From contig JAGXQU010000110.1 of NCBI GenBank assembly GCA_018335895.1, positions 1 through 64,000 on the forward strand: DNA of 64,000 nucleotides, in the 5' to 3' direction. A program made the translations under genes and the position numbers. The stretch is from Hyphomicrobiales bacterium (GTDB lineage: Bacteria; Pseudomonadota; Alphaproteobacteria; Rhizobiales; Xanthobacteraceae). Numbering within the stretch: position 1 is the stretch's first letter; every line of letters starts with the position of its first letter. The notes beneath the pieces were generated by a model. The model searched no databases. It saw nothing but the letters and a program-made list of their open reading frames with translations, and was not told the origin of the DNA. This document shows, piece after piece, positions 1 through 64,000 of this stretch.

Positions 1-566
1 CCGCCTTCGGATCCGTGCCAGCGGCCCGCCAGCCGTTCCACGCGCTCCGCCTGCTCTGCGGCGGTCTCGCAAAATCGCGGATCGAAGGCGCGCGCCTCGG
101 TAGCTCGCGCCACCGTGCCGCGAATCCCGCTGTCGCGCAGCGCACGGAATGCAGACTCCTCGATGTCGGAGCGATCGCCGGGAGGCATGAAGATGTTCTC
201 GACGAGACTCGTGTTCCCGTTCTTGATGTTCTCGACGCAGCCGAGCAGCTCCGCGATGTAAAGCGCTTCCTCATCCATCGCAGCCATGATCGGCATCAGG
301 AGATCGAGCCACTCCAACAGCCGCCGCTCCGGGCCAATGGTGCGGCCGAACACCATGCACAGATGCGTGTGGGCGTTGACAAGTCCGGGGAGTACGATCT
401 TGCCGGTCGCGTCGATCACCTCATCGACATTCGCCGCTGGCTTCGCGGTGCTGGATTCAACGGCCACGATGTCGCGGCCTTCGATGACAACTCGCCCGTT
501 CTCGATGAAGCGGTTCGACCGATCCATCGTGAGCACTAGTCCGTTCTCAATCGAGATGCGCGTCAT
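1..566 (-). CDS. Amidohydrolase family protein (chlorohydrolase/deaminase-like), 3' part outside the window
   Basis: Absent from the ORF track because it runs off the window edge. Reverse strand from ATG at 566 reads MTRISIENGLVLTMDRSNRFIENGRVVIEG...GKIVLPGLVNAHTHLCMVFGRTIGPERRLLEWL, with the metal-binding HTH motif of the amidohydrolase superfamily. Confidence 0.88.
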   Translation of the reverse strand, partial: MTRISIENGLVLTMDRSNRFIENGRVVIEGRDIVAVESSTAKPAANVDEVIDATGKIVLPGLVNAHTHLCMVFGRTIGPERRLLEWLDLLMPIMAAMDEEALYIAELLGCVENIKNGNTSLVENIFMPPGDRSDIEESAFRALRDSGIRGTVARATEARAFDPRFCETAAEQAERVERLAGRWHGSEG

Positions 567-1091
567 CACCAACACCCAACCCTTTCCGAGAGGGCGCGAT
601 GGCGAGTTGCACGAAGGGTATTCGCTGAAGATCCGAGCACTTCCACGCGCGGCATTGCGTCGGCGAGCCTCACAACAGCTCCTCCTGCGCCTCGGATCTG
701 CGTGCGCAATTCGCTTGCACTATTGAGCTTGGTGCACATCGCCCAAGTGTTGTGCCCGAAGCGATCTAAGTCAAATTCATGATGTTCATTCGTAGTATTC
801 CTGCTGCTAATAGCTAGAATATTGCACCTCGGTTTTCTTCGCTGCGTGTGAGCCGGATTCATGGAGCGTCATCGACAGACGCAAAGCCGAATTTTCGATA
901 GGCGGTGTCCCGGCGCGGGATCGCGTCATCAGGTCGTGCGGCGTTGTCTTGTTTGACGGCTAGATGTGTTCGAAATCGGACTGCGCGACCGGTCTGAGGC
1001 GCCATGACCATCTCGATCTGGTCAGACCGACTTTATCTGCAAGCACATGTCGCCGGAGCAGCATTCCGCTCAGGCCAATAACGACGTCTTG

Positions 1092-1877
1092 TCAGCCAGC
1101 TTCAACCATGCCGACGAAATCCGCGACACGATCGTTGAACGGCTTGGGCTCTATAGCGGTAAAGCCGTGACCGCCAGCGGGCTCAATCCATAGTGTCGCA
1201 TTCGCCACTCTCTCGGCGAGCGCCTGAGATGCAGTCCAAGGCACCAGTACGTCGTCACGGGTTGCTGCAACCAGTAGCGGACACTGCACCTCGTGAAGCC
1301 AGCCACTCGCACTGAACTTCAGCAGTGCGCCGATTCTTCGAAGCAGATTCTCGGTGCCCTGAAAATTCTTCAGACCGGCCGCTTCTTCGTGCGCGATTTC
1401 TTCCGGATGCGCTTCGAGCCACGCGGATGGATAGAGGAAAATGGGCTGCGCCTTCACATAGGCTTCGACACCAGCACAAAGCAGCAGTTCCGAACGCACA
1501 TCAAAGCAACGGCGCGTATGCGTGCTGACCTCGGCCCAACCGTTCACCGAAACCAGCGATCTCATGCGCCCCGGGTTTGTTCGAGCGAGCGCAAGGCCGA
1601 CCAACGCGCCCAACGCATGTCCTACAAAATGCACGCTGCCGGCACCTGCCGCGTCCATCACCTGGACAACGTCATCTGCCATATCCTCAATGGTGTAATT
1701 GTCCGGCAGCGGTTCTGCGTTGGCGCCTGTTCCACGGTGATCGTAACCGATGACACGAAATTTCTCGCCGAGTGCTTCGATCTGCGGCCGCCAAAAGTGG
1801 TGCGAACCGCCGAGACCGGCCGACAATACGATTGTTGGCGCACTTCGCTCCGATCTGCCGAACACCTGGTATTTCAT
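1092..1877 (-). CDS. rutD: RutD-type alpha/beta hydrolase (aminoacrylate hydrolase-like)
   Basis: DHRGTGANAEPLP, VGHALGALVGLALA, SVNGW, HTRRCFDVRSELL, AQPIFLYPSAWL match the RutD pattern, including the Ser-less GHALGA elbow. Confidence 0.82.
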   Translation of the reverse strand: MKYQVFGRSERSAPTIVLSAGLGGSHHFWRPQIEALGEKFRVIGYDHRGTGANAEPLPDNYTIEDMADDVVQVMDAAGAGSVHFVGHALGALVGLALARTNPGRMRSLVSVNGWAEVSTHTRRCFDVRSELLLCAGVEAYVKAQPIFLYPSAWLEAHPEEIAHEEAAGLKNFQGTENLLRRIGALLKFSASGWLHEVQCPLLVAATRDDVLVPWTASQALAERVANATLWIEPAGGHGFTAIEPKPFNDRVADFVGMVEAG

Positions 1878-1898
1878 TTTCCTGTCAACGCTGATCGG

Positions 1899-2690
1899 TC
1901 AGGCGGCAAATTGAATGCCGAGTTCGTCCCAAATGGTATCGTACAGTTCATTGAATCGCGGCTGTTTCCGAATCTTGAGCGGATGGCGGAGCGACGGGTC
2001 GATCCCTATCGTGTGTACAGACTTCACCCTGCCCGGGCGGCTCGTAATCACGACAATACGATCGCACATGGTGATCGCCTCGCCGACATCATGCGTAACG
2101 AGAACCACGCTGCAATTTCGCTCGCGAATGATGCGGATCACATCGGCTTGCAGGAGCAGGCGCGTCTGGCTGTCCAGTGCGGAGAACGGCTCATCAAGAA
2201 GAATTACGTCGGGACTGAACGCGAGCGTTCGCATGAACGCGACACGCTGGCGCATGCCGCCCGAGAGCGCCGCGGGATAGGTATGTTCGAAGCCTTTCAG
2301 GCCGTAGGCTTTGATCAGATTATCCGCGATTTCCTTCGACTCCTTCGCAGGCACCCCGCGCACCTGAAGGCCTAGAGTCACGTTGTCGATCACACTCCGC
2401 CAGGGCAGCAACAGATCCTTCTGCAACATGTAGCCGACATGGCCGCTGGCTTCCTGCACGCGTTTGCCGTTCACGAGGATCATGCCCGCGGTCGGCGGCA
2501 GCAGCCCGGCGATGATGTTAAAAAGCGTCGTCTTACCGCAGCCCGAAGGGCCTACAATTCCGAGAATCTCGCCCTGTCCTAGTTTGAAACTGATGCTCGA
2601 GATCGCCGTCACTTCCTCCGGCGTATCGGCATTGAACGTCATCTTGACGTTCTCGGCAGCGAGAACGGTGGCTCTGTCTTCCTGCATCAC
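1899..2690 (-). CDS. ABC transporter ATP-binding protein (nitrate/sulfonate/taurine type, SsuB/TauB-like)
   Basis: Walker A GPSGCGKTT, signature LSGGMRQRVAFMRTLAF, Walker B VILLDEPFSALD. Confidence 0.93.
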   Translation of the reverse strand: MMQEDRATVLAAENVKMTFNADTPEEVTAISSISFKLGQGEILGIVGPSGCGKTTLFNIIAGLLPPTAGMILVNGKRVQEASGHVGYMLQKDLLLPWRSVIDNVTLGLQVRGVPAKESKEIADNLIKAYGLKGFEHTYPAALSGGMRQRVAFMRTLAFSPDVILLDEPFSALDSQTRLLLQADVIRIIRERNCSVVLVTHDVGEAITMCDRIVVITSRPGRVKSVHTIGIDPSLRHPLKIRKQPRFNELYDTIWDELGIQFAA

Positions 2691-3496
2691 GCCGCGACTC
2701 CCTGCATGCGATGTTGTCCGAGAAAATCAAGAACGGCGTCATTGAAGACAGCCACTTCCGTTCGCGAGACCGCGTGACCGCCGCGCGGCAGCTTGGTGAC
2801 AACCGGAGAGTGCAGACGCTCGACAATCCGGTCAGAGAGGTAGGACGGCGTCAGAATGTCGTCCTCCGCAACTAGGACCATCGTCGGGCACTTGATCTTC
2901 TCCAAGTACCGGGAGCCATCAAACTTCATGATGCCAGTCACTCGCGATTCCATGATGCTCGCAGGCGGAGAGTTTGCGATCGCTCCCTCGATTTCCTGCT
3001 CAATCGTCTTCCAGTTCGCATGCACATAATATGGCGGATAGAGGAAGATCGGCGTCGTGCGATGGTACGCCGCCTCCCCCATGCCGCGTAAGATGCTGCG
3101 ACGGGCTTCGAGACACATCGCCATCTGAGGGTCGAGTTCAGCCCAGGTCGCATACAGCACGAGGCTTGCCACACGCTCAGGCGCCTTGGCCGCGAGAACC
3201 TGACCCATCGCACCGCCGGTCGAATGTCCGACGACGTGCGCGCGCTCAATTTCCGCTTCATCCATTACGCGCAAGAGATCGTCCGTCATGAGTTCGACGG
3301 TTTGGGGTACTTCCGAGCGCGAACTCTTGCCGGTGCCGCGATGATCGTGGAGCAGTACCGTGTAGCGCGTCGCGAACGCGTCCAGATTCGGATTCCAGTA
3401 CGAAGCCGCGCCGCCAAGTCCGGAAACTAGCATGAGCGGTTCGCCCTGCCCGACGATCTCGTAATGAATTTTCGCATCGCCTGATTCTGCGAACAT
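2687..3496 (-). CDS. Second RutD-like alpha/beta hydrolase with intact GHSTGG nucleophile elbow
   Basis: The track ORF (2687..4168) is over-extended; the probable start is ATG at 3496 (MFAESGDAKIHYEIVGQGEPLMLVSGLGGAASYW). HDHRGTGKS, VGHSTGGAMG and terminal GGHA motifs. Confidence 0.87.
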   Translation of the reverse strand: MFAESGDAKIHYEIVGQGEPLMLVSGLGGAASYWNPNLDAFATRYTVLLHDHRGTGKSSRSEVPQTVELMTDDLLRVMDEAEIERAHVVGHSTGGAMGQVLAAKAPERVASLVLYATWAELDPQMAMCLEARRSILRGMGEAAYHRTTPIFLYPPYYVHANWKTIEQEIEGAIANSPPASIMESRVTGIMKFDGSRYLEKIKCPTMVLVAEDDILTPSYLSDRIVERLHSPVVTKLPRGGHAVSRTEVAVFNDAVLDFLGQHRMQGVAA

Positions 3497-3504
3497 CCTC
3501 GCAC

Positions 3505-4329
3505 CTATTGCCACTTCAACCGGCGCTCGACCAACCCGACAATTGCGTCGAGGAACAGCGCCAGCAGCATCAGGGCGAAGATCCCGCCCCACACGGCATT
3601 GAGGTTGTAGAGCGTGCCCGAATAATAGACGTGATGACCGAGCCCGGCTTCCGCGGAGATGTATTCGCCGACGACCGCGCCGATCATCGCGAAGCCGATG
3701 TTCAACCTGAACGCGGAGGCGATCCACGGTATCGTCGCCGGCACCACGACCATTCGGAACGTCTGGAGACGGCTGGCTCCGAGCGACTTCATCATTTTGA
3801 TGTAGTCGGTATCGACTTCCTGGCTGCCGGCGAAGCTCGTCAGCATCGCAACAATGAAGGTGATAATTGCGGCAATTGCGACCTTCGATTCCATGCCGAC
3901 GCCAAACCAGACGACAATCAGCGGCGCCAGCGCAATTTTCGGCAGGCCATTCAGCGCGACCATCAGCGGGCGAAGTACCGCCGCGGTCGTCGGCGAAAGC
4001 CATAGCGCAAGACCGGCAATCGAACCCGCAACACTGCCGATGATGAAGCCGATGACGGTTTCCTGCGCCGTGATCCACGTGTCGCGGAGCAGCGCGCCGG
4101 ATTCCACGCCCTTGACGAGTTCGCGCCAAATCCCGCTCGGCTGCCCGTAGAGATAGACTGGCAGCCACTCTGCACGGATCGCGTACTCCCAGAGTGCAAG
4201 AAACCCAACGAGCAGAACAATCTGATAGATGAGTACGCGAATCCCGAAAACGCTGAAGCCACGGCGCCGCGGAACCTTCGTGGACGAAGCCGCGGGAACA
4301 GTCGTTGCACCGGTTTCAGGAAGCGCCAT
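3505..4329 (-). CDS. ABC transporter permease (SsuC/TauC-like)
   Basis: Multi-TM protein with binding-protein-dependent transport motif (SLGASRLQTFRMVVVPATIPWIASAFRLNIGFAMIGAVVGEYISAEAGLG). Confidence 0.92.
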   Translation of the reverse strand: MALPETGATTVPAASSTKVPRRRGFSVFGIRVLIYQIVLLVGFLALWEYAIRAEWLPVYLYGQPSGIWRELVKGVESGALLRDTWITAQETVIGFIIGSVAGSIAGLALWLSPTTAAVLRPLMVALNGLPKIALAPLIVVWFGVGMESKVAIAAIITFIVAMLTSFAGSQEVDTDYIKMMKSLGASRLQTFRMVVVPATIPWIASAFRLNIGFAMIGAVVGEYISAEAGLGHHVYYSGTLYNLNAVWGGIFALMLLALFLDAIVGLVERRLKWQ

Positions 4330-4331
4330 CG

Positions 4332-4718
4332 CTATCCACCTACATAGGCAGTCGTTGCGATTTCGACGAGAAACTCTGACCGGACCAGGGGCGCCTGAAT
4401 GCAGTATCGCGCCGGCGGTTTGTCGGGGAAGAATTCCTTGTAAACCGCATTCATGGCCGCATAGTCGGCGAAGTCCTTCAGGAATATCTGGTTGAAGGTG
4501 ACATCGCTCATCTTGCCACCGCCTGCTTCGATCACGGACTTGATCGTTTCAAGGACGTACTTGGTCTGCGCGGTCGCGTCGCCAACGCCGACGGTTTTGC
4601 CGTCCGGGCCTATCGCGAGTGTGCCTGAAACAAAGATAAATCCTCCCGCCTTCGTACCGGGGCTGTAAGGCGCGAGCGGCGGCGGCGATCCGGGTGGAAT
4701 AATCGGTTGCATAGGCAT
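4332..4718 (-). CDS. rutC: RidA/RutC family protein
   Basis: [40 protein letters not shown]...[27 protein letters not shown]; start trimmed to ATG 4718. Confidence 0.85.
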
Positions 4719-4735
4719 CCTGTCTTCTCCTCGCT

Positions 4736-5422
4736 TCATGCGGCTTTGGCGTGACGGCAAACCTTTGCGATGTCTTCGACCAATGCCGTCCAGCCAAAAA
4801 ACTTCTCCACGTTGTAGACCGTGGCATCCTGAATGAACTGCGGGCCCGCCTGATAACAGGCATCGCGAACCAGCACCGGAAAGAACTCCTTGAAGAAGGC
4901 CTCCCGGATGGTCGATTCCACGCACACGTTGGTTGCAACCCCGCAAACAAACAGCGTCTCAATGCGCCGGCTGCGAAGAATGCTATCAAGCGCCGTGCCG
5001 GCAAAGCCGCTATAGCGCGGCTTGGGCACGATGATGTCTTCGGCATCGGGCTTCAATGCATCGACAATCTCGTAATCCCAGCCGCCTTTGGTCAGGAGCT
5101 TGCCCCGCAATTCGCTGCGCTCACGCATAAGTCGGAGCGAATTGCCTTTGCGCTGATTGACGGAATGCGGCCCTCCCGCTTCCTTCAACTGCGGATCCCA
5201 GCCGTTCTGCAGCCAGATCACCTGCATCCCGGAATCGCGCGAGATCGAGACGAGCCGTGAGATCGCTCCCACGACCCGCTCGAACGGCGAAAGATCAATG
5301 CCGAGATGCGAAAAGTATCCGCCTGGAGAACAATAGCCGTTTTGCATATCCACAACGATCAGTGCGGACTGTTTCGGATCGAAGGCTATCGGTTCAGGCT
5401 GTGCATCAATTTCCAGCGTCAT
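4736..5422 (-). CDS. rutB: Isochorismatase-family amidohydrolase, RutB-like (ureidoacrylate amidohydrolase)
   Basis: [42 protein letters not shown]-type and [11 protein letters not shown] motifs close to RutB. Confidence 0.85.
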
Positions 5423-5440
5423 TTCAAACTTCCAGATTCG

Positions 5441-6514
5441 CTACGCTTTCTTGAGCTTTGCCACGGCCTTTTGCGCGAAGCTGTTGTCGACCATTTCCTC
5501 GTATGGCCGGGGAGCCTTGATGGAGCCTCCCGCCATCTCGAACGCCATATCCGTGTCCCATTCCTGCTTGGAAATGGTCGGATCGCGAGGTATCGCGGTC
5601 GATTTGGTGAAAAAGTTCACGGCCGCCGCGCGAATGATCGACTCTTCGACTTTCGGAAACTCGGCAATCGAGGACTTCACGAACAATTCCCGGTCCGCCC
5701 ATAGCGCCTGCTGCGCCTCGGCAAGCGCGTCGCAGAACGCCTGCACGTATTGCGGGTCCTTTTCGGTCAATTCCTTCGTGCACATTGCCGTCGTCCATGA
5801 CAGAGGTCCGATGATATCGGCGAAGGCAAAGACCGGCTCGAGCTTGAACTTCTCCTTGGCGATCGAGACATCCCACTCGAACATCGTCGCAAAATCGGCG
5901 CGACCGTCGAGCACGGCCTGCGCCTGCGCCCCTGGCGGCAACTGGAGGAATTTCACGCCGGCGCTTTCCGGATCGAAACCGCCGCGCTCTTTCATCGCAA
6001 ATGTCGGCGTCTGAATCGTTGAAGACGGGAAACGCAGCGTAGCGATGGTTTTGCCCTTGAAGTCGGCAATGCTTGCTGCCTTGGTTCCGGGCTTGGCCAC
6101 GGCCCACATCGCGACGCCGCCGACGATCTTCGCGACGTTCACCAGCTTAGCACCTTCATTGTTCGCGTTGACCGACATGCCGGCCCCGGTTACCCCGAAC
6201 TGTGCCTTGCCCGACAACACCACCGGCACCGCAAGCGCAATTCCGCCTGCGGAGGAAATCGTGCCTTCGAGGCCGTGCTTCTTGAAGAAGCCGCCGTGCT
6301 TGGCCGCATAGAGCGACACATACATACCGAGATGAATGGCCTCGCTTATGTGCAGGGGCTTGAGCGCTTGCGCCCATGCGGCTCCACCGAACTTGGTCAT
6401 CCCCATGCCAACGGAGGCACCAGCAGCACCCGCTCCAAGCACGACGGACCGACGCGTGATAGCCAAAGCTGGCTTCGATACACCGTTTGATTTCTTGCTC
6501 ATGACACCCTCCAC
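5441..6514 (-). CDS. ABC transporter substrate-binding protein (nitrate/sulfonate/taurine type)
   Basis: Tat-like leader (RRSVVLGAGAAGASVGMG) and SsuA/NMT1-like periplasmic fold; adjacent to the permease/ATPase genes. Confidence 0.88.
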   Translation of the reverse strand: MEGVMSKKSNGVSKPALAITRRSVVLGAGAAGASVGMGMTKFGGAAWAQALKPLHISEAIHLGMYVSLYAAKHGGFFKKHGLEGTISSAGGIALAVPVVLSGKAQFGVTGAGMSVNANNEGAKLVNVAKIVGGVAMWAVAKPGTKAASIADFKGKTIATLRFPSSTIQTPTFAMKERGGFDPESAGVKFLQLPPGAQAQAVLDGRADFATMFEWDVSIAKEKFKLEPVFAFADIIGPLSWTTAMCTKELTEKDPQYVQAFCDALAEAQQALWADRELFVKSSIAEFPKVEESIIRAAAVNFFTKSTAIPRDPTISKQEWDTDMAFEMAGGSIKAPRPYEEMVDNSFAQKAVAKLKKA

Positions 6515-6603
6515 GGAAAGTGAAAGGCTAGTCGGCGTGCGGCGTTCCTAAAAGTGCTTAATCTGTCAGCCTATGCTGCCAAAAAGGCAACACCTCAACG
6601 CCG

Positions 6604-7530
6604 CTACTTTCTCGCCTTTCGCAGATGGCGATTCCTCGAGAGCCCTTCGATTTCAGCAGCAAGCATTTTGAGAAATGCACGGGCCGCATGCGGCAGCGGG
6701 CGGTCGCGATGCACGCTGATGCTCGATCGCGCCAGCGTGAAATCTTCGTCGCTCACTGGAATTACCCGCAGAACACCCGCTTCAGTTTCACGGAGCACAG
6801 TCAGCGCGGGCATAAACGCGAGCATTTCGCCGGTTCCGGCTAGCGTCTTGGTAAACTCCAGCGAGTTGGTCGTCACTACCGACCGCGGATGCAGCCTTCT
6901 TTTATGCGCGGCGCGCTCAAAGACCTGACGCAGTCCAAAGCTGTGGTCGGGTAGCGCGAGCGGCTCCTCACATATCTCCGCAAGAGTTAGCTTCTTCCTG
7001 TTTGCAAAACGGTGCTTTGGCGAGACAAGACACGAGATTGGCTCGACGTATTCAGCAATGACTTCGATTTCCGCCCGCGGCGTAGCGTTGAAGGTAATCG
7101 CTACATCCGCGACATCGTCAAGCAAAGCCTCCACCATCCGGTCCGTCGACGAAGTAATGACGTGGAAAGTCACTCCCGGGAACTGACGATGAAACCGGGA
7201 AAGTACTGCGGGAAGAATACCTGATACGACACCCTCCATCGCCCATAAGTGCACTTCGCCGCGGCGAAGCCCGCGCAAGTCGCCGATTTCGCCCCGTGCA
7301 CGGTCGAGATCCCGAAACATGCGCGTTGTCTGGCGCATGAGTATTTCGCCGGCGGCTGTGAGCTTGACGCCGACCTTCGAGCGCTCGAACATTTCGGCGT
7401 CGAGCTCCTTCTCAAGCTGCGCGATCTGCCGGCTCACCGCAGATGCAGCGACATGCAAGCGGTCCGCCGCCTTCCGGATCGAACCCAGCTTGGCGACCTC
7501 GTGAAAATAGCGAAGCGTCAGAAAACGCAT
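6604..7530 (-). CDS. LysR family transcriptional regulator
   Basis: N-terminal HTH: MRFLTLRYFHEVAKLGSIRKAADRLHVAASAVSRQIAQLEKELDAEMFER. Confidence 0.94.
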   Translation of the reverse strand: MRFLTLRYFHEVAKLGSIRKAADRLHVAASAVSRQIAQLEKELDAEMFERSKVGVKLTAAGEILMRQTTRMFRDLDRARGEIGDLRGLRRGEVHLWAMEGVVSGILPAVLSRFHRQFPGVTFHVITSSTDRMVEALLDDVADVAITFNATPRAEIEVIAEYVEPISCLVSPKHRFANRKKLTLAEICEEPLALPDHSFGLRQVFERAAHKRRLHPRSVVTTNSLEFTKTLAGTGEMLAFMPALTVLRETEAGVLRVIPVSDEDFTLARSSISVHRDRPLPHAARAFLKMLAAEIEGLSRNRHLRKARK

Positions 7531-7773
7531 GCTGAATCTTGATCCCTCCGCCGGTTACGATAACAGACTGGAAAGGATGAGCCAGCGGCTCCGCGGCGCC
7601 TAACGGTGCTGCCCTGCTTTGCACCATAGATCCTTCAATCTGACGAAAGCAAAGGTCTATGCGCTAAACTTCTTGGGCTTCTCCAAAATTTTCTTCCAAC
7701 AACATTCTTGCAACGCCTAATTCACAAACTCCAAATCACGTCACCTTGGCGTGCGGAGAAGCTATCGCGAGCT

Positions 7774-9009
7774 TTACGAATATCGCACCGCGACTTCTTC
7801 GGCTATCAGCTCGGCAGTCGCAGCGGATAAAGTCCAACCCAAGTGACCATGTCCGGTATTGTAGAACACGCGGTCGCGCTTTCCTCGACCCACTCGCGGC
7901 AACATGCTTGGTGTCATGGGCCGCAATCCACTCCACGGCACTACCCTGTCGGTCTGTACATTGGGAAAATGCTCTCGTGTCCATTGGACCAGCGGATCAA
8001 TCCGATCCGCTCGAATGTCGCGATTGAAGCCGTTAAATTCTGCAGTGCCAGCGACTCTGAACCGGTCTCCCAACCTGCTCGTAACGATCTTCCGATGATC
8101 GTCGAGCAAGCTCACCTTCGGCGCGGCATTGCTGCTTTCTTGGCTATCGAGGAAAACCGTAATCGAATACCCCTTTACAGGATAGATGTTCAGCCGATCG
8201 CCTAGCGTCCACGCCAAGCTTCTACTCTCGACGCCAGCACAGATCATTACCGCGTCAAATACCGAAACCTCGCTCTCGCAATGGCCCCCTGGCTGGGCCT
8301 CATCCCTGAAAGTTATTTCAACGCGATCCGGTCGAGCGGTCACTGACTCCACCGCAGTGTTGAACGAGACTTTCCCACCCATACGGACATTTGCTGCTGC
8401 GAGGCCTCGAGTGAACTTATGAATATCGCCGGTGGCATCGCCGGGCGTAAAAAAGCCGCCGTGAAACGACCCGGTAACGGCCGGTTCAATCAACTTCATT
8501 TCGCGCGGATTCACGGGATGGCGCTCCAGCCCCGCGCGTTTCAACAGTTCGTTTGAAGTCCTCGCAGCCTCGAATTCCGCCTTCGTGCGGTACAGATGAA
8601 GGATACCCCGCGTTTCCAGATCAAACTTTATCTGCTCGGCTTCGGCCCACTTAAATAGATGTTGGCGCGCCTCCAATGCGAGTCGCACCGTCTCCATCGT
8701 GTTCTTCTCGTAGTTTCTTACCTGCGCGATAAACTCCGCTATCCAGGAATACTTGTGCCAGCTGGGTTTTGGATTGAACAATAGCGGCGCATTTCGCCGA
8801 AACATCCATTGCAGGCCATGGAGAATCGTCGCGGGCCTGTTCCACACCTCGGCATTACTCGCCGAAAGTTGTCCGCCATTCGCGAACGACGTTTCCATCG
8901 CCGGATAGCGGTGGCGTTCGAATACGGTGACGTCGATGCCGCGTTTGAGAAGTGCGTATGCAGTGGTAATGCCGGTTATGCCAGCACCGATAATGGCAAC
9001 GCTTGCCAT
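7774..9009 (-). CDS. FAD-dependent D-amino-acid dehydrogenase / glycine oxidase-like (DadA family)
   Basis: MASVAIIGAGITGITTAYALLKRGIDVTVFERHRYPAMETSFANGGQLSASNAEVWN; C-terminal GLRPMTPSMLPRVGRG...YNTGHGHLGWTLS. Confidence 0.92.
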   Translation of the reverse strand: MASVAIIGAGITGITTAYALLKRGIDVTVFERHRYPAMETSFANGGQLSASNAEVWNRPATILHGLQWMFRRNAPLLFNPKPSWHKYSWIAEFIAQVRNYEKNTMETVRLALEARQHLFKWAEAEQIKFDLETRGILHLYRTKAEFEAARTSNELLKRAGLERHPVNPREMKLIEPAVTGSFHGGFFTPGDATGDIHKFTRGLAAANVRMGGKVSFNTAVESVTARPDRVEITFRDEAQPGGHCESEVSVFDAVMICAGVESRSLAWTLGDRLNIYPVKGYSITVFLDSQESSNAAPKVSLLDDHRKIVTSRLGDRFRVAGTAEFNGFNRDIRADRIDPLVQWTREHFPNVQTDRVVPWSGLRPMTPSMLPRVGRGKRDRVFYNTGHGHLGWTLSAATAELIAEEVAVRYS

Positions 9010-9054
9010 GAAAAATCCCCCGAAAAGACGCTTGTTGAGTCTGTTGGTTCAAGC

Positions 9055-9237
9055 GCCCCATCTGTTCGGGTACCTGAGAGTTTCTCCCGATCGCTGCGAT
9101 CGGGATCTCCTTCGGTGAACGTCCGGGCTTCGGACGTTTCTCTCCAGATTGCGTTTCGACCGTTCGGTTCTTGGGCCTGAGAGTTTCCGGGGCGGTTGCT
9201 CCTTCGGCGCCGGGACAAAATCCCGGACTCTCCCAAA
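9055..9237 (-). promoter_or_regulatory. Tandem glycine riboswitch (two aptamers) in the leader of the DadA-like gene
   Basis: Reverse strand shows two aptamer modules: GGGAGAGTCCGGGATTTTGTCCCGGCGCCGAAGGAGCAACCGCCCCGGAAACTCTCAGGCCC, then GGAGAGAAACGTCCG...CACCGAAGGAGATCCCGATCGCAGCGATCGGGAGAAACTCTCAGGTACCC. Confidence 0.93.
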
Positions 9238-9299
9238 CAGTCGGAAGTAGTTATTTGTATCGCGCCTCCTCTGATTCGCCGACCGAAAAATTTAACCGA

Positions 9300-10001
9300 T
9301 CAGTTTCCGAGATATGCGCGGCGAACCCGCGGATCTTTCAACAGCTCCCTTCCCGCACCTGCCAAGGCTATCTGGCCTGTTTCCAGCACATAGCCTCTGT
9401 CTGCGAGCGCGAGCGCGCCAGCGGCGTTCTGTTCAACAAGAAGTATGGTTGTTCCTGAATTTTTCAAGAGTTGGATTGTCTTGAAAATCTGCGCAACCAT
9501 CTGCGGCGCCAAACCCATCGAAGGCTCGTCCAGCATCAGAAGCCGGGGACGCGACATCAGCGCACGGCCGACAACTAGCATTTGCTGCTGCCCACCGGAA
9601 AGCGATCCTGCCGCGGAGTCGCGGCGCTCGCGCAGAACCGGAAACATTTCGAACGCCTTTTCCAGACGCTCGGAAATTTCCGAGCGTCTGCGATAACCTC
9701 CGAGGCGCAGATTGTCCTCTACGGTCATCTCCGGAAACACTTGACGCCCCTCCGGAACCTGCACGATCCCACTCTTGACCCGCTTCGGCGAGGCCAAGCG
9801 CGTTACGTCGGCGCCGTCGAACTCGATGGACCCTCCGAACACGGGCTGAACCCCAGATATCGCGCGCAGGAGCGTCGATTTCCCTGCGCCGTTCCGGCCG
9901 ACGACGCATACGAGTTCGCCTTCGGCCACGTGCATGCTGACACCGCGAAGCGCGACAAGGCCATCATAGGCACAACTCAGGGAACTAATTGACAGCAGCA
10001 C
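9300..10001 (-). CDS. livF: Branched-chain amino acid ABC transporter ATP-binding protein LivF
   Basis: GRNGAGKST, GSLSGGQQQMLVVGRALMSRPRLLMLDEPSMGLAPQMV; likely GTG start at 10001. Confidence 0.92.
   Translation of the reverse strand: MLLSISSLSCAYDGLVALRGVSMHVAEGELVCVVGRNGAGKSTLLRAISGVQPVFGGSIEFDGADVTRLASPKRVKSGIVQVPEGRQVFPEMTVEDNLRLGGYRRRSEISERLEKAFEMFPVLRERRDSAAGSLSGGQQQMLVVGRALMSRPRLLMLDEPSMGLAPQMVAQIFKTIQLLKNSGTTILLVEQNAAGALALADRGYVLETGQIALAGAGRELLKDPRVRRAYLGN
9663..9690. repeat. Perfect 28-bp palindrome inside livF
   Basis: CAGACGCTCGGAAATTTCCGAGCGTCTG equals its own reverse complement; consistently, the peptide RRSEISERL appears in ORFs on both strands in the ORF track. Confidence 0.97.
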
Positions 10002-10776
10002 GGCTATTCTCTTCCGGAGTTTCAACACCCAGATAAGCTTCGATAACCTCAGGATTGCTCGACACTTGCTTTGCGGTCCCGCATGCGAGCGCACGTCCGA
10101 AGTTCAACACAAAGACACGGTCCGAAACATCCATCACCAGACGCATGTCGTGTTCGACCAGCAGAACGGTGGTGCCTTGCTTGGCAATTCTTCGAATGAC
10201 TTCCGCCATCTCGATGGTTTCCTGCGGGTTCAGACCGGCCGCAGGCTCGTCGAGCAAGAGCAGCTTCGGCTGAGCCGCGAGGGCACGCGCGATTTCCAGG
10301 CGCTTCTGCGCGCCATAGGGCAATGTGCCTGCCTGCTGGCGACTGAGATGCTCGAGGTTAAGAGTCTTCAGAAATTCCATGCTCGCGCGTACGGCAAATT
10401 CATTCTCTTCGTGAATCCTCGGCAAGCCCAGGAGTGCTGAGATAAAGCCGCTACTCTGCCGCAGGTGCATTCCGACCATGACGTTCTCAAGCACTGTCAT
10501 AGACTGCAATGTTTGCAGGTTCTGAAACGTACGCTGAATTCCCCGCGCGGCGCGCTTCGCGGGTGACAAATCGCGCAGATTATCGCCGGCGAAATGAACT
10601 TCTCCCTGATCGGGAATGTAGACGCCGCCAACCACGTTGAAGAGACTTGTCTTCCCCGCCCCGTTGGGCCCGATAATGGAGAAAATTTCTCCTTCGTTTA
10701 CGGCGAAGCTAATCTCGCTCAGCGCTTTCACGCCGCCAAAGGCGAGACTGACATTCGTTACATCAAGCAGCGCCAT
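9985..10776 (-). CDS. livG: Branched-chain amino acid ABC transporter ATP-binding protein LivG
   Basis: GPNGAGKTSLFNVVGGVY, AARGIQRTFQNLQ, LLLLDEPAAGLNPQE, VEHDMRLVMDVSDRVFVLNFG; start trimmed to MALLDVTN. Confidence 0.93.
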   Translation of the reverse strand: MALLDVTNVSLAFGGVKALSEISFAVNEGEIFSIIGPNGAGKTSLFNVVGGVYIPDQGEVHFAGDNLRDLSPAKRAARGIQRTFQNLQTLQSMTVLENVMVGMHLRQSSGFISALLGLPRIHEENEFAVRASMEFLKTLNLEHLSRQQAGTLPYGAQKRLEIARALAAQPKLLLLDEPAAGLNPQETIEMAEVIRRIAKQGTTVLLVEHDMRLVMDVSDRVFVLNFGRALACGTAKQVSSNPEVIEAYLGVETPEENSRAAVN

Positions 10777-11752
10777 GCACACTGCCCTTTTCGCGCGCGG
10801 CCGGTTCCGTCCAGCGAACCCATAGCGAAGCCAGCGTCGGAACCACTCCACTGGGCATGAAGGCCATGATGCAGATCAGCAAAGCGCCCGTGAGAACGTG
10901 TCTGAACTCCTCGAAATGAGCGAACATCTGCGGGAGCAGCGTGAATATGATTGCGCCGACGATTGCGCCCACAACCGAGCCCAGCCCGCCGATTACCACC
11001 ATGGCCACGAATTCTACGGAGCGGAGGAAATTTGCCTCGACCGGCGTGATGAAACGGTCCGCATGCGCGAAGATCGATCCGGCGATGCTCGCGAAAATCG
11101 CCGAGATAACGAATACTTTCACCTTGAACGCTGCGACTTCAATCCCGAGAGTCGCCGCAGCGATCTCCGAATCGTTGATCGCGCGCAGCGCTCTGCCGGC
11201 CCGAGTATTGATAAGACTGGTCGCAAGCTTAACCGCAATGAATAAGCCAACCGCCGCCAGCACATAGCCGCCCAGGGCGCTTGGGAGCGAATAGCCGGCG
11301 ATCTGAAACGGCCCGACGGGCATGCCGTCCGGCCCGCCGGTAATTGCGAGTTCGCGGTTCAAGATGATCGAGACAATCGCCCCGAATCCGAGCGTTGCCA
11401 TCGCAAGATAGTGCCCCCGTAAATGGAGTAGCGCGCGGCCGATCACGTAAGAGATGACCCCAACCAGCACGGCCCCGGCGAGCATGGCTAACGGCGCGGG
11501 GACGCTCAATCGGCTGCCGAGCACGGCAGTAGCGTAGCCGCCGAGCGCGAAGAATGCGGCGTGGCCCAAGCTGATCTGCCCTGCATATCCAAGGAGCAGA
11601 TTCAGGCCCACGCATACGATCGCGTTGATAATCGTCTTTGTGGCAACGTCCAGAAAGTAGGCGTTAGGCATCAGCAGCGGCAAGACGATGAGGAATGCCG
11701 CAAACGCCGTCAGCGAGATGAACTCTCTCTTGAGCCTGAACATTGCGATCAC
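10763..11752 (-). CDS. livM: Branched-chain amino acid ABC transporter permease LivM
   Basis: Multi-TM; NLLLGYAGQISLGHAAFFALGGY, GRALRAINDSEIAAATLGI, VIGGLGSVVGAIVGA. Confidence 0.93.
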   Translation of the reverse strand: MIAMFRLKREFISLTAFAAFLIVLPLLMPNAYFLDVATKTIINAIVCVGLNLLLGYAGQISLGHAAFFALGGYATAVLGSRLSVPAPLAMLAGAVLVGVISYVIGRALLHLRGHYLAMATLGFGAIVSIILNRELAITGGPDGMPVGPFQIAGYSLPSALGGYVLAAVGLFIAVKLATSLINTRAGRALRAINDSEIAAATLGIEVAAFKVKVFVISAIFASIAGSIFAHADRFITPVEANFLRSVEFVAMVVIGGLGSVVGAIVGAIIFTLLPQMFAHFEEFRHVLTGALLICIMAFMPSGVVPTLASLWVRWTEPAAREKGSVHGAA

Positions 11753-12621
11753 ACGCGGTCCACGGTTGGAGCGGAGAACAGGCCATTGGGCCTGACAAGA
11801 AGCATGGCGATGATCAGGATGAATGCGACCGCGTCCTGGTAGGCGGAAGAAACGTAGCCACCCGCGAGGGCCTCAGCAAAACCGAGGATGAGACCGCCGA
11901 GAATTGCGCCGAACGGATTGGCTAATCCGCCGAGAATCGCCGCGCAGAACCCTTTCATGCCGAGCGTGATGCCCACGTCGTACTGCGTCAGCGTGATGGG
12001 AGTCGTAAGCAGCCCCGCCAACGCGCCAAGCGCCGCCGACAACGCAAAACAGATCGCGAGTACAGCCGGCACATCGATTCCGACCAAATGGGCCGCCAGT
12101 CGATTGGAAGAAGTCGCCTGAATGCCCTTGCCCAGAATCGTCCGACGAAAGAACAGCGATATCGCCGCTGTCGTTACGACCAGCGAAACGAAAATCCAGA
12201 TGCTTTGCGGCGATACTTTTGCTCCGAGCAGTACGAGCGCGTCATCCCCTGAAAAGCCTTTCATCGAGAAAAACTGCCGGCCTAGCAGTGCCTCGGCCGC
12301 ACCGCGCAGAAACATCGATATACCGACGGTCACAATAATGATGCTGAGGGTCGACGGTCTCCGCATCCGCGAGATGATGGCCACCTGCGCAACCACACCG
12401 ATAAGCGCGGCGGCAAGAATTGCGCCGAGGGCGGCGACCGGTAACGGTACTCCTGCGGCGAGCAGGAAGACCGTTACCATGCCGCCAATCATCACGAACT
12501 CGCCCTGAGCAAAGTTGATGACGTGGCTCGAGCGATAGATCAGCGCAAATCCGATTCCGACAAGACCGTATATCGATCCGCGTGTCAGGCCGGAAAAGAG
12601 GAACTGCAGAAGATCGGACAT
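11749..12621 (-). CDS. livH: Branched-chain amino acid ABC transporter permease LivH
   Basis: GLTRGSIYGLVGIGFALIYRSSHVINFAQGEFVMIGG; AAILGGLANPFGAILGG. Confidence 0.93.
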   Translation of the reverse strand: MSDLLQFLFSGLTRGSIYGLVGIGFALIYRSSHVINFAQGEFVMIGGMVTVFLLAAGVPLPVAALGAILAAALIGVVAQVAIISRMRRPSTLSIIIVTVGISMFLRGAAEALLGRQFFSMKGFSGDDALVLLGAKVSPQSIWIFVSLVVTTAAISLFFRRTILGKGIQATSSNRLAAHLVGIDVPAVLAICFALSAALGALAGLLTTPITLTQYDVGITLGMKGFCAAILGGLANPFGAILGGLILGFAEALAGGYVSSAYQDAVAFILIIAMLLVRPNGLFSAPTVDRV

Positions 12622-12658
12622 CGTGGATTGTACTCTTCACTCGTGATCGAACGGCTTT

Positions 12659-13807
12659 TTACTTCAGCAGTTTCCACTCGCCGCCAGAGATCTCCGTCAG
12701 TCTGAAGGCATCCGGCTTCAGGCCCATATGATCCGCAGCGGTGATGTCGAAGATTCCGTTCAAGCCGACGAAGTTTTTCGTTTTCTCGATTTCGTCACGC
12801 ACCTTCTGCTTGTCGGTCGACCCCGCACGCTTCACGGCTTCGACGGTGATCTGCAGCGCGTCGTATGCAAAGCCACCGAAAGCGGCCGGCTTTTCGTTGT
12901 AGGCCGCCTGGTATTCCTTCGCGTAGCTTTGAACAACATTGCGCTGTGCATCGTCCGCTGAAAGCTCGTTGGCGACGAGGACTGCCGAAACCGTCACGCG
13001 AACGCCATCCGCCGCACCTGCCGCGCCATCGACGAACTGCTGGGAGCCGACGCCATGCGTGAAGTAGAACGGCGTCTTCATCGCCAGCTGTTTGTAGTTT
13101 CGCACGGTGATTACGGTCGGCGCGCCGAAGCCGCAGCTTAGAATCGCATCTACCTTTGCACTGTTGATGCGCGTCAGTTGCGGCGTCACATCGGTATCGG
13201 TGGGTGCATAGGTCTCATCGGCCGCCAGCGTGATCCCGAACTTGGATGCGAGGTTCTTTGCTTCCAGACGGCACGACTGGTCGAACCCGCCCGAGCCCGC
13301 GATCAGTCCGATATTCTTTGCGCCGCGCTTCTGCATATCGCTGTAGATGCGGGCGACAGCCATGCGATCTGAGCCGGCAGTCTTGAAGATCCACTTCTTC
13401 ACGGGCTCCACGACAACGCTGGCGCCGGCCATCGAGAAGAACGGAATTCCAGCCTGCTCGACCATCGGCGCGACGGCCATGGTTTCACCGGTCGTGCTGC
13501 CTCCGATGATGAAATCGACTTTATCGTCTTCGATCAACCGGCGGACGAATGTCACAGCCTGCCGCGCATCGCCCTGGCTATCGTAGAGCACGAGCTGAAG
13601 CTTGCGGCCGAGTACTCCGCCGCTCGCGTTCATCTTGTCGATGTAGAGTCTTAGCGTTTTGGCCTGCGGATCGCCGAGAAATGACGCACCGCCGGTAACG
13701 GAGAGGAATGCGCCGACTTTGATCGGCTCTTGGGCGCTTGCTGGCTGAGCAAAGCACAATGCGGCCAGCGCAAGAACAACAGTGAGTAAATTCCGAAGCG
13801 ACGACAT
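12659..13807 (-). CDS. Branched-chain amino acid ABC transporter substrate-binding protein
   Basis: Signal peptide and Peripla_BP_6-like sequence (EPIKVGAFLSVTGGASFLGDPQAKTLRLYIDKMNASGGVLGRKL). Confidence 0.92.
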   Translation of the reverse strand: MSSLRNLLTVVLALAALCFAQPASAQEPIKVGAFLSVTGGASFLGDPQAKTLRLYIDKMNASGGVLGRKLQLVLYDSQGDARQAVTFVRRLIEDDKVDFIIGGSTTGETMAVAPMVEQAGIPFFSMAGASVVVEPVKKWIFKTAGSDRMAVARIYSDMQKRGAKNIGLIAGSGGFDQSCRLEAKNLASKFGITLAADETYAPTDTDVTPQLTRINSAKVDAILSCGFGAPTVITVRNYKQLAMKTPFYFTHGVGSQQFVDGAAGAADGVRVTVSAVLVANELSADDAQRNVVQSYAKEYQAAYNEKPAAFGGFAYDALQITVEAVKRAGSTDKQKVRDEIEKTKNFVGLNGIFDITAADHMGLKPDAFRLTEISGGEWKLLK

Positions 13808-13893
13808 GTGAGCCCCCCAACTGCTCTATCGAAAGCCGCGGTTTTCGCGGCCAAGGCCGTCAGCTTACAGCGCGAATGAAAAAAATAGCAAGC

Positions 13894-13916
13894 AATTTTC
13901 AATTCAGATGAAAATT
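13894..13916. promoter_or_regulatory. Inverted repeat AATTTTCA-N7-TGAAAATT, candidate operator upstream of the liv binding-protein gene
   Basis: Perfect 8-bp arms; the same TGAAAATT/AATTTTCA core occurs in the hyuA-side inverted repeat at 14630-14669. It overlaps the stop end of the regulator gene. Confidence 0.45.
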
Positions 13917-14592
13917 AGCGCTTCTTTGGAGCTGCGCGCCGTTTTCGCTTCGACTTTGCCCCGGTGTGGGCAACGACCCAGACAAAACGGGCAATGTTCG
14001 GTCCCGGATTTTCAAAGCGGTGCGGCTGCGTGCTCGGGAAATGAAAACTGTCGCCGCATTCCAGCGAATGGACATCGTTGCCGATGAGCAGCTGCATTTC
14101 GCCTTCGATGATAAGCCCGAACTTCTCGCCTTCATGCGCGTAAGCGTCCGCCCCCGAGCTGCCGCCCGGCTCCAGCGTCACTTCATAAATCTCGATCTGG
14201 GTTGCCGAATTGGGGCTGAGCAGCTCCTGCACGACGCCCACGTCGGGCACGCGAAGCCGGCGCCGCTGATCCCTGCGCACGATGTGACGGGAAGCGGCAT
14301 GGCCTTTCGACGAAGCAAAAAACCAGGAAACGGGGACTTCCAGCGCCTCGGCCAATAACCGCAGCGAGCGCAGCGAAGGCGTCGATACGCCCCGCTCGAT
14401 CTGGCTGATCATCCCGATCGAAAGCGCGACCTTGTCGGCGAGCTCCTGAATGGAAAGTTGGCGGTCCTTGCGCAGTTCGCGCAGGCGCTCCCCGATCCAA
14501 ACATCATTTCCCAGATCCGTATCTGCAGACGACTGCGCGCCTTTTGCGACCGATTCTGCCTTCACCGCGTCCTCACAGTATTGAGTGAACAC
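13915..14592 (-). CDS. XRE-family transcriptional regulator with C-terminal cupin domain
   Basis: HTH (LRELRKDRQLSIQELADKVALSIGMISQIERGVSTPSLRSLRLLAEAL) plus cupin (EGEMQLLIGNDVHSLECGDSFHFPSTQPHRFENPG). Confidence 0.93.
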   Translation of the reverse strand: MFTQYCEDAVKAESVAKGAQSSADTDLGNDVWIGERLRELRKDRQLSIQELADKVALSIGMISQIERGVSTPSLRSLRLLAEALEVPVSWFFASSKGHAASRHIVRRDQRRRLRVPDVGVVQELLSPNSATQIEIYEVTLEPGGSSGADAYAHEGEKFGLIIEGEMQLLIGNDVHSLECGDSFHFPSTQPHRFENPGPNIARFVWVVAHTGAKSKRKRRAAPKKR

Positions 14593-14629
14593 ATTTCATA
14601 ATCAGTTGGAGATGCATTGACAAATTATC

Positions 14630-14669
14630 ACTCATAGTGAAAATTGTGAATGCAATTTTCACTATGAGT
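14630..14669. promoter_or_regulatory. 17-bp perfect inverted repeat with 6-nt spacer in the divergent regulator/hyuA promoter
   Basis: ACTCATAGTGAAAATTG-tgaatg-CAATTTTCACTATGAGT. Confidence 0.8.
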
Positions 14670-14682
14670 TGGGTGCTTCGCT

Positions 14683-16728
14683 ATGAACGGGCGTTTGGAG
14701 ATCGGCGTGGACATCGGCGGCACCTTTACGGACGTCGTTGCGAGAGTACCCGGCAAGCAGATTCGCTTCTTTAAGTTGCCAACGACGCGCTCTGACCCCA
14801 GCCAGGCCGTAGTCGCAGCACTCAAGCACATGAAATCCGAGTGGAGTCTGCAGCCGAGCGACCTGACCAAGTTCGCCCACGGTACCACCATCGCGACAAA
14901 CGCCGTCCTCGAGCGGAAAGGCGCCGCCCTTGGGATTATTACCACAAAGGGCTTTCGCGACATTCTGGAAATCGGCCGGCAATCGCGGCGGCAGATGTAC
15001 GATGTCGTGTTGGAGCCGCAGCCGCCCGTATTCCTGGCGCCCCGCCGCCTGAGGCAGGAAGTCAGCGAGCGCGTTTCGCCTTCCGGCGAGGTGCTGACCA
15101 AACTCGATGAAGCTGGCCTGCGTGACGCCATCGACAAGCTGGTGCGCGATGGCGCGAAGTCAGTCGCAATCGTTTTCCTGTTTTCCTTTGCCAACCCTTC
15201 GCACGAACAGCAGGCAAAAGAACTCATTGCGGCATGGTATCCGGATCTGTCCGTCTCGATTTCCTCCGAGGTGGACCCGCATTTTCGCGAGTATGAGCGC
15301 ACGGTAGCGACGGCATTCGACGCCTACGTAAAACCCACGGTCGCCAACTATCTCAAGCGGCTCGAAGATTCCCTGCAGGAAGAAGCGGTCGATGTGCCGT
15401 TGCAGGTGATGCAGTCGCGTGGCGGCCTAACCGCTTCGGAAGTTGCGCGTATGCGCCCGATCCGCCTCTTTCTGTCGGGACCCGCGGGCGGCGTGGTCGG
15501 CGGAAGAATCGCTGGCGCATCCGCCGATGTGGACAACATCATTACCATTGATATCGGCGGCACCTCCGCCGACATCGCGCTCATCAGCAAGCGAAAACCT
15601 CTCATTCGGCCGGAGGGCGTGATCGGCGATTACGCGGTGCGCGTCGCCATGGTCGACGTCAACACGATCGGCTCCGGAGGCGGAAGCATTGCACGCGTGG
15701 AAGGCGGCAGCCTGCGCGTGGGACCGCAGTCCGCAGGCTCCGAGCCGGGACCGGCTTGTTATGGGCGCGGTGGTTCGCAAGCGACGGTTTGCGACGCATC
15801 GATCGTTCTTGGCTACCTCGATCCGGACTACTTCGCCGGTGGCAGTTTCAAACTGAACCCCGCGCTTGCCCATTCGATCGTTCGGACGAACATAGCGGAG
15901 CCGCTCGGCATTTCCGTGGAAAAGGCCGCGCTCGGCATTCATCGCGTATTGAACGCGCAGATGGCCGAAGGAATTAGAGCGGTATCCGTCCGGCAGGGCA
16001 TCGATCAGCGTGAATTCTCGTTGATGCCGCTGGGCGGCGCTGGCGGCCTGCATGCCACCGCCCTCGCCTCTGAACTCAACATGACGAAAGTCGTCATTCC
16101 GCGCATTCCAGGCGTGCTGGCCGCCGCCGGTCTGCTGGCGGCCCCGATCGAACATGAGGTTTCGGCGGCATTCTCCTCGCCGCTTGCACAGCTATCCATC
16201 GAAGCGCTGAAACAATCTCTCCAGAGTCTAGACGATTCAGCCTCAAGATTGATGCACGCCGAACGAGTCAATTCCAACGACGTTACCGTCAGCTACTTCG
16301 CCGACCTGTGCTTCATTGGCCAGTCCTACGCCCTTGAAGTGAGTTTCGATCCGAACACGCCCAACCTTGCCGATCGCCTGTACGAAGATTTCTTGGCCGC
16401 GCATGACCGCATTTACGGCCACGCCGTCCGTGTGCCGGCGAAGGTCGTCGCACTTCGAACGGTTCATCAGGCGGCTGGCAGCGACACGATTCCTGAAATG
16501 CGCCTGCCGCTTTCGGATCAACCGATTGAGATCGGCAAGCGCCCGATCTGGTTCAACGGCTTCGACCAGACGGTAGAGACCCGTGTGTTGAACCGGGCGG
16601 CGCTTCCCTCCGGATTCTCGTTTTCGGGCCCTGCCATCCTTCAGCAATCCGACACGACCACGCTGGTCGAGCCCGGCTGGGATGGCGTGATCGACAGTGC
16701 CAGCAACGTCATTCTGAGCCGGGGTTGA
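14683..16728 (+). CDS. hyuA: Hydantoinase/oxoprolinase family protein, subunit A
   Basis: EIGVDIGGTFTDVVAR; GTTIATNAVLERKGAALGIITTKGFRDILEIGRQ; DIGGTSADIALI. Confidence 0.94.
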   Translation: MNGRLEIGVDIGGTFTDVVARVPGKQIRFFKLPTTRSDPSQAVVAALKHMKSEWSLQPSDLTKFAHGTTIATNAVLERKGAALGIITTKGFRDILEIGRQSRRQMYDVVLEPQPPVFLAPRRLRQEVSERVSPSGEVLTKLDEAGLRDAIDKLVRDGAKSVAIVFLFSFANPSHEQQAKELIAAWYPDLSVSISSEVDPHFREYERTVATAFDAYVKPTVANYLKRLEDSLQEEAVDVPLQVMQSRGGLTASEVARMRPIRLFLSGPAGGVVGGRIAGASADVDNIITIDIGGTSADIALISKRKPLIRPEGVIGDYAVRVAMVDVNTIGSGGGSIARVEGGSLRVGPQSAGSEPGPACYGRGGSQATVCDASIVLGYLDPDYFAGGSFKLNPALAHSIVRTNIAEPLGISVEKAALGIHRVLNAQMAEGIRAVSVRQGIDQREFSLMPLGGAGGLHATALASELNMTKVVIPRIPGVLAAAGLLAAPIEHEVSAAFSSPLAQLSIEALKQSLQSLDDSASRLMHAERVNSNDVTVSYFADLCFIGQSYALEVSFDPNTPNLADRLYEDFLAAHDRIYGHAVRVPAKVVALRTVHQAAGSDTIPEMRLPLSDQPIEIGKRPIWFNGFDQTVETRVLNRAALPSGFSFSGPAILQQSDTTTLVEPGWDGVIDSASNVILSRG

Positions 16729-18395
16729 ACATGCAGCGGAAGAATCACGGCCTTGATCCCATTACGGTCGAGGTAGTTCGCAACAAGCTCGACGGTATTG
16801 CGAACGAAATGCAGCAGACGCTGCTTCGCTCTTCCTTTTCGCCGATCGTGAAGGAAGGACTCGACGCCTCGGCAAGCCTCTTCACTGTCGACGGCGAAAC
16901 GCTGGCGCAGGCTTGCGCGATTCCAGTCCATCTGGGGACGCTCATTCCGGTCGTCGCAAAAATTATCGAGATCTATCCTGTTGTGCAGATGAAGGCGGGC
17001 GATGCCTTTATCATGAACGAGCCTTATCTGGGCGGCACGCATCTTCCCGATATTGCCGTCGTCGCGCCGATCGTGACCAAGGATGGCCGGGTCGTCGCCC
17101 TCTCCGCGGCGATGTCGCATCATCAGGACATGGGGGGAATGTCGCCCGGATCTGTTCCAACCAACGCGGTTGAAATCTTTCAGGAAGGACTTCGAATTCC
17201 TCCTTTGCAGTTCCGCAAAGACGGTCAGTACAACGAGACGCTCGTCGCCCTTATTCGCCAGAATGTTCGCATTCCCGATACGGTAATGGGCGATTTGAAT
17301 GCCCAGCTCGCGGCCTGCAACGTCGGCGCGCGGCGCGTTGGAGAGCTAGTAGATTCACTCGGCCACAACCTGGTCGGATCGATCTTTGCGAACCTCCTGC
17401 AAAGATCGGAGGAACTGACGCGCTCCGCACTTCGCTCCATTCCCGAGGGCACTTATTCCTACATCGACTACAACGACAACGACGGCATCGAACTCGACAA
17501 ACGGATTAAATTCGAGGTGGCCGTCACCATCAAGGATGGAAATTTCCACGTCGATTTTACCGGCTCCTCTCCTCAGGTCCGCGGGCCCTTCAACGCGGTG
17601 CCCTCTGGCGCACTGGCAGCGGCGTGTTTTGCTATTCGCGCGGTCACGGATCCCAACATCCCGACGAACGCGGGCTGCTTTCGTCCGATCTCCCTGGAAT
17701 TGCCGCGCGGATCGATCGTCAACCCGATCGAACCCGCAGCCGTGAACGCGCGTACCGCGACCATCAAGCGAATGGCCGGATGCATTTTGGGCGCGCTTCG
17801 CCCGGCGGTTCCCGAGCGCGTGCCCGCGGATTCCTCCGGTGAAATGCTCGCGGTGATGTTCGGCGGACTGCGCCCATCCGGCGCGCCTTTTGTCGTGGGT
17901 GAACTGATTGCCGGCGGCAGCGGGGCCGGCATCAACTCCGACGGCGTTGATGTGATCGAGACCGACGTCTCGAACTGCATGAACTTGCCGGCGGAGGCGA
18001 TGGAAATGGAAGCGCCGATCAGGGTTCACCAGATTGCTTTGTGGTCGGGCTCCGGCGGCCCCGGCAAACAGCGCGGCGGACTCGGAATCGTCAAAGAATA
18101 CGAAGTGCTGGACGGCGAAATTCGCTTCACGCATCGCGGCGAGCGGCACATGTGCGCCGCAGCCGGCAGCAACGGCGGCGGGCCTGGCGCGATGGCGGTT
18201 TCGCAGATCTTCAGGACAAACGGGCAGATCGAGGACATCCCCTCCAAAGCGATGGCCGTGCTTCAGAAAGGCGACCGCGTCGTCATTACGACGGCAGGTG
18301 GCGGCGGCAATGGCGATCCAAAGCTTAGGGACCGTCGTCTCGCAGACGCAGACTTGAAAGACGAGAAAGTCTTGCGCTCCGACGTACGTGCCTGA
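16725..18395 (+). CDS. hyuB: Hydantoinase B / oxoprolinase family protein
   Basis: LDPITVEVVRNKLDGIANEMQQTLLRSSFSPIVKEGLDASASLF; GGTHLPDIAVVAPI; GSGGPGKQRGGLGIVKEYEVL. Confidence 0.94.
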   Translation: MNMQRKNHGLDPITVEVVRNKLDGIANEMQQTLLRSSFSPIVKEGLDASASLFTVDGETLAQACAIPVHLGTLIPVVAKIIEIYPVVQMKAGDAFIMNEPYLGGTHLPDIAVVAPIVTKDGRVVALSAAMSHHQDMGGMSPGSVPTNAVEIFQEGLRIPPLQFRKDGQYNETLVALIRQNVRIPDTVMGDLNAQLAACNVGARRVGELVDSLGHNLVGSIFANLLQRSEELTRSALRSIPEGTYSYIDYNDNDGIELDKRIKFEVAVTIKDGNFHVDFTGSSPQVRGPFNAVPSGALAAACFAIRAVTDPNIPTNAGCFRPISLELPRGSIVNPIEPAAVNARTATIKRMAGCILGALRPAVPERVPADSSGEMLAVMFGGLRPSGAPFVVGELIAGGSGAGINSDGVDVIETDVSNCMNLPAEAMEMEAPIRVHQIALWSGSGGPGKQRGGLGIVKEYEVLDGEIRFTHRGERHMCAAAGSNGGGPGAMAVSQIFRTNGQIEDIPSKAMAVLQKGDRVVITTAGGGGNGDPKLRDRRLADADLKDEKVLRSDVRA

Positions 18396-18427
18396 CCGCC
18401 CAATTTGTGCATTTCCGGAAAGACCAG

Positions 18428-19639
18428 ATGTCAAACAACACTAAAGAGAACACGGCTCTGCCCATCGTTATCATCGGAGGCGGAATTGGCGGCGTCGCAA
18501 CGGCGCTCGCACTCTCCAATAAGGGCTACGCAGTACAAATTCTGGAACAGGCTCCTGAACTTCGCGAGATCGGCGCAGGAATCCAGATGCCTCCAAACGC
18601 CTTTAAGGCATTCAAGGCCCTTGGCGTGCTCGAAGATGTGCAGCGGCTGGCAGCATATCCGGAAAAGCTTGTTCTCGGTGACATGCTGACCGGCGAAGCC
18701 GTCTTCCAGTCGCCTATCGACGAAGGATTTGTAGAGCGCTTCGGATACCGGTACGCCTTGCTGCACCGGGGAGACATCCTCGAAACGCTGTTGCGGGCGT
18801 GCCGCGCCTCTCCCAACATCAAACTGACCACCAACAGCAAAGTGGAAAAATTCGAAGAGATCGACGATCGCGTGCTGGTCAGCACTGCCGACGGACTAAC
18901 CTATGAAGGCCGCGCGATGATCGCAGCGGACGGTTTGTGGTCGGCGAGCCGCGCATCTCTGTTCGGTCATGCCCCGCCGGCAACCGACGGTTACATCCTT
19001 TGCAGAGGCGTGGTGCCGGTAAAGGAAATTCCACAGGAACTGTACTCCCAATCGGTCACGATGTGGGGCGGACCGGAGCTGGACTTTTTCCATTACCCGC
19101 TGCGGCGAGACGAGATCTTCAATATCGGCGCGAGTTACCGGGATCCGGGTATCAAATTCGAGGATGGCTATCCTCGCGGCAATCGCGACACCATGAACCA
19201 GCGATTCCGCGATGCGTGCCCGCATGTCAAAGCGCTGCTGGAGCATATCGACGTATCGAAGGCATGGATCCTTTACGATCGGCCGCCGCTGAAGGAGTGG
19301 TCGAAGGGGCGTGTCACGCTTCTCGGAGACGCCGCGCATCCGACATATATCTACATTTCCCAGGGTGCCTGCATGGCGCTCGAGGATGCCGTTGTACTTG
19401 CGGAAATGGTCGACAGCCACGACGCGATCCAGGATGCTTTTCAGGCCTATCAAAAGGCACGCTATCTGCGGACCGCGCGCATTCAGTTCACATCACGCCA
19501 GTTCGGCGAACTGTACCACGCTGTCGGCGTGCAGCGGGAGCTTCGCAATCATCTGCTCTCGGCCGCCGATCCGCGGGCACTGCACGACACGCTTGCATGG
19601 GTGTTCGGTGGCATCGGCCAAATCGACCCAACTGCATAA
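18428..19639 (+). CDS. FAD-dependent aromatic monooxygenase (salicylate / 3-hydroxybenzoate hydroxylase-like)
   Basis: IVIIGGGIGGVATALALSNKGY; GIQMPPNAFKAFKALG; VTLLGDAAHPTYIYISQGACMALEDAVVLAEM. Confidence 0.9.
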   Translation: MSNNTKENTALPIVIIGGGIGGVATALALSNKGYAVQILEQAPELREIGAGIQMPPNAFKAFKALGVLEDVQRLAAYPEKLVLGDMLTGEAVFQSPIDEGFVERFGYRYALLHRGDILETLLRACRASPNIKLTTNSKVEKFEEIDDRVLVSTADGLTYEGRAMIAADGLWSASRASLFGHAPPATDGYILCRGVVPVKEIPQELYSQSVTMWGGPELDFFHYPLRRDEIFNIGASYRDPGIKFEDGYPRGNRDTMNQRFRDACPHVKALLEHIDVSKAWILYDRPPLKEWSKGRVTLLGDAAHPTYIYISQGACMALEDAVVLAEMVDSHDAIQDAFQAYQKARYLRTARIQFTSRQFGELYHAVGVQRELRNHLLSAADPRALHDTLAWVFGGIGQIDPTA

Positions 19640-19891
19640 CTGTAGGTACTTATACAAGACGATCTGGTGACGTTCCTGCAGAAAGCCCGTTTGGCGGAAG
19701 GCGATGAGTATATGGAGACGTTTGGGAAGCGCGCTTGTTAGCAGCGCCGACCTGCCTATATCGATGAATTCTACTAGAGTTCCTTTGCGTCGAGATGCCG
19801 GGCCTAGAACACCGCCATGTAGCCAACCTGGAACGAAGAGAAAAATTCCCTGCGGTACATCAATTCGGTAACTCCAGCGCGTGAAAAGCCG

Positions 19892-20995
19892 CTAGCGAGA
19901 TGTCCGACGCGACCGGAATTCGAAGCTGCCATTGCCGAGTCCTGTCCCGATCGTCAGCACGCCCCACACCTTGCTCCTGACCGAGGGCAGCTCGCTCAAG
20001 CCTTGAAGAATCGCGTCATTGTGCATGACGACAACGGTGTCTTGTGTCGCAAGAACGGTGATGTGATCGCGCAGGTACTGGGGTAAATTGAAATTCTCGG
20101 ACTCCCAGTGACCCGGCAGGTTCTGGGCGCCGCGATCCACGGTGCCATCGGCTCGAATTCGTCCCGGACATGCCACGCCGATATAGGGGACTGCTTTCAG
20201 TCCCTTTCGCTTGGCCCAGCGAACCGCTTTTTTCAGATTCTTCGTAATGAAGTCGAGGATCTCCTGTCGGCTGGCATCGTCCTCGGCGTGCGCCCAGTGC
20301 TTGCGGAATACAACCTTCGCTGTGCCAATTTCCATCTTTTTGTCGAGCTTGAATCGGACCGCACCAATTCGCACATTGCTTCCCCCGATATCGACCGCGA
20401 AGGCGACATCGAAGCCCGCGAAAAGCCAGCCGGGGATGAGTTGCAAAGCGCCAATCAGCGCAGCGTCATCCGGATCGGCCGAAACCGGACGGAGGACGAT
20501 CTTATGCTTTCCTTTCGACAGGAGCGCTTGTGCTCTTCCAATTACAAGCCGGCCGACCTGTGATCCCGAGAGGCCGCCACCAACGACAATTTCTTTTACC
20601 CGCTTCCACTCACCGGCATTTCGCGCGTATTTCCCGATTACTTCAACGAGCCGCTCTGCAAAATCATGAATTGCCGACTGGATTACGCCCGCCGCCTCAG
20701 GCGTGCCCTTCTTCAGAAATTTCTCCATTTCGGATCTGGAAAGGTCCCCTTCGGAAAGACCGGCAAACGGATCATCCCCGTTTTTCGAGAGAACCTGCCG
20801 CCAGTTCTGAACAAGCTTTGTCAGAGCTTTCTTATTGGCGCGATCACCGACAAACTTGTTCTTTTCCGTCAGTTCTAGATTGTAGCTCGTCACCTCGACG
20901 CGTGGCAGAATTCGCGCGCCATGAAGCGCAAAAGGCACGCGCTCACTGAGCAGTTGCTCTTTCTTACGCGGGAGTACGCTGGATTTCCGGGCCAT
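19892..20995 (-). CDS. ROK-like sugar kinase with apparently circularly permuted motif order
   Basis: C-terminal-type ROK segment (IVVGGGLSGSQVGRLVIGRAQALL...DDAALIGALQL) precedes AFAVDIGGSNVRIGAVRF; protein ends just after LTIGTGLGNG. Confidence 0.65.
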   Translation of the reverse strand: MARKSSVLPRKKEQLLSERVPFALHGARILPRVEVTSYNLELTEKNKFVGDRANKKALTKLVQNWRQVLSKNGDDPFAGLSEGDLSRSEMEKFLKKGTPEAAGVIQSAIHDFAERLVEVIGKYARNAGEWKRVKEIVVGGGLSGSQVGRLVIGRAQALLSKGKHKIVLRPVSADPDDAALIGALQLIPGWLFAGFDVAFAVDIGGSNVRIGAVRFKLDKKMEIGTAKVVFRKHWAHAEDDASRQEILDFITKNLKKAVRWAKRKGLKAVPYIGVACPGRIRADGTVDRGAQNLPGHWESENFNLPQYLRDHITVLATQDTVVVMHNDAILQGLSELPSVRSKVWGVLTIGTGLGNGSFEFRSRRTSR

Positions 20996-20997
20996 AA

Positions 20998-21960
20998 TTA
21001 TTCGGAAATCGGCCAGCGGCCGCTTTTCAGATTGCGCTCGAGCAACTGCTCTGCGCCAAGCAGGCCGGGAAAGGCGTATGTCACGACATGGATCGGCACT
21101 CGGGAAAGAATCAATCCATTCGTCGGATGCGTCTCGAACCAGCGCATAAAACTGGCAGAAGAATAGAAGCGAGAAAGAGACGAACCGACGCCACCAGCGA
21201 TAAAAACTCCTCCGCGAGCATCAAACAGGAGACTCAGATCAGCGACGATCCTCCCGAAGAAGCGTAAGAAACGATCGATCGCCTCTTTCGCGTCCGAGAT
21301 GCCGGACTCCGCGTCTTTTACGATCGATTCCGGAGTCTGATCGCGACCGCTGATGGCTTGGTAAATTGCCTGCAGTCCTTTGCCCGAGATCACGTCTTCC
21401 ACGATTGGCCGGTCGAGAGCTTTGCCAGAAATTCGTTCAAGCAAATATGCCTCTTCTCTATCGAAACTACCGAGGCGGAGATGCCCAGCCTCGGTCGATA
21501 CGACTTTTCCATCGGCATAAAGTACGGCCAATCCGAAACCTGTGCCGGGACCGCACACCACGAGCGGCGAATGCTTTTGCCGCTCGCCTTGGCGAACGGT
21601 ATGCACCCCATCCGACGGAAGCGCGTCAATGGCGTGCGCCAATGCGACGAAATCGTTGACTACCAGAAGCTTGCGCAGTTGCAGTTGCTGCTCAAGCTTG
21701 GATATCGAGAAATTGAAGTCGCGGTTAGTAAGCTGAACTTCGTCGTCCTCAACGCGTCCAGCCACCGCAACGGCACCATACTCGCAATGTGTGAGCCGGT
21801 TACGCACCTCAAGCAGAAGTTCGAGCGGATCGACGATATCCTGATCCGCAACGGCGACCTCGACGTCGGTGAACTCGCCGGCACCGAGCGCCGCAGCGAC
21901 CCGTGTTGTCGTGCCTCCAATATCGGCCACTAGAAATGGGGAAAAAGCGGGCAATATCAT
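20998..21960 (-). CDS. Glucokinase-like protein (Glk family)
   Basis: FLVADIGGTTTRVAAALG; LLVVNDFVALAHAIDALP; VVCGPGTGFGLAVL; GVFIAGGVGSSL. Start trimmed to ATG 21960. Confidence 0.85.
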   Translation of the reverse strand: MILPAFSPFLVADIGGTTTRVAAALGAGEFTDVEVAVADQDIVDPLELLLEVRNRLTHCEYGAVAVAGRVEDDEVQLTNRDFNFSISKLEQQLQLRKLLVVNDFVALAHAIDALPSDGVHTVRQGERQKHSPLVVCGPGTGFGLAVLYADGKVVSTEAGHLRLGSFDREEAYLLERISGKALDRPIVEDVISGKGLQAIYQAISGRDQTPESIVKDAESGISDAKEAIDRFLRFFGRIVADLSLLFDARGGVFIAGGVGSSLSRFYSSASFMRWFETHPTNGLILSRVPIHVVTYAFPGLLGAEQLLERNLKSGRWPISE

Positions 21961-22030
21961 TCCTCGCGTGGAACTCGCCCCCGACAGATTTGTTGCATTA
22001 TACTGGTTTGCGCAATGAGAGCGAGCCAAT

Positions 22031-22840
22031 ATGACAACTTCAATCTCGACAAATAGTTCAGTGGCCGCGCAGTCCAGCGTTAAGCCGTACGATCGCGAGA
22101 ATCTAGCAGCCGCTTTCCCATTCAATACTCATGCCATCTTGCTTGATATCGACGGAACGATACTCGACCTTGCTGCGACACCGACCGGCGTGCAGATGCC
22201 TTCCAACCTTCAGTCGGTTTTGACAACACTGTGGAAGTGCACTGGAGGAGCACTCGCACTCGTAAGCGGCCGGCCACTCGACGACATCGATAGCATTTTT
22301 GCACCCTTGGAATTGCCCGCTATCGGGGGTCACGGCGCCGAACTCAGGCCCGAGGCGTCCACCGGGAACATCCTGCGTCCCGCGCCGCTTCTGGAAGAGC
22401 GCGTCCGGCGTCACCTCATGGAGTTGATGTCAAAGGGAATGATAGCGGAAGACAAGGGACATTCGATGGCGCTGCATTATCGCGGAGCGCCGGAGCGGGG
22501 CGACGAACTGCTGGCGGGGGTCCAGCGATTGATTGCTGGCAAGCTCGGCAGCACTTACGAGGCGCTGCCCGGCAAATTCGTGATCGAAATTAAACCCACC
22601 GGCTTCAACAAGGGAACGGCAGTTCTGGAACTCATGGACATGCCGCCATTCAAGGGCCGCGTACCAATCTTCATCGGTGACGATGTCACCGATGAATCGG
22701 TATTCGCAATCCTTCCCAACCTCAAAGGCATCGGCTTTTCGGTCGGAAGGCTGTTTCCAGGAGTTACAGGTGTATTCAGGTATCCCGAAGAAGTCCGTGA
22801 CTGGCTGTCGCGGATCGCAGCGCAGGCGAGTGATAAGTAA
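22031..22840 (+). CDS. otsB: Trehalose-6-phosphate phosphatase
   Basis: HAD motif ILLDIDGTILDLAATPTGVQMP; ALVSGRPLDDIDSIFAPLELPAIGGHGAELRP; FIGDDVTDESVFAIL. Confidence 0.93.
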   Translation: MTTSISTNSSVAAQSSVKPYDRENLAAAFPFNTHAILLDIDGTILDLAATPTGVQMPSNLQSVLTTLWKCTGGALALVSGRPLDDIDSIFAPLELPAIGGHGAELRPEASTGNILRPAPLLEERVRRHLMELMSKGMIAEDKGHSMALHYRGAPERGDELLAGVQRLIAGKLGSTYEALPGKFVIEIKPTGFNKGTAVLELMDMPPFKGRVPIFIGDDVTDESVFAILPNLKGIGFSVGRLFPGVTGVFRYPEEVRDWLSRIAAQASDK

Positions 22841-24633
22841 TGAGAGATATAGACCTCAATCTCGCGATCATCGGGAACTGCCGTACGGCTGCGCTGATTG
22901 ACACCGAAGCCCGGCTGCTCTGGTGGTGTTTCCCCTGTTTCGACGGAGACCCGGTATTCTGCCGGCTGCTGACAGACGGAGAGGAGAAGGGCTTCGCGGA
23001 TGTGCGACTCAATCAGCTCGCAACGTCCCGTGCAGAATACCTTCGCAACTCTCCTGTGCTTCGCACCACAATGACCGACACAAGTGGAGCCGAGATTCGT
23101 ATTACCGATTTCGCCCCTCGCTATAAAAACTACGACCGCGTCTCGCGGCCATTGCAGATCGTCCGCATTATTGAACCGGTGTCAGGATTTCCGCAGATTT
23201 CCATCAGGATCAGGCCCTGCAATGACTACGGCAAGCCAATTACCAAACAGATCAGCGGCAGCAATCACATTACGTACTGGGGAGACCGGAACGTCGTCCG
23301 CGTAACGACGGACGCCCCGCTATCTTTTATCGAAAACGAGCGTCCCTTTGTACTGAACAAGCCTTTGCATCTGATATTCGGCGCGGACGAACCGGTCTCT
23401 GGCGAGCTGGCGCCCACGTGTGCCGACTTTCTGTCACGCACGCTGCACTACTGGTTAGGCTGGGTTAGAGGTCTGTCGATCTCTTACGATTGGCAGGAGA
23501 GCATCATCCGCTCCGCGATCACACTGAAGCTTAGCAACTTCGAGGAGACCGGCGGTATCGTGGCGGCGCATACGACTTCGCTGCCTGAAGCGCACGGCTC
23601 CGGCCGCAACTGGGACTACCGCTTCTGCTGGCTTCGTGACGCTTACTTTGTCGTCAAAGCGTTGAGCCGCATTGGCGCCACCCGGACGATGGAAGACTTC
23701 ATTTCATTTATTCTTAGTATCGCGTCCTTCGAGAACGACAACCCGCTTCGGCCGGTCTACGGGATCGTACCGGGGGAAGACCTCGCAGAATGGACCGCGG
23801 AGAATCTCGCCGGCTATCGCGGTAACAAACCGGTACGCATCGGCAACGCTGCTGCCGACCAGCCGCAGCACGACGTGTATGGCAGTATCATACTCGCCGC
23901 GGTACCGATGTTTCTGGATCGCCGCCTCCCCAATCCAGGCGACGTACAGCTGTTCCGTTTTCTAGAACCGATCGGAGAAAAGGCGGCGCGTTTCGCGCTG
24001 GAGCCGGACGCCGGAATTTGGGAGTTCCGCGGAAGGCGCAACGTCCATACCTATTCGGCCGCGATGTGCTGGGCCGGATGCAACCGGCTGGCCATGATTG
24101 CCCGCCGTCTTGGACTCGCTGATCGCGCCGCATATTGGGAGGCGCAAGCATCGCGAATCCACGACCCGCTTATCGCCGGGGCATGGAATGAATCTCGCCA
24201 GGCTTTCACCGCATCGTTCGGTAGCGACGATCTGGACGCGAGTTGCCTATTGCTGGCCGAACTTGGATTGGTAGAGCCGGACGACCCTCGCTTCATCAAG
24301 ACCATCGAAGCAATTGAGCGGGAGCTGATGCATCATCATCACGTCATGCGTTACACGGCGGCCGATGATTTCGGCCATCCGGAAACGGCGTTTTTGGTGT
24401 GCCGCTTCTGGCTGATCGACGCATTGTGGTCGATCGGACGAAAGGAACGTGCGCGCGAATTGTTTGAAGACGCGATCGAGCACCGGAACCAATTCGGGCT
24501 GCTTTCAGAGGACATCGATCCCAATACGGGGCAGCTTTGGGGGAATTTTCCGCAAACTTATTCGATGGCAGGCCTTATTCTTTCGGCAATGCGCCTGTCT
24601 CGTACGTGGGAGGATAGATATTGGCGCGGGTGA
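22840..24633 (+). CDS. Glycoside hydrolase family 15 protein (glucoamylase/trehalase-like)
   Basis: IGNCRTAALIDTEARLLWWCFPCFDGDPVFCRLL; GRNWDYRFCWLRDAYFVVKAL; LFEDAIEHRNQFGLLSEDIDPNTGQLWGNFPQTYSMAGLI. Confidence 0.93.
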   Translation: MRDIDLNLAIIGNCRTAALIDTEARLLWWCFPCFDGDPVFCRLLTDGEEKGFADVRLNQLATSRAEYLRNSPVLRTTMTDTSGAEIRITDFAPRYKNYDRVSRPLQIVRIIEPVSGFPQISIRIRPCNDYGKPITKQISGSNHITYWGDRNVVRVTTDAPLSFIENERPFVLNKPLHLIFGADEPVSGELAPTCADFLSRTLHYWLGWVRGLSISYDWQESIIRSAITLKLSNFEETGGIVAAHTTSLPEAHGSGRNWDYRFCWLRDAYFVVKALSRIGATRTMEDFISFILSIASFENDNPLRPVYGIVPGEDLAEWTAENLAGYRGNKPVRIGNAAADQPQHDVYGSIILAAVPMFLDRRLPNPGDVQLFRFLEPIGEKAARFALEPDAGIWEFRGRRNVHTYSAAMCWAGCNRLAMIARRLGLADRAAYWEAQASRIHDPLIAGAWNESRQAFTASFGSDDLDASCLLLAELGLVEPDDPRFIKTIEAIERELMHHHHVMRYTAADDFGHPETAFLVCRFWLIDALWSIGRKERARELFEDAIEHRNQFGLLSEDIDPNTGQLWGNFPQTYSMAGLILSAMRLSRTWEDRYWRG

Positions 24634-26060
24634 TCGCAGTCTCGAACCGGGTATCGGTTCCCACCAAGGGTAGCGCAACGCGCGCAGGCGGGCTTGAGGT
24701 CGCGCTAGCCGCTGTGTTCGCCAACAACCCTGGAGTCTGGTTTGGCTGGAGTGGAAAGACTGTTGGCGAAGGCGAAACCAAGACGCAAATCGTTGAAGTC
24801 GACGGTCAACAATACACGACGATCGACCTCACGCGCACCGACCATAACGAATACTACAATGGCTTCGCCAACCGTGTGCTATGGCCGATACTGCACTACC
24901 GTCTCGACCTCGCTGATTATTCGCTGCGGGATCTTTCGGGATACTTGCGAGTCAACAGCCGGTTCGCGCAGGAACTGAGTAAAATCATTCAACGCGACGA
25001 CATCCTGTGGGTTCATGACTATCATTTAATTCCGCTAGCGAAGACCTTGCGCGAACTTGGCTTCCGGAACCGCATCGGTTTTTTTCTCCACACACCGTTG
25101 CCGCCCCCGGAGGTGCTTACCGCCCTACCCAATCACGAAAGCCTTTTTCCGTCGCTATGCGCGTACGACCTGGTCGGATTTCAGACTGAAATCGAGACCG
25201 CCAACTTCGCCCGCTATCTGATCAGCGAGTGCCGCTATCCAAGCCGCGACTTAAAAACATTCTATGTGCATGGCCGTAGCTGCACGATCGGAGTCTATCC
25301 CGTCGGTGTATCGACAGACGAGATAGGCGCGTGGGCTGCCCAGAGTTTCAATGCCCCGCTCGTGACGCGTGTACGTCATAGTCTAGAGAACCGCGCACTT
25401 GTCATTGGAGTCGACCGGCTCGACTACAGCAAGGGCTTGCTCGCCAAAATAGAAGGCTTCAAGCATTTTCTCGAGGACAACCGGGAATGGCTCAACAAGG
25501 TTGCGTTCCTTCAGATTACGCCGAGAAGCCGGTCCGAAGTGCGCGAATATATCTCGCTCAATCACGAGGTCGATTCGGCAGTCGGCCACATCAATGGCAC
25601 CTTCGGCCAGGCCGACTGGACTCCGATTCGATACGTTAACCGCTCCTATGCCCGAAACGTGCTTGCTGGGCTCTACCGCAGTGCCAGAGCCGCGCTGGTG
25701 ACGCCGCTCCGCGACGGCATGAACCTCGTAGCTAAAGAATTCGTCGCTTCGCAAGCCGAAGAGGATCCGGGCGTCCTTATTCTTTCCCGCTTCGCAGGTG
25801 CGGCACGCGAATGCGAGGGGGCGCTCATCATCAATCCCTACGACGTCCGTTCGATTTCAAGTGCGATCAAGCTGGCTCTCGAAATGCCATTGGAGGAGCG
25901 TCAAAGCCGGCATCGAGCGACAGTGGAGCGCCTTGCGAAGAACGATATCAAGGACTGGGGTAGACGCTTCATCGACGATCTGATCGCTGAAAAAAGTGAC
26001 TACTTGCTGCCTGCTTCCACGCCGAGCCTTGTCGAAGCGGCCGTCAAAGGCGCAACGTAG
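24621..26060 (+). CDS. otsA: Alpha,alpha-trehalose-phosphate synthase
   Basis: [78 protein letters not shown]. Confidence 0.95.
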
Positions 26061-26074
26061 TGAACCGCAATGCC

Positions 26075-26785
26075 TTATTTCGACCCTGCGCCCGGCACGA
26101 TGAGGTCCGCAATAACGGGCAAATGGTCCGAGACTTCGCGGCCATGCACGTCCACAAAACTTTGAATCAGCGAGCGCGCGGGCCGGCAATAAATTCGGTC
26201 GAGACGAAATAATGGCCGCCATGCCGGAAAAGTGCGGTGACGCGTTCTCCCCGGCAATACGCGTTTAAGTGCATTGCGAACCGAGCCGGCCCAAATCCAA
26301 TCATTGAAATCGCCGACCAGCACGGTCAACTCCGGCCCGTCACCGATCATCTCGAGCAGAAGCCGCAGTTGCGCATTTCGCTCGCGAAGGCTCAACCCCA
26401 GATGGGTCGCAACAACTTTCATCTCGCCGAACGGACTCGCAACCGTCGCGCAGATTGCGCGTCGCGGCTCGCGCTCCTGAAAAGAAATATCCCGAACTTC
26501 GGAGTGGAGAAAAGCCCAGCGCGAGAGGAGGATCTGGCCATAGTCTCCGTCCGCCGTGGCGATCGATCGAGCGTCAACTCCAAAGCCCCCAAATTCGTCT
26601 CTGAGATAATAGAAAAAATCGACCGCAGCCCGTCTGGAGTCGATTTCCTGCAGCGCGACGATGTCCGGCTGATGCGCACGGACTAACTCCATGACGCGCG
26701 CAATATCGAAGTGTCGATTTCGGCCCAGAGCGCCATGCACGTTCCAGGTCATTACGCGAATGCAAGGCCAGCTAGAATGCCGCAT
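26075..26785 (-). CDS. Endonuclease/exonuclease/phosphatase family protein
   Basis: MTWNVHGALGR; DIVALQEID; LVGDFNDW; SDHLPVIADL. Confidence 0.9.
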   Translation of the reverse strand: MRHSSWPCIRVMTWNVHGALGRNRHFDIARVMELVRAHQPDIVALQEIDSRRAAVDFFYYLRDEFGGFGVDARSIATADGDYGQILLSRWAFLHSEVRDISFQEREPRRAICATVASPFGEMKVVATHLGLSLRERNAQLRLLLEMIGDGPELTVLVGDFNDWIWAGSVRNALKRVLPGRTRHRTFPAWRPLFRLDRIYCRPARSLIQSFVDVHGREVSDHLPVIADLIVPGAGSK

Positions 26786-28932
26786 TACTTCTTGATGCCG
26801 CCGGCAAAATATTGTGCGCCGACGATCAGCGCGATCCAGCCTGCGATCCCGGCGGCAAGCAATGCGACGTTCTGTAGTGAAGGAGTCGTTATCACATCCA
26901 TCGCCTGCTTTCCGAGAAAGGATAGCAAAACGACGCCAGGAAGAACGCCAAGGAATGTTCCAACCGCGTAATCCAGCGGCTTTATTCGCGCAGCTCCCGC
27001 GGCGAAGTTCACCACTGCGAAAGGTGCTACGGGCACTAGCCTGATGGTCGCAACAGAAACGATGCCATGCCGGACAATTTTCTCTCGTACCTTGTCAAGC
27101 CGCGCACCCAGAAGCTTCTTCGCGGTTTTCCTGCCAAGGATTTGCCCGAGGCCATACGTCGTCAAAGAACCGAGCATTATTCCAACGAGCGAGTAGATAA
27201 ATCCTAGCCAAGGGCCGAACGCTGCTGCCACAGCGATGATGAGCGCGTTGATCGGGAAAATGATCGAGGATGCAACGATGAATGCACCGACGACAGCGAA
27301 AGGCGCCCAACTGCTGTTCGCGGCGGACTTTATATACGAGGTCACCGCATCTGAGCTTATATAGTCACCGAACGAAACTGCCAGCCAGATTAGCAATCCG
27401 AGGATCAAAACGGCGCCGCCGATCAGGCCCCAAAGTCGGTACTCTTTCTTCGGCTTCTCCAAATCCATAAACTCCTTCAAGGCTTGCTCGGCTATCGGAC
27501 GCTCGGGATCCGCCAGAGCCGCGAGGTATCGCGCTTCCTCTGACGCATCGTCCGCTGTGTCGTCTAGTTTCTGCAAACAGCCATCGGCTCCCTGGAAGTG
27601 CTCGATTGCTTTGATGAGCGACCCCTCGCGCTCCAGTGCCGCTGCAAACTCCTCGGTATTGCAGCGACAGTGCTCCGCAATCAATGTGTTTCGCGCAAGA
27701 GCAATTTGTTGGGCGAATTCCGGACCGTCGGCCTCGACGGACAGATCGCACTCGGTGTCAGTGCCCATTGACCGGTTGTTCAAGTTCGCCGAGCCTATTC
27801 TCAAGAACTTGTCGTCGATGATTGTAACCTTCGAGTGGATCATCGGATAGACGCATTTGCCTTCTTCATCTACCGACAAACACAGCATTCTGATGCGATC
27901 CAGTACGCCGGACTCCTCGAAGGTTTTGGCGAACTGAATCCTTCCATACAGCATGGTGTTCTGCTCAATCCATGACTCCGGTTTGTGCGGCGTTACGAAT
28001 ACAGCCTCGAGTTTTGGATTGCGGTTTAGCGCCTCGCAGATTTTGCGGGCGATGGGCTGGCTTGTGAGAAATTGGTTCTCGATATAGATGGACTTTTCTG
28101 CGGCATCGATGGAGTCAATGAATAGCCGCTCGATCTCCCGCACACTCTTTTGGGCTCCGTAATTCGGTCTGGTGCGAGATATTCCGACCTTCACGCTGCG
28201 AAACAGAGGTTTCACGGAAGCAGGCCACGGGTCGGATGCCGTTTTCACGACCGCTTCGCACTCCTCGGCCGTGACCAGTTTCCAGCGGTCACAGAATATC
28301 TCCCGCAACGCCAATGCTGCGGGACCATCGACGACAGCCTGAACATCGTGAAACGGAGGATAAGGTTCGCCGGAAGGATCGACCCGATGCTTGTCATCGA
28401 GCCTGTGCTGCTTCGTATCCCACCGGCGAATGGTTAGGTCGAGGCCGCCGGAAAACGCGAGCGAATCGTCGATCGTGATGATCTTCTGATGCTGAGAGCC
28501 GCCGAGCGGCACCGCGCTGTCCAGGCTAAAGTGAATCCGTTCCGGCGTGTTCCAGTCGAGCCTGAACTGCGGTAGCCATTCGCGTTCGCCGGCATATAGC
28601 ACCGCGAAATCCCAAAGCAGCAAATAAATGTGGAGGTCGGGTTTTCTCTCCACCAGCGCGGTAAGGAAGGGCGCCAGTTCATTCGGTAAGCCGTCGTCCG
28701 CTTTACCCGTTTCTCCAACCAGCGGGGTTTTGCTGTGGATATCCCAGCCCATGATTTGGATGGAGCGCTCGGCCTTGAGCATGGCCTCGCGCGCAGCGCC
28801 GAAATACTCACCGCCATCGACCAGCATCGCGAAACGGTCGGCACGCTCGATCCGCCAGACGTTTTTGCCGGGCTTATATATCGACTTGGACTGCTGAGAA
28901 TTCAGCACATCTTTCTGAAGCGGTTTCGTCAA
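26785..28932 (-). CDS. Phospholipase D-like protein fused to a VTT (TVP38/SNARE-associated) membrane domain
   Basis: Two HKD motifs (HQKIITIDDSLAFSGG; HSKVTIIDDKFLRIGSANLNNRS) and C-terminal TVP38-like membrane domain (AAAFGPWLGFIYSLVGIMLGSLTTYGLGQILGRK). Confidence 0.93.
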   Translation of the reverse strand: MTKPLQKDVLNSQQSKSIYKPGKNVWRIERADRFAMLVDGGEYFGAAREAMLKAERSIQIMGWDIHSKTPLVGETGKADDGLPNELAPFLTALVERKPDLHIYLLLWDFAVLYAGEREWLPQFRLDWNTPERIHFSLDSAVPLGGSQHQKIITIDDSLAFSGGLDLTIRRWDTKQHRLDDKHRVDPSGEPYPPFHDVQAVVDGPAALALREIFCDRWKLVTAEECEAVVKTASDPWPASVKPLFRSVKVGISRTRPNYGAQKSVREIERLFIDSIDAAEKSIYIENQFLTSQPIARKICEALNRNPKLEAVFVTPHKPESWIEQNTMLYGRIQFAKTFEESGVLDRIRMLCLSVDEEGKCVYPMIHSKVTIIDDKFLRIGSANLNNRSMGTDTECDLSVEADGPEFAQQIALARNTLIAEHCRCNTEEFAAALEREGSLIKAIEHFQGADGCLQKLDDTADDASEEARYLAALADPERPIAEQALKEFMDLEKPKKEYRLWGLIGGAVLILGLLIWLAVSFGDYISSDAVTSYIKSAANSSWAPFAVVGAFIVASSIIFPINALIIAVAAAFGPWLGFIYSLVGIMLGSLTTYGLGQILGRKTAKKLLGARLDKVREKIVRHGIVSVATIRLVPVAPFAVVNFAAGAARIKPLDYAVGTFLGVLPGVVLLSFLGKQAMDVITTPSLQNVALLAAGIAGWIALIVGAQYFAGGIKK

Positions 28933-29806
28933 AGCTACGTTCCGCGAGATGATGCGAACGACTTAAAACCCTTCAGGGGCTAGTTTGTTCCTTTCGGAAT
29001 AATCAGGGAAGCTGGCGAACCGGCCAATTATGCATCGAACAGTAATCCCGCCGAATAATCGTTAGAACTAAGACAATTCCTCCGAAACTGACATAGTCTT
29101 TTGCGAACGCGTTCGCAGTGATCGGGGGCGCCGCTTCGAACGCCAATCGTGCCTCTGGCGCTGCCAGCCGAAGAGGAACAGCCGGAGCGAGCGCGCTATT
29201 CGCTGAGGCTTAAATACGCAGTTGATTTGGATTCGGGGCCGCCGCCCAAGAATGGCACCGCACTTGCCACGTGAAGCTATGCGCTTGCATAGGCAATATC
29301 GCCAAATGCGGGAGCCCCCACGAAAGGAAGCACTAAGAGCTTGCCGCAAACAATATCGATGCGCCCCCGGCCGGAAAAGGAATAGCGCGACCGCGATCAC
29401 TATTCCGAGAATGAGCGAGCAAGGGCTTCTTTTTCAGCGGTCATGCCGGCGGCCGCTTAGAAAGCTAATACCACTTTTCTAGGTGCATTCGGACAGCCGT
29501 ATACCTGGATCTGCGCCATGGCCTCCGCCCAAAGGCCGTAAGCCCCGCAGTAGGAGGCAAGCGCGCACGGTCGAGTGCCGTTAGAATGGGAAGCCAACTT
29601 GGGAAGATGCGGAGCGCGAACCGTGCAGTAAATTCCCGTAAGGCTGGAGCGGCCACGCACCAGCTCAAGCTGCTGCATAAGTCTGGCGCTGGCGCCGCCG
29701 TTGATAGTTCGCAGGACTTGGCCCCGCGGCTCAGACCTCAGTCGACGCGCGTTCACGCGACCCGCGAACGTAGCGTTCTGGCCACGGCGCCCTTATCGGC
29801 TAGCCG

Positions 29807-31102
29807 CTATGCCAGCCCTAGTTTCCTATGCTGCTCGTATAGCGGAGATATCTTTGCTGCATCGGCTGGGATTGCCGAGGCATCCGGCTGTCCAGTACCC
29901 TTTTGAAGCGGAGTTACGTTCATTGCGTAATCTGCGGTACTTTTTTCGAGCACTTTAACAAAAGAATCAAACGGCATTGGTTTGGAGAAAAGAAAACCCT
30001 GAGCGGTGTTAAAACCCATTTGTATAATGGTTTTCAGGTCTTCGGCCGTTTCTACTCCCTCCGCACAAACAGAGACATCCAAGCGGCGAGCCAGATCGGC
30101 CACGGTTTGACAGATCCCTCGCTTAAGCCGATCCGTTGAACAGTTTGAAACGAATTTCCTATCCAACTTTATTTCGTCACAAGGTAACTCTTGCAGACGA
30201 GCAAGTGATGCATGAGCGACCCCAAAATCATCGATTGATATCGCTACGTTTAAGATTTTTAATTGTGTAGCAACCTCTCGAATTAAACTACTGTCTTTAA
30301 CTACCTCATCTTCTGTAACTTCAACTATCAAGCTAGGATGCTCAGAAGTGGGCAAGCCCATGCGGATATTGGAGACAAATCCAGGCTCCGTTACAATTGA
30401 AACAGGCATATTGACTGAGATCTTGGCGCTAATGTTGCGATCGAGCAATAATTTAAGATGGTTCATCGCAGTTGAAAGCACAAAGATTGAAATTGGCTCC
30501 ATCAAAGGATCGCTGGGCGGCGGTAAAAAATCAGCCGGCGATAAAATGCCATGCTTAGGATGCCGAAGACGGACCAGAGCCTCGGCACCGCATATTGTTA
30601 GAGAAGCAAGATCGATCTTTGGCTGGTACCATAATTCGAGCCAATGGCTTTTAATTGCTTCCAGCAAATCAAGATCAATTTTTTCGGTTGAGTAACTCGG
30701 CGTCAGTTGCTTACTTTCTGCCAGCGCAACCAGTCTTTCTCTAAATTGGCTTGCTTGAAATGGCTTGCGTAGGGGCGGAATCATGGACAACCCATGAGAC
30801 ATACCTACTTCGTGGACGTCTCGAAGTATGGTGTCGGAGTGTCCGCTTATTATTAGAACGCGACCACTGTAGGAGACCTGTTTTAACTTGCGGATCACCT
30901 CAATCGCATCAGCCTTACCAAGTGCAATGTCCAGCACAGCTACTGTAGGCTGCTGTGCTTTTACGGCATTGAGAAACAATAACGGCTTCTCGAACGACTG
31001 CGCCAACATGCCTGCCGAAGTCGCGAAGTGACAGATGAGTGCAGAGACCTCCGGATCATCGTCGAGCACATAAACCAGATTCTGGCGAAATGCTTGGCTC
31101 AT
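29807..31102 (-). CDS. Response regulator with C-terminal EAL domain (c-di-GMP phosphodiesterase), no GGDEF
   Basis: REC: VYVLDDDPEVSALICHF...AVLDIALG; EAL: GAEALVRLRHP, SIDDFGVAHASLARLQELPCDEIKLDRKFV, CAEGVETAEDL. Start trimmed to ATG 31102. Confidence 0.92.
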   Translation of the reverse strand: MSQAFRQNLVYVLDDDPEVSALICHFATSAGMLAQSFEKPLLFLNAVKAQQPTVAVLDIALGKADAIEVIRKLKQVSYSGRVLIISGHSDTILRDVHEVGMSHGLSMIPPLRKPFQASQFRERLVALAESKQLTPSYSTEKIDLDLLEAIKSHWLELWYQPKIDLASLTICGAEALVRLRHPKHGILSPADFLPPPSDPLMEPISIFVLSTAMNHLKLLLDRNISAKISVNMPVSIVTEPGFVSNIRMGLPTSEHPSLIVEVTEDEVVKDSSLIREVATQLKILNVAISIDDFGVAHASLARLQELPCDEIKLDRKFVSNCSTDRLKRGICQTVADLARRLDVSVCAEGVETAEDLKTIIQMGFNTAQGFLFSKPMPFDSFVKVLEKSTADYAMNVTPLQKGTGQPDASAIPADAAKISPLYEQHRKLGLA

Positions 31103-31529
31103 AGCAAAATCCTGCACTGCTGCTGATTGAGCGAATAGCGAGACTAGGCGTTGGCATCGTTTTCCGACGTGATTTCAGACGAGTTTAGGTCGATCAGTTT
31201 CGCCTAGGATGAGATACAAAGGGCATTAATATCGCGTGAACAGCCGGATCTTCGAGGTGGACCCCATCGGTAGGTCGACCTGTACAACTGCGGGGGTCTG
31301 GGCTCGGCGGGATCGCATCGTGACCGGTTCTTTCTGGTTGGCGCCACGCGAAACTCTACGAAAGTCCTTGATTCCGTAGCGTCGCCGATGGCTCAGGTCG
31401 CTACAACGAACTATCTTTCTATTTCACGCGGATAGAAAGTATCTCTCAGCCGGCACCAAGATGACGCCCTTGCTACAGGGAAGATTTACACGTCGTTGAC
31501 TCTCTGAAAAAATCTAAGGCTAAGAGCGC

Positions 31530-34500
31530 GTGGAGTTTTCCTTGATTTCCAGCTTCGGTTCAATCTTTCCGATAGTAACCCCAAGTCTCTACTGGGCGAT
31601 CACAATCGTCTGGACAGTTGTACTAGTACTTTTGGTCTGGAGATTTGGTCACGCGTTTCGAACAAGAGGGCTTCTAACCCTTCTTATCCTTATCCTTGCG
31701 ATTGATGCTGCACGAACAGTAATAGAGAGCGTATACTTCGGCGCGCTGTTCGGCTCTCTTTATGGTTTCTTCGAACCGAGCGTTCAAGAATATCTTCAAT
31801 CGCCAACGCTATTAGCAATTCCCAAACTCGTCACACTAGTATCGGGCTTACTTGTTCTCATCCTGATCGTAGGACGTTGGCTTCCGTCGGCACAACAGCG
31901 GGAGGACATTTCCAGGAGTGCGGAAGCCAAACTTATTCTGGAAATTGAAAAACAACGCGAACGACTGCTTATCGCCCAATCCGTCGCCAAAGTGGGTAGT
32001 TGGGAAACAGACCTGAATACACTTGAGGTGGAGTGGTCTCCAGAAACATTTCGTATTTTTGAGAAGGACCCTGCCACCTTCGCTCCAACCCATGAAAGGT
32101 TTCTGGAGCTTGTCGATCCAAATGATCGTGAGGCAGTCGACGCGGCCTTTCGCAAGTCTTTCGATAGTGCCGAGCTTTGCCTCATTGAGCATCAAATTGA
32201 GATGCCTGACGGTCGCAAGAAGACTGTGGTCGAACGATGGAAAACGATAGTTGATGAGTCCGGTAGACCAAGAGCGATCGGCACGTGCCAAGACATCACG
32301 GATATCAGATCAGCTGAGACAAGAGCGCTGGAGGCACTCGAACTCTTAAAAGTCGCAGGGCGTGCCGCACGACTGGGCGGATGGTCTTTTGATACCGCAT
32401 CTAACCGGCTGTTTTGGTCGGAAGAAACGCGAAAGATCCACGAGGTGCCAGATGCTTTTACCCCCACGGTGGACGCAGGAATCAACTTCTACGCCCCGGA
32501 ATTTCGACAACAAATAGAAAAAGCCTTCTTCACCTGCTTGGAACGTGGAGAGCCGTTTGAAGAGACTCTTCAGATAATAACAGCAAAGGGAAAGCGCGTA
32601 TGGGTAAAGAGCATTGGTTTCCCAAGATTGGACCATGCTGGTCGCATTATCGGTGTGCACGGCGCTTTTCAGGATATTTCAGACCTCATATCGCGTGAAG
32701 AGAGCCTGCTACTCCTCGAGACTGCAGTTTCGCGTCTTAACGACATCGTTATTGTAACAGATGCCGACGTTGATGAACCGGGGCCGCGCATCGTACTGGT
32801 GAACGACGCATTCGAGAAAATTACCGGGTACTCAAAGGACGAGACGATTGGGAGATCGCCCCGGTTCCTGCAAGGGCCTAAGACAGATCGAGAGGTCCTC
32901 GATAGGATTCGCAACTCGCTAAAAAGCAGCGCCGGTTTTCGTGGTGAGCTTTTGAATTACACAAAAAGCGGTCAAGAAATTCTTCTTGAACTCGAAATAC
33001 TTCCGATTGCAAACGCGCGGGGCATAACAAGCAATTTTGTAGCAATTGAACGAGATATTACTGAGCGCAAAAGGTTGGCGCTTGAGAGAGAGGATGTCGG
33101 CGGCAGATTGGATACGTTGATCCGGGAAGCAAAAGTCGGAATCCTTGTTCATCGAAATTTTGAGCCCCTGGTCGCGAACAAGGAACTGGCTCGAATGCTG
33201 GGCTATTCGTCAGAGAGTGAAATCATACAGCTTGGCGACGCCAAGTTGCTTTTTGCTGATGACGAACGAGAGCGAATTTCCGATTACAACGCGGCAAGAC
33301 TTCGTGGCGAGGCTGTTCCATCGACCTACGAAATCGTGGGAAAAACGCGAGATGGTTCTCTAATACAACTTGAGAACCGCGCCTTTACCGTTCGATGGGG
33401 CGAAGGTACCGCAGTGTGCGCGATGCTATCAGACGTAAGCGCCCAAAAGAAGTTGGAGGCGCAACTCCGTCAGGCCCAGCGACTGGAAGCGGTTGGTCAG
33501 CTTACCGGCGGCATCGCCCATGACTTCAACAATCTTCTGCTGGTCATCTTGGGCAATGCGGAGCTGCTGGAAGAACGGCTCGCAGACGACAATGAGCTGC
33601 ACAACTTTGCTATATCCGTCCAAAAGGCCGCACTCCGTGGTGCTGATCTTACCGGCCGCTTACTTTCATTTGCACGACGCCAGCCGCTAGACCCGAAAGC
33701 CATCGACCTTAGCCAGACACTTAAAGAGATGAAGGAATTGTTGGTTAGGGCAATTGGCGAGCACGTAGATGTCAGAACGCTTTCCAGTCCGGGGCTCTGG
33801 TTGGCAGAAGTCGATCCCTCTCAGCTTGAGAATGCCATTCTTAATCTCGCGATTAATGCTCGTGATGCGATGCCGGGTGGCGGCGTACTTACAATTGAGT
33901 CTAGCAACGTAGAGTTGGATTCAGATTATACGAAAGACAAACTGGAGTTGTTACCCGGTCGCTACGTGCTGGTGGCGGTCTCGGATACAGGCGTCGGAAT
34001 GACCTCGGAGACAATTGCCCAAGCTTTCGAGCCGTTCTTCACTACGAAGGAGGTCGGCAAGGGTAGTGGGCTAGGCTTGAGTATGGTTTATGGTTTTGCC
34101 AAGCAGTCGCGGGGTCACGTCGCGATTTATTCTGAGTTGGGTAAAGGCACGACAGTAAAGTTGTACTTGCCGAAATCGAGCCGCACAGCTGCACTTGAGC
34201 AACACGTCGTACCCTACGAGAGTGTCCCCAAGGGCTCCGAAAAAATTCTGGTGGTTGAGGACGATGATGAAGTCCGGAGCCACGTCGAAGGACAATTGAA
34301 GAGTCTTGGTTATGAAGTTGTTTCCGTCGCAAATGGAATTGAAGCGACCGAGGTTCTTAAAAATACTGCGGACTTCGATTTGTTGTTCACCGATGTAGTC
34401 ATGCCTAAGGGCGTCAACGGGCCGGCACTCGCGGAAATTGCACGCAGGCTATATCCAGATTTGCCTGTGCTGTTCACCTCTGGATACACGGAGAATGCAA

Positions 34501-34610
34501 TTATCCATCATGGCCAGTTGGATAAAGGGACACTACTTCTGGCTAAGCCCTATCGAAGAGTTGATTTGGCCGAGAAAGTTCGCGCGGCGATGGACCGGAG
34601 AAATGGTTAG
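31530..34610 (+). CDS. Hybrid sensor histidine kinase: N-terminal TM segments, multiple PAS domains, HisKA/HATPase, C-terminal receiver
   Basis: Hydrophobic N-terminus; PAS/PAC motifs (DITDIRSAE, DISDL, RDITERKRLALERE); GGIAHDFNNLLLVILGNAELL; GSGLGLSMVYGFAKQ; ILVVEDDDEVRSHVEGQL...LFTDVVMP. Confidence 0.94.
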   Translation: MEFSLISSFGSIFPIVTPSLYWAITIVWTVVLVLLVWRFGHAFRTRGLLTLLILILAIDAARTVIESVYFGALFGSLYGFFEPSVQEYLQSPTLLAIPKLVTLVSGLLVLILIVGRWLPSAQQREDISRSAEAKLILEIEKQRERLLIAQSVAKVGSWETDLNTLEVEWSPETFRIFEKDPATFAPTHERFLELVDPNDREAVDAAFRKSFDSAELCLIEHQIEMPDGRKKTVVERWKTIVDESGRPRAIGTCQDITDIRSAETRALEALELLKVAGRAARLGGWSFDTASNRLFWSEETRKIHEVPDAFTPTVDAGINFYAPEFRQQIEKAFFTCLERGEPFEETLQIITAKGKRVWVKSIGFPRLDHAGRIIGVHGAFQDISDLISREESLLLLETAVSRLNDIVIVTDADVDEPGPRIVLVNDAFEKITGYSKDETIGRSPRFLQGPKTDREVLDRIRNSLKSSAGFRGELLNYTKSGQEILLELEILPIANARGITSNFVAIERDITERKRLALEREDVGGRLDTLIREAKVGILVHRNFEPLVANKELARMLGYSSESEIIQLGDAKLLFADDERERISDYNAARLRGEAVPSTYEIVGKTRDGSLIQLENRAFTVRWGEGTAVCAMLSDVSAQKKLEAQLRQAQRLEAVGQLTGGIAHDFNNLLLVILGNAELLEERLADDNELHNFAISVQKAALRGADLTGRLLSFARRQPLDPKAIDLSQTLKEMKELLVRAIGEHVDVRTLSSPGLWLAEVDPSQLENAILNLAINARDAMPGGGVLTIESSNVELDSDYTKDKLELLPGRYVLVAVSDTGVGMTSETIAQAFEPFFTTKEVGKGSGLGLSMVYGFAKQSRGHVAIYSELGKGTTVKLYLPKSSRTAALEQHVVPYESVPKGSEKILVVEDDDEVRSHVEGQLKSLGYEVVSVANGIEATEVLKNTADFDLLFTDVVMPKGVNGPALAEIARRLYPDLPVLFTSGYTENAIIHHGQLDKGTLLLAKPYRRVDLAEKVRAAMDRRNG

Positions 34611-34814
34611 CTTCGCAAGTCCGGCATGGCTTAGTATAAACCAATCATATTTGACTGCCGAGTGGCGCCCGTTTTCTTGACGTCTACACGAGTAAGACTC
34701 GTTATTGCGAACGTCCTACCGCAAAATCATGGCTTCATTTTCAGAATGGAATGGCGGATCTTGTCAGAACTAAAAACTAGCTTCTGGCCAACCCCCGGGA
34801 ATGTTTGAGGGAAT

Positions 34815-34863
34815 TGGTTGGGGCGCCAGGATTCGAACCTGGGAATGGCGGAATCAAAATCCG
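34815..34863 (-). pseudogene. tRNA-Gln (TTG) 3' fragment: anticodon arm, T arm and CCA present; D arm and 5' acceptor strand missing
   Basis: Reverse strand CGGATTTTGATTCCGCCATTCCCAGGTTCGAATCCTGGCGCCCCAACCA. The DNA where the tRNA 5' half should be is unrelated sequence. Confidence 0.82.
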
Positions 34864-34965
34864 GGTGGAAACTTCAACGATTCCAACGAGCTTTCTGAAA
34901 TTTGGGACTATTTTCTTGCATTTCCCTCTTTGAAATCACGAGGCTTTTTAGAACGTCAGAATGGT
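34864..34965. repeat. Diverged ~100-bp direct repeat, copy A
   Basis: GGTGGAAACTTCAACGATTCCAACGAGCTTTCTGAA...TTTGAAATCACGAGGCTTTTTAGAACGTCAGAAT; compare copy B at 35748-35849. Confidence 0.65.
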
Positions 34966-35105
34966 CCGGTTACCTGCAGCCACGCGGCTATGCACGCGGA
35001 CGGTAGTTCGAGCGATGATGAAATTACAAACGAGTACGGCCTATTCCACCGCCGTTATTGGCGTTCCACGCTACCACCAGCGTTACTTAACCGCCTTGAT
35101 GTGAC

Positions 35106-35474
35106 TTACAGCCCAAGCTTTTTCAGAGGCACTACAGGGAATAGGCCGCTCAATAGCCCCGTCACGGCCACCCCGGTATGCAAGATTGTGTCCAGCCGGT
35201 TGAATGCGTCGAGGCCTTGAAAGTCCGGAAGCAGCCAGCCAACGATCGCGACGCAACCCCACAAAATCCCATTTGAAAAAGCGAACAATCGGTACTGCGA
35301 ACTCCAATTGTTCGTGACAATGAATACTGCCCACACTCCTATCGCGACATGTATTGCCTTGTGCCCCGCCTCCAACGTTACGCCTTGCGCCGCCAACTCA
35401 ATCGCCAGTGTCGTTCCAACCGCGATCAGAAAGAGCCCGCCTATTATCCACGTGTAGAGCCTAGCAAGATTCAT
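35106..35474 (-). CDS. Small multi-TM hypothetical protein
   Basis: 122 aa with about four hydrophobic segments: MNLARLYTWIIGGLFLIAVGTTLAIELAAQGVTLEAGHKAIHVAIGVWAVFIVTNNW. Confidence 0.65.
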   Translation of the reverse strand: MNLARLYTWIIGGLFLIAVGTTLAIELAAQGVTLEAGHKAIHVAIGVWAVFIVTNNWSSQYRLFAFSNGILWGCVAIVGWLLPDFQGLDAFNRLDTILHTGVAVTGLLSGLFPVVPLKKLGL

Positions 35475-35626
35475 CCGATCTCCTCCCCTGATGGCCGATA
35501 CAAGTATGAACGTTCTTATGGCTACGAACCATTACCATACTGCGGGCTCGTACCAGGGTACCCGCCAAACGCAATTTCTAATAAGACGCAATTTCCATTT
35601 GTTCGAATGACAATCTATCGCGAATG

Positions 35627-35736
35627 GTGATTGCTGGCTCGCGGCAACGCCGCCATCCACGTACATAATCTGCCCGGCAACGAAGCTCGAACCTGGTGCC
35701 GCGAGAACAATACCGGGCCGGCGATTTCCCGCGGAT
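35627..35736 (-). pseudogene. C-terminal remnant of a short-chain dehydrogenase/reductase
   Basis: Reverse strand reads ...PGIVLAAPGSSFVAGQIMYVDGGVAASQ, the typical SDR C-terminal signature (S-x-Y/F-V-x-G-Q-x-x-x-V-D-G-G); no upstream Rossmann region is present. Confidence 0.65.
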
Positions 35737-35747
35737 TTGCAACTCAG

Positions 35748-35849
35748 GTGAAAACTCCAGCATTTCCAACATGTATTCTGAAGTCGCGGCCATTTCCGTG
35801 CATTTGGGGCCTTTGAAATTACAAAGTTTTTCAGAATGTCAGAATAGGT
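35748..35849. repeat. Diverged ~100-bp direct repeat, copy B
   Basis: GGTGAAAACTCCAGCATTTCCAACATGTATTCTGAA...TTTGAAATTACAAAGTTTTTCAGAATGTCAGAAT. Confidence 0.65.
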
Positions 35850-35999
35850 GGGATTAGCCGGTGACGTCCTCGATCCATGTCATAGCGCGCGTCGCCTGGG
35901 GCCAACCCAAGGTCGGAATGGTATGAAACGCTGTGTGCTTCATCCGTACCGCTCTTGAAGTTAGTAAGCTTCGTCGCAGAGCAATACCCGCAACGACGA

Positions 36000-36722
36000 T
36001 CAGTTCTGTGCCTGAGCTACGCAACAGCAACCGTCATGTTCATTGACGGGAGAAATTTGGGTGGCCGCAAAGTTTACGGGCTCGTAAATTCTTTCGTCAA
36101 TCGAAGGCAAGAGGTCCCGCTCCGTGATCGACGAAAGATGGGGTCCGAGATCGCGTAAAAGCCCACTATCCATTCTGTAGATCCAGCCGTGCAGATGGAG
36201 CTCCTGCCCACGCAACCACGCATTCTCGACGATCGGGGTTGCCGCCAGCCGCCGGACCTGCATTTCGATATTCACCTCGCACATCCGGTTGATACGCTGC
36301 ACCGGCGAGAGCGCATCGAATATCGTCCGGTGTTTCCGGTAGAGCATCGAAACCGGTTGCAGCCAGTGGTCGAATAACTCGCCGCGCTCTTTGGCGAACA
36401 CGCGCTCGATGCCGCCACAGCCATAATGCCCACATACGATAATGTGCTCGACCTTGAGATGCTCGACCGCAAACTCGATCACCGAAAGAATATTCAGGTC
36501 GCTAGTGTGGACCACATTGGCAATGTTTCGATGGACGAAAACCTGACCAGGGTCGAGCTCAAGGACGTCGTTCGCCGTGACGCGGCTGTCAGAGCATCCT
36601 ACCCAGAGATATTTTGGCGTCTGCTGCAACGCCATCCTGGAGAAAAAGCTGGGGTCGGCGGTCGTTTTAGCCCTCGCCCAAGCGACGTTCCGGTCCAGGA
36701 GCTGCTCCAACGTACGTGCCAT
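36000..36722 (-). CDS. can: Beta-carbonic anhydrase
   Basis: LWVGCSDSRVTANDVLELDPGQVFVHRNIANVV; HIIVCGHYGCGGIERV. Confidence 0.95.
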   Translation of the reverse strand: MARTLEQLLDRNVAWARAKTTADPSFFSRMALQQTPKYLWVGCSDSRVTANDVLELDPGQVFVHRNIANVVHTSDLNILSVIEFAVEHLKVEHIIVCGHYGCGGIERVFAKERGELFDHWLQPVSMLYRKHRTIFDALSPVQRINRMCEVNIEMQVRRLAATPIVENAWLRGQELHLHGWIYRMDSGLLRDLGPHLSSITERDLLPSIDERIYEPVNFAATQISPVNEHDGCCCVAQAQN

Positions 36723-36734
36723 AAGCGAAGATCT

Positions 36735-37016
36735 CTATACGTCGACTGCCGCTGTACGCTCCAGCGCACGCCGCAGACACGCGACGGCAGGATCGTCCGC
36801 GCGCGCAACCAGCGCGAGGAGGGTGAGCCACTCGTCGTCGGATGCTTCGTGGGCATAGCGTTTCACTGCGTTGCCCGCGAACTCTCCCAGCGTTTCGCCT
36901 TCGACCGTAGCAAGGCGGCGGAGTTGCGTGAGCAGCGCAAGATCCCCGTGCTTCAGCAGAAACTCGGTCGCTGATGCATCGTCTGAGAATTTCGCGAGGA
37001 TATCGCTGAGCATCAT
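36735..37016 (-). CDS. Small conserved-looking hypothetical protein in the nar operon
   Basis: 93-aa ORF in the same direction with tight spacing to ppiC and carbonic anhydrase genes. Confidence 0.6.
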   Translation of the reverse strand: MMLSDILAKFSDDASATEFLLKHGDLALLTQLRRLATVEGETLGEFAGNAVKRYAHEASDDEWLTLLALVARADDPAVACLRRALERTAAVDV

Positions 37017-37025
37017 GATCCACCC

Positions 37026-37850
37026 CTAGCTCACGCGATGGGCCAAGGCATCGGCCAAATCAATGCCTTCAATTTGGGCGCGAGACACCAGCCGCGCGAT
37101 AAACTGCGCGGTCGCACGGCGTTCGACCGCTTCGCGCAGATAGATCTCGATGCGGGGCCTCGCGACCTCGAACGGCAACTCCCGGCCTGCTATCTTCCGG
37201 TCGAGCCGAATGATGTGAAAGCCGTAACGGCTCTCTACCGGACCGCTGATGGTACCGGGCTCCATCGCAAGCAGCGCCTGCTCGAACTCCGAAGTGGTTT
37301 GCCCGGCGGTGAGTTGACCAAGATTGCCGCCTCGTTCCGCCGAGGGACAATCCGAGTGCACTGCGGCCAGCGAATCTAAGCTATCGGGACGCGCCTGCAG
37401 CTGGTCTGCAATACCTGTGGCTTTCTTCTTGGCAGCGTCGAAAGCCGCGGTATCTCGACGGTCCGCGGCGACTAGAATGTGCGCAGCTTCATATATCGTA
37501 GCGGAGCGGAAGCGGGCACGATTGCGCTCGTAATAGCGTCGGCACGTTTCTGCATCGGCAGTTGGCGTCGTCACTTCCTGTTCGAATAGGGTGCGTATCA
37601 ACGCCTCCTCTTCCGTCTCGGTTCGGCCCTCTTCGCATTTCGGCACGGCGCGGATCGCAAGCCGATCCGCCTCGGCAAGCAAGAGGTGCCGAATGACCAG
37701 CGCGCGGGCCGCATTTTGCCAAGCCTCTATCGGCTTCTGCGCTGGGAAATGCTGTGTTTCGCGCGAAATCTCGCTTCGCGCGATCTCAATGCCGTTGACC
37801 TTGATCGCCTTAGGCTTCGGCAGTTGAACAGAGTGCAACGAGCAGGACAT
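37026..37850 (-). CDS. PpiC-type (parvulin) peptidylprolyl isomerase
   Basis: AAHILVAADRRDTAAFDAAKKKATGIADQLQ...GGNLGQLTAGQTTSEFEQALLAMEPGTISGPVESRYGFHIIRLDRK. Confidence 0.92.
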   Translation of the reverse strand: MSCSLHSVQLPKPKAIKVNGIEIARSEISRETQHFPAQKPIEAWQNAARALVIRHLLLAEADRLAIRAVPKCEEGRTETEEEALIRTLFEQEVTTPTADAETCRRYYERNRARFRSATIYEAAHILVAADRRDTAAFDAAKKKATGIADQLQARPDSLDSLAAVHSDCPSAERGGNLGQLTAGQTTSEFEQALLAMEPGTISGPVESRYGFHIIRLDRKIAGRELPFEVARPRIEIYLREAVERRATAQFIARLVSRAQIEGIDLADALAHRVS

Positions 37851-37857
37851 CGGCGCC

Positions 37858-38607
37858 TCAAATTGGACGTTTGGCCTGAACCGAACGGATGGCGGGTGCA
37901 GGGGTACGGTTAGCGACAGGCTTGTTTTGTGTCCGCACTACCTGATAGCCGCGTCTGCCCAGATACCAGATCGGCGCGCTCCAGATATGAACGAGCCGGG
38001 TGAACGGGAACACGAGAAAGAGTGTCATGCCCAGAAACAGGTGGAGTTTGAAGATCGGGTGCACATCCGCGACTTGCGTGTAAATACCCGGCTGCAAAAT
38101 CAGGATTCCCTGCGCCCAAGTCATAAACTTCACCATCTCGTGTCCGTCCGTGTGCCCAAGCGATACCGGAATGGTCGCAAGGCCGAGGATGAGCTGCGCG
38201 TAAATCAAAAGCAGGATCGCGATATCCGAGAACGACGAAGTCTTGCGGATGCGCGAGTCGAACAACCTGCGATGAATGAGCATCGTCAGTCCAATGAAAC
38301 ACATCACGCCGGCGACGCCGCCGAGTACGATCGCCATCCACTGCTTGAAGCTGTGCGAGATGCCGAGCATGTCGAATAGCTTGATCGGGGTCAGCAGCCC
38401 AACAAAGTGACCCATGAAGATGACCAGGATGCCGACATGGAATAGTACGGACCCCCATATTAGTTGGCGCCGCCGCAACAACTGGCTCGAACCGCTGCGC
38501 CACGTGTATTGTTCGCGCTCGAAGCGCAGCCAGCTGCCCACAAGAAACACCGTGAGACAGAGATAGGGGTACCAGCCGAAGACAGCGTAGTTGATTGTGT
38601 CACGCAT
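37858..38607 (-). CDS. narI: Respiratory nitrate reductase gamma subunit
   Basis: MRDTINYAVFGWYPYLCLTVFLVGSWLRFEREQYTWRSGSSQLL...KLHLFLGMTLFLVFPFTRLVHIWSAP. Start trimmed to ATG 38607. Confidence 0.95.
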   Translation of the reverse strand: MRDTINYAVFGWYPYLCLTVFLVGSWLRFEREQYTWRSGSSQLLRRRQLIWGSVLFHVGILVIFMGHFVGLLTPIKLFDMLGISHSFKQWMAIVLGGVAGVMCFIGLTMLIHRRLFDSRIRKTSSFSDIAILLLIYAQLILGLATIPVSLGHTDGHEMVKFMTWAQGILILQPGIYTQVADVHPIFKLHLFLGMTLFLVFPFTRLVHIWSAPIWYLGRRGYQVVRTQNKPVANRTPAPAIRSVQAKRPI

Positions 38608-39337
38608 GACCGCCTCCGGTCGAATATTGAATGACGGGTTTGTGGCTTTGGGCTTTGACGCCGGGCGCGGGCCGGCGGCCGGCGCGAACTTTCGTGACCA
38701 GGTCGTCCTTGCAGGAAAGCGCGTTCGGACCGAACTCGACCGGCTCGTCTTCCCATGCCGCGTCGAGCGCGGCGAGATCGTCCGGGCTAGCATCAGGCAG
38801 CGCGAGCAAGGCAGAGACTTCTTCTTTCAGCGGCATTGCCGATGAGAGCGCAACCAGCGCCTGGAACACGCCTTGATAAGGTGACTGCCGCTTTCGTAGG
38901 CGTTCGCCGAGCGCGGTGATAATGCTGATCGGTTTGCCTAACAACGTCGATGCCTCGGTCGGCGGCAGCAACGACAGAAACTCCAGGAACAGCGGCAGGA
39001 AATCCGGAAGCTCGTTTGCGTCGATCTCCACGCCATGTTCGGCATAGTGATTCTGCAAATCGACCATGGCCTGGCCGCGATCCCTGCTCTCGCCGTGCAC
39101 ATGCTCGAAGAGATGCAGCGACAGCGACCGCGTGCGGTCAAAGAGGTCGGTGTAAGCTTCCTGCAGGTCGTAGAGGTTATCGTTCGCAAAGCTCGTGGTG
39201 AGGAGATTTAATTGCTCGCGCGCACCGGCCGGAAGATTGCCACAGCTGCGGAGGATCGATTCAATTTCAGGCATCCCGTCCTTGAGAGCCTGAGTGGGAT
39301 AAGTGAGTAGCGCAGAAAGCGCTTTGAAGGTATTCAT
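38600..39337 (-). CDS. narJ: Nitrate reductase molybdenum cofactor assembly chaperone
   Basis: LSALLTYPTQAL...HLFEHVHGESRDRGQAMVDL; position between narH and narI. Confidence 0.95.
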   Translation of the reverse strand: MNTFKALSALLTYPTQALKDGMPEIESILRSCGNLPAGAREQLNLLTTSFANDNLYDLQEAYTDLFDRTRSLSLHLFEHVHGESRDRGQAMVDLQNHYAEHGVEIDANELPDFLPLFLEFLSLLPPTEASTLLGKPISIITALGERLRKRQSPYQGVFQALVALSSAMPLKEEVSALLALPDASPDDLAALDAAWEDEPVEFGPNALSCKDDLVTKVRAGRRPAPGVKAQSHKPVIQYSTGGGHA

Positions 39338-40854
39338 CAGACAAGCTCCGGCATTTTGGTCCGCGGTTTGGTTCCGAAGAGATCGACGTCGGTCGCCCCG
39401 GTCGAGCAGCCGTTACCGAAGGAGAAGCCGCAACTTCCGCGCAGGTCGAAGCCGTCCTCGCTCATTTCGCGATGCGCAGTCGGGATGACGAAGCGGTCTT
39501 CGTAGTTGGCGATCGCCATGATCTCGTACATTTGCTCGATCGCCAGACCAGTGAGACCGACCCGTGCGGCAATGTTTTCGTCTGTCACGCCGTCGACCGT
39601 CTTCGCCCGCATGTAGGCGCGCATCGCCATCATACGTTCCAGTCCGAGCGCGACTGGCTCCTCCTTGCCGGCGGTCAAGAGGTTCGCGAGGTATTTCAGT
39701 GGAATGCGGAGGGAGCGCACATCCGGCATCTCGCCGTCATGTCCGATCTTGCCTGCCGCTGCAGCCGACTGGATCGGCGAGAGCGGCGGCACATACCAAA
39801 CCATCGGCAGCGTGCGATATTCCGGATGCAGCGGGAATGCGACCTTCCAGTCCATGGCCATCTTGTAGACCGGCGAGCGGCGAGCGGCTTCGAGCCAGTT
39901 TTCGGCAATACCGTCCGCTCTCGCCTGCGCGATTACTTTCGGATCGTGCGGATTGAGGAATACGCCGAGCTGCGCCTCGTAGAGATCCTGCTCGTTCGGA
40001 ACGCTTGCCGCTTCGGAGATGCGATCCGCGTCGTAAAGCAGCACACCGAGATAGCGGATTCGACCGACACAGGTTTCCGAACAGACCGTTGGTTGGCCCG
40101 CTTCGATGCGCGGATAGCAGAAGATGCACTTCTCGGATTTCCCGCTCTGCCAGTTGTAGTAGATTTTCTTGTACGGACAGGCCGAGACGCACATGCGCCA
40201 GCCGCGACACTTGTCCTGGTCGATCAGGACAATGCCGTCTTCCTCGCGCTTGTAGATCGCGCCGGATGGACATGCCGCGACGCAGGTCGGATTGAGACAG
40301 TGCTCGCACAACCGCGGCAGATACATCATGAAGGTGTTTTCGAACTGGCCGTAAATCTCCTTCTGCACGCCTTCGAAATTGTGGTCGTGCGAGCGCTTGG
40401 AGAACTCACCGCCCAGGATTTCCTCCCAGTTCGGCCCCCATTCGATCTTTTCCATACGCTCGCCGGTAATCAGCGAGCGGGGACGCGCGGTCGGAAACGC
40501 CGACATTTCCGGCGCCTTCTGCAAGTGCTCGTAATCGAACGTGAATGGCTCGTAGTAGTCGTCGATCTCCGGCAGGTCCGGGTTTGCGAAGATATTCGCG
40601 AGTACGCGCCACTTGGCACCGAGCCGCGGCTGGATCTTGCCGTTCTTCTTGCGTACCCAGCCGCCGTTCCAGCGCTTCTGGTTTTCCCAATCCTTCGGAT
40701 ACCCGATGCCGGGTTTAGTCTCGACGTTATTGAACCAAGCGTATTCCATGCCCTCGCGGTTGGTCCAAACATTCTTGCAAGTCACGGAACATGTGTGGCA
40801 CCCGATGCATTTGTCGAGGTTCAACACCATTCCGATTTGAGCGCGGATCTTCAT
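39337..40854 (-). CDS. narH: Respiratory nitrate reductase beta subunit
   Basis: [49 protein letters not shown]; several 4Fe-4S Cys clusters. Confidence 0.97.
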   Translation of the reverse strand: MKIRAQIGMVLNLDKCIGCHTCSVTCKNVWTNREGMEYAWFNNVETKPGIGYPKDWENQKRWNGGWVRKKNGKIQPRLGAKWRVLANIFANPDLPEIDDYYEPFTFDYEHLQKAPEMSAFPTARPRSLITGERMEKIEWGPNWEEILGGEFSKRSHDHNFEGVQKEIYGQFENTFMMYLPRLCEHCLNPTCVAACPSGAIYKREEDGIVLIDQDKCRGWRMCVSACPYKKIYYNWQSGKSEKCIFCYPRIEAGQPTVCSETCVGRIRYLGVLLYDADRISEAASVPNEQDLYEAQLGVFLNPHDPKVIAQARADGIAENWLEAARRSPVYKMAMDWKVAFPLHPEYRTLPMVWYVPPLSPIQSAAAAGKIGHDGEMPDVRSLRIPLKYLANLLTAGKEEPVALGLERMMAMRAYMRAKTVDGVTDENIAARVGLTGLAIEQMYEIMAIANYEDRFVIPTAHREMSEDGFDLRGSCGFSFGNGCSTGATDVDLFGTKPRTKMPELV

Positions 40855-43800
40855 TCTGCAGCCTCCAGCTTAGGCGCAACCGTTAAGGGTTCGGGTTGGT
40901 CGGCGGTTGGCGTGTCGAGCCAGTCAACCTTCGACATTTTTCGGATGATCACGAACTCGTCGCGATTGGTTCCGATCGTGCCGTAATAGTTGAAGCCGTA
41001 GGATTGCTGAGCATATCCGCCGATCATGTGCGTCGGCTTGACGACTGCGCGCGTGACCGAATTATGGATGCCACCACGTTGGCCGGTGATCTCCGAACCC
41101 GGCACGTTCACGATCTTTTCTTGGGCGTGATACATGAGGCACATGCCGTCCTTCACGCGCTGGGAAACGACTGCGCGGGCGGTGAGCGCACCATTCGAGT
41201 TGTACGCCTCGATCCAGTCGTTATCGACGATTCCGGCCTGCGCCGCGTCGTTCTCGCTGATCCATACGATCGGACCGCCGCGCGACAAGGTCAGCATCAA
41301 GAGGTTGTCGGTATACGTGGAGTGAATGCCCCACTTCTGATGCGGCGTGATGAAGTTCAGGACGATCTGCTTCTCGCCGTTCGGCTTCGATTCGATCACC
41401 GGTTTCACGGCTTTGAGATCGACCGGCGGCCGGTAGACACAGAGCGCCTCGCCAAACGCGCGCATCCAAAGGTGATCCTGATAAAGCTGTTGACGGCCGG
41501 TCAGTGTGCGCCACGGGATCAGTTCGTGCACGTTGGTATAGCCCGCGTTGTAGCAGACCTTTTCGGACTCCAGTCCGGACCAAGTCGGCGCCGAGATAAT
41601 TTTCCGCGGCTGCGCAACCACGTCACGGAAGCGGATTTTCTCGTCTTCCTTCGGAATTGCGAGGTGGGTGTGATCGATTCCCGTCGTCTGTGAAAGCGCC
41701 TTCCACGCTTTCACCGCAACTTCACCGTTGGTTTCGGGTGCCAGCGACAGGATGACTTCCGTCGCTTCGATATCGGTTTCGATTCTGGCTAGACCCTTAG
41801 TCGGTCCTTCCTCCGTGACGACGCCGTTTAAGCGCTTGAGGAGATCGACTTCGTGCTGCGTGTTCCACGCAATGCCCTTCACTGCGTTGCCGAGCTTATC
41901 CATCAAGGGGCCGAGCGAGGTGAAGCGCTTGTAAAGATTCGGATAGTCGCGCTCGACCACCGTAGCGGCTGGCATCGTCTTGCCAGGGATTGGCTCGATC
42001 TCGCCCCTCTTCCAGTCCTTGACGTCGATCGCCTGCGCCATTTCGCCAGCGGTATCGTGCTGGATTGGGGTCAGCACCACATCTTTCTCGACACCGAGAA
42101 TTTCCGGTGCCACTTCGGAGAATTTCTTGGCGATGGACTTGTAGATGTCCCAGTCACTCCGGCACTCCCACAGCGGATCGACCGCTGCGCTGAGCGGGTG
42201 AATGAAGGGATGCATGTCCGACGTGTTGAGATCGTTCTTTTCGTACCAGGTCGCCGTCGGCAGAACGATGTCGGAGTAAACGCAGGTCGTTGACATACGG
42301 AAGTCGAGCGTGACCAGAAGGTCGAGTTTTCCTTTCGGCGCATCCTCGTGCCAGACGACTTCCTTCGGCTTCTTCTTGCCGGTTTCGCCTAAATCCTTGC
42401 CTTGCACACCATGAGTCGCGCCCAGCAGATGCTTGAGGAAGTATTCGTGACCCTTGCCGGAAGAACCAAGTAGGTTCGAGCGCCACACGAACATGTTGCG
42501 TGGCCAGTTGTCCGGATGATCAGGATCTTCGCATGATAGCTGCAACTCGCCCGACTTCAGCGCTTTCGCGACATAGTCCTTCGCCTCGAGACCAACTGCA
42601 GCCGCCTTCTTCGCAATATCAAGTGGATTTTGCTTAAGTTGTGGTGCCGACGGCAGCCAACCCATGCGTTCGGCGCGCACGTTATAATCAATCAGGGCGC
42701 CATCCCACGGACCGGCCGGGGCCGTCGGTGAAAGGATCTCGTCGATGCCGAGCGTTTCATAGCGCCACTGATCCGTGTGCGCGTAAAAGAACGACGTCGA
42801 ATTCATCTGTCTCGGCGGTCTGCCCCAATCGAGACCGAAGGCAAGCGGCAGCCAACCGGATTGCGGCCGTAGCTTTTCTTGTCCCACGTAATGCGACCAG
42901 CCGCCGCCCGACTGGCCGACACAACCGCACATCACCAACATATTGATGACGCCGCGGTAGTTCATATCGCTGTGATACCAGTGGTTCATTGCCGCGCCGA
43001 TGATGACCATCGAACGGCCTCTGGTCTTTTCGGCGTTCAGCGCGAATTCGCGCGCGACCGTGATGATCTGATCGCGCGGCACGCCGGTGATATGCTCCGC
43101 CCAAGCTGGTGTGTAGGGAACGTTATCGTCGTAGGACTTCGCGACATTCGGGTCGCCGAAGCCGCGCTCGAGACCATAGTTCGCGACAAAAAGATCGAAC
43201 ACGGTCGCGACCAGCGCCTCCCCATCTTTCAACCTGATACGCTTGGCCGGTACTTTGCGGACGAGAACGTCCGGATGATCGGTGCCCGCGAAATGATCGT
43301 GCTCGCGGTTGCCAAAGTACGGAAAGCCTACGTCCGCGAACTCATCCTTGCTCATGGCGAAGGTCAGGCGCAGATTGGTTTCCCGCCCGTCAGAGTCCTT
43401 CTCCTCGAGATTCCATTTTCCTTTTTCGCCCCAGCGAAAACCGACCGATCCTCTCGGTGCGACGACGCTTTCAGACGTTTCGTCGAACGCAACGGTTTTC
43501 CACTCGGGATTATTCGTTTCGCCCAGGTTGTTTTCGAAGTCGGATGCCCGCAGCATCCGGTCGGGAATGAGCCGGTCTCCCTGCTTAACGAGCCGAACGA
43601 GCATGGGCATGTCGGTGTACTGGCGGACATACTCTTCAAAATATTCTGCCGTGCGATCGAGATAGAATTCGCGAAGGATCACGTGGCCCATCGCCATGGC
43701 GAGTGCGGCGTCTGTGCCCTGCTTCACCGAGATCCAAAGATCCGCGAACTTCGAGGCTTCCGAATAATCGGGACAGATCACGACGCTCTTGGCGCCGCGA

Positions 43801-44615
43801 TAACGCGCTTCCGTGTAAAAGTGTGCGTCCGGCGTCCGGGTCTGCGGAACGTTAGAACCCCACAAAATCAAAAAGCCGGAATTGTACCAGTCGGCGCTTT
43901 CGGGAACGTCGGTCTGCTCGCCCCAAGTCTGCGGCGAGGACGGCGGCAGATCGCAATACCAGTCGTAGAACGACATGCACACGCCGCCGAGCAGCGAGAG
44001 ATAGCGCGAGCCCGCGGCGTAGGAGACCATCGACATCGCCGGAATTGGCGAGAATCCGATGACGCGATCCGGACCATGCTTCTTTGCGGTGTAGGCATTG
44101 GCAGCCGCGATGATCTCAGTGACTTCATCCCAGGTCGCGCGCACAAAGCCGCCTAGACCGCGCTTGCTGGTGTAGGCTTCGCGCTTGCGCGGATCATCGA
44201 CGATCGAGGCCCAAGCAGCGACCGGAGTGCGCAACAGGCGCGCGTCGCGCCACAACTTCAGGAGACGCGAGCGCACCAGCGGATATTTTACGCGGTTGCC
44301 GGAATAGAGATACCAAGAATAGCTTGCACCACGCGAGCAGCCGCGCGGCTCATGGTTTGGCAGTTCCGGCCGCGTGCGCGGGTAATCTGTCTGCTGCGTT
44401 TCCCAAGTGACGATGCCGCCCTTGACGTAAATCTTCCACGAGCAGGAGCCGGTGCAATTCGCACCGTGGGTCGAGCGGACGATTTTGTCGTGCTGCCACC
44501 GCTTGCGGTAACCATCCTCCCAGCGCCGGTCTTCGTGCGTGACGATCCCGTGACCATCGGAGAAACTTTCGGTCTTGCGCCGGAAGAAGGTAAGGCGATC
44601 CAGAAGATGGCTCAT
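40851..44615 (-). CDS. narG: Respiratory nitrate reductase alpha subunit
   Basis: 1254 aa; [71 protein letters not shown]. Confidence 0.97.
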
Positions 44616-44749
44616 TGTTTTCCTCGGTCTCTAACGATTTCGGTGGCGGACCGTCTCTCCGCATCGATACCAGTGACGCGGAAAAACTAAATTCAGGGCG
44701 ATGCACTAAGGGAAAATACGGAGGCGGCCGACCCGGCCGCTTCCTCCGA

Positions 44750-46111
44750 TCAACAGGGTTTTTCCGCACCCTTGCGCGCGTAAAACCACCAGTTGATCGC
44801 CACACAGATCAGGAAGAAAAGCGCGGCCCAGTAAAAGAAGGGATTGGGCGAGCCGAACCAGGCGATCGCGTAACCGATCATGAGACCGCAAGCGAAAGGC
44901 CCGTAAGCCGCCATCGCCGCGGTCCAGCCTATCACGCCGCCTGCCTGCCGCGGCGAGAAGATCATCGGCATCTGCTTGAAGGTCGAGGCGTTGCCGATTC
45001 CGGCGAAGAAGAAGAGCCCGAGCATGGTGGCAACGAAATACGGGAACTCTGCCATCGAAGTCGGCGCGGTAAAGAAGGTCACCCCAATTGCGCAGATCAC
45101 CAAGCCGATCCCGGACCAGTGCGTGACCCGCGCGCCGCCAAGCTTGTCCGAAAGCGGACCGGCAAAGACGCGCGAAACCGAACCGACCAGCGGCCCAAGG
45201 AAGGCGTAGGCGAGCGGATCGGGTGCGCCGGGCAAGCCGCCAAAGACTTGCTTGATCAGGAGCGGAAACGTGGCCGACAGGCCCGAGAACGACCCGAACG
45301 TCATGATGTAAAGCAGCGTCATGTTGAACGCGTGCTTTTCCTTGAAGATGTCGAGCTGCACGCGGAAATTGGCGCGTACCGGAACGCTTTTTAGCACAAA
45401 CCAAGCGGCGATCCCGAAGAACAGAATGAACGGCACGTAGATGGCCGTTGCATTCTGCACCCAGACCTGCGCTGTGCTGCCATTCGCGCGGGTAAGGGTT
45501 TGCGAATCGCCAAGCAGGGCTCCTGCCAGCGCAAATGCGATGATCCAGGGAGTTACGAACTGAACGACGCTCACCCCGAAATTGCCGATGCCAGCCTGGA
45601 TCGCGAGTGCGGTGCCCTGCAAACGCTTCGGAAAGAAAAGGCTGGTTGACGGCATGAATGAAGAAAAGTTTCCGCCGCCGAGGCCGGCGAGAAACGCCAG
45701 CGTCATTAGAACCCAGTAGGGCGTAGTCGGATCCTGCACCGCGTAGAACCATCCGATCGCAGGGATCAGAAGAGACAATGTCGAAATCGAAACTACATGT
45801 CTGGTCCCGTACAGCGGGATCAGAAACGTGTGGATGATCCGGAGCGAGCCGCCGGCCAGGCCGGGCATTGCCGCAAGCCAGAACAACTCCGTATTCGTCA
45901 GCTTGAAGCCGAGCGCCGGCAACCTAACGACAAGCGCTGACACGACGAACCAGACAATAAATGCCATGATCAGATTCGCGGTGGTGATGCCCAGCGTCAT
46001 CCAGGCGAGACCTTTTCCTTTCGCCGCCCAGAACGTTTCGTCCTCGGGACGCCAATCCTTGAGCCAGGTAGACTCCGGCTTTTCGCCGGCATTCTCGACG
46101 CGTACGGTCAT
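44750..46111 (-). CDS. narK2: Nitrate/nitrite MFS transporter, NarK2-like
   Basis: MFS topology; GGGNFSSFMPSTSLFFPKRLQGTALAIQAGIGNFGVSVVQF nitrate-signature-like segment. Confidence 0.92.
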   Translation of the reverse strand: MTVRVENAGEKPESTWLKDWRPEDETFWAAKGKGLAWMTLGITTANLIMAFIVWFVVSALVVRLPALGFKLTNTELFWLAAMPGLAGGSLRIIHTFLIPLYGTRHVVSISTLSLLIPAIGWFYAVQDPTTPYWVLMTLAFLAGLGGGNFSSFMPSTSLFFPKRLQGTALAIQAGIGNFGVSVVQFVTPWIIAFALAGALLGDSQTLTRANGSTAQVWVQNATAIYVPFILFFGIAAWFVLKSVPVRANFRVQLDIFKEKHAFNMTLLYIMTFGSFSGLSATFPLLIKQVFGGLPGAPDPLAYAFLGPLVGSVSRVFAGPLSDKLGGARVTHWSGIGLVICAIGVTFFTAPTSMAEFPYFVATMLGLFFFAGIGNASTFKQMPMIFSPRQAGGVIGWTAAMAAYGPFACGLMIGYAIAWFGSPNPFFYWAALFFLICVAINWWFYARKGAEKPC

Positions 46112-46129
46112 GGCTACCTCCTGAAATCT

Positions 46130-47515
46130 TCAATCGGCATATACGGCAGTGCGCTTCTTGCTGCGGCCCGATGAGCCCTTCGGCGGCGCCAGCGGTTTTG
46201 GCGGCAGCACTTGACCGAACACATCCGCAGCAGGGAGATATTGTGCGCGCGCAAGTTCCGGGACGCGGCGCTTGTCCATGTAGATGATGGACCAGTGCAT
46301 CCAGACCAGCGACACTGCGACAATCACGAAGAGCAACATGAAGCAGCTCGTCCATACGCCGACGATGTCGTTCATGGCGCCGAACCCGATGGGAAGAATG
46401 AAACCACCCAGGCCGCCGATCAGTCCCACGACTCCGCCGACGGAGCCGACCCGTCCGGGGTAATAGACAGGAATGTGCTTGTAGACCGCCGCTTTCCCGA
46501 GACTCATGAAGAAGCCGAGTGCGAATGTTAGGATCGTGAAAGGAATAAAGCCGATCGCAATCGTGAATTCGATCGGTCCGCGGATACCGGCAACGACATA
46601 CTTGGTGGCAGGATAGGCGAGCAGAAAGGTGCAAATCACTGAACCGATAAAGGTCCAGTACATAACGCGACGCGCACCATATTTATCGGAGAGGGTGCCG
46701 CCGAGAATGCGAAATACAGAAGCGGGAATGGAATACGCAGCGCCCAAAAGGCCAGCCGTGACGATGTCGAGACCATAGACGCCTACATAGTAGCGAGGCA
46801 GCCACAAGGCCAAGGCAACAAAGCCGCCAAATACAAAGAAGTAGTAGAGCGAAAAGCGCCACACCTGTAGATTCTTGAGCGGCACAAGCATTGCGGAAAG
46901 TGGTTCAGGTTTGAGTCCTGCTTTCCGGCGCTTTTCAAGTTCGGGATCATCCTTGGTGCCGAACCAGAACACTACCGCCATCACAAGAAGACCGGCCGCC
47001 CAGATGTTGGCGACCATCTTCCAACCGAACGCGACCATGATTACGGGCGCGAGGAATTTGGTAACGGCAGCTCCCACGTTGCCAGCACCAAATATGCCTA
47101 GCGCCGTGCCCTGCTTTTCGATCGGATACCAGCGTGAGACGTACGCAATGCCGACGGCGAACGAGCCGCCGGCAACGCCGACGCCGAGTGCTGCAATCAG
47201 GAATGTAATGAAGTCGTAAGCGAAAGTGAGAAGCCAGGTCGCAATCGCCGCGGACACCATCACCCCGACGTAAACAACCCTGCCCCCATGCTGATCCGTC
47301 CAGACGCCGAGCATTAGCCGGACCAGACTTCCGGTCAGGATGGGCGTGCCGATCAGCAAGCCGAATTGCGTATCATTCAAGCCGAGATCTTTCTTGATCT
47401 GAATGCCGATGATGGAAAAGATCGTCCAAACCGCGAAGCAAACAGTGAACGCAATTGTCGAAAGCCAAAGTGCTGCGTCTTGGCCTTCTGGCGCTTTGTC
47501 TATTCTCGCGGGCAT
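46130..47515 (-). CDS. narK1: Nitrate/nitrite MFS transporter, NarK1-like
   Basis: MFS topology; GVAGGSFAVGIAYVSRWYPIEKQGTALGIFGAGNVGAAVTKF. Confidence 0.92.
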   Translation of the reverse strand: MPARIDKAPEGQDAALWLSTIAFTVCFAVWTIFSIIGIQIKKDLGLNDTQFGLLIGTPILTGSLVRLMLGVWTDQHGGRVVYVGVMVSAAIATWLLTFAYDFITFLIAALGVGVAGGSFAVGIAYVSRWYPIEKQGTALGIFGAGNVGAAVTKFLAPVIMVAFGWKMVANIWAAGLLVMAVVFWFGTKDDPELEKRRKAGLKPEPLSAMLVPLKNLQVWRFSLYYFFVFGGFVALALWLPRYYVGVYGLDIVTAGLLGAAYSIPASVFRILGGTLSDKYGARRVMYWTFIGSVICTFLLAYPATKYVVAGIRGPIEFTIAIGFIPFTILTFALGFFMSLGKAAVYKHIPVYYPGRVGSVGGVVGLIGGLGGFILPIGFGAMNDIVGVWTSCFMLLFVIVAVSLVWMHWSIIYMDKRRVPELARAQYLPAADVFGQVLPPKPLAPPKGSSGRSKKRTAVYAD

Positions 47516-47583
47516 TCCATGTCCTCCGGCGTGCTATCCCAATTCTCTAGCGTCAACAGGACATGAATCGGGATGAAGCGCCT

Positions 47584-47597
47584 TTGATTTGAGTCAA
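47584..47597. promoter_or_regulatory. FNR/FixK box upstream of narK1-narK2-narGHJI
   Basis: TTGATTTGAGTCAA (TTGA-N6-TCAA). Confidence 0.85.
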
Positions 47598-48223
47598 GCA
47601 ACGGAGTTGTTTTCGTTCTCAGCTTGCCGCCCATTTTGCGGCTTTGTAACTCCGGCGCGGAGCGCAGTCTCTGCAATCTCGAAACCGAAACGCAGGCCTC
47701 GGGCGAGACGATTGTCTAGCCACGAACGGACGTATCGAAGATCGGTTACTTCGCAGCGATCCGACAGCTCGCCTGCGAAACATTGCCAAACTTCCAGATT
47801 TCTCCGTGGAACGCCAATAACTGTAGGGAGACCGCGGCAGGCAGCATCCCCGATTAGGTCCCGAAGACCCCTACCCTCTGCTTCGCTGCGTCCGAACTTG
47901 TTGATAATCAGGAGTTCGCAGTCGGCTTTTAGGCCCGCGGCCATAATGGCAGCGGCCGCTACAATTGCTTCGCGGTCCAGACGGCAGCCTCCCGCGTGTT
48001 TGCCGCGATCCTTGGAGAGCTGAAAAATCTGTCCGGTGCCGAGCTCTTCGAGCTCCATATCGCACTTCGCACGATCACGGCGAAAACTGTTCCGCTGCAC
48101 CAAGCCTTGAACGGCTACGCGCTGAGCGCGAAGGCCGTAACCGAGGTCAGATATTACTTTGTCCGCCGCTATCCCGTCGTCGTAGTTCACCGCGAGCAAA
48201 CAGCGAGAGCCTGAAGCCGGCAT
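47594..48223 (-). CDS. DUF2478-like protein (molybdenum/nitrate-associated NTPase-like)
   Basis: MPASGSRCLLAVNYDDGIAADKVISDLGYGLRAQRVAVQGLVQ...ADCELLIINKFGRSEAEGRGLRDLIGDA. Confidence 0.78.
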   Translation of the reverse strand: MPASGSRCLLAVNYDDGIAADKVISDLGYGLRAQRVAVQGLVQRNSFRRDRAKCDMELEELGTGQIFQLSKDRGKHAGGCRLDREAIVAAAAIMAAGLKADCELLIINKFGRSEAEGRGLRDLIGDAACRGLPTVIGVPRRNLEVWQCFAGELSDRCEVTDLRYVRSWLDNRLARGLRFGFEIAETALRAGVTKPQNGRQAENENNSVA

Positions 48224-48275
48224 AGAATCCTCCGAACCAATCAAAGCAATTTCTTCGATTTCTCCACCGAAGACT

Positions 48276-48289
48276 TTGATCGAGATCAA
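48276..48289. promoter_or_regulatory. FNR/FixK box between DUF2478 and hemerythrin genes
   Basis: TTGATCGAGATCAA. Confidence 0.85.
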
Positions 48290-48341
48290 GGGCCCGCACT
48301 TTCGCAGCAGCTATTCGGATTGGTGCTTTCCGGAGAGTAAA

Positions 48342-48776
48342 ATGAACCAAACGGCACATCCGGCCCGAAGGCAGCCGAAACGGACAGCAATCAGACATCT
48401 CGCAATCGGCCATGACGCGATCGATGCGGATCACAAGATTATTGTCGATTGCTGCAACCAAGTTGCAGTCTGCGATCTGGCCGAATTCGAGTTTCTAATC
48501 CGTCGCCTCCAGGTCCTGTTTATCGATCACTTTCGGAAAGAATCCGATCTGCTCGCGAGTGTTGGTGGTACGCTTTGCAGTTGCCACCGGGTTGATCACG
48601 AAGAGCTCTTGGCTATTTGCGACCGAGCGAAGAAACTCCACCTGCGAGATGACCGGGCTGCGCAGCGGCTGATACGCCGCGACCTCGCACGCGCCCTTCG
48701 GGAGCATATCGTCTATCGCGACCAGGTTGTCGCGCTTCGTCTCAATTCTGCAGAAAATGGCTGCCGCATGCGATGA
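48342..48776 (+). CDS. Hemerythrin-like protein
   Basis: GHDAIDADHKII...FIDHFRKESDLL...CHRVDHEELLAIC...LREHIVYRDQVV, with His/Glu/Asp spacing of hemerythrins. Confidence 0.82.
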   Translation: MNQTAHPARRQPKRTAIRHLAIGHDAIDADHKIIVDCCNQVAVCDLAEFEFLIRRLQVLFIDHFRKESDLLASVGGTLCSCHRVDHEELLAICDRAKKLHLRDDRAAQRLIRRDLARALREHIVYRDQVVALRLNSAENGCRMR

Positions 48777-49324
48777 ACTCGATAAAAGAAGAGCCGCTTG
48801 CCGTAGGAATTCTCAACGCTTCAGACCGCGCGAGTGCAGGCATCTACGAAGACGTAAATGGACCGGCAATAGAAACCTACCTTTCGGAAGTGCTGGTTAC
48901 GCCATTTCGATCACTCCGGCGCACGATTCCCGATGGTTTAGAGAGCGTGCGCGACCACTTGATCGATCTGGCCGATACGCAGAACTGCGGACTGATCCTG
49001 ACCGCTGGCGGCACCGGACCCGCACCGCGAGACTTGACCACAGAAGCGACCGAAGCCGTCTGCGCTAAACTCTTGCCAGGATTCGGCGAATTGATGCGCG
49101 CAATCAGCCTACGACAGGTTCCGACTGCAATTTTGTCCCGGCAAACGGCTGGAATCCGAGGGAAGACATTGATCGTCAACTTGCCAGGCAGACCAGCTTC
49201 CATTCGAGTCTGCCTGGACGCCATTTTTCCTGCGATCCCCTACTGTCTCGATCTGATCGGTCAGCCTCGCGTGGAAACCGATCCGGCACGGTGCAAATCC
49301 TTTCGACCGAAGTTAGCCGGCTAG
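48773..49324 (+). CDS. Molybdopterin adenylyltransferase / MoaB-Mog family
   Basis: VGILNASDRASAGIYEDVNGPAIETYL; LILTAGGTGPAPRDLTTEAT; TLIVNLPGRPASIRVCLDAIFPAIPYCLDLI. Confidence 0.92.
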   Translation: MNSIKEEPLAVGILNASDRASAGIYEDVNGPAIETYLSEVLVTPFRSLRRTIPDGLESVRDHLIDLADTQNCGLILTAGGTGPAPRDLTTEATEAVCAKLLPGFGELMRAISLRQVPTAILSRQTAGIRGKTLIVNLPGRPASIRVCLDAIFPAIPYCLDLIGQPRVETDPARCKSFRPKLAG

Positions 49325-49337
49325 CACGGCTCGCTCG

Positions 49338-50171
49338 TCAATGCGCGAGCAGGATCGGCACCGGAGCGACTTTCGACAGGTACTCCGTGACGCCGCCCAG
49401 GATAAACTCGCGGATGCGAGAATGTCCGTAGCCGCCCATAACAATCAGATCGGCGTTTTTCCGGCCCGCATGCTCCGCGATCAATACGCCGACGTGCTGA
49501 TCTTCGCCCCTCACGTTCAGGGATACTACATCGGTTTCGATATCGTGCCTTTGGATATGTGCGGCGATTTCAGAGGCCGGCACCAGACTTTCCTCGCCTT
49601 CGCGTGCAGCCGTGAAGATGCTTATGCTTTTAAGGTCGGGAAAGAGCGCAAGCGCGGAAGAAAGTACCCGCGTGGCGTGCGAGGATCCGTCCCAGGCGAG
49701 CACGGCCGTCCGGAAGCGCTCGACCGGTTTCTTCGTCGGAGTCGCGATGAGAACCGGCCTGCCCGACCCGAACAGAACGGTCTCGAATATGGCGGAGGCA
49801 GGGTCCAAAAAGTCGTCGAGACGATCGATGATCGTAAGATCGAAGCAGCGCGCCGACTTCTCGATCGAAGCTGTAATTTCCGCAAGCGATTCGGTTTGCT
49901 TGAGAACCGCCGGCGTGAAACCTTGCTGCCTGCCGGCATCCAGAACCTGTGCCTCAGTCGCGTTCGCCATTTCGGCGGCTTTGTTATTTGCGTCCGCAAT
50001 CAAGCCTTCCACCAGACTGATACCGAAAAAATTCAAAACCGGCGGCGGTGTCGGTGCCACCGCCACAAAGGTAGGGTTCACGTTGTAACCGGCTACAAAT
50101 GCGAGAGTCTGGCTGAGGGCAGCGGACGGCTCATCGTTGGATTGGATTACACACAGTAGATCTCTCGGCAT
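49338..50171 (-). CDS. Universal stress protein family protein (tandem Usp-like)
   Basis: AVLAWDGSSHATRVL; ADLIVMGGYGHSRIREFILGGVTEYLSKVAPVPILLAH. Start at ATG 50171 (MPRDLLCVIQ) preferred over 50201 from FNR-box spacing. Confidence 0.9.
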   Translation of the reverse strand: MPRDLLCVIQSNDEPSAALSQTLAFVAGYNVNPTFVAVAPTPPPVLNFFGISLVEGLIADANNKAAEMANATEAQVLDAGRQQGFTPAVLKQTESLAEITASIEKSARCFDLTIIDRLDDFLDPASAIFETVLFGSGRPVLIATPTKKPVERFRTAVLAWDGSSHATRVLSSALALFPDLKSISIFTAAREGEESLVPASEIAAHIQRHDIETDVVSLNVRGEDQHVGVLIAEHAGRKNADLIVMGGYGHSRIREFILGGVTEYLSKVAPVPILLAH

Positions 50172-50225
50172 CGCCCGCTCCGTTGCTCCGGATTTCTTCA
50201 TTTAGCAAAAGTGCGAACGGAGGTG

Positions 50226-50239
50226 TTGCGTCAGATCAA
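50226..50239. promoter_or_regulatory. FNR/FixK-like box upstream of usp
   Basis: TTGCGTCAGATCAA (TTGATCTGACGCAA on the gene strand). Confidence 0.75.
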
Positions 50240-50246
50240 AAGTGCA

Positions 50247-51623
50247 TCAAACCGCGCGTGAATGACGGCTAACTCCAGCCGCGAGGTATTTGTCGAAGAC
50301 ACTCGCAACAATTCTTACAAAAGGCTTGCCGCTTTCCGTCACGCTTATCTTTCTGCCATGCCTGCGGACCAGCCCCCGATTCGAGAGCTGATCGATCTTC
50401 GCCAACTCGGCGGAAAAAATCGCTGGCGTCTGCCGGCGCTGGACGATGCGATCAATGTCAACGCAGAAATCGCACATGAGCCGCTCTATGATCTCGGCTC
50501 TTAGGCAATCATCGGGCTCCAGGAGCGCGCCTCGGGCAGTCGCGAAGTTTTCCGCATCAATTGCCGTTTTATAAGCAGCCGTCGCCGGGTGATTCTGCGT
50601 ATAACCGTTGCGGAAGCGGCTGATCGCAGAGGTGCCGAAGCCGAGAATTACCGAGGATTCGTCGTCCGTGTAACCCTGAAAGTTGCGCCTCAACCTGCCT
50701 GCCGCAGCGGCCTTCGCCAAAGCGTCACCCGGCAAGGCAAAATGATCGATCCCCACCGCCCGGTATCCGAGGTCCAACCACGCGTTGCGAGCCGCCATTG
50801 CCTGTGAAAGCCGCAGCGTGGCGTCCGGTAGCGTACGCTCATCGATCAGCGTCTGCCTTCGCTTGAACCAAGGCACGTGCGCGTAGCCGAACATCGCCAC
50901 TCGCCGAGGCTTCAGCCGCGAACAAAGAAGGGCGCTAAGCTGCACATCCTCCACGGATTGCTCCGGCAGCCCGTACATCAGATCGATACCAATGTTCGCA
51001 ATTCCAGCCGCGCGAAGCCGTTTTACGGCACGTTCGACGACCTCGTAAGGCTGGACGCGCCCGATCGCTTGCTGGACGCGCGGCGAAAGGTCTTGGACGC
51101 CGAGATTTGCGCGCGATATCCCGATTGCGGCAATCGAAGAAAGGACATCGTTATCCAGCCTTCTCGGATCCAGTTCGATCGCATGCTCGTCGAGCGAACT
51201 GAGATCGAAATAGCTGCTGATAGACCGGAATACGCGCTCCAGGCTTTTCGCGCCCAAAATTGAAGGCGTTCCACCGCCCCAATGGATTCTCCGGACTCCT
51301 TTTCCGCCCGCACGCTTGGACACAAGCGCGATTTCATCGATCAAGTGAGCGGCATATGATTCAACCGGCTCGCGCCTGTGCGTGGCTACCGTGTTACAGC
51401 CGCAGTAGTTGCAAAGTTCGACGCAGAACGGAACATGCAAATAGAGAGAAATTGAATCGTTAGGCGATATCCCGGCCAGCCAGTTCCCGTGATCGTCGCA
51501 GCCTACCGAAGCCGAAAAGTTCGGAGCCGTCGGATAGGAAGTATACCGCGGCACAGCCTGATTGCTGAGATCAGGCGTGCTCAAATGCGGCAAAACGGCC
51601 GCCTGTGCGATCGTCTCAGACAT
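50247..51623 (-). CDS. hemN: Oxygen-independent coproporphyrinogen III oxidase
   Basis: SLYLHVPFCVELCNYCGCNTVAT radical-SAM Cys cluster; IHWGGGTPSIL; GIDLMYGLPEQSVEDV; GIDHFALPGDALAKA. Confidence 0.95.
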   Translation of the reverse strand: MSETIAQAAVLPHLSTPDLSNQAVPRYTSYPTAPNFSASVGCDDHGNWLAGISPNDSISLYLHVPFCVELCNYCGCNTVATHRREPVESYAAHLIDEIALVSKRAGGKGVRRIHWGGGTPSILGAKSLERVFRSISSYFDLSSLDEHAIELDPRRLDNDVLSSIAAIGISRANLGVQDLSPRVQQAIGRVQPYEVVERAVKRLRAAGIANIGIDLMYGLPEQSVEDVQLSALLCSRLKPRRVAMFGYAHVPWFKRRQTLIDERTLPDATLRLSQAMAARNAWLDLGYRAVGIDHFALPGDALAKAAAAGRLRRNFQGYTDDESSVILGFGTSAISRFRNGYTQNHPATAAYKTAIDAENFATARGALLEPDDCLRAEIIERLMCDFCVDIDRIVQRRQTPAIFSAELAKIDQLSNRGLVRRHGRKISVTESGKPFVRIVASVFDKYLAAGVSRHSRAV

Positions 51624-51993
51624 GTTCGACGGAGGTCACACGATAAGCGTGGATGCGTTCCCCTTCGCGAACGGATATGTATTCGCCGAGGCTGAATTTT
51701 TCCTTGCTCAAATTGATTCCGGATTCCTCGGAGCCATCGCCCGAAATGTCGTATTGAAAGTACCAGACATCATCGGCACTGCGAACAAGGTGACCCACTT
51801 CCCTGTCGTTTTCGCGGAACCGTACGATACGGCAGTTGTCGCGATATTTTTCGCACAGCGCCGCATCGAGACGTTTGTCGTGATCCAGTGGCGCAGTGAT
51901 CAGGTAGCCGACCTTGGCATCGCCCTGCGGGTGCCCCGGCTCTCGCGCCAATTCGAGGCGGATCTGATGAAATGCTCGAGGTAGAGGCGACAT
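51616..51993 (-). CDS. Hypothetical protein between fixK-like and hemN genes
   Basis: MSPLPRAFHQIRLELAREPGHPQGDAKVGYLITAPLDHDKRLDAALC...; start ATG 51993; overlaps hemN start. Confidence 0.7.
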   Translation of the reverse strand: MSPLPRAFHQIRLELAREPGHPQGDAKVGYLITAPLDHDKRLDAALCEKYRDNCRIVRFRENDREVGHLVRSADDVWYFQYDISGDGSEESGINLSKEKFSLGEYISVREGERIHAYRVTSVEHV

Positions 51994-52007
51994 TACCCAG
52001 CCTCCTT

Positions 52008-52727
52008 TTACGATTGCATCCGGCTGAGGGCCGCCTGATTCTTGATCCGCACTTTGCGGGAGGTAGGCAGTTCTATGAACGCCTTGCGCTCCATCTGGGA
52101 CAATGTTCGAGACACCGTCTCGATCGTCAGGCCGAGATAATCGGCGATATCCTGTCTCGACATCGGCAATTCGAAGCCGCCGTCGCTCTGGGAACGCTTC
52201 GACATCTCGACCAGAAATGAGGCGACGCGCTCCTGAGCGCTGCTCCGCCCGAGCAGAACCAGCTGATCGTGCACATGATCCAATTCGCGCGCGGTCATCT
52301 GCCAAAGTTCGCGCGCGATCGTCGCGTCGGTCTGGGCCAGCGCAGCCAAGGTCGAGCGTTTCACTGCGAGTACGATCGTGTCGCCAATCGCTTCGGCAGC
52401 AAACCGGTGGGTTGCGCCCGATTCCAGTCCGAAAATATCCCCGGGCAGATAGAATGCCCCGACCTGGCGGCGACCGTCATCGAGAAGCTTGTAGGTGCGG
52501 ACCGAGCCGCTCACAAGCCGGTAGACAAACTCGGCCGGCTCGTCCTGACCATAAATTTCCTGGTTGCGAGCGTAAGGAAGCTTCGCACCCATCAACGCTA
52601 GCGAAGCGTGGAAAGCCGTGTCGCGACCAGCCGCCGGCGGAAGACCGGCAAGATTCATTGCGGCGGAGTGAATATCGGCGGCTGCCGATAGTTGCCTAGC
52701 CTGAGCGCGCATGTCCGTCTCCCACAT
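52008..52727 (-). CDS. Crp/Fnr family regulator, FixK-like (no N-terminal Fe-S cysteine cluster seen)
   Basis: cNMP-like fold (FVYRLVSGSVRTYKLLDDGRRQVGAFYLPGDIFGLE) and HTH (LPMSRQDIADYLGLTIETVSRTLSQMERKAFIEL). Start at ATG 52727 is more likely than TTG 52763. Confidence 0.88.
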   Translation of the reverse strand: MWETDMRAQARQLSAAADIHSAAMNLAGLPPAAGRDTAFHASLALMGAKLPYARNQEIYGQDEPAEFVYRLVSGSVRTYKLLDDGRRQVGAFYLPGDIFGLESGATHRFAAEAIGDTIVLAVKRSTLAALAQTDATIARELWQMTARELDHVHDQLVLLGRSSAQERVASFLVEMSKRSQSDGGFELPMSRQDIADYLGLTIETVSRTLSQMERKAFIELPTSRKVRIKNQAALSRMQS

Positions 52728-52864
52728 TGGATGGCCGATCGATAACCAGAATGAGGGATCCAATAAATTCAGGCCGAAAACCTAAGGTAAACTACGTAGG
52801 CGTGATTTATCTGCGCTTGTTGGGTAGAATGGCATGCTGCAAATAGTTCGCGGAAAATACGGCT

Positions 52865-54343
52865 GTGCCGAGCAATTTTTCTAGATCCTTAAATCTAGTG
52901 ACCAGGAGTCCTTTGTTGCGATACGCGGCAGTCATTCCTATCGTTGCGGCGGCACTTGCGATTCGCGCAGCGCTGCAACCGTTGATCGGAAATGAAGCTC
53001 TTTTTCTCCTGTTTATTCCGGCGGTGCTGGCTGCCGCGGTCGTTGGCGGTTTCGGAGCCGGTTTTGCGGCAACTGCACTCAGCCTTGGTGTGGGATACAT
53101 CTTTTTCGTGGCGCAAGGCGCAAGTACAACTCACATACTTCTGAATGGGGTGGGTTTTGTCATTACGGGAATCGCGATCGCGGCTTTCGGGGGCTGGATG
53201 TGGACCACCCGAAATGCAGCGGCGGCGCGCGCAGCGCACCTGAACTCGATACTCGACACGGTACCCGACGCAATGATCGTGATCGACAGCAAGGGGTTGA
53301 TCCAGTCATTTAGTACGACCGCCGAGCGGCTCTTTGGTCATAAAGTGAGTGAAGTACGCGGCAAGAACGTCAGCATGCTCATGCCAAGCCCTTATCGCGA
53401 GGCGCATGACGGATTTCTGCTGCGCTATATGCAGACCGGCGAACGCAGAATTATCGGCATCGGCCGCGTCGTGGTAGGCGAACGCAAAGATGGGTCTACC
53501 TTTCCGATGGAGCTTGCCGTTGGCGAAATGATTTCCGGACGGGACCGGTACTTTACGGGCTTTGTTCGCGACCTTACCGAGCGGCAGGAAACTGATGCGC
53601 GCCTTCAGGAACTTCAGACTGAGCTCGTCCATATCTCCCGGCTGTCGGCAATGGGCGAAATGGCTTCGACGCTCGCGCATGAACTCAATCAGCCGCTCAC
53701 TGCAATCGCCAATTACATGAAGGGCTCAAGCCGTATTGTCAGCGAGTTGGAATTCGACCGATCAGCGCTGCTCAAGTCTGCGCTGGACAAGTCTGCAGAA
53801 CAGGCGATGCGCGCCGGCCAAATAATCCGGAGGCTTCGCGATTTCGTCGCCCGTGGCGAGAGCGAAAAGACCGTGGAAAGCCTTTCCAAGGTGATTGAAG
53901 AAGCCAGCGCGCTTGCGCTTGTCGGCGCAAGAGAATCAGGTGTTCGCGTCAGAATGTTCCTTGGCTCGCCTGCCGATATGGTAGTGGTTGACAAAATTCA
54001 AATTCAACAGGTTCTGCTGAATCTCATGCGCAATGCAATCGATGCCATGAGGAATTCATTGAAAAAGGATCTCACTATTTCAAAGGAGCTTTCAGCAGGC
54101 GGACTTCTCACTGTCAGCATCTCCGACACCGGGACCGGAATTGAGCCGGAAATTCGAGAGCAGTTGTTTCAACCTTTCGTCACTACCAAGGCTGAAGGAA
54201 TGGGCGTCGGTCTTTCAATATCGCGTACCATTGTAGATGCTCATGGCGGAAAACTTTGGGTCGATGATGATCCGGGCGGCGGCGCGAATTTTCGTTTCAC
54301 TCTGCCTATAGCCGATATTGTTCGGGACCATGCCCATGGCTAA
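52865..54343 (+). CDS. fixL: Oxygen sensor histidine kinase FixL with N-terminal multi-TM region and heme-PAS
   Basis: [47 protein letters not shown] heme-[44 protein letters not shown]. Confidence 0.93.
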
Positions 54344-54965
54344 AAATCGTACGGTATATGTAATCGACGACGACCCGGCGGCACGGGATTCGCTCGAATT
54401 TCTACTAACGACCCACGGCTTCGAAGTATGCGCGTTCGAGCGCGCAGAGGAGTTCTTGGGCGCGCTGCCAAAAGACAGTGAAGCTTGTGTTGTGACCGAC
54501 GTTAGAATGCCGGGCATGACTGGCATCGAGCTCCTGCGCGAATTGAAAAGCCGGTCGTTTGCCCTACCGGTCATCGTCATAACCGGCCACGGCGACATTC
54601 CGCTCGCGGTCGAGGCCATGAGAGATGGTGCCGCCGATTTTCTCGAGAAGCCCTATGACGATCACGCGCTCATAGGGTCGATATCGAGGTCGCTCAGCGC
54701 GGCCAAGTCCGACCTCGTAGCAGACGCCACCCGGTCTGAGCTTTTGCAACGAATTGCCGGCCTTTCGGGGCGGGAGTTAGAAGTAATGGCAGGCCTGGTT
54801 GCCGGAAAGTCCAACAAGGTTATTGCCATCGAGCTCGAGATCAGCCCACGGACAGTTGAAATCTATCGGGCTAACGTTATGTCGAAAATGGCTGCCGATA
54901 GCCTGCCGGCGCTGGTCCGCATGGCCATTGAGGCCGGGTTCCCTGAAAAAATCTCGAAAAGCTGA
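54330..54965 (+). CDS. fixJ: Response regulator FixJ (NarL/FixJ family)
   Basis: [18 protein letters not shown]...[14 protein letters not shown]...[41 protein letters not shown]. Confidence 0.94.
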
Positions 54966-54966
54966 T

Positions 54967-54980
54967 TTGCGTCAGATCAA
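54967..54980. promoter_or_regulatory. FNR/FixK-like box between fixJ and the receiver-only gene
   Basis: TTGCGTCAGATCAA, identical 14-mer to the usp-upstream site at 50226. Confidence 0.7.
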
Positions 54981-55013
54981 AGCGTTCCGGTTTCATTCGC
55001 TTCAAAAACCGGC

Positions 55014-55448
55014 ATGACTTCCTCACCATCAACGAGCGCTCAAAAGATTACGCCGCCCGCCTCTGCGGAGGAGGCCGTGGTCGTTATCGTTGATGACGAT
55101 CTGGCTGTTTTAACCTCGCTGAAGTTTGCGCTTGAGCTAGAGGGATACGAAGTGAGGACTTTCGCTGACGCGCGAAGTCTGCTGCGCGATCCTGCGGCCG
55201 GGCGCAACGCGCAGTTGATCATCGACTATCATCTACCAGACATCAATGGCTTCGATCTTCTAGAGCGGCTTCAAGCAAAGGGCGTCAAGTCACCCGCCGT
55301 GCTTATCACCAGCCAGCCCAGCGAACAATTGATACGCCGGGCTGCGACGCTCAAAATTCCGATCATCGAAAAGCCGTTTCTCGACAATTCGCTTGTTATG
55401 ACTCTCCGTGCGCAACGTAGCGCCTCATTCAAGACCGAAGGCGCATAA
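55014..55448 (+). CDS. Single-domain response regulator (receiver only)
   Basis: VVVIVDDDLAVLTSLKFALELEGYEVRTF...LIIDYHLPDINGFDLLERL...ITSQPSEQLIRRAATLKIPIIEKPF; no output domain. Confidence 0.88.
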   Translation: MTSSPSTSAQKITPPASAEEAVVVIVDDDLAVLTSLKFALELEGYEVRTFADARSLLRDPAAGRNAQLIIDYHLPDINGFDLLERLQAKGVKSPAVLITSQPSEQLIRRAATLKIPIIEKPFLDNSLVMTLRAQRSASFKTEGA

Positions 55449-55480
55449 CAAAAGGCCAGCGAATCTTTCTTGAGATAAAA

Positions 55481-55511
55481 GCTATCTTCGCCTGACGCAG
55501 ACGAAGATAGC
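55481..55511. terminator. Stem-loop between convergent genes, possible terminator
   Basis: GCTATCTTCG-cctgacgcaga-CGAAGATAGC perfect 10-bp stem; no clear U-tract. Confidence 0.4.
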
Positions 55512-55542
55512 ATCGCGGCGGAAGCAGATCGAAGGCAAAACC

Positions 55543-55650
55543 CTACTCGCGAAACTCGCGCGTTTGGTAATCCGCCCAAACCAGGCCAGCCGCGAAAGTG
55601 GCGAATATGAAAGTCACCAGCCCCAGAACTACAATTGCTTCGAACGGCAT
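55543..55650 (-). CDS. 35-aa single-TM micro-protein (not in the ORF track)
   Basis: ATG 55650: MPFEAIVVLGLVTFIFATFAAGLVWADYQTREFRE*; preceded by GGAGG and an FNR/FixK box (55704-55717) at suitable spacing. Confidence 0.72.
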   Translation of the reverse strand: MPFEAIVVLGLVTFIFATFAAGLVWADYQTREFRE

Positions 55651-55703
55651 TTCAGTGTCCTCCGGTTAGAGGAATAAATCACCGTACTGCCTGCATAGGT
55701 TCA

Positions 55704-55717
55704 TTGATCTGGCTCAA
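55704..55717. promoter_or_regulatory. FNR/FixK box for the 35-aa micro-ORF
   Basis: TTGATCTGGCTCAA. Confidence 0.8.
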
Positions 55718-55736
55718 GTGTCTGCGCGCATTCCGT

Positions 55737-55750
55737 TTGACCTGTGTCAA
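55737..55750. promoter_or_regulatory. FNR/FixK box for the 55800..56132 gene and downstream usp
   Basis: TTGACCTGTGTCAA. Confidence 0.82.
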
Positions 55751-55799
55751 ATACCTTCCGGCTGCCTCCGGTACGATGGCGAGAAACAAGGGGTCAATC

Positions 55800-56132
55800 A
55801 TGGGTTTTGTCCCTCAAGCCATCGACGCGAATACGGTCTTCGGCAATTTGCGGGTAACGCTCGCGAACAATATTCATGCCTGCGAACGCTTACTTGACGT
55901 TTCGCTGGATACGATCAGCGATTTGACACACTGTTCTGCAGTTCTGGCAAACAGTAACTGGCTGTCTGCGCTTGAATTGCAGCAGTCACTTTGCGAACCC
56001 GCCAATTTTCGAAGCGCTGCGGCTTCCATGTCCGAACACGGCGCGCGCGTATGGTCGAACATCGTCACATATATCGACCAGTGCGCAGCATGCCGGCAGC
56101 GCGCATTCGACCGGCTGTTTCCGGAGGCTTGA
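55800..56132 (+). CDS. Hypothetical, probably helical protein
   Basis: 110 aa from ATG 55800 (MGFVPQAIDANTVFGNLRVTLANNIHACERLLDVSLDTISDLTH), suitably downstream of an FNR box. Confidence 0.65.
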   Translation: MGFVPQAIDANTVFGNLRVTLANNIHACERLLDVSLDTISDLTHCSAVLANSNWLSALELQQSLCEPANFRSAAASMSEHGARVWSNIVTYIDQCAACRQRAFDRLFPEA

Positions 56133-56133
56133 T

Positions 56134-57021
56134 ATGCTTACAACGGGTCCGCGAACCGGCGACATGAAGGCTGTCACCATTACGATTGCAAACGGGAGCA
56201 AGGCAACGATCCGAGATGTCGCCGTTCCTCTGTTTGCTCACGCGAATGCCTACCACACCAATAACTACTCGTTCTCGGTAGCCGAGATGTTTGGGGCTTC
56301 AGTTACGGGGTTCGCCATCTGCCCGAGCCTGATCCTGCCGGTTACCGGTCCGTTCGACTCAATTCCCGGGCCGCTCATCGACGAACTCATGGCACAGAGC
56401 GAGACCGAAGGCCGGGAAAATGCCCATCAGTTCGAGCATCAGGCCACGCTACGCAATCTGCCGGTTGTGACAAGGGTCATTCGTGCCGGGGCTAGCGACG
56501 CTTCGCAGCACTTTGCCTCGCTCGCACGGAACTTTGACGTCTCGGTCGTGCCGCAAGCAAAGGACGGCGACAACGACTTTGCCGAGGCTACGGTCTTTGG
56601 CGCCGGCAGGCCGGCAATCATCGTTCCCTACATTCATCAAACGGCGATTTCTCTAAGCCGTATGCTCGTCTGCTGGGACGGGAGCCGCGCTGCGGCGCGG
56701 GCAATCGGCGATGCGTGGCCGCTCCTTGAGAGAGCAAGTTCAGTCGAGATCGTCAGCGTTGGCAATAAGGACAAGCTGGCCGATTCCCATTACTGGCTCG
56801 GCGAGCATTTCGCGCAGCACGGCGTAACCGCGCGCCTGACCGTCCTCGACCCGGCCGACAATGACGTCGGAAACGTTATCCTTTCCTACGCTGCCGACGC
56901 AGGTACCAGCATAATCGTTATGGGTGCCTACGGGCACTCCAGAACGAGAGAATGGATTTTAGGAGGTGTTACGCAAACCATCCTGAAGACCATGACGGTT
57001 CCGGTTTTGATGTCTCACTGA
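56134..57021 (+). CDS. Universal stress protein family protein
   Basis: MLVCWDGSRAAARAIGDAWPLLERA...SIIVMGAYGHSRTREWILGGVTQTILKTMTVPVLMSH; ATG 56134. Confidence 0.9.
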   Translation: MLTTGPRTGDMKAVTITIANGSKATIRDVAVPLFAHANAYHTNNYSFSVAEMFGASVTGFAICPSLILPVTGPFDSIPGPLIDELMAQSETEGRENAHQFEHQATLRNLPVVTRVIRAGASDASQHFASLARNFDVSVVPQAKDGDNDFAEATVFGAGRPAIIVPYIHQTAISLSRMLVCWDGSRAAARAIGDAWPLLERASSVEIVSVGNKDKLADSHYWLGEHFAQHGVTARLTVLDPADNDVGNVILSYAADAGTSIIVMGAYGHSRTREWILGGVTQTILKTMTVPVLMSH

Positions 57022-57031
57022 AGAAGTCCCC

Positions 57032-57493
57032 ATGAAACAGCAAAAAGTAGATCACGGGGCGTGGATCGCCCTGTGCGATGGCGCCCGCTCGCTGATCCTC
57101 AGCAACTTTGGTGACGACAACTTTTTCCATTTCCGAACCGTGGAAGCGAAAGAGGGCAACCGCCGCCCCAGCCAGGAAATTGGAAGAGATAAGCCGCCGC
57201 GGGTGCAGGAATCCGTTGGTAGCCACCGAATTTCGATCGCAACAAACGATAAACACGACGAGGAAGAAAAGCGGCTTATTCGGGAATTTGCCGACCGGCT
57301 TCACATCGCTGTTACCGGCGGGATGACTGAAACCATCGTGCTAGTCGCCCCTCCCCTCGCGCTCGGATATCTGAGGAAAGTCATTAGCGATCCCGTGCGC
57401 CGTGCGGTACGCTTCGAATTTAGAAAGGACTTTCTCAAACTCAGCATTGACGAACTCGAAGTTCAGCTAAAGAAGCTGCTGCTGGAACAATAG
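57032..57493 (+). CDS. Host attachment family protein (baeRF-like)
   Basis: DHGAWIALCDGARSLILSNFGDDNFFHFRTVEAKEGNRRPSQEIGRDKPPRVQESVGSHR...VLVAPPLALGYLRK. Confidence 0.8.
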   Translation: MKQQKVDHGAWIALCDGARSLILSNFGDDNFFHFRTVEAKEGNRRPSQEIGRDKPPRVQESVGSHRISIATNDKHDEEEKRLIREFADRLHIAVTGGMTETIVLVAPPLALGYLRKVISDPVRRAVRFEFRKDFLKLSIDELEVQLKKLLLEQ

Positions 57494-57858
57494 CTAGGTG
57501 TGGGAGTAGGTTATGGCAGTCCAAGACCGGCAGCCTTACTCCAATACTTAGCAAGAACGGCTCGGTCTTGGCGCGTGAAGCCATCAGGTGCTGAACGCTT
57601 GTGATCAATACCGCGCAAACACAACCGGAGTTGCCGGAAGAAGGCTTGCCGGCGTCACGATAGGCGACCGGGCTGCGCGAGACGAATCTCGACCAGCGCA
57701 GGCACTGCGGGTCAATTGCAGACCAAGTATCTCAATCAATGTTTTGTCGTGGGGTGCGGCGAGTACGGCGATCTCGGCTTGCTGCTGATCAGCGCGCTTT
57801 GTGCCGGACCCTTTATTCCGCTCGTAGCCATTGCCCCCTTCGGCCGGCGGATCGTTCT

Positions 57859-58338
57859 CTAAGTATTGTGCACCGATTGATCGAGCGCTTTAACAATGTC
57901 GGATCTGGCAATCATGCCGAGCAACGCTTTTGCTTCGACAACCGGAAAGCTCCGCAATCTCAATTTGACCATCTTCTCCAGTACACGGGTCAATGGCTCG
58001 TCGGGCTGTAACACTATGATCTTGCTGCTCATGACCTTAGCAACAGGTGTGTTCATCAGGGAATCGTAATCCGGCAACAATCTTTGCTCCGTGAAAATAA
58101 ACGCACGAAGGAAGTCGAACTTGGTTACGATGCCGAGAAGCCTTTCATTATCCAGGACCGGAAAGGCGTTGTAGTCGAATTGTTCGATCAGCTTTCCCAG
58201 CTCGCGCAGCGTAGTCGTTGGCGATACCGACCGGATACTTCTGCTCATATGCTGCGCGACCCGCTGCTCGAAGAAGAACTGCAGGATATTTGAAGCCCTC
58301 AGGCTAGGCATCTCGTTTGCCGCGAAGAACCCGTTCAC
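57859..58338 (-). CDS. Tandem CBS-domain protein
   Basis: VAQHMSRSIRSVSPTTTLRELGKLIEQFDYNAFPVLDNERLLGIVTKFDFLRA...VAKVMSSKIIVLQPDEPLTRVLEKMVKLRLRSFPVVE; start could instead be ATG 58311. Confidence 0.88.
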   Translation of the reverse strand: MNGFFAANEMPSLRASNILQFFFEQRVAQHMSRSIRSVSPTTTLRELGKLIEQFDYNAFPVLDNERLLGIVTKFDFLRAFIFTEQRLLPDYDSLMNTPVAKVMSSKIIVLQPDEPLTRVLEKMVKLRLRSFPVVEAKALLGMIARSDIVKALDQSVHNT

Positions 58339-58658
58339 CTGGAAATGCTTTCGAGGTAGCGGACGATCGCTCCAGTATCACGCGGACCAAAAGTAAACTC
58401 GGGCATGTCGGGATGGCCTGTAGATAAGCCTTCGGCCAGCGCTTCGGTCAACACCGATGCGGGGTATCGCTTCAGAACCTCTCTGAAGGCGGGTGCCGAC
58501 GGATGCTTGCTCTGATCCGATCGAGTGATCGCATGACAGGCGGCGCAATGTTTTTGGACGAGCGCTTCACCAGCTCGTTCGTCCGAACGAGGTTCCGCCG
58601 CCAGCCCAGCCGCCAACCAGAGCAAAGGCGTTAGCGCAGTTACGACACGAGCAATCAT
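58335..58658 (-). CDS. Class I mono-heme cytochrome c, periplasmic
   Basis: Signal peptide, CAACH heme motif, distal Met in HPDMPEFTFGPRD. Confidence 0.88.
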   Translation of the reverse strand: MIARVVTALTPLLWLAAGLAAEPRSDERAGEALVQKHCAACHAITRSDQSKHPSAPAFREVLKRYPASVLTEALAEGLSTGHPDMPEFTFGPRDTGAIVRYLESISR

Positions 58659-59692
58659 GCTGCGTCGGCCCGGATTCTGATCACCGAGTCGAGCGGCCGG
58701 CGCGGAGTCGGAGCTACGGGAATGCCGTAGCCGAGCCGCAATACCAGCTGCGGGTATCCTTGAACGGTCCCGATTTTGGCGAGCCGAAACCGGGTATCTT
58801 CCACTTCACAAACCTGGTTCAGATAAGAAGCGTTGACGCCTTGACTCTCGGCGGTGAGCAACGCTGCGGCCAAGGCATCGCCAGTACGAACCCAATCGAT
58901 CGGTTTATCGAACCCGGTCGATAGCACCATGATTGCAGCGGAGGATTGAATCAGAGCTTCATCAATTCTCGATTTTCCCGGCCCCAGGTCAAAGGTCCGG
59001 ATAAGAAGCGGAGCAACGTAATTCCAGGGAGAGTCAAATCCGATCGACTTCGCGGGTAGTCCATCCGGCTCGCTTGCACGGTCCGGATTGACCCAACTTG
59101 AGAGTTCCTTTCGGAAAGCACGATCTTCGAACTGTGCACGATCCGCCAGACCGATCAGATGCGCAAGGGTGACGCGATCATTCCGGCTATTGATCCAGGT
59201 AGCTCGAACGCCGTTCGCAGAGGTTGCCGCCTCGATCGCCGACTCACTGGCCGGCGACAGTTGATTGTCCGAGAATTTGCTGCGGTTGGTCCGGCGGCTT
59301 GTAATCGCCTCAAACAACTCTGGCCGCCCCGAGCGCTTCGTGCTGCGCTTTCCGATCTCGACGACGGCGACAAGGTCCGGATCGTGCTGTTGTGGAAACC
59401 GCCTTATCGATACGTCAAATCCGAAAGCGCGTGCAGCCGTTTCAAGGAAGAAAAGCGCCGCACCGCAGGAGATGAACAATTCACGATCGTCGGGATCGCT
59501 CACCGGCAAGGTGCGCGTGCGATCTGCAATGATCGCTACCTCGCCGCCGCGAACTTCGAACAACCAAGGCTGCGTGTTGTGGTTCGACGGGGCGAGTATC
59601 GCGTACCGCAGCAGAAACTTGATCTGCTCAAGCTTGTCACAGCCGGTGGGAAAATCGTTGGCGGAAACATCCCAACAGTCTAGGTAATTCAC
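58655..59692 (-). CDS. Acg-like nitroreductase family protein
   Basis: LEQIKFLLRYAILAPSNHNTQPWLFEV...DPDDRELFISCGAALFFLE...RRTNRSKF. GTG 59692 preferred to 59707 (GGAGG just upstream). Confidence 0.85.
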   Translation of the reverse strand: MNYLDCWDVSANDFPTGCDKLEQIKFLLRYAILAPSNHNTQPWLFEVRGGEVAIIADRTRTLPVSDPDDRELFISCGAALFFLETAARAFGFDVSIRRFPQQHDPDLVAVVEIGKRSTKRSGRPELFEAITSRRTNRSKFSDNQLSPASESAIEAATSANGVRATWINSRNDRVTLAHLIGLADRAQFEDRAFRKELSSWVNPDRASEPDGLPAKSIGFDSPWNYVAPLLIRTFDLGPGKSRIDEALIQSSAAIMVLSTGFDKPIDWVRTGDALAAALLTAESQGVNASYLNQVCEVEDTRFRLAKIGTVQGYPQLVLRLGYGIPVAPTPRRPLDSVIRIRADAA

Positions 59693-59741
59693 GGTCAAAA
59701 CCTCCACGAGCGACTGCTAGCGGAAATCGCATCCGACTTCT

Positions 59742-59755
59742 TTCAGATAGGTCAA
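59742..59755. promoter_or_regulatory. Degenerate FNR/FixK box upstream of the Acg-like nitroreductase
   Basis: TTCAGATAGGTCAA, one mismatch in the half-sites. Confidence 0.5.
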
Positions 59756-59769
59756 GCGATCCATGCAGA

Positions 59770-60123
59770 TCATGCTGCTTTTGAGGCTTGAAACTGGGAG
59801 AATGCTTCGAGCGCATGACTTGCATACATAACCGACGGACCTGCGCCCATATAAATTGCCATACTGATTGTCTCAAGGATCTCGGCTTCCGAGGCACCCA
59901 ACTCCACAGCAGCCTTAGCGTGGAATGCAATACAGTCGTCACAGCGAACTGCAATTGAAATGCCGAGCGCCAACAACTCCTTCGTCTTCGAATCCAATGC
60001 GCCGGCTTTCAATGCGGTCTGGGCGCTGGCCGCAAACACCTTCATGATGTCGGGAGCTCCGTGCCGAAGCGTCCGCAGTTCTGCACTCAACGCGGCTAGG
60101 GTGTCCGGCCAATTCTTGATCAT
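59770..60123 (-). CDS. Carboxymuconolactone decarboxylase / AhpD-like protein
   Basis: LDSKTKELLALGISIAVRCDDCIAFHAKAAVELGASEAEILETISMAIYMGAGPSVMYA, CxxC-xxH type motif. Confidence 0.93.
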   Translation of the reverse strand: MIKNWPDTLAALSAELRTLRHGAPDIMKVFAASAQTALKAGALDSKTKELLALGISIAVRCDDCIAFHAKAAVELGASEAEILETISMAIYMGAGPSVMYASHALEAFSQFQASKAA

Positions 60124-60181
60124 TTTTTCCCTCTGGTTGGCTATGCTTTTAGACTTGGTACCAGAGTGCTCCGGATACGAA

Positions 60182-60195
60182 TTGATTCAGATCAC
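60182..60195. promoter_or_regulatory. Near-consensus FNR/FixK box upstream of the AhpD-like gene
   Basis: TTGATTCAGATCAC, one mismatch. Confidence 0.55.
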
Positions 60196-60228
60196 TCTTT
60201 GCTATTTCCGGATGTACCGTCACTAGAA

Positions 60229-60242
60229 TTGATCAATATCAA
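60229..60242. promoter_or_regulatory. FNR/FixK box upstream of the 60296 membrane-protein gene
   Basis: TTGATCAATATCAA. Confidence 0.8.
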
Positions 60243-60295
60243 AGAACCGGGCGGCCGGGCTGCGCTTACTTGCGTCAAACAGGGAGGAGCAAAGC

Positions 60296-60682
60296 GTGCG
60301 TTTGATATTGTTGGGTTTTCTCTATTTCTTGGTCGCCTTCATCGCAGGATTCATCCTTGGTGTATTCAGGTCTATTTTGGTTGAGCCAAGGCTGGGAACT
60401 ACAGCAGCACTGTTACTAGAAATTCCGCTAATTCTCGCCATTTGCTGGACTGCTGCTGGGTTTATACTCACACTCGGATCGTCAGTGACGCCTTCGCTCC
60501 AAGAGCGTGGTATTGTCGGAGCAACGGCTTTCCTGTTGCTCGTAAGTGCTGAGTTTCTGCTTGGTCTTTTCTTTAGCTATTCACCTGCCGAAATATTCGA
60601 TCAATTCAGCTCTGGTAACGGACTAATTGGATTGACTGCACAGGTAGCTTTCGGCGTATTCCCGCTACTCCGGCGACACTAG
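60296..60682 (+). CDS. Multi-TM hypothetical membrane protein
   Basis: 128 aa, GTG start with GGGAGGAG RBS; several hydrophobic helices. Confidence 0.75.
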   Translation: MRLILLGFLYFLVAFIAGFILGVFRSILVEPRLGTTAALLLEIPLILAICWTAAGFILTLGSSVTPSLQERGIVGATAFLLLVSAEFLLGLFFSYSPAEIFDQFSSGNGLIGLTAQVAFGVFPLLRRH

Positions 60683-61044
60683 CGAAGGTCGTCAATCGTT
60701 GCCGCGTTCGGACAATATGGTTTCCAGTCTTCGCGCGCTACCGCACTTGCGATGTCCCGTGCACAACGTTCCTTTTTATCGCAACACGAACACGTCAGTT
60801 GCATATCCTTCATCACTCTTGGATATTCTTTCGTTACATTCCGTGCATCGATGCCTTCTCTGAAAAGACGACTATAGAGAAGATCGGCGGCAGCAGAGTC
60901 ACGTTCGGAAAGCCGCCGGAGGTCATATGAAGTCACGCCTATATCGCGCGCCAGCTGATCTACGTGAGCTGGATCGAGCCGTTGGAGCTCCGTCGGACTG
61001 ATCATATTACCGATCTTACAGACCAGCTTCCTAAGATTGAGCAT
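60679..61044 (-). CDS. DUF6455-like small Cys-rich protein
   Basis: LTCSCCDKKERCARDIASAVAREDWKPYCPNAATID; start may be the internal ATG (MISPTEL). Confidence 0.7.
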   Translation of the reverse strand: MLNLRKLVCKIGNMISPTELQRLDPAHVDQLARDIGVTSYDLRRLSERDSAAADLLYSRLFREGIDARNVTKEYPRVMKDMQLTCSCCDKKERCARDIASAVAREDWKPYCPNAATIDDLR

Positions 61045-61063
61045 GCGACCTCGCTCGGCTCTA

Positions 61064-61750
61064 TTACACCCAAGTTGGAATCGGCTCTAAGGCAATATTG
61101 TTCACGATCACGTTTCCACTGGCGATCTCTTCGACCGCAATGCGCGCAGCCTTCCGCTCAGCCTCAGTGCTGACTAAGCCCCAAAGGTTGATCTTGGAAT
61201 TTTCTACGGTAACGTTCAGCTGCGCACGATTAAGCCAAGTTTGACTTTCCAAGTGCTTGAGAATTTTGTCACGAAGTGCTCCATTCTGAAGCGGAGGCAA
61301 ATTTTCCTGTGGCAATGTAGCTATCGCCTGCACCAAGTTCGCCCTAGTAACAATTCCAACAAGTTTAGTACCGTCGAGTACTGGAACGCGCTTGATACGA
61401 TTGCGTTCGAACAGCCGAGCAATTTCCGATAATGGCGTTTCTGGTTCAACTGAAATGACATCATGAGTCATGAGGTCCCGTACCTTGCCAGCATGAGCGC
61501 GAGCATATTCTTCAGCGAGCTGGGCGTTACTTGTAAAGATTGACAACCACCAGGAGCGCTGCACCTGAGTACTGATTTCAACGCGATGGATAAGGTCACC
61601 TTCGCTTACCAGTCCGATCAGCTTGCCGGCTGCATCCACGATAGGTACGGCGCTGATACGGTGCGACGTAAGAACCTGCGCAACCTCGCGAACAGTCATA
61701 TCCGCCGTAGCGGTTATAACTGGACAGGTCATTACATGTTTCGCTTTCAT
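61064..61750 (-). CDS. CBS-pair protein with C-terminal BON-like domain
   Basis: MKAKHVMTCPVITATADMTVREVAQVLTSHRISAVPIVDAAGKLIGLVSEGDLIHR...VRDLMTHDVISVEPETPLSEIARLFERNRIKRVPVLDG; C-terminal LNVTVENSKINLWGLVSTEAERKAARIA. Confidence 0.92.
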   Translation of the reverse strand: MKAKHVMTCPVITATADMTVREVAQVLTSHRISAVPIVDAAGKLIGLVSEGDLIHRVEISTQVQRSWWLSIFTSNAQLAEEYARAHAGKVRDLMTHDVISVEPETPLSEIARLFERNRIKRVPVLDGTKLVGIVTRANLVQAIATLPQENLPPLQNGALRDKILKHLESQTWLNRAQLNVTVENSKINLWGLVSTEAERKAARIAVEEIASGNVIVNNIALEPIPTWV

Positions 61751-61801
61751 TGCACCCTCCTCGCGGATGGCACATAGTCGAACCAACAAGGCCGGTTAGC
61801 T

Positions 61802-61815
61802 TTGACCTAGGTCAA
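61802..61815. promoter_or_regulatory. Perfectly palindromic FNR/FixK box upstream of the CBS-BON gene
   Basis: TTGACCTAGGTCAA. Confidence 0.85.
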
Positions 61816-62054
61816 ATTGGCAACTGGAATGATTTAGGCATCTCGACTCATATGCCTAACCGAGGTCGGGGTACTTGATGATATTGTTGAGAGCTTAGAA
61901 GCACAAATGCAGGTTGAGCGGCTTCCTGACTGCCCTCATAGTCCGCGATGCTGCCAAGACTCGACCCACTAATTTCCGCGGCTACCTACCGCATTGGCGC
62001 CCTCGGTGCCCGCTTATCGCAAACCTTAATGGGTCCGAGTAGTGGAGCAACTAG

Positions 62055-63320
62055 TCAAAAGAACGAACTTCCAATCATCATTATGCAGCTTATAAAGCCA
62101 AACAAGGGCACCCATATCGGGACTCTACTTTTGCCCAGTGTGCTATTTTTCCGTTGCAGGCGAAGTCGAAGTAGCGAAGCGTTTACAAGAGCGAACACGA
62201 TCAAAGTAGCTATCGATGTAAATTCCGCGAGCCGCCCAAACGGAATGAACAAAGCCAAAGCCAATACGAGTAAAGATATTGCGACCGTCGCGACCAGCGG
62301 AGTCCCTCTTGTGCTATGGACCGCTCCGAGTACTGATGGCAAGTCCCCCTGTCTTGCCATCCCGTAAATCACTCGCGAGGCCATCGTCATTTGTGCAATA
62401 ATGGTATTGAGGGTTGCGCCGATCGCGATTGCGCTGATGACGGCAGCACCCATCCCGGCCACATTCTGGAAAACGATTGTGAGTGGAGCTTCGCTGCTTG
62501 CGAGTTTCTCAAGCGGCACTGCTGTGACGGCAATCGCCGCGACAAGAACATACAGCGCAGTTGTTATGATTAAAGTTAGCGCCATCGCGAGCGGCACGTT
62601 TCGCGTAGGCGAATGGGATTCTTCTACCATGTTAGTAAGACCTTCGAACCCAATGAAAGCGAAGAATGCGAGCAAAGATGCAAAAAATAAGCCCGATACT
62701 GTGGCCAAATCGGCCGGCGGCGGGGCCAGGAGCGCATCGCCAATCGGAAGTCCGGCCCATGCGGCAGCGACGATTATTGCTACGAGTCCGCCCACTTCTA
62801 TCAGTGTGAACAAGCTTGCAAGCAGCACCGATTCCAGAACGCCCCATGCGACTACAACGCTAACACCGCCTATGACCACAACGATCAGTAGTTCCTTCGG
62901 CAAATTCAAAAACTGCGCGAGATAGCCAACTGATCCCAAAGTCACGGCTGCGGAGGCGATGACTGCCGTAGCGATCATCAATCCTCCAGTAATTGTGGAA
63001 AGAACGCGTGACCCAAAGGCGGCTCTTACATAAGCGGCTTCCCCAGCCGCCACCGGAAATCGCGCACACAGTTCGGCATAGGAAGCTACTGTGAGCCCCA
63101 TGACGATCGCCGCAATTCCGAACGCAAGAGGCGAGTTTATGCCGGCATGACCGGCGACAGACCCTATAAGTACGTAAATTCCAGCACCGACGGTAACCCC
63201 GACGCCATAGAGAACAAGAAGGAGCAATCCGATACGGCGGCGAAGTTGACCTGATGAGGAATTCCCCGCTTGCCTTTTTGCCGCTTGAAATACCGACGTG
63301 TCAGATCGCATTTGTAGCAA
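62055..63320 (-). CDS. APC-superfamily amino acid permease
   Basis: 12-TM-like; GLLLLVLYGVGVTVGAGIYVLIGSVAGHAG; FFAFIGFEGLTNMVEESHSPTRNVPLAM. Confidence 0.93.
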   Translation of the reverse strand: MLQMRSDTSVFQAAKRQAGNSSSGQLRRRIGLLLLVLYGVGVTVGAGIYVLIGSVAGHAGINSPLAFGIAAIVMGLTVASYAELCARFPVAAGEAAYVRAAFGSRVLSTITGGLMIATAVIASAAVTLGSVGYLAQFLNLPKELLIVVVIGGVSVVVAWGVLESVLLASLFTLIEVGGLVAIIVAAAWAGLPIGDALLAPPPADLATVSGLFFASLLAFFAFIGFEGLTNMVEESHSPTRNVPLAMALTLIITTALYVLVAAIAVTAVPLEKLASSEAPLTIVFQNVAGMGAAVISAIAIGATLNTIIAQMTMASRVIYGMARQGDLPSVLGAVHSTRGTPLVATVAISLLVLALALFIPFGRLAEFTSIATLIVFALVNASLLRLRLQRKNSTLGKSRVPIWVPLFGFISCIMMIGSSFF

Positions 63321-63465
63321 TCCAATTTGTCATTGCTCAGCAACCTTCATGCGATTAAAGTAGGATTTTCCACGAATCGCATTCACCGCTTTTGCGCTTG
63401 ATCAACTGCGATAACATTGTGAAATCCCACTACTACCCTTACTTACGTAAAGGCACGCGCTCCGC

Positions 63466-63479
63466 TTGATCAGGATCAA
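63466..63479. promoter_or_regulatory. FNR/FixK box without an obvious adjacent annotated start
   Basis: TTGATCAGGATCAA. Confidence 0.75.
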
Positions 63480-63790
63480 TCGGTATGGATGGGAGAAATA
63501 CGTTCGCACCGAATACAGATAGTAGAGACATGCTGTCGAAAGGTATTGCCACGCTTGAGGAACGAATTCAGTCACAGCACTTACAGCCATTAATTAACTG
63601 AGGCGGGTTTCCAAGCCAACTCGCTGAGACACAAGACAAAACCAGTAAGTCATTGTTCTGAAACACTCGCACTTCAACGCAATACAGACAGCGGAGAATT
63701 ATGTCAGATCGACCTCCCTGGTTGATCCAGCGCAAAACGCTCAGCATAGCGAGCGGGTAACATCCCTCTGGTTTATGGGGGTAAATCGCG

Positions 63791-64000
63791 ATGTCGATTT
63801 CATCTACAGACCCAAAGAAGGTGATTTCACCGCTAGATCCCACGTACCTTTCTGCAAAAGTGATCGGGCTGGTCGTTGGAATCGCAGCGCTCGCCTTCAT
63901 TCTTTGGTGGCCTACGCCCGCTGGTCTTCCCGTCGCTGGAAAAGTCATGCTCGGCATCCTCGCTTTCGCTGTCGCTGTCTGGATGACGGAGGCGCTGGAC
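63791..64000 (+). CDS. DASS/SLC13-family anion symporter, N-terminal part (runs off the window)
   Basis: Not in the ORF track; ATG 63791: MSISSTDPKKVISPLDPTYLSAKVIGLVVGIAALAFILWWPTPAGLPVAGKVMLGILAFAVAVWMTEALD. Confidence 0.78.
   Translation, partial: MSISSTDPKKVISPLDPTYLSAKVIGLVVGIAALAFILWWPTPAGLPVAGKVMLGILAFAVAVWMTEALD

Follow-up and report, generated by a model that had tools for sequence, protein, structure and literature searches.

A ROK-type protein with naturally permuted motif order, encoded beside trehalose genes in a Hyphomicrobiales bacterium

Organization of the cpROK locus

The window, that is, the whole stretch of 64,000 nucleotides that was analysed, encodes on its minus strand a protein of 367 amino acids, which we call cpROK (circularly permuted ROK protein; Table 1). 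The open reading frame begins with an ATG at position 20995, ends with a stop codon at 19892–19894, and contains neither internal stops nor frame changes. The initial annotation had given the coordinates of this real reading frame correctly and had left the minus strand unstated. As it had also proposed, the next gene, glk, encodes a conventionally ordered glucokinase, which is collinear with PF02685. glk is located upstream, the cpROK start lies 2 bases past the glk stop codon, and the two genes are likely to be part of one transcript. The glk–cpROK pair is divergent from a trehalose block with the order otsB–GH15–otsA (window 19892–26060 for the entire arrangement). The last gene of this block is presumably otsA, judged from the GT20 features of its sequence and from its recurrence beside otsB.

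cpROK, otsA, and otsB were absent from all seven genus mates sampled, which suggests that the trehalose block and cpROK were gained jointly by the window genome or lost by the others. A tRNA search of the window found none, and the GC content of the trehalose/cpROK block equals that of its surroundings, giving no sign of acquisition. Since tRNA and GC content were uninformative, the case for an acquisition of the block is built solely on the absence of the three genes from the seven genus mates.

Table 1. Genes of the cpROK locus and segments of the cpROK protein (window coordinates)
Feature	Position	Strand	Basis
cpROK (circularly permuted ROK protein), whole gene	19892..20995	−	367 aa; family alignments
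glk, conventional glucokinase	20998..21960	−	PF02685 1–312 collinear, E = 5.6e-66
otsB, trehalose-6-phosphate phosphatase, divergent from glk–cpROK	22031..22840	+	PF02358 2e-25, TIGR00685 5.8e-33
GH15 family trehalase/glucoamylase-like protein	22840..24633	+	PF00723 2.2e-50, NF041084 2.6e-87
otsA (presumed), trehalose-6-phosphate synthase, start codon uncertain	24627..26060	+	Sequence and recurrence beside otsB
aa 23–170, predicted equivalent of the ROK C-lobe after phosphate-2 (strand 33–38, helices, GGG strand)	20486..20929	−	hhalign, secondary structure of the model
aa 135–143, EIVVGGGLS, adenosine-binding glycine motif; G139–141 invariant	20567..20593	−	Family alignment
aa 174–183, DPDDAALIGA region, counterpart of the C-terminal ROK motif xxAGLIGAA	20447..20476	−	Alignment, hhalign
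aa 187–196, IPGWLFAGFD, predicted linker from old C-terminal helix to old N-terminal strand	20408..20437	−	Alignment, model, rotation optimum
aa 174–340, predicted N-lobe as one continuous segment	19976..20476	−	hhalign and model set against FnNanK domain limits (PMC5458393)
aa 202–207, DIGGSN, phosphate-1 motif (DxGxT)	20375..20392	−	D202, G204, G205 invariant
aa 325–327, HND, predicted catalytic aspartate D327	20015..20023	−	Invariant in 51 sequences; aligns with ROK NDA
aa 350–355, GTGLGN, phosphate-2 motif	19931..19948	−	Family alignment
aa 343–360, first C-lobe hairpin, now C-terminal (predicted)	19916..19969	−	Model strands 343–349, 353–360

Circular permutation of the ROK sequence

Read along cpROK, the motifs EIVVGGG (aa 135–141), DDAALIGA (aa 176–183), DIGGSN (aa 202–207), HND (aa 325–327), and GTGLGN (aa 350–355) follow one another, i.e., the C-terminal half of a ROK protein precedes the N-terminal half. 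This swapped order had been claimed in the initial annotation and is borne out by the motifs, the conserved homologues, and a profile rotation. The same annotation let the protein end right after LTIGTGLGNG, which is incorrect: the chain continues for 12 residues past GTGLGN, and this tail aligns with the ARFTNR ending of the family.

The ROK model remained undetected in a Pfam search with the window cpROK, for which the only notable match was Hexokinase_1 at aa 199–263, below threshold. Weak matches to L-rhamnose isomerase, eIF-1A, and TsaD (E 0.008–0.06) were discarded; the TsaD match (aa 104–184 to TsaD 230–308) would at least suit the C-lobe of an ASKHA protein. In other members, the Pfam ROK model matched in two displaced parts, with model positions 2–139 at residues 193–353 of L080 and positions 191–292 at residues 74–179 of L028.

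The profile comparison was carried out in hhalign with an alignment of 51 cpROK members and one of 19 ordinary ROK proteins. Two off-diagonal matches were obtained, connecting aa 79–187 with ROK columns 213–314 and aa 181–358 with ROK columns 3–156. In natural order, the family profile reached a score of 97.9 over 147 columns, corresponding to half coverage. Rotated profiles scored 141–142 over 288–295 columns when residue 188–198 was placed first, and the score dropped on either side of this range. Cut near residue 196, the family gave one match from end to end in place of the two partial ones. In a control with the columns of the N-terminal half shuffled, the score was 94.2 ± 0.5 (maximum 96.5 in 30 shuffles), and the rotated profile set against this control indicates that ROK homology, order ignored, extends over the whole length. 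The rotation is thus a direct demonstration of the permutation and supports the earlier description of a ROK fold that was cut after phosphate-2 and re-joined. Rotated-sequence searches of PDB and Pfam gave HMMER scores that were barely better, because aa 23–78 are too diverged for a single local alignment. With the PDB, rotation even gave weaker matches than the natural order, and this search was set aside as evidence for the permutation; the necessary sensitivity came from hhalign.

In the AlphaFold2 model of cpROK (mean pLDDT 91.2, pTM 0.90), strands and helices follow one another as expected after a permutation. The first half contains strand 33–38, helices, strand 135–140 (GGG), a helix, strand 167–170, helix 175–186 (DDAALIGA), and the linker. 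It is followed by strands 197–203, 208–214, and 227–234, helix 243–263, and strand 268–276, and the chain ends with strand 321–326 and helix 327–333 (HND) and with strands 343–349 and 353–360. A non-ROK fold is contradicted by this confident model, which has the lobes of ROK proteins and hexokinases. Foldseek, whose alignments keep the chain order, gave matches of half length to structures of ROK proteins and hexokinases, including NanK (2yhy; 169 columns, rmsd 2.5 Å, TMq 0.36). The best E-values belonged to two-domain hexokinases, likely because in these a C-lobe precedes an N-lobe across the domain junction. The model thus predicts a two-lobe ASKHA fold for cpROK.

Could the N-terminal 190 or so residues instead be an unrelated helical domain, with ROK limited to the C-terminal half? 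Pfam finds mainly the ROK N-half in most members, and aa 23–78 lack a confident alignment, which would fit this reading. However, the N-terminal half of cpROK alone scored 64.2 against ROK, to whose C-lobe it aligned, compared with 13.7 ± 2.7 after shuffling. The L028 match places the C-terminal part of the Pfam model in this half, the GGG motif and the DPD(D/E)AxLIGA region are conserved there, and the model is a single compact high-confidence fold, all of which renders an unrelated domain very improbable. A frameshift or mis-assembly that joined two gene fragments, for which the odd motif order taken alone could speak, has a practically negligible probability, as the window copy is free of stops and frame changes and hundreds of intact homologues, neither fused nor frameshifted, share its order and its ends. 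We therefore regard it as nearly certain that cpROK is a naturally circularly permuted ROK protein.

The permutation would redistribute the chain between the lobes. In FnNanK, the N-lobe consists of two fragments (1–118, 272–291) and the C-lobe is continuous (PMC5458393). Judged from motif order and secondary structure, the N-lobe (small lobe) of cpROK would become continuous (about 174–340), and the C-lobe (large lobe) would be split into about 23–170 plus 343–360. The last helix of the GNE kinase is part of the N-lobe (PMC2742894), so that a linker of about 10 residues should be able to join the old ends.

Active site and ROK signatures

In all 51 aligned members, D202, G204, and G205 of phosphate 1, the catalytic pair N326 and D327, G350, T351, G352, and G354 of phosphate 2, and G139–141 of the adenosine motif are invariant. 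Four signatures characterize ROK proteins: DxGxT, a catalytic aspartate, ExGH, and a zinc motif (PMC5458393). The first is present as DIGGS at aa 202–206 of the window cpROK and as DIGGT in most members; it starts at aa 202 of 367, unlike the N-terminal site of linear ROK proteins. The catalytic aspartate is found in HND, where D327 aligns with the NDA of ROK proteins. The zinc motif CxCGxxGCx(E/D) is absent, and the equivalent segment of the family alignment contains no cysteine; the motif is also missing from the accepted ROK kinases FnNanK and LmNanK (PMC5458393). At the expected position of ExGH, an invariant H25 (HGA) without a preceding ExG was found, in a part of the alignment that is of low confidence. 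The position of the sugar-binding glutamate aligns with Gly50/Asp51 of cpROK, again in a low-confidence stretch.

Going by these residues, cpROK retains the ATP and catalytic motifs of ROK kinases. It is homologous to ROK proteins over most of its length and would work like a ROK kinase, and its motif order, if taken as the defining trait, places it outside the linear ROK family. The altered sugar-site signatures imply that its specificity may differ or that activity may have been lost.

Distribution of the family

Of 101 related genomes, 31, counting that of the window, have full-length homologues with the same order, which agrees with the order being a family trait rather than a peculiarity of one gene. 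The best other match among these genomes had an E-value of about 1e-102, and identities were 40–46% over about 340 aa. A search of 289 genomes of the class yielded 14 matches, 12 of which are true (the window and 11 others). The two weakest (L024, L025) were rejected as partial homologues, being chance matches to PstB. An alignment-based scan of GTDB contigs added at least 575 further cpROK loci; a single-sequence protein scan of these contigs with the window cpROK returned no match, because this protein is too divergent. Members stop a few residues after GTGLGNARFTNR, with charged tails in some. Since hundreds of species keep the permuted order, it is to be seen as an old, functional solution and not as an accident.

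cpROK is present on 205 plasmid records, mostly of Rhizobium and Sinorhizobium, and many of the proteins are named "ROK family protein" by PGAP. It also occurs in Gammaproteobacteria (Tahibacter and others) and, by MAG assignment alone, in two Labilithrix MAGs (Myxococcota), which group together, and in one Binatota MAG. In the tree, the window cpROK forms a group with Tahibacter, a Xanthobacteraceae MAG, and Bauldia (99/95 support, long branch), and it is 48–49% identical to the Tahibacter and Xanthobacteraceae MAG proteins.

Several single loci deserve mention. On the conjugative Bradyrhizobium plasmid NZ_CP082163.1, cpROK (L137:5098-6168) is located near recombinase, ferritin-like, and Hsp20 genes, which places the family on mobile DNA. 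Some Bradyrhizobium-like genomes (G579, G563, G723) carry two copies, one of which, in G723, is apparently in two pieces; duplication and decay are possible. One in-frame stop (TGA or TAG) was flagged in each of the matches of L163, L166, L167, and L020, and these may be decayed copies, assembly errors, or true gene ends.

Trehalose genes next to cpROK

Among the loci examined, a glucokinase adjoins cpROK only in the window genome. glk was therefore dismissed as a partner of the family in general, and it is trehalose genes that recur beside cpROK. otsB was found near cpROK in the window, Bauldia, Hyphomicrobium, Shinella, Rhizobium, and an alphaproteobacterial MAG (L048). On annotated plasmids of R. 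etli, R. lentis, R. leguminosarum, and Shinella, it is divergent from cpROK, and both genes are adjacent and divergent in a further genome (G079). A short contig of 5 kb (L027) contains otsA/GH15 by cpROK without otsB. The trehalose-linked loci represent at least four separate groups of the tree. At most loci (Bradyrhizobium, Afipia, Methylobacterium, Tahibacter, S. meliloti), no trehalose genes were found within 8 kb. In the MAG L048 (2-12711), otsB and cpROK lie between TreS-, GlgE-, and glycogen synthase-like genes, which were named by inspection.

The genome-wide co-occurrence of cpROK with otsA/otsB had a P of about 1e-5 overall and was marginal within the family (P = 0.05 and 0.09); the overall value is mostly a phylogeny effect. 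From the genomic context, a sugar kinase that feeds the trehalose pathway or senses it is favoured with moderate confidence. Against such a role stand the many loci without trehalose neighbours, the marginal co-occurrence within the family, and the glucokinase that already adjoins cpROK in the window. Taken by itself, a trehalose-linked role of cpROK is an evenly balanced proposition.

Proposed function and mechanism

From its conserved residues, cpROK is probably an active ATP-dependent sugar kinase. The old N- and C-termini would be joined via the linker of about 10 residues, as they should be close together because the last helix packs into the N-lobe. In the C-lobe, the new termini would break the chain within the hairpin, between the strand of phosphate-2 and the loop that binds the sugar, and both lobes would still close around ATP and sugar. 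D327 would act as the base, and a hexose-type hydroxyl would be phosphorylated. The most likely role would be the supply or recycling of sugar phosphate for the OtsA/OtsB pathway, e.g., the conversion of glucose to glucose-6-phosphate. The explanation as a whole, a permuted ROK-type kinase that likely serves the OtsA/OtsB trehalose pathway, is the one we lean towards.

More specifically, cpROK may be a dedicated enzyme or sensor of the trehalose pathway whose new function was gained with the permutation (e.g., a trehalose- or T6P-responsive kinase or a regulator of OtsB) and which spread in rhizobia, Hyphomicrobium, some Gammaproteobacteria, and Myxococcota; we consider this doubtful.

Two other roles appear slightly less probable still. 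A kinase of a disaccharide or another glucoside (e.g., trehalose or maltose) instead of a monosaccharide is suggested by BglK, a beta-glucoside kinase, which is the best NCBIfam match of the family (found for 20 of 22 members, with a lowest E of 8e-11). BglK acts on disaccharides, and the genomic context of trehalose and, in L048, alpha-glucan-like genes (named by sequence inspection) would suit such a substrate. However, the BglK match may reflect the shared N-lobe alone, and the substrate-binding residues of the permuted C-lobe are without a confident alignment, which leaves a glucoside kinase unlikely. A cpROK without catalytic activity that senses or regulates trehalose metabolism, with sugar, T6P, or ATP as its ligand, would fit the changed sugar-site signatures (zinc motif absent, ExGH not recognisable), the dedicated glucokinase already adjoining cpROK in the window, and the recurrent divergent otsB, an arrangement common for regulators. 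ROK repressors, moreover, are related to ROK kinases. The model shows no evident extra domain for DNA binding, though, and the phosphate-binding and catalytic residues are all invariant, a degree of conservation not required of a pure sensor, so that a sensor seems equally unlikely. An active permuted sugar kinase remains the preferred reading, and it might be a piece so far missing from the trehalose metabolism of plant-associated bacteria.

Comparison with known proteins

Natural, fixed circular permutations of whole proteins are uncommon. A literature search for permuted proteins of the ROK, ASKHA, or hexokinase type, with most subscription journals outside its coverage, found none described. 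The family is hidden by pipelines that name its members "ROK family protein" from a match covering half. The chain break would have moved from the small to the large lobe of a lobe-closing enzyme, which makes cpROK a natural experiment on hinge coupling.

The closest known proteins are the ROK kinases (PF00480; NanK, BglK, Mak-type fructokinase, ROK glucokinase), whose Pfam model matches 20 of the 22 cpROK members tested. Both lobes are shared with them, as are DxGGT/S, the N–D catalytic pair, GTGxG, GGG, and the (D)xAGLIGAA segment. cpROK differs from them in the swapped halves, the missing zinc motif, the unrecognisable ExGH, and a conserved NLPGNWES..FNLP loop of its own. Hexokinases (PF00349, including the two-domain hexokinases I and II) have the same ASKHA fold, but they are not permuted and match more weakly in sequence (17 of 22 members, best 1.5e-5). 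The neighbouring glucokinase (PF02685) belongs to the superfamily of cpROK and is a possible operon partner in the window, whereas its order is conventional and its family matches only 4 of 22 members weakly. A parallel is offered by the permuted GTPases RsgA and YlqF, in which a nucleotide-binding fold with rotated motif order is conserved as a family; fold and function differ from those of cpROK, and the likeness is one of analogy only.
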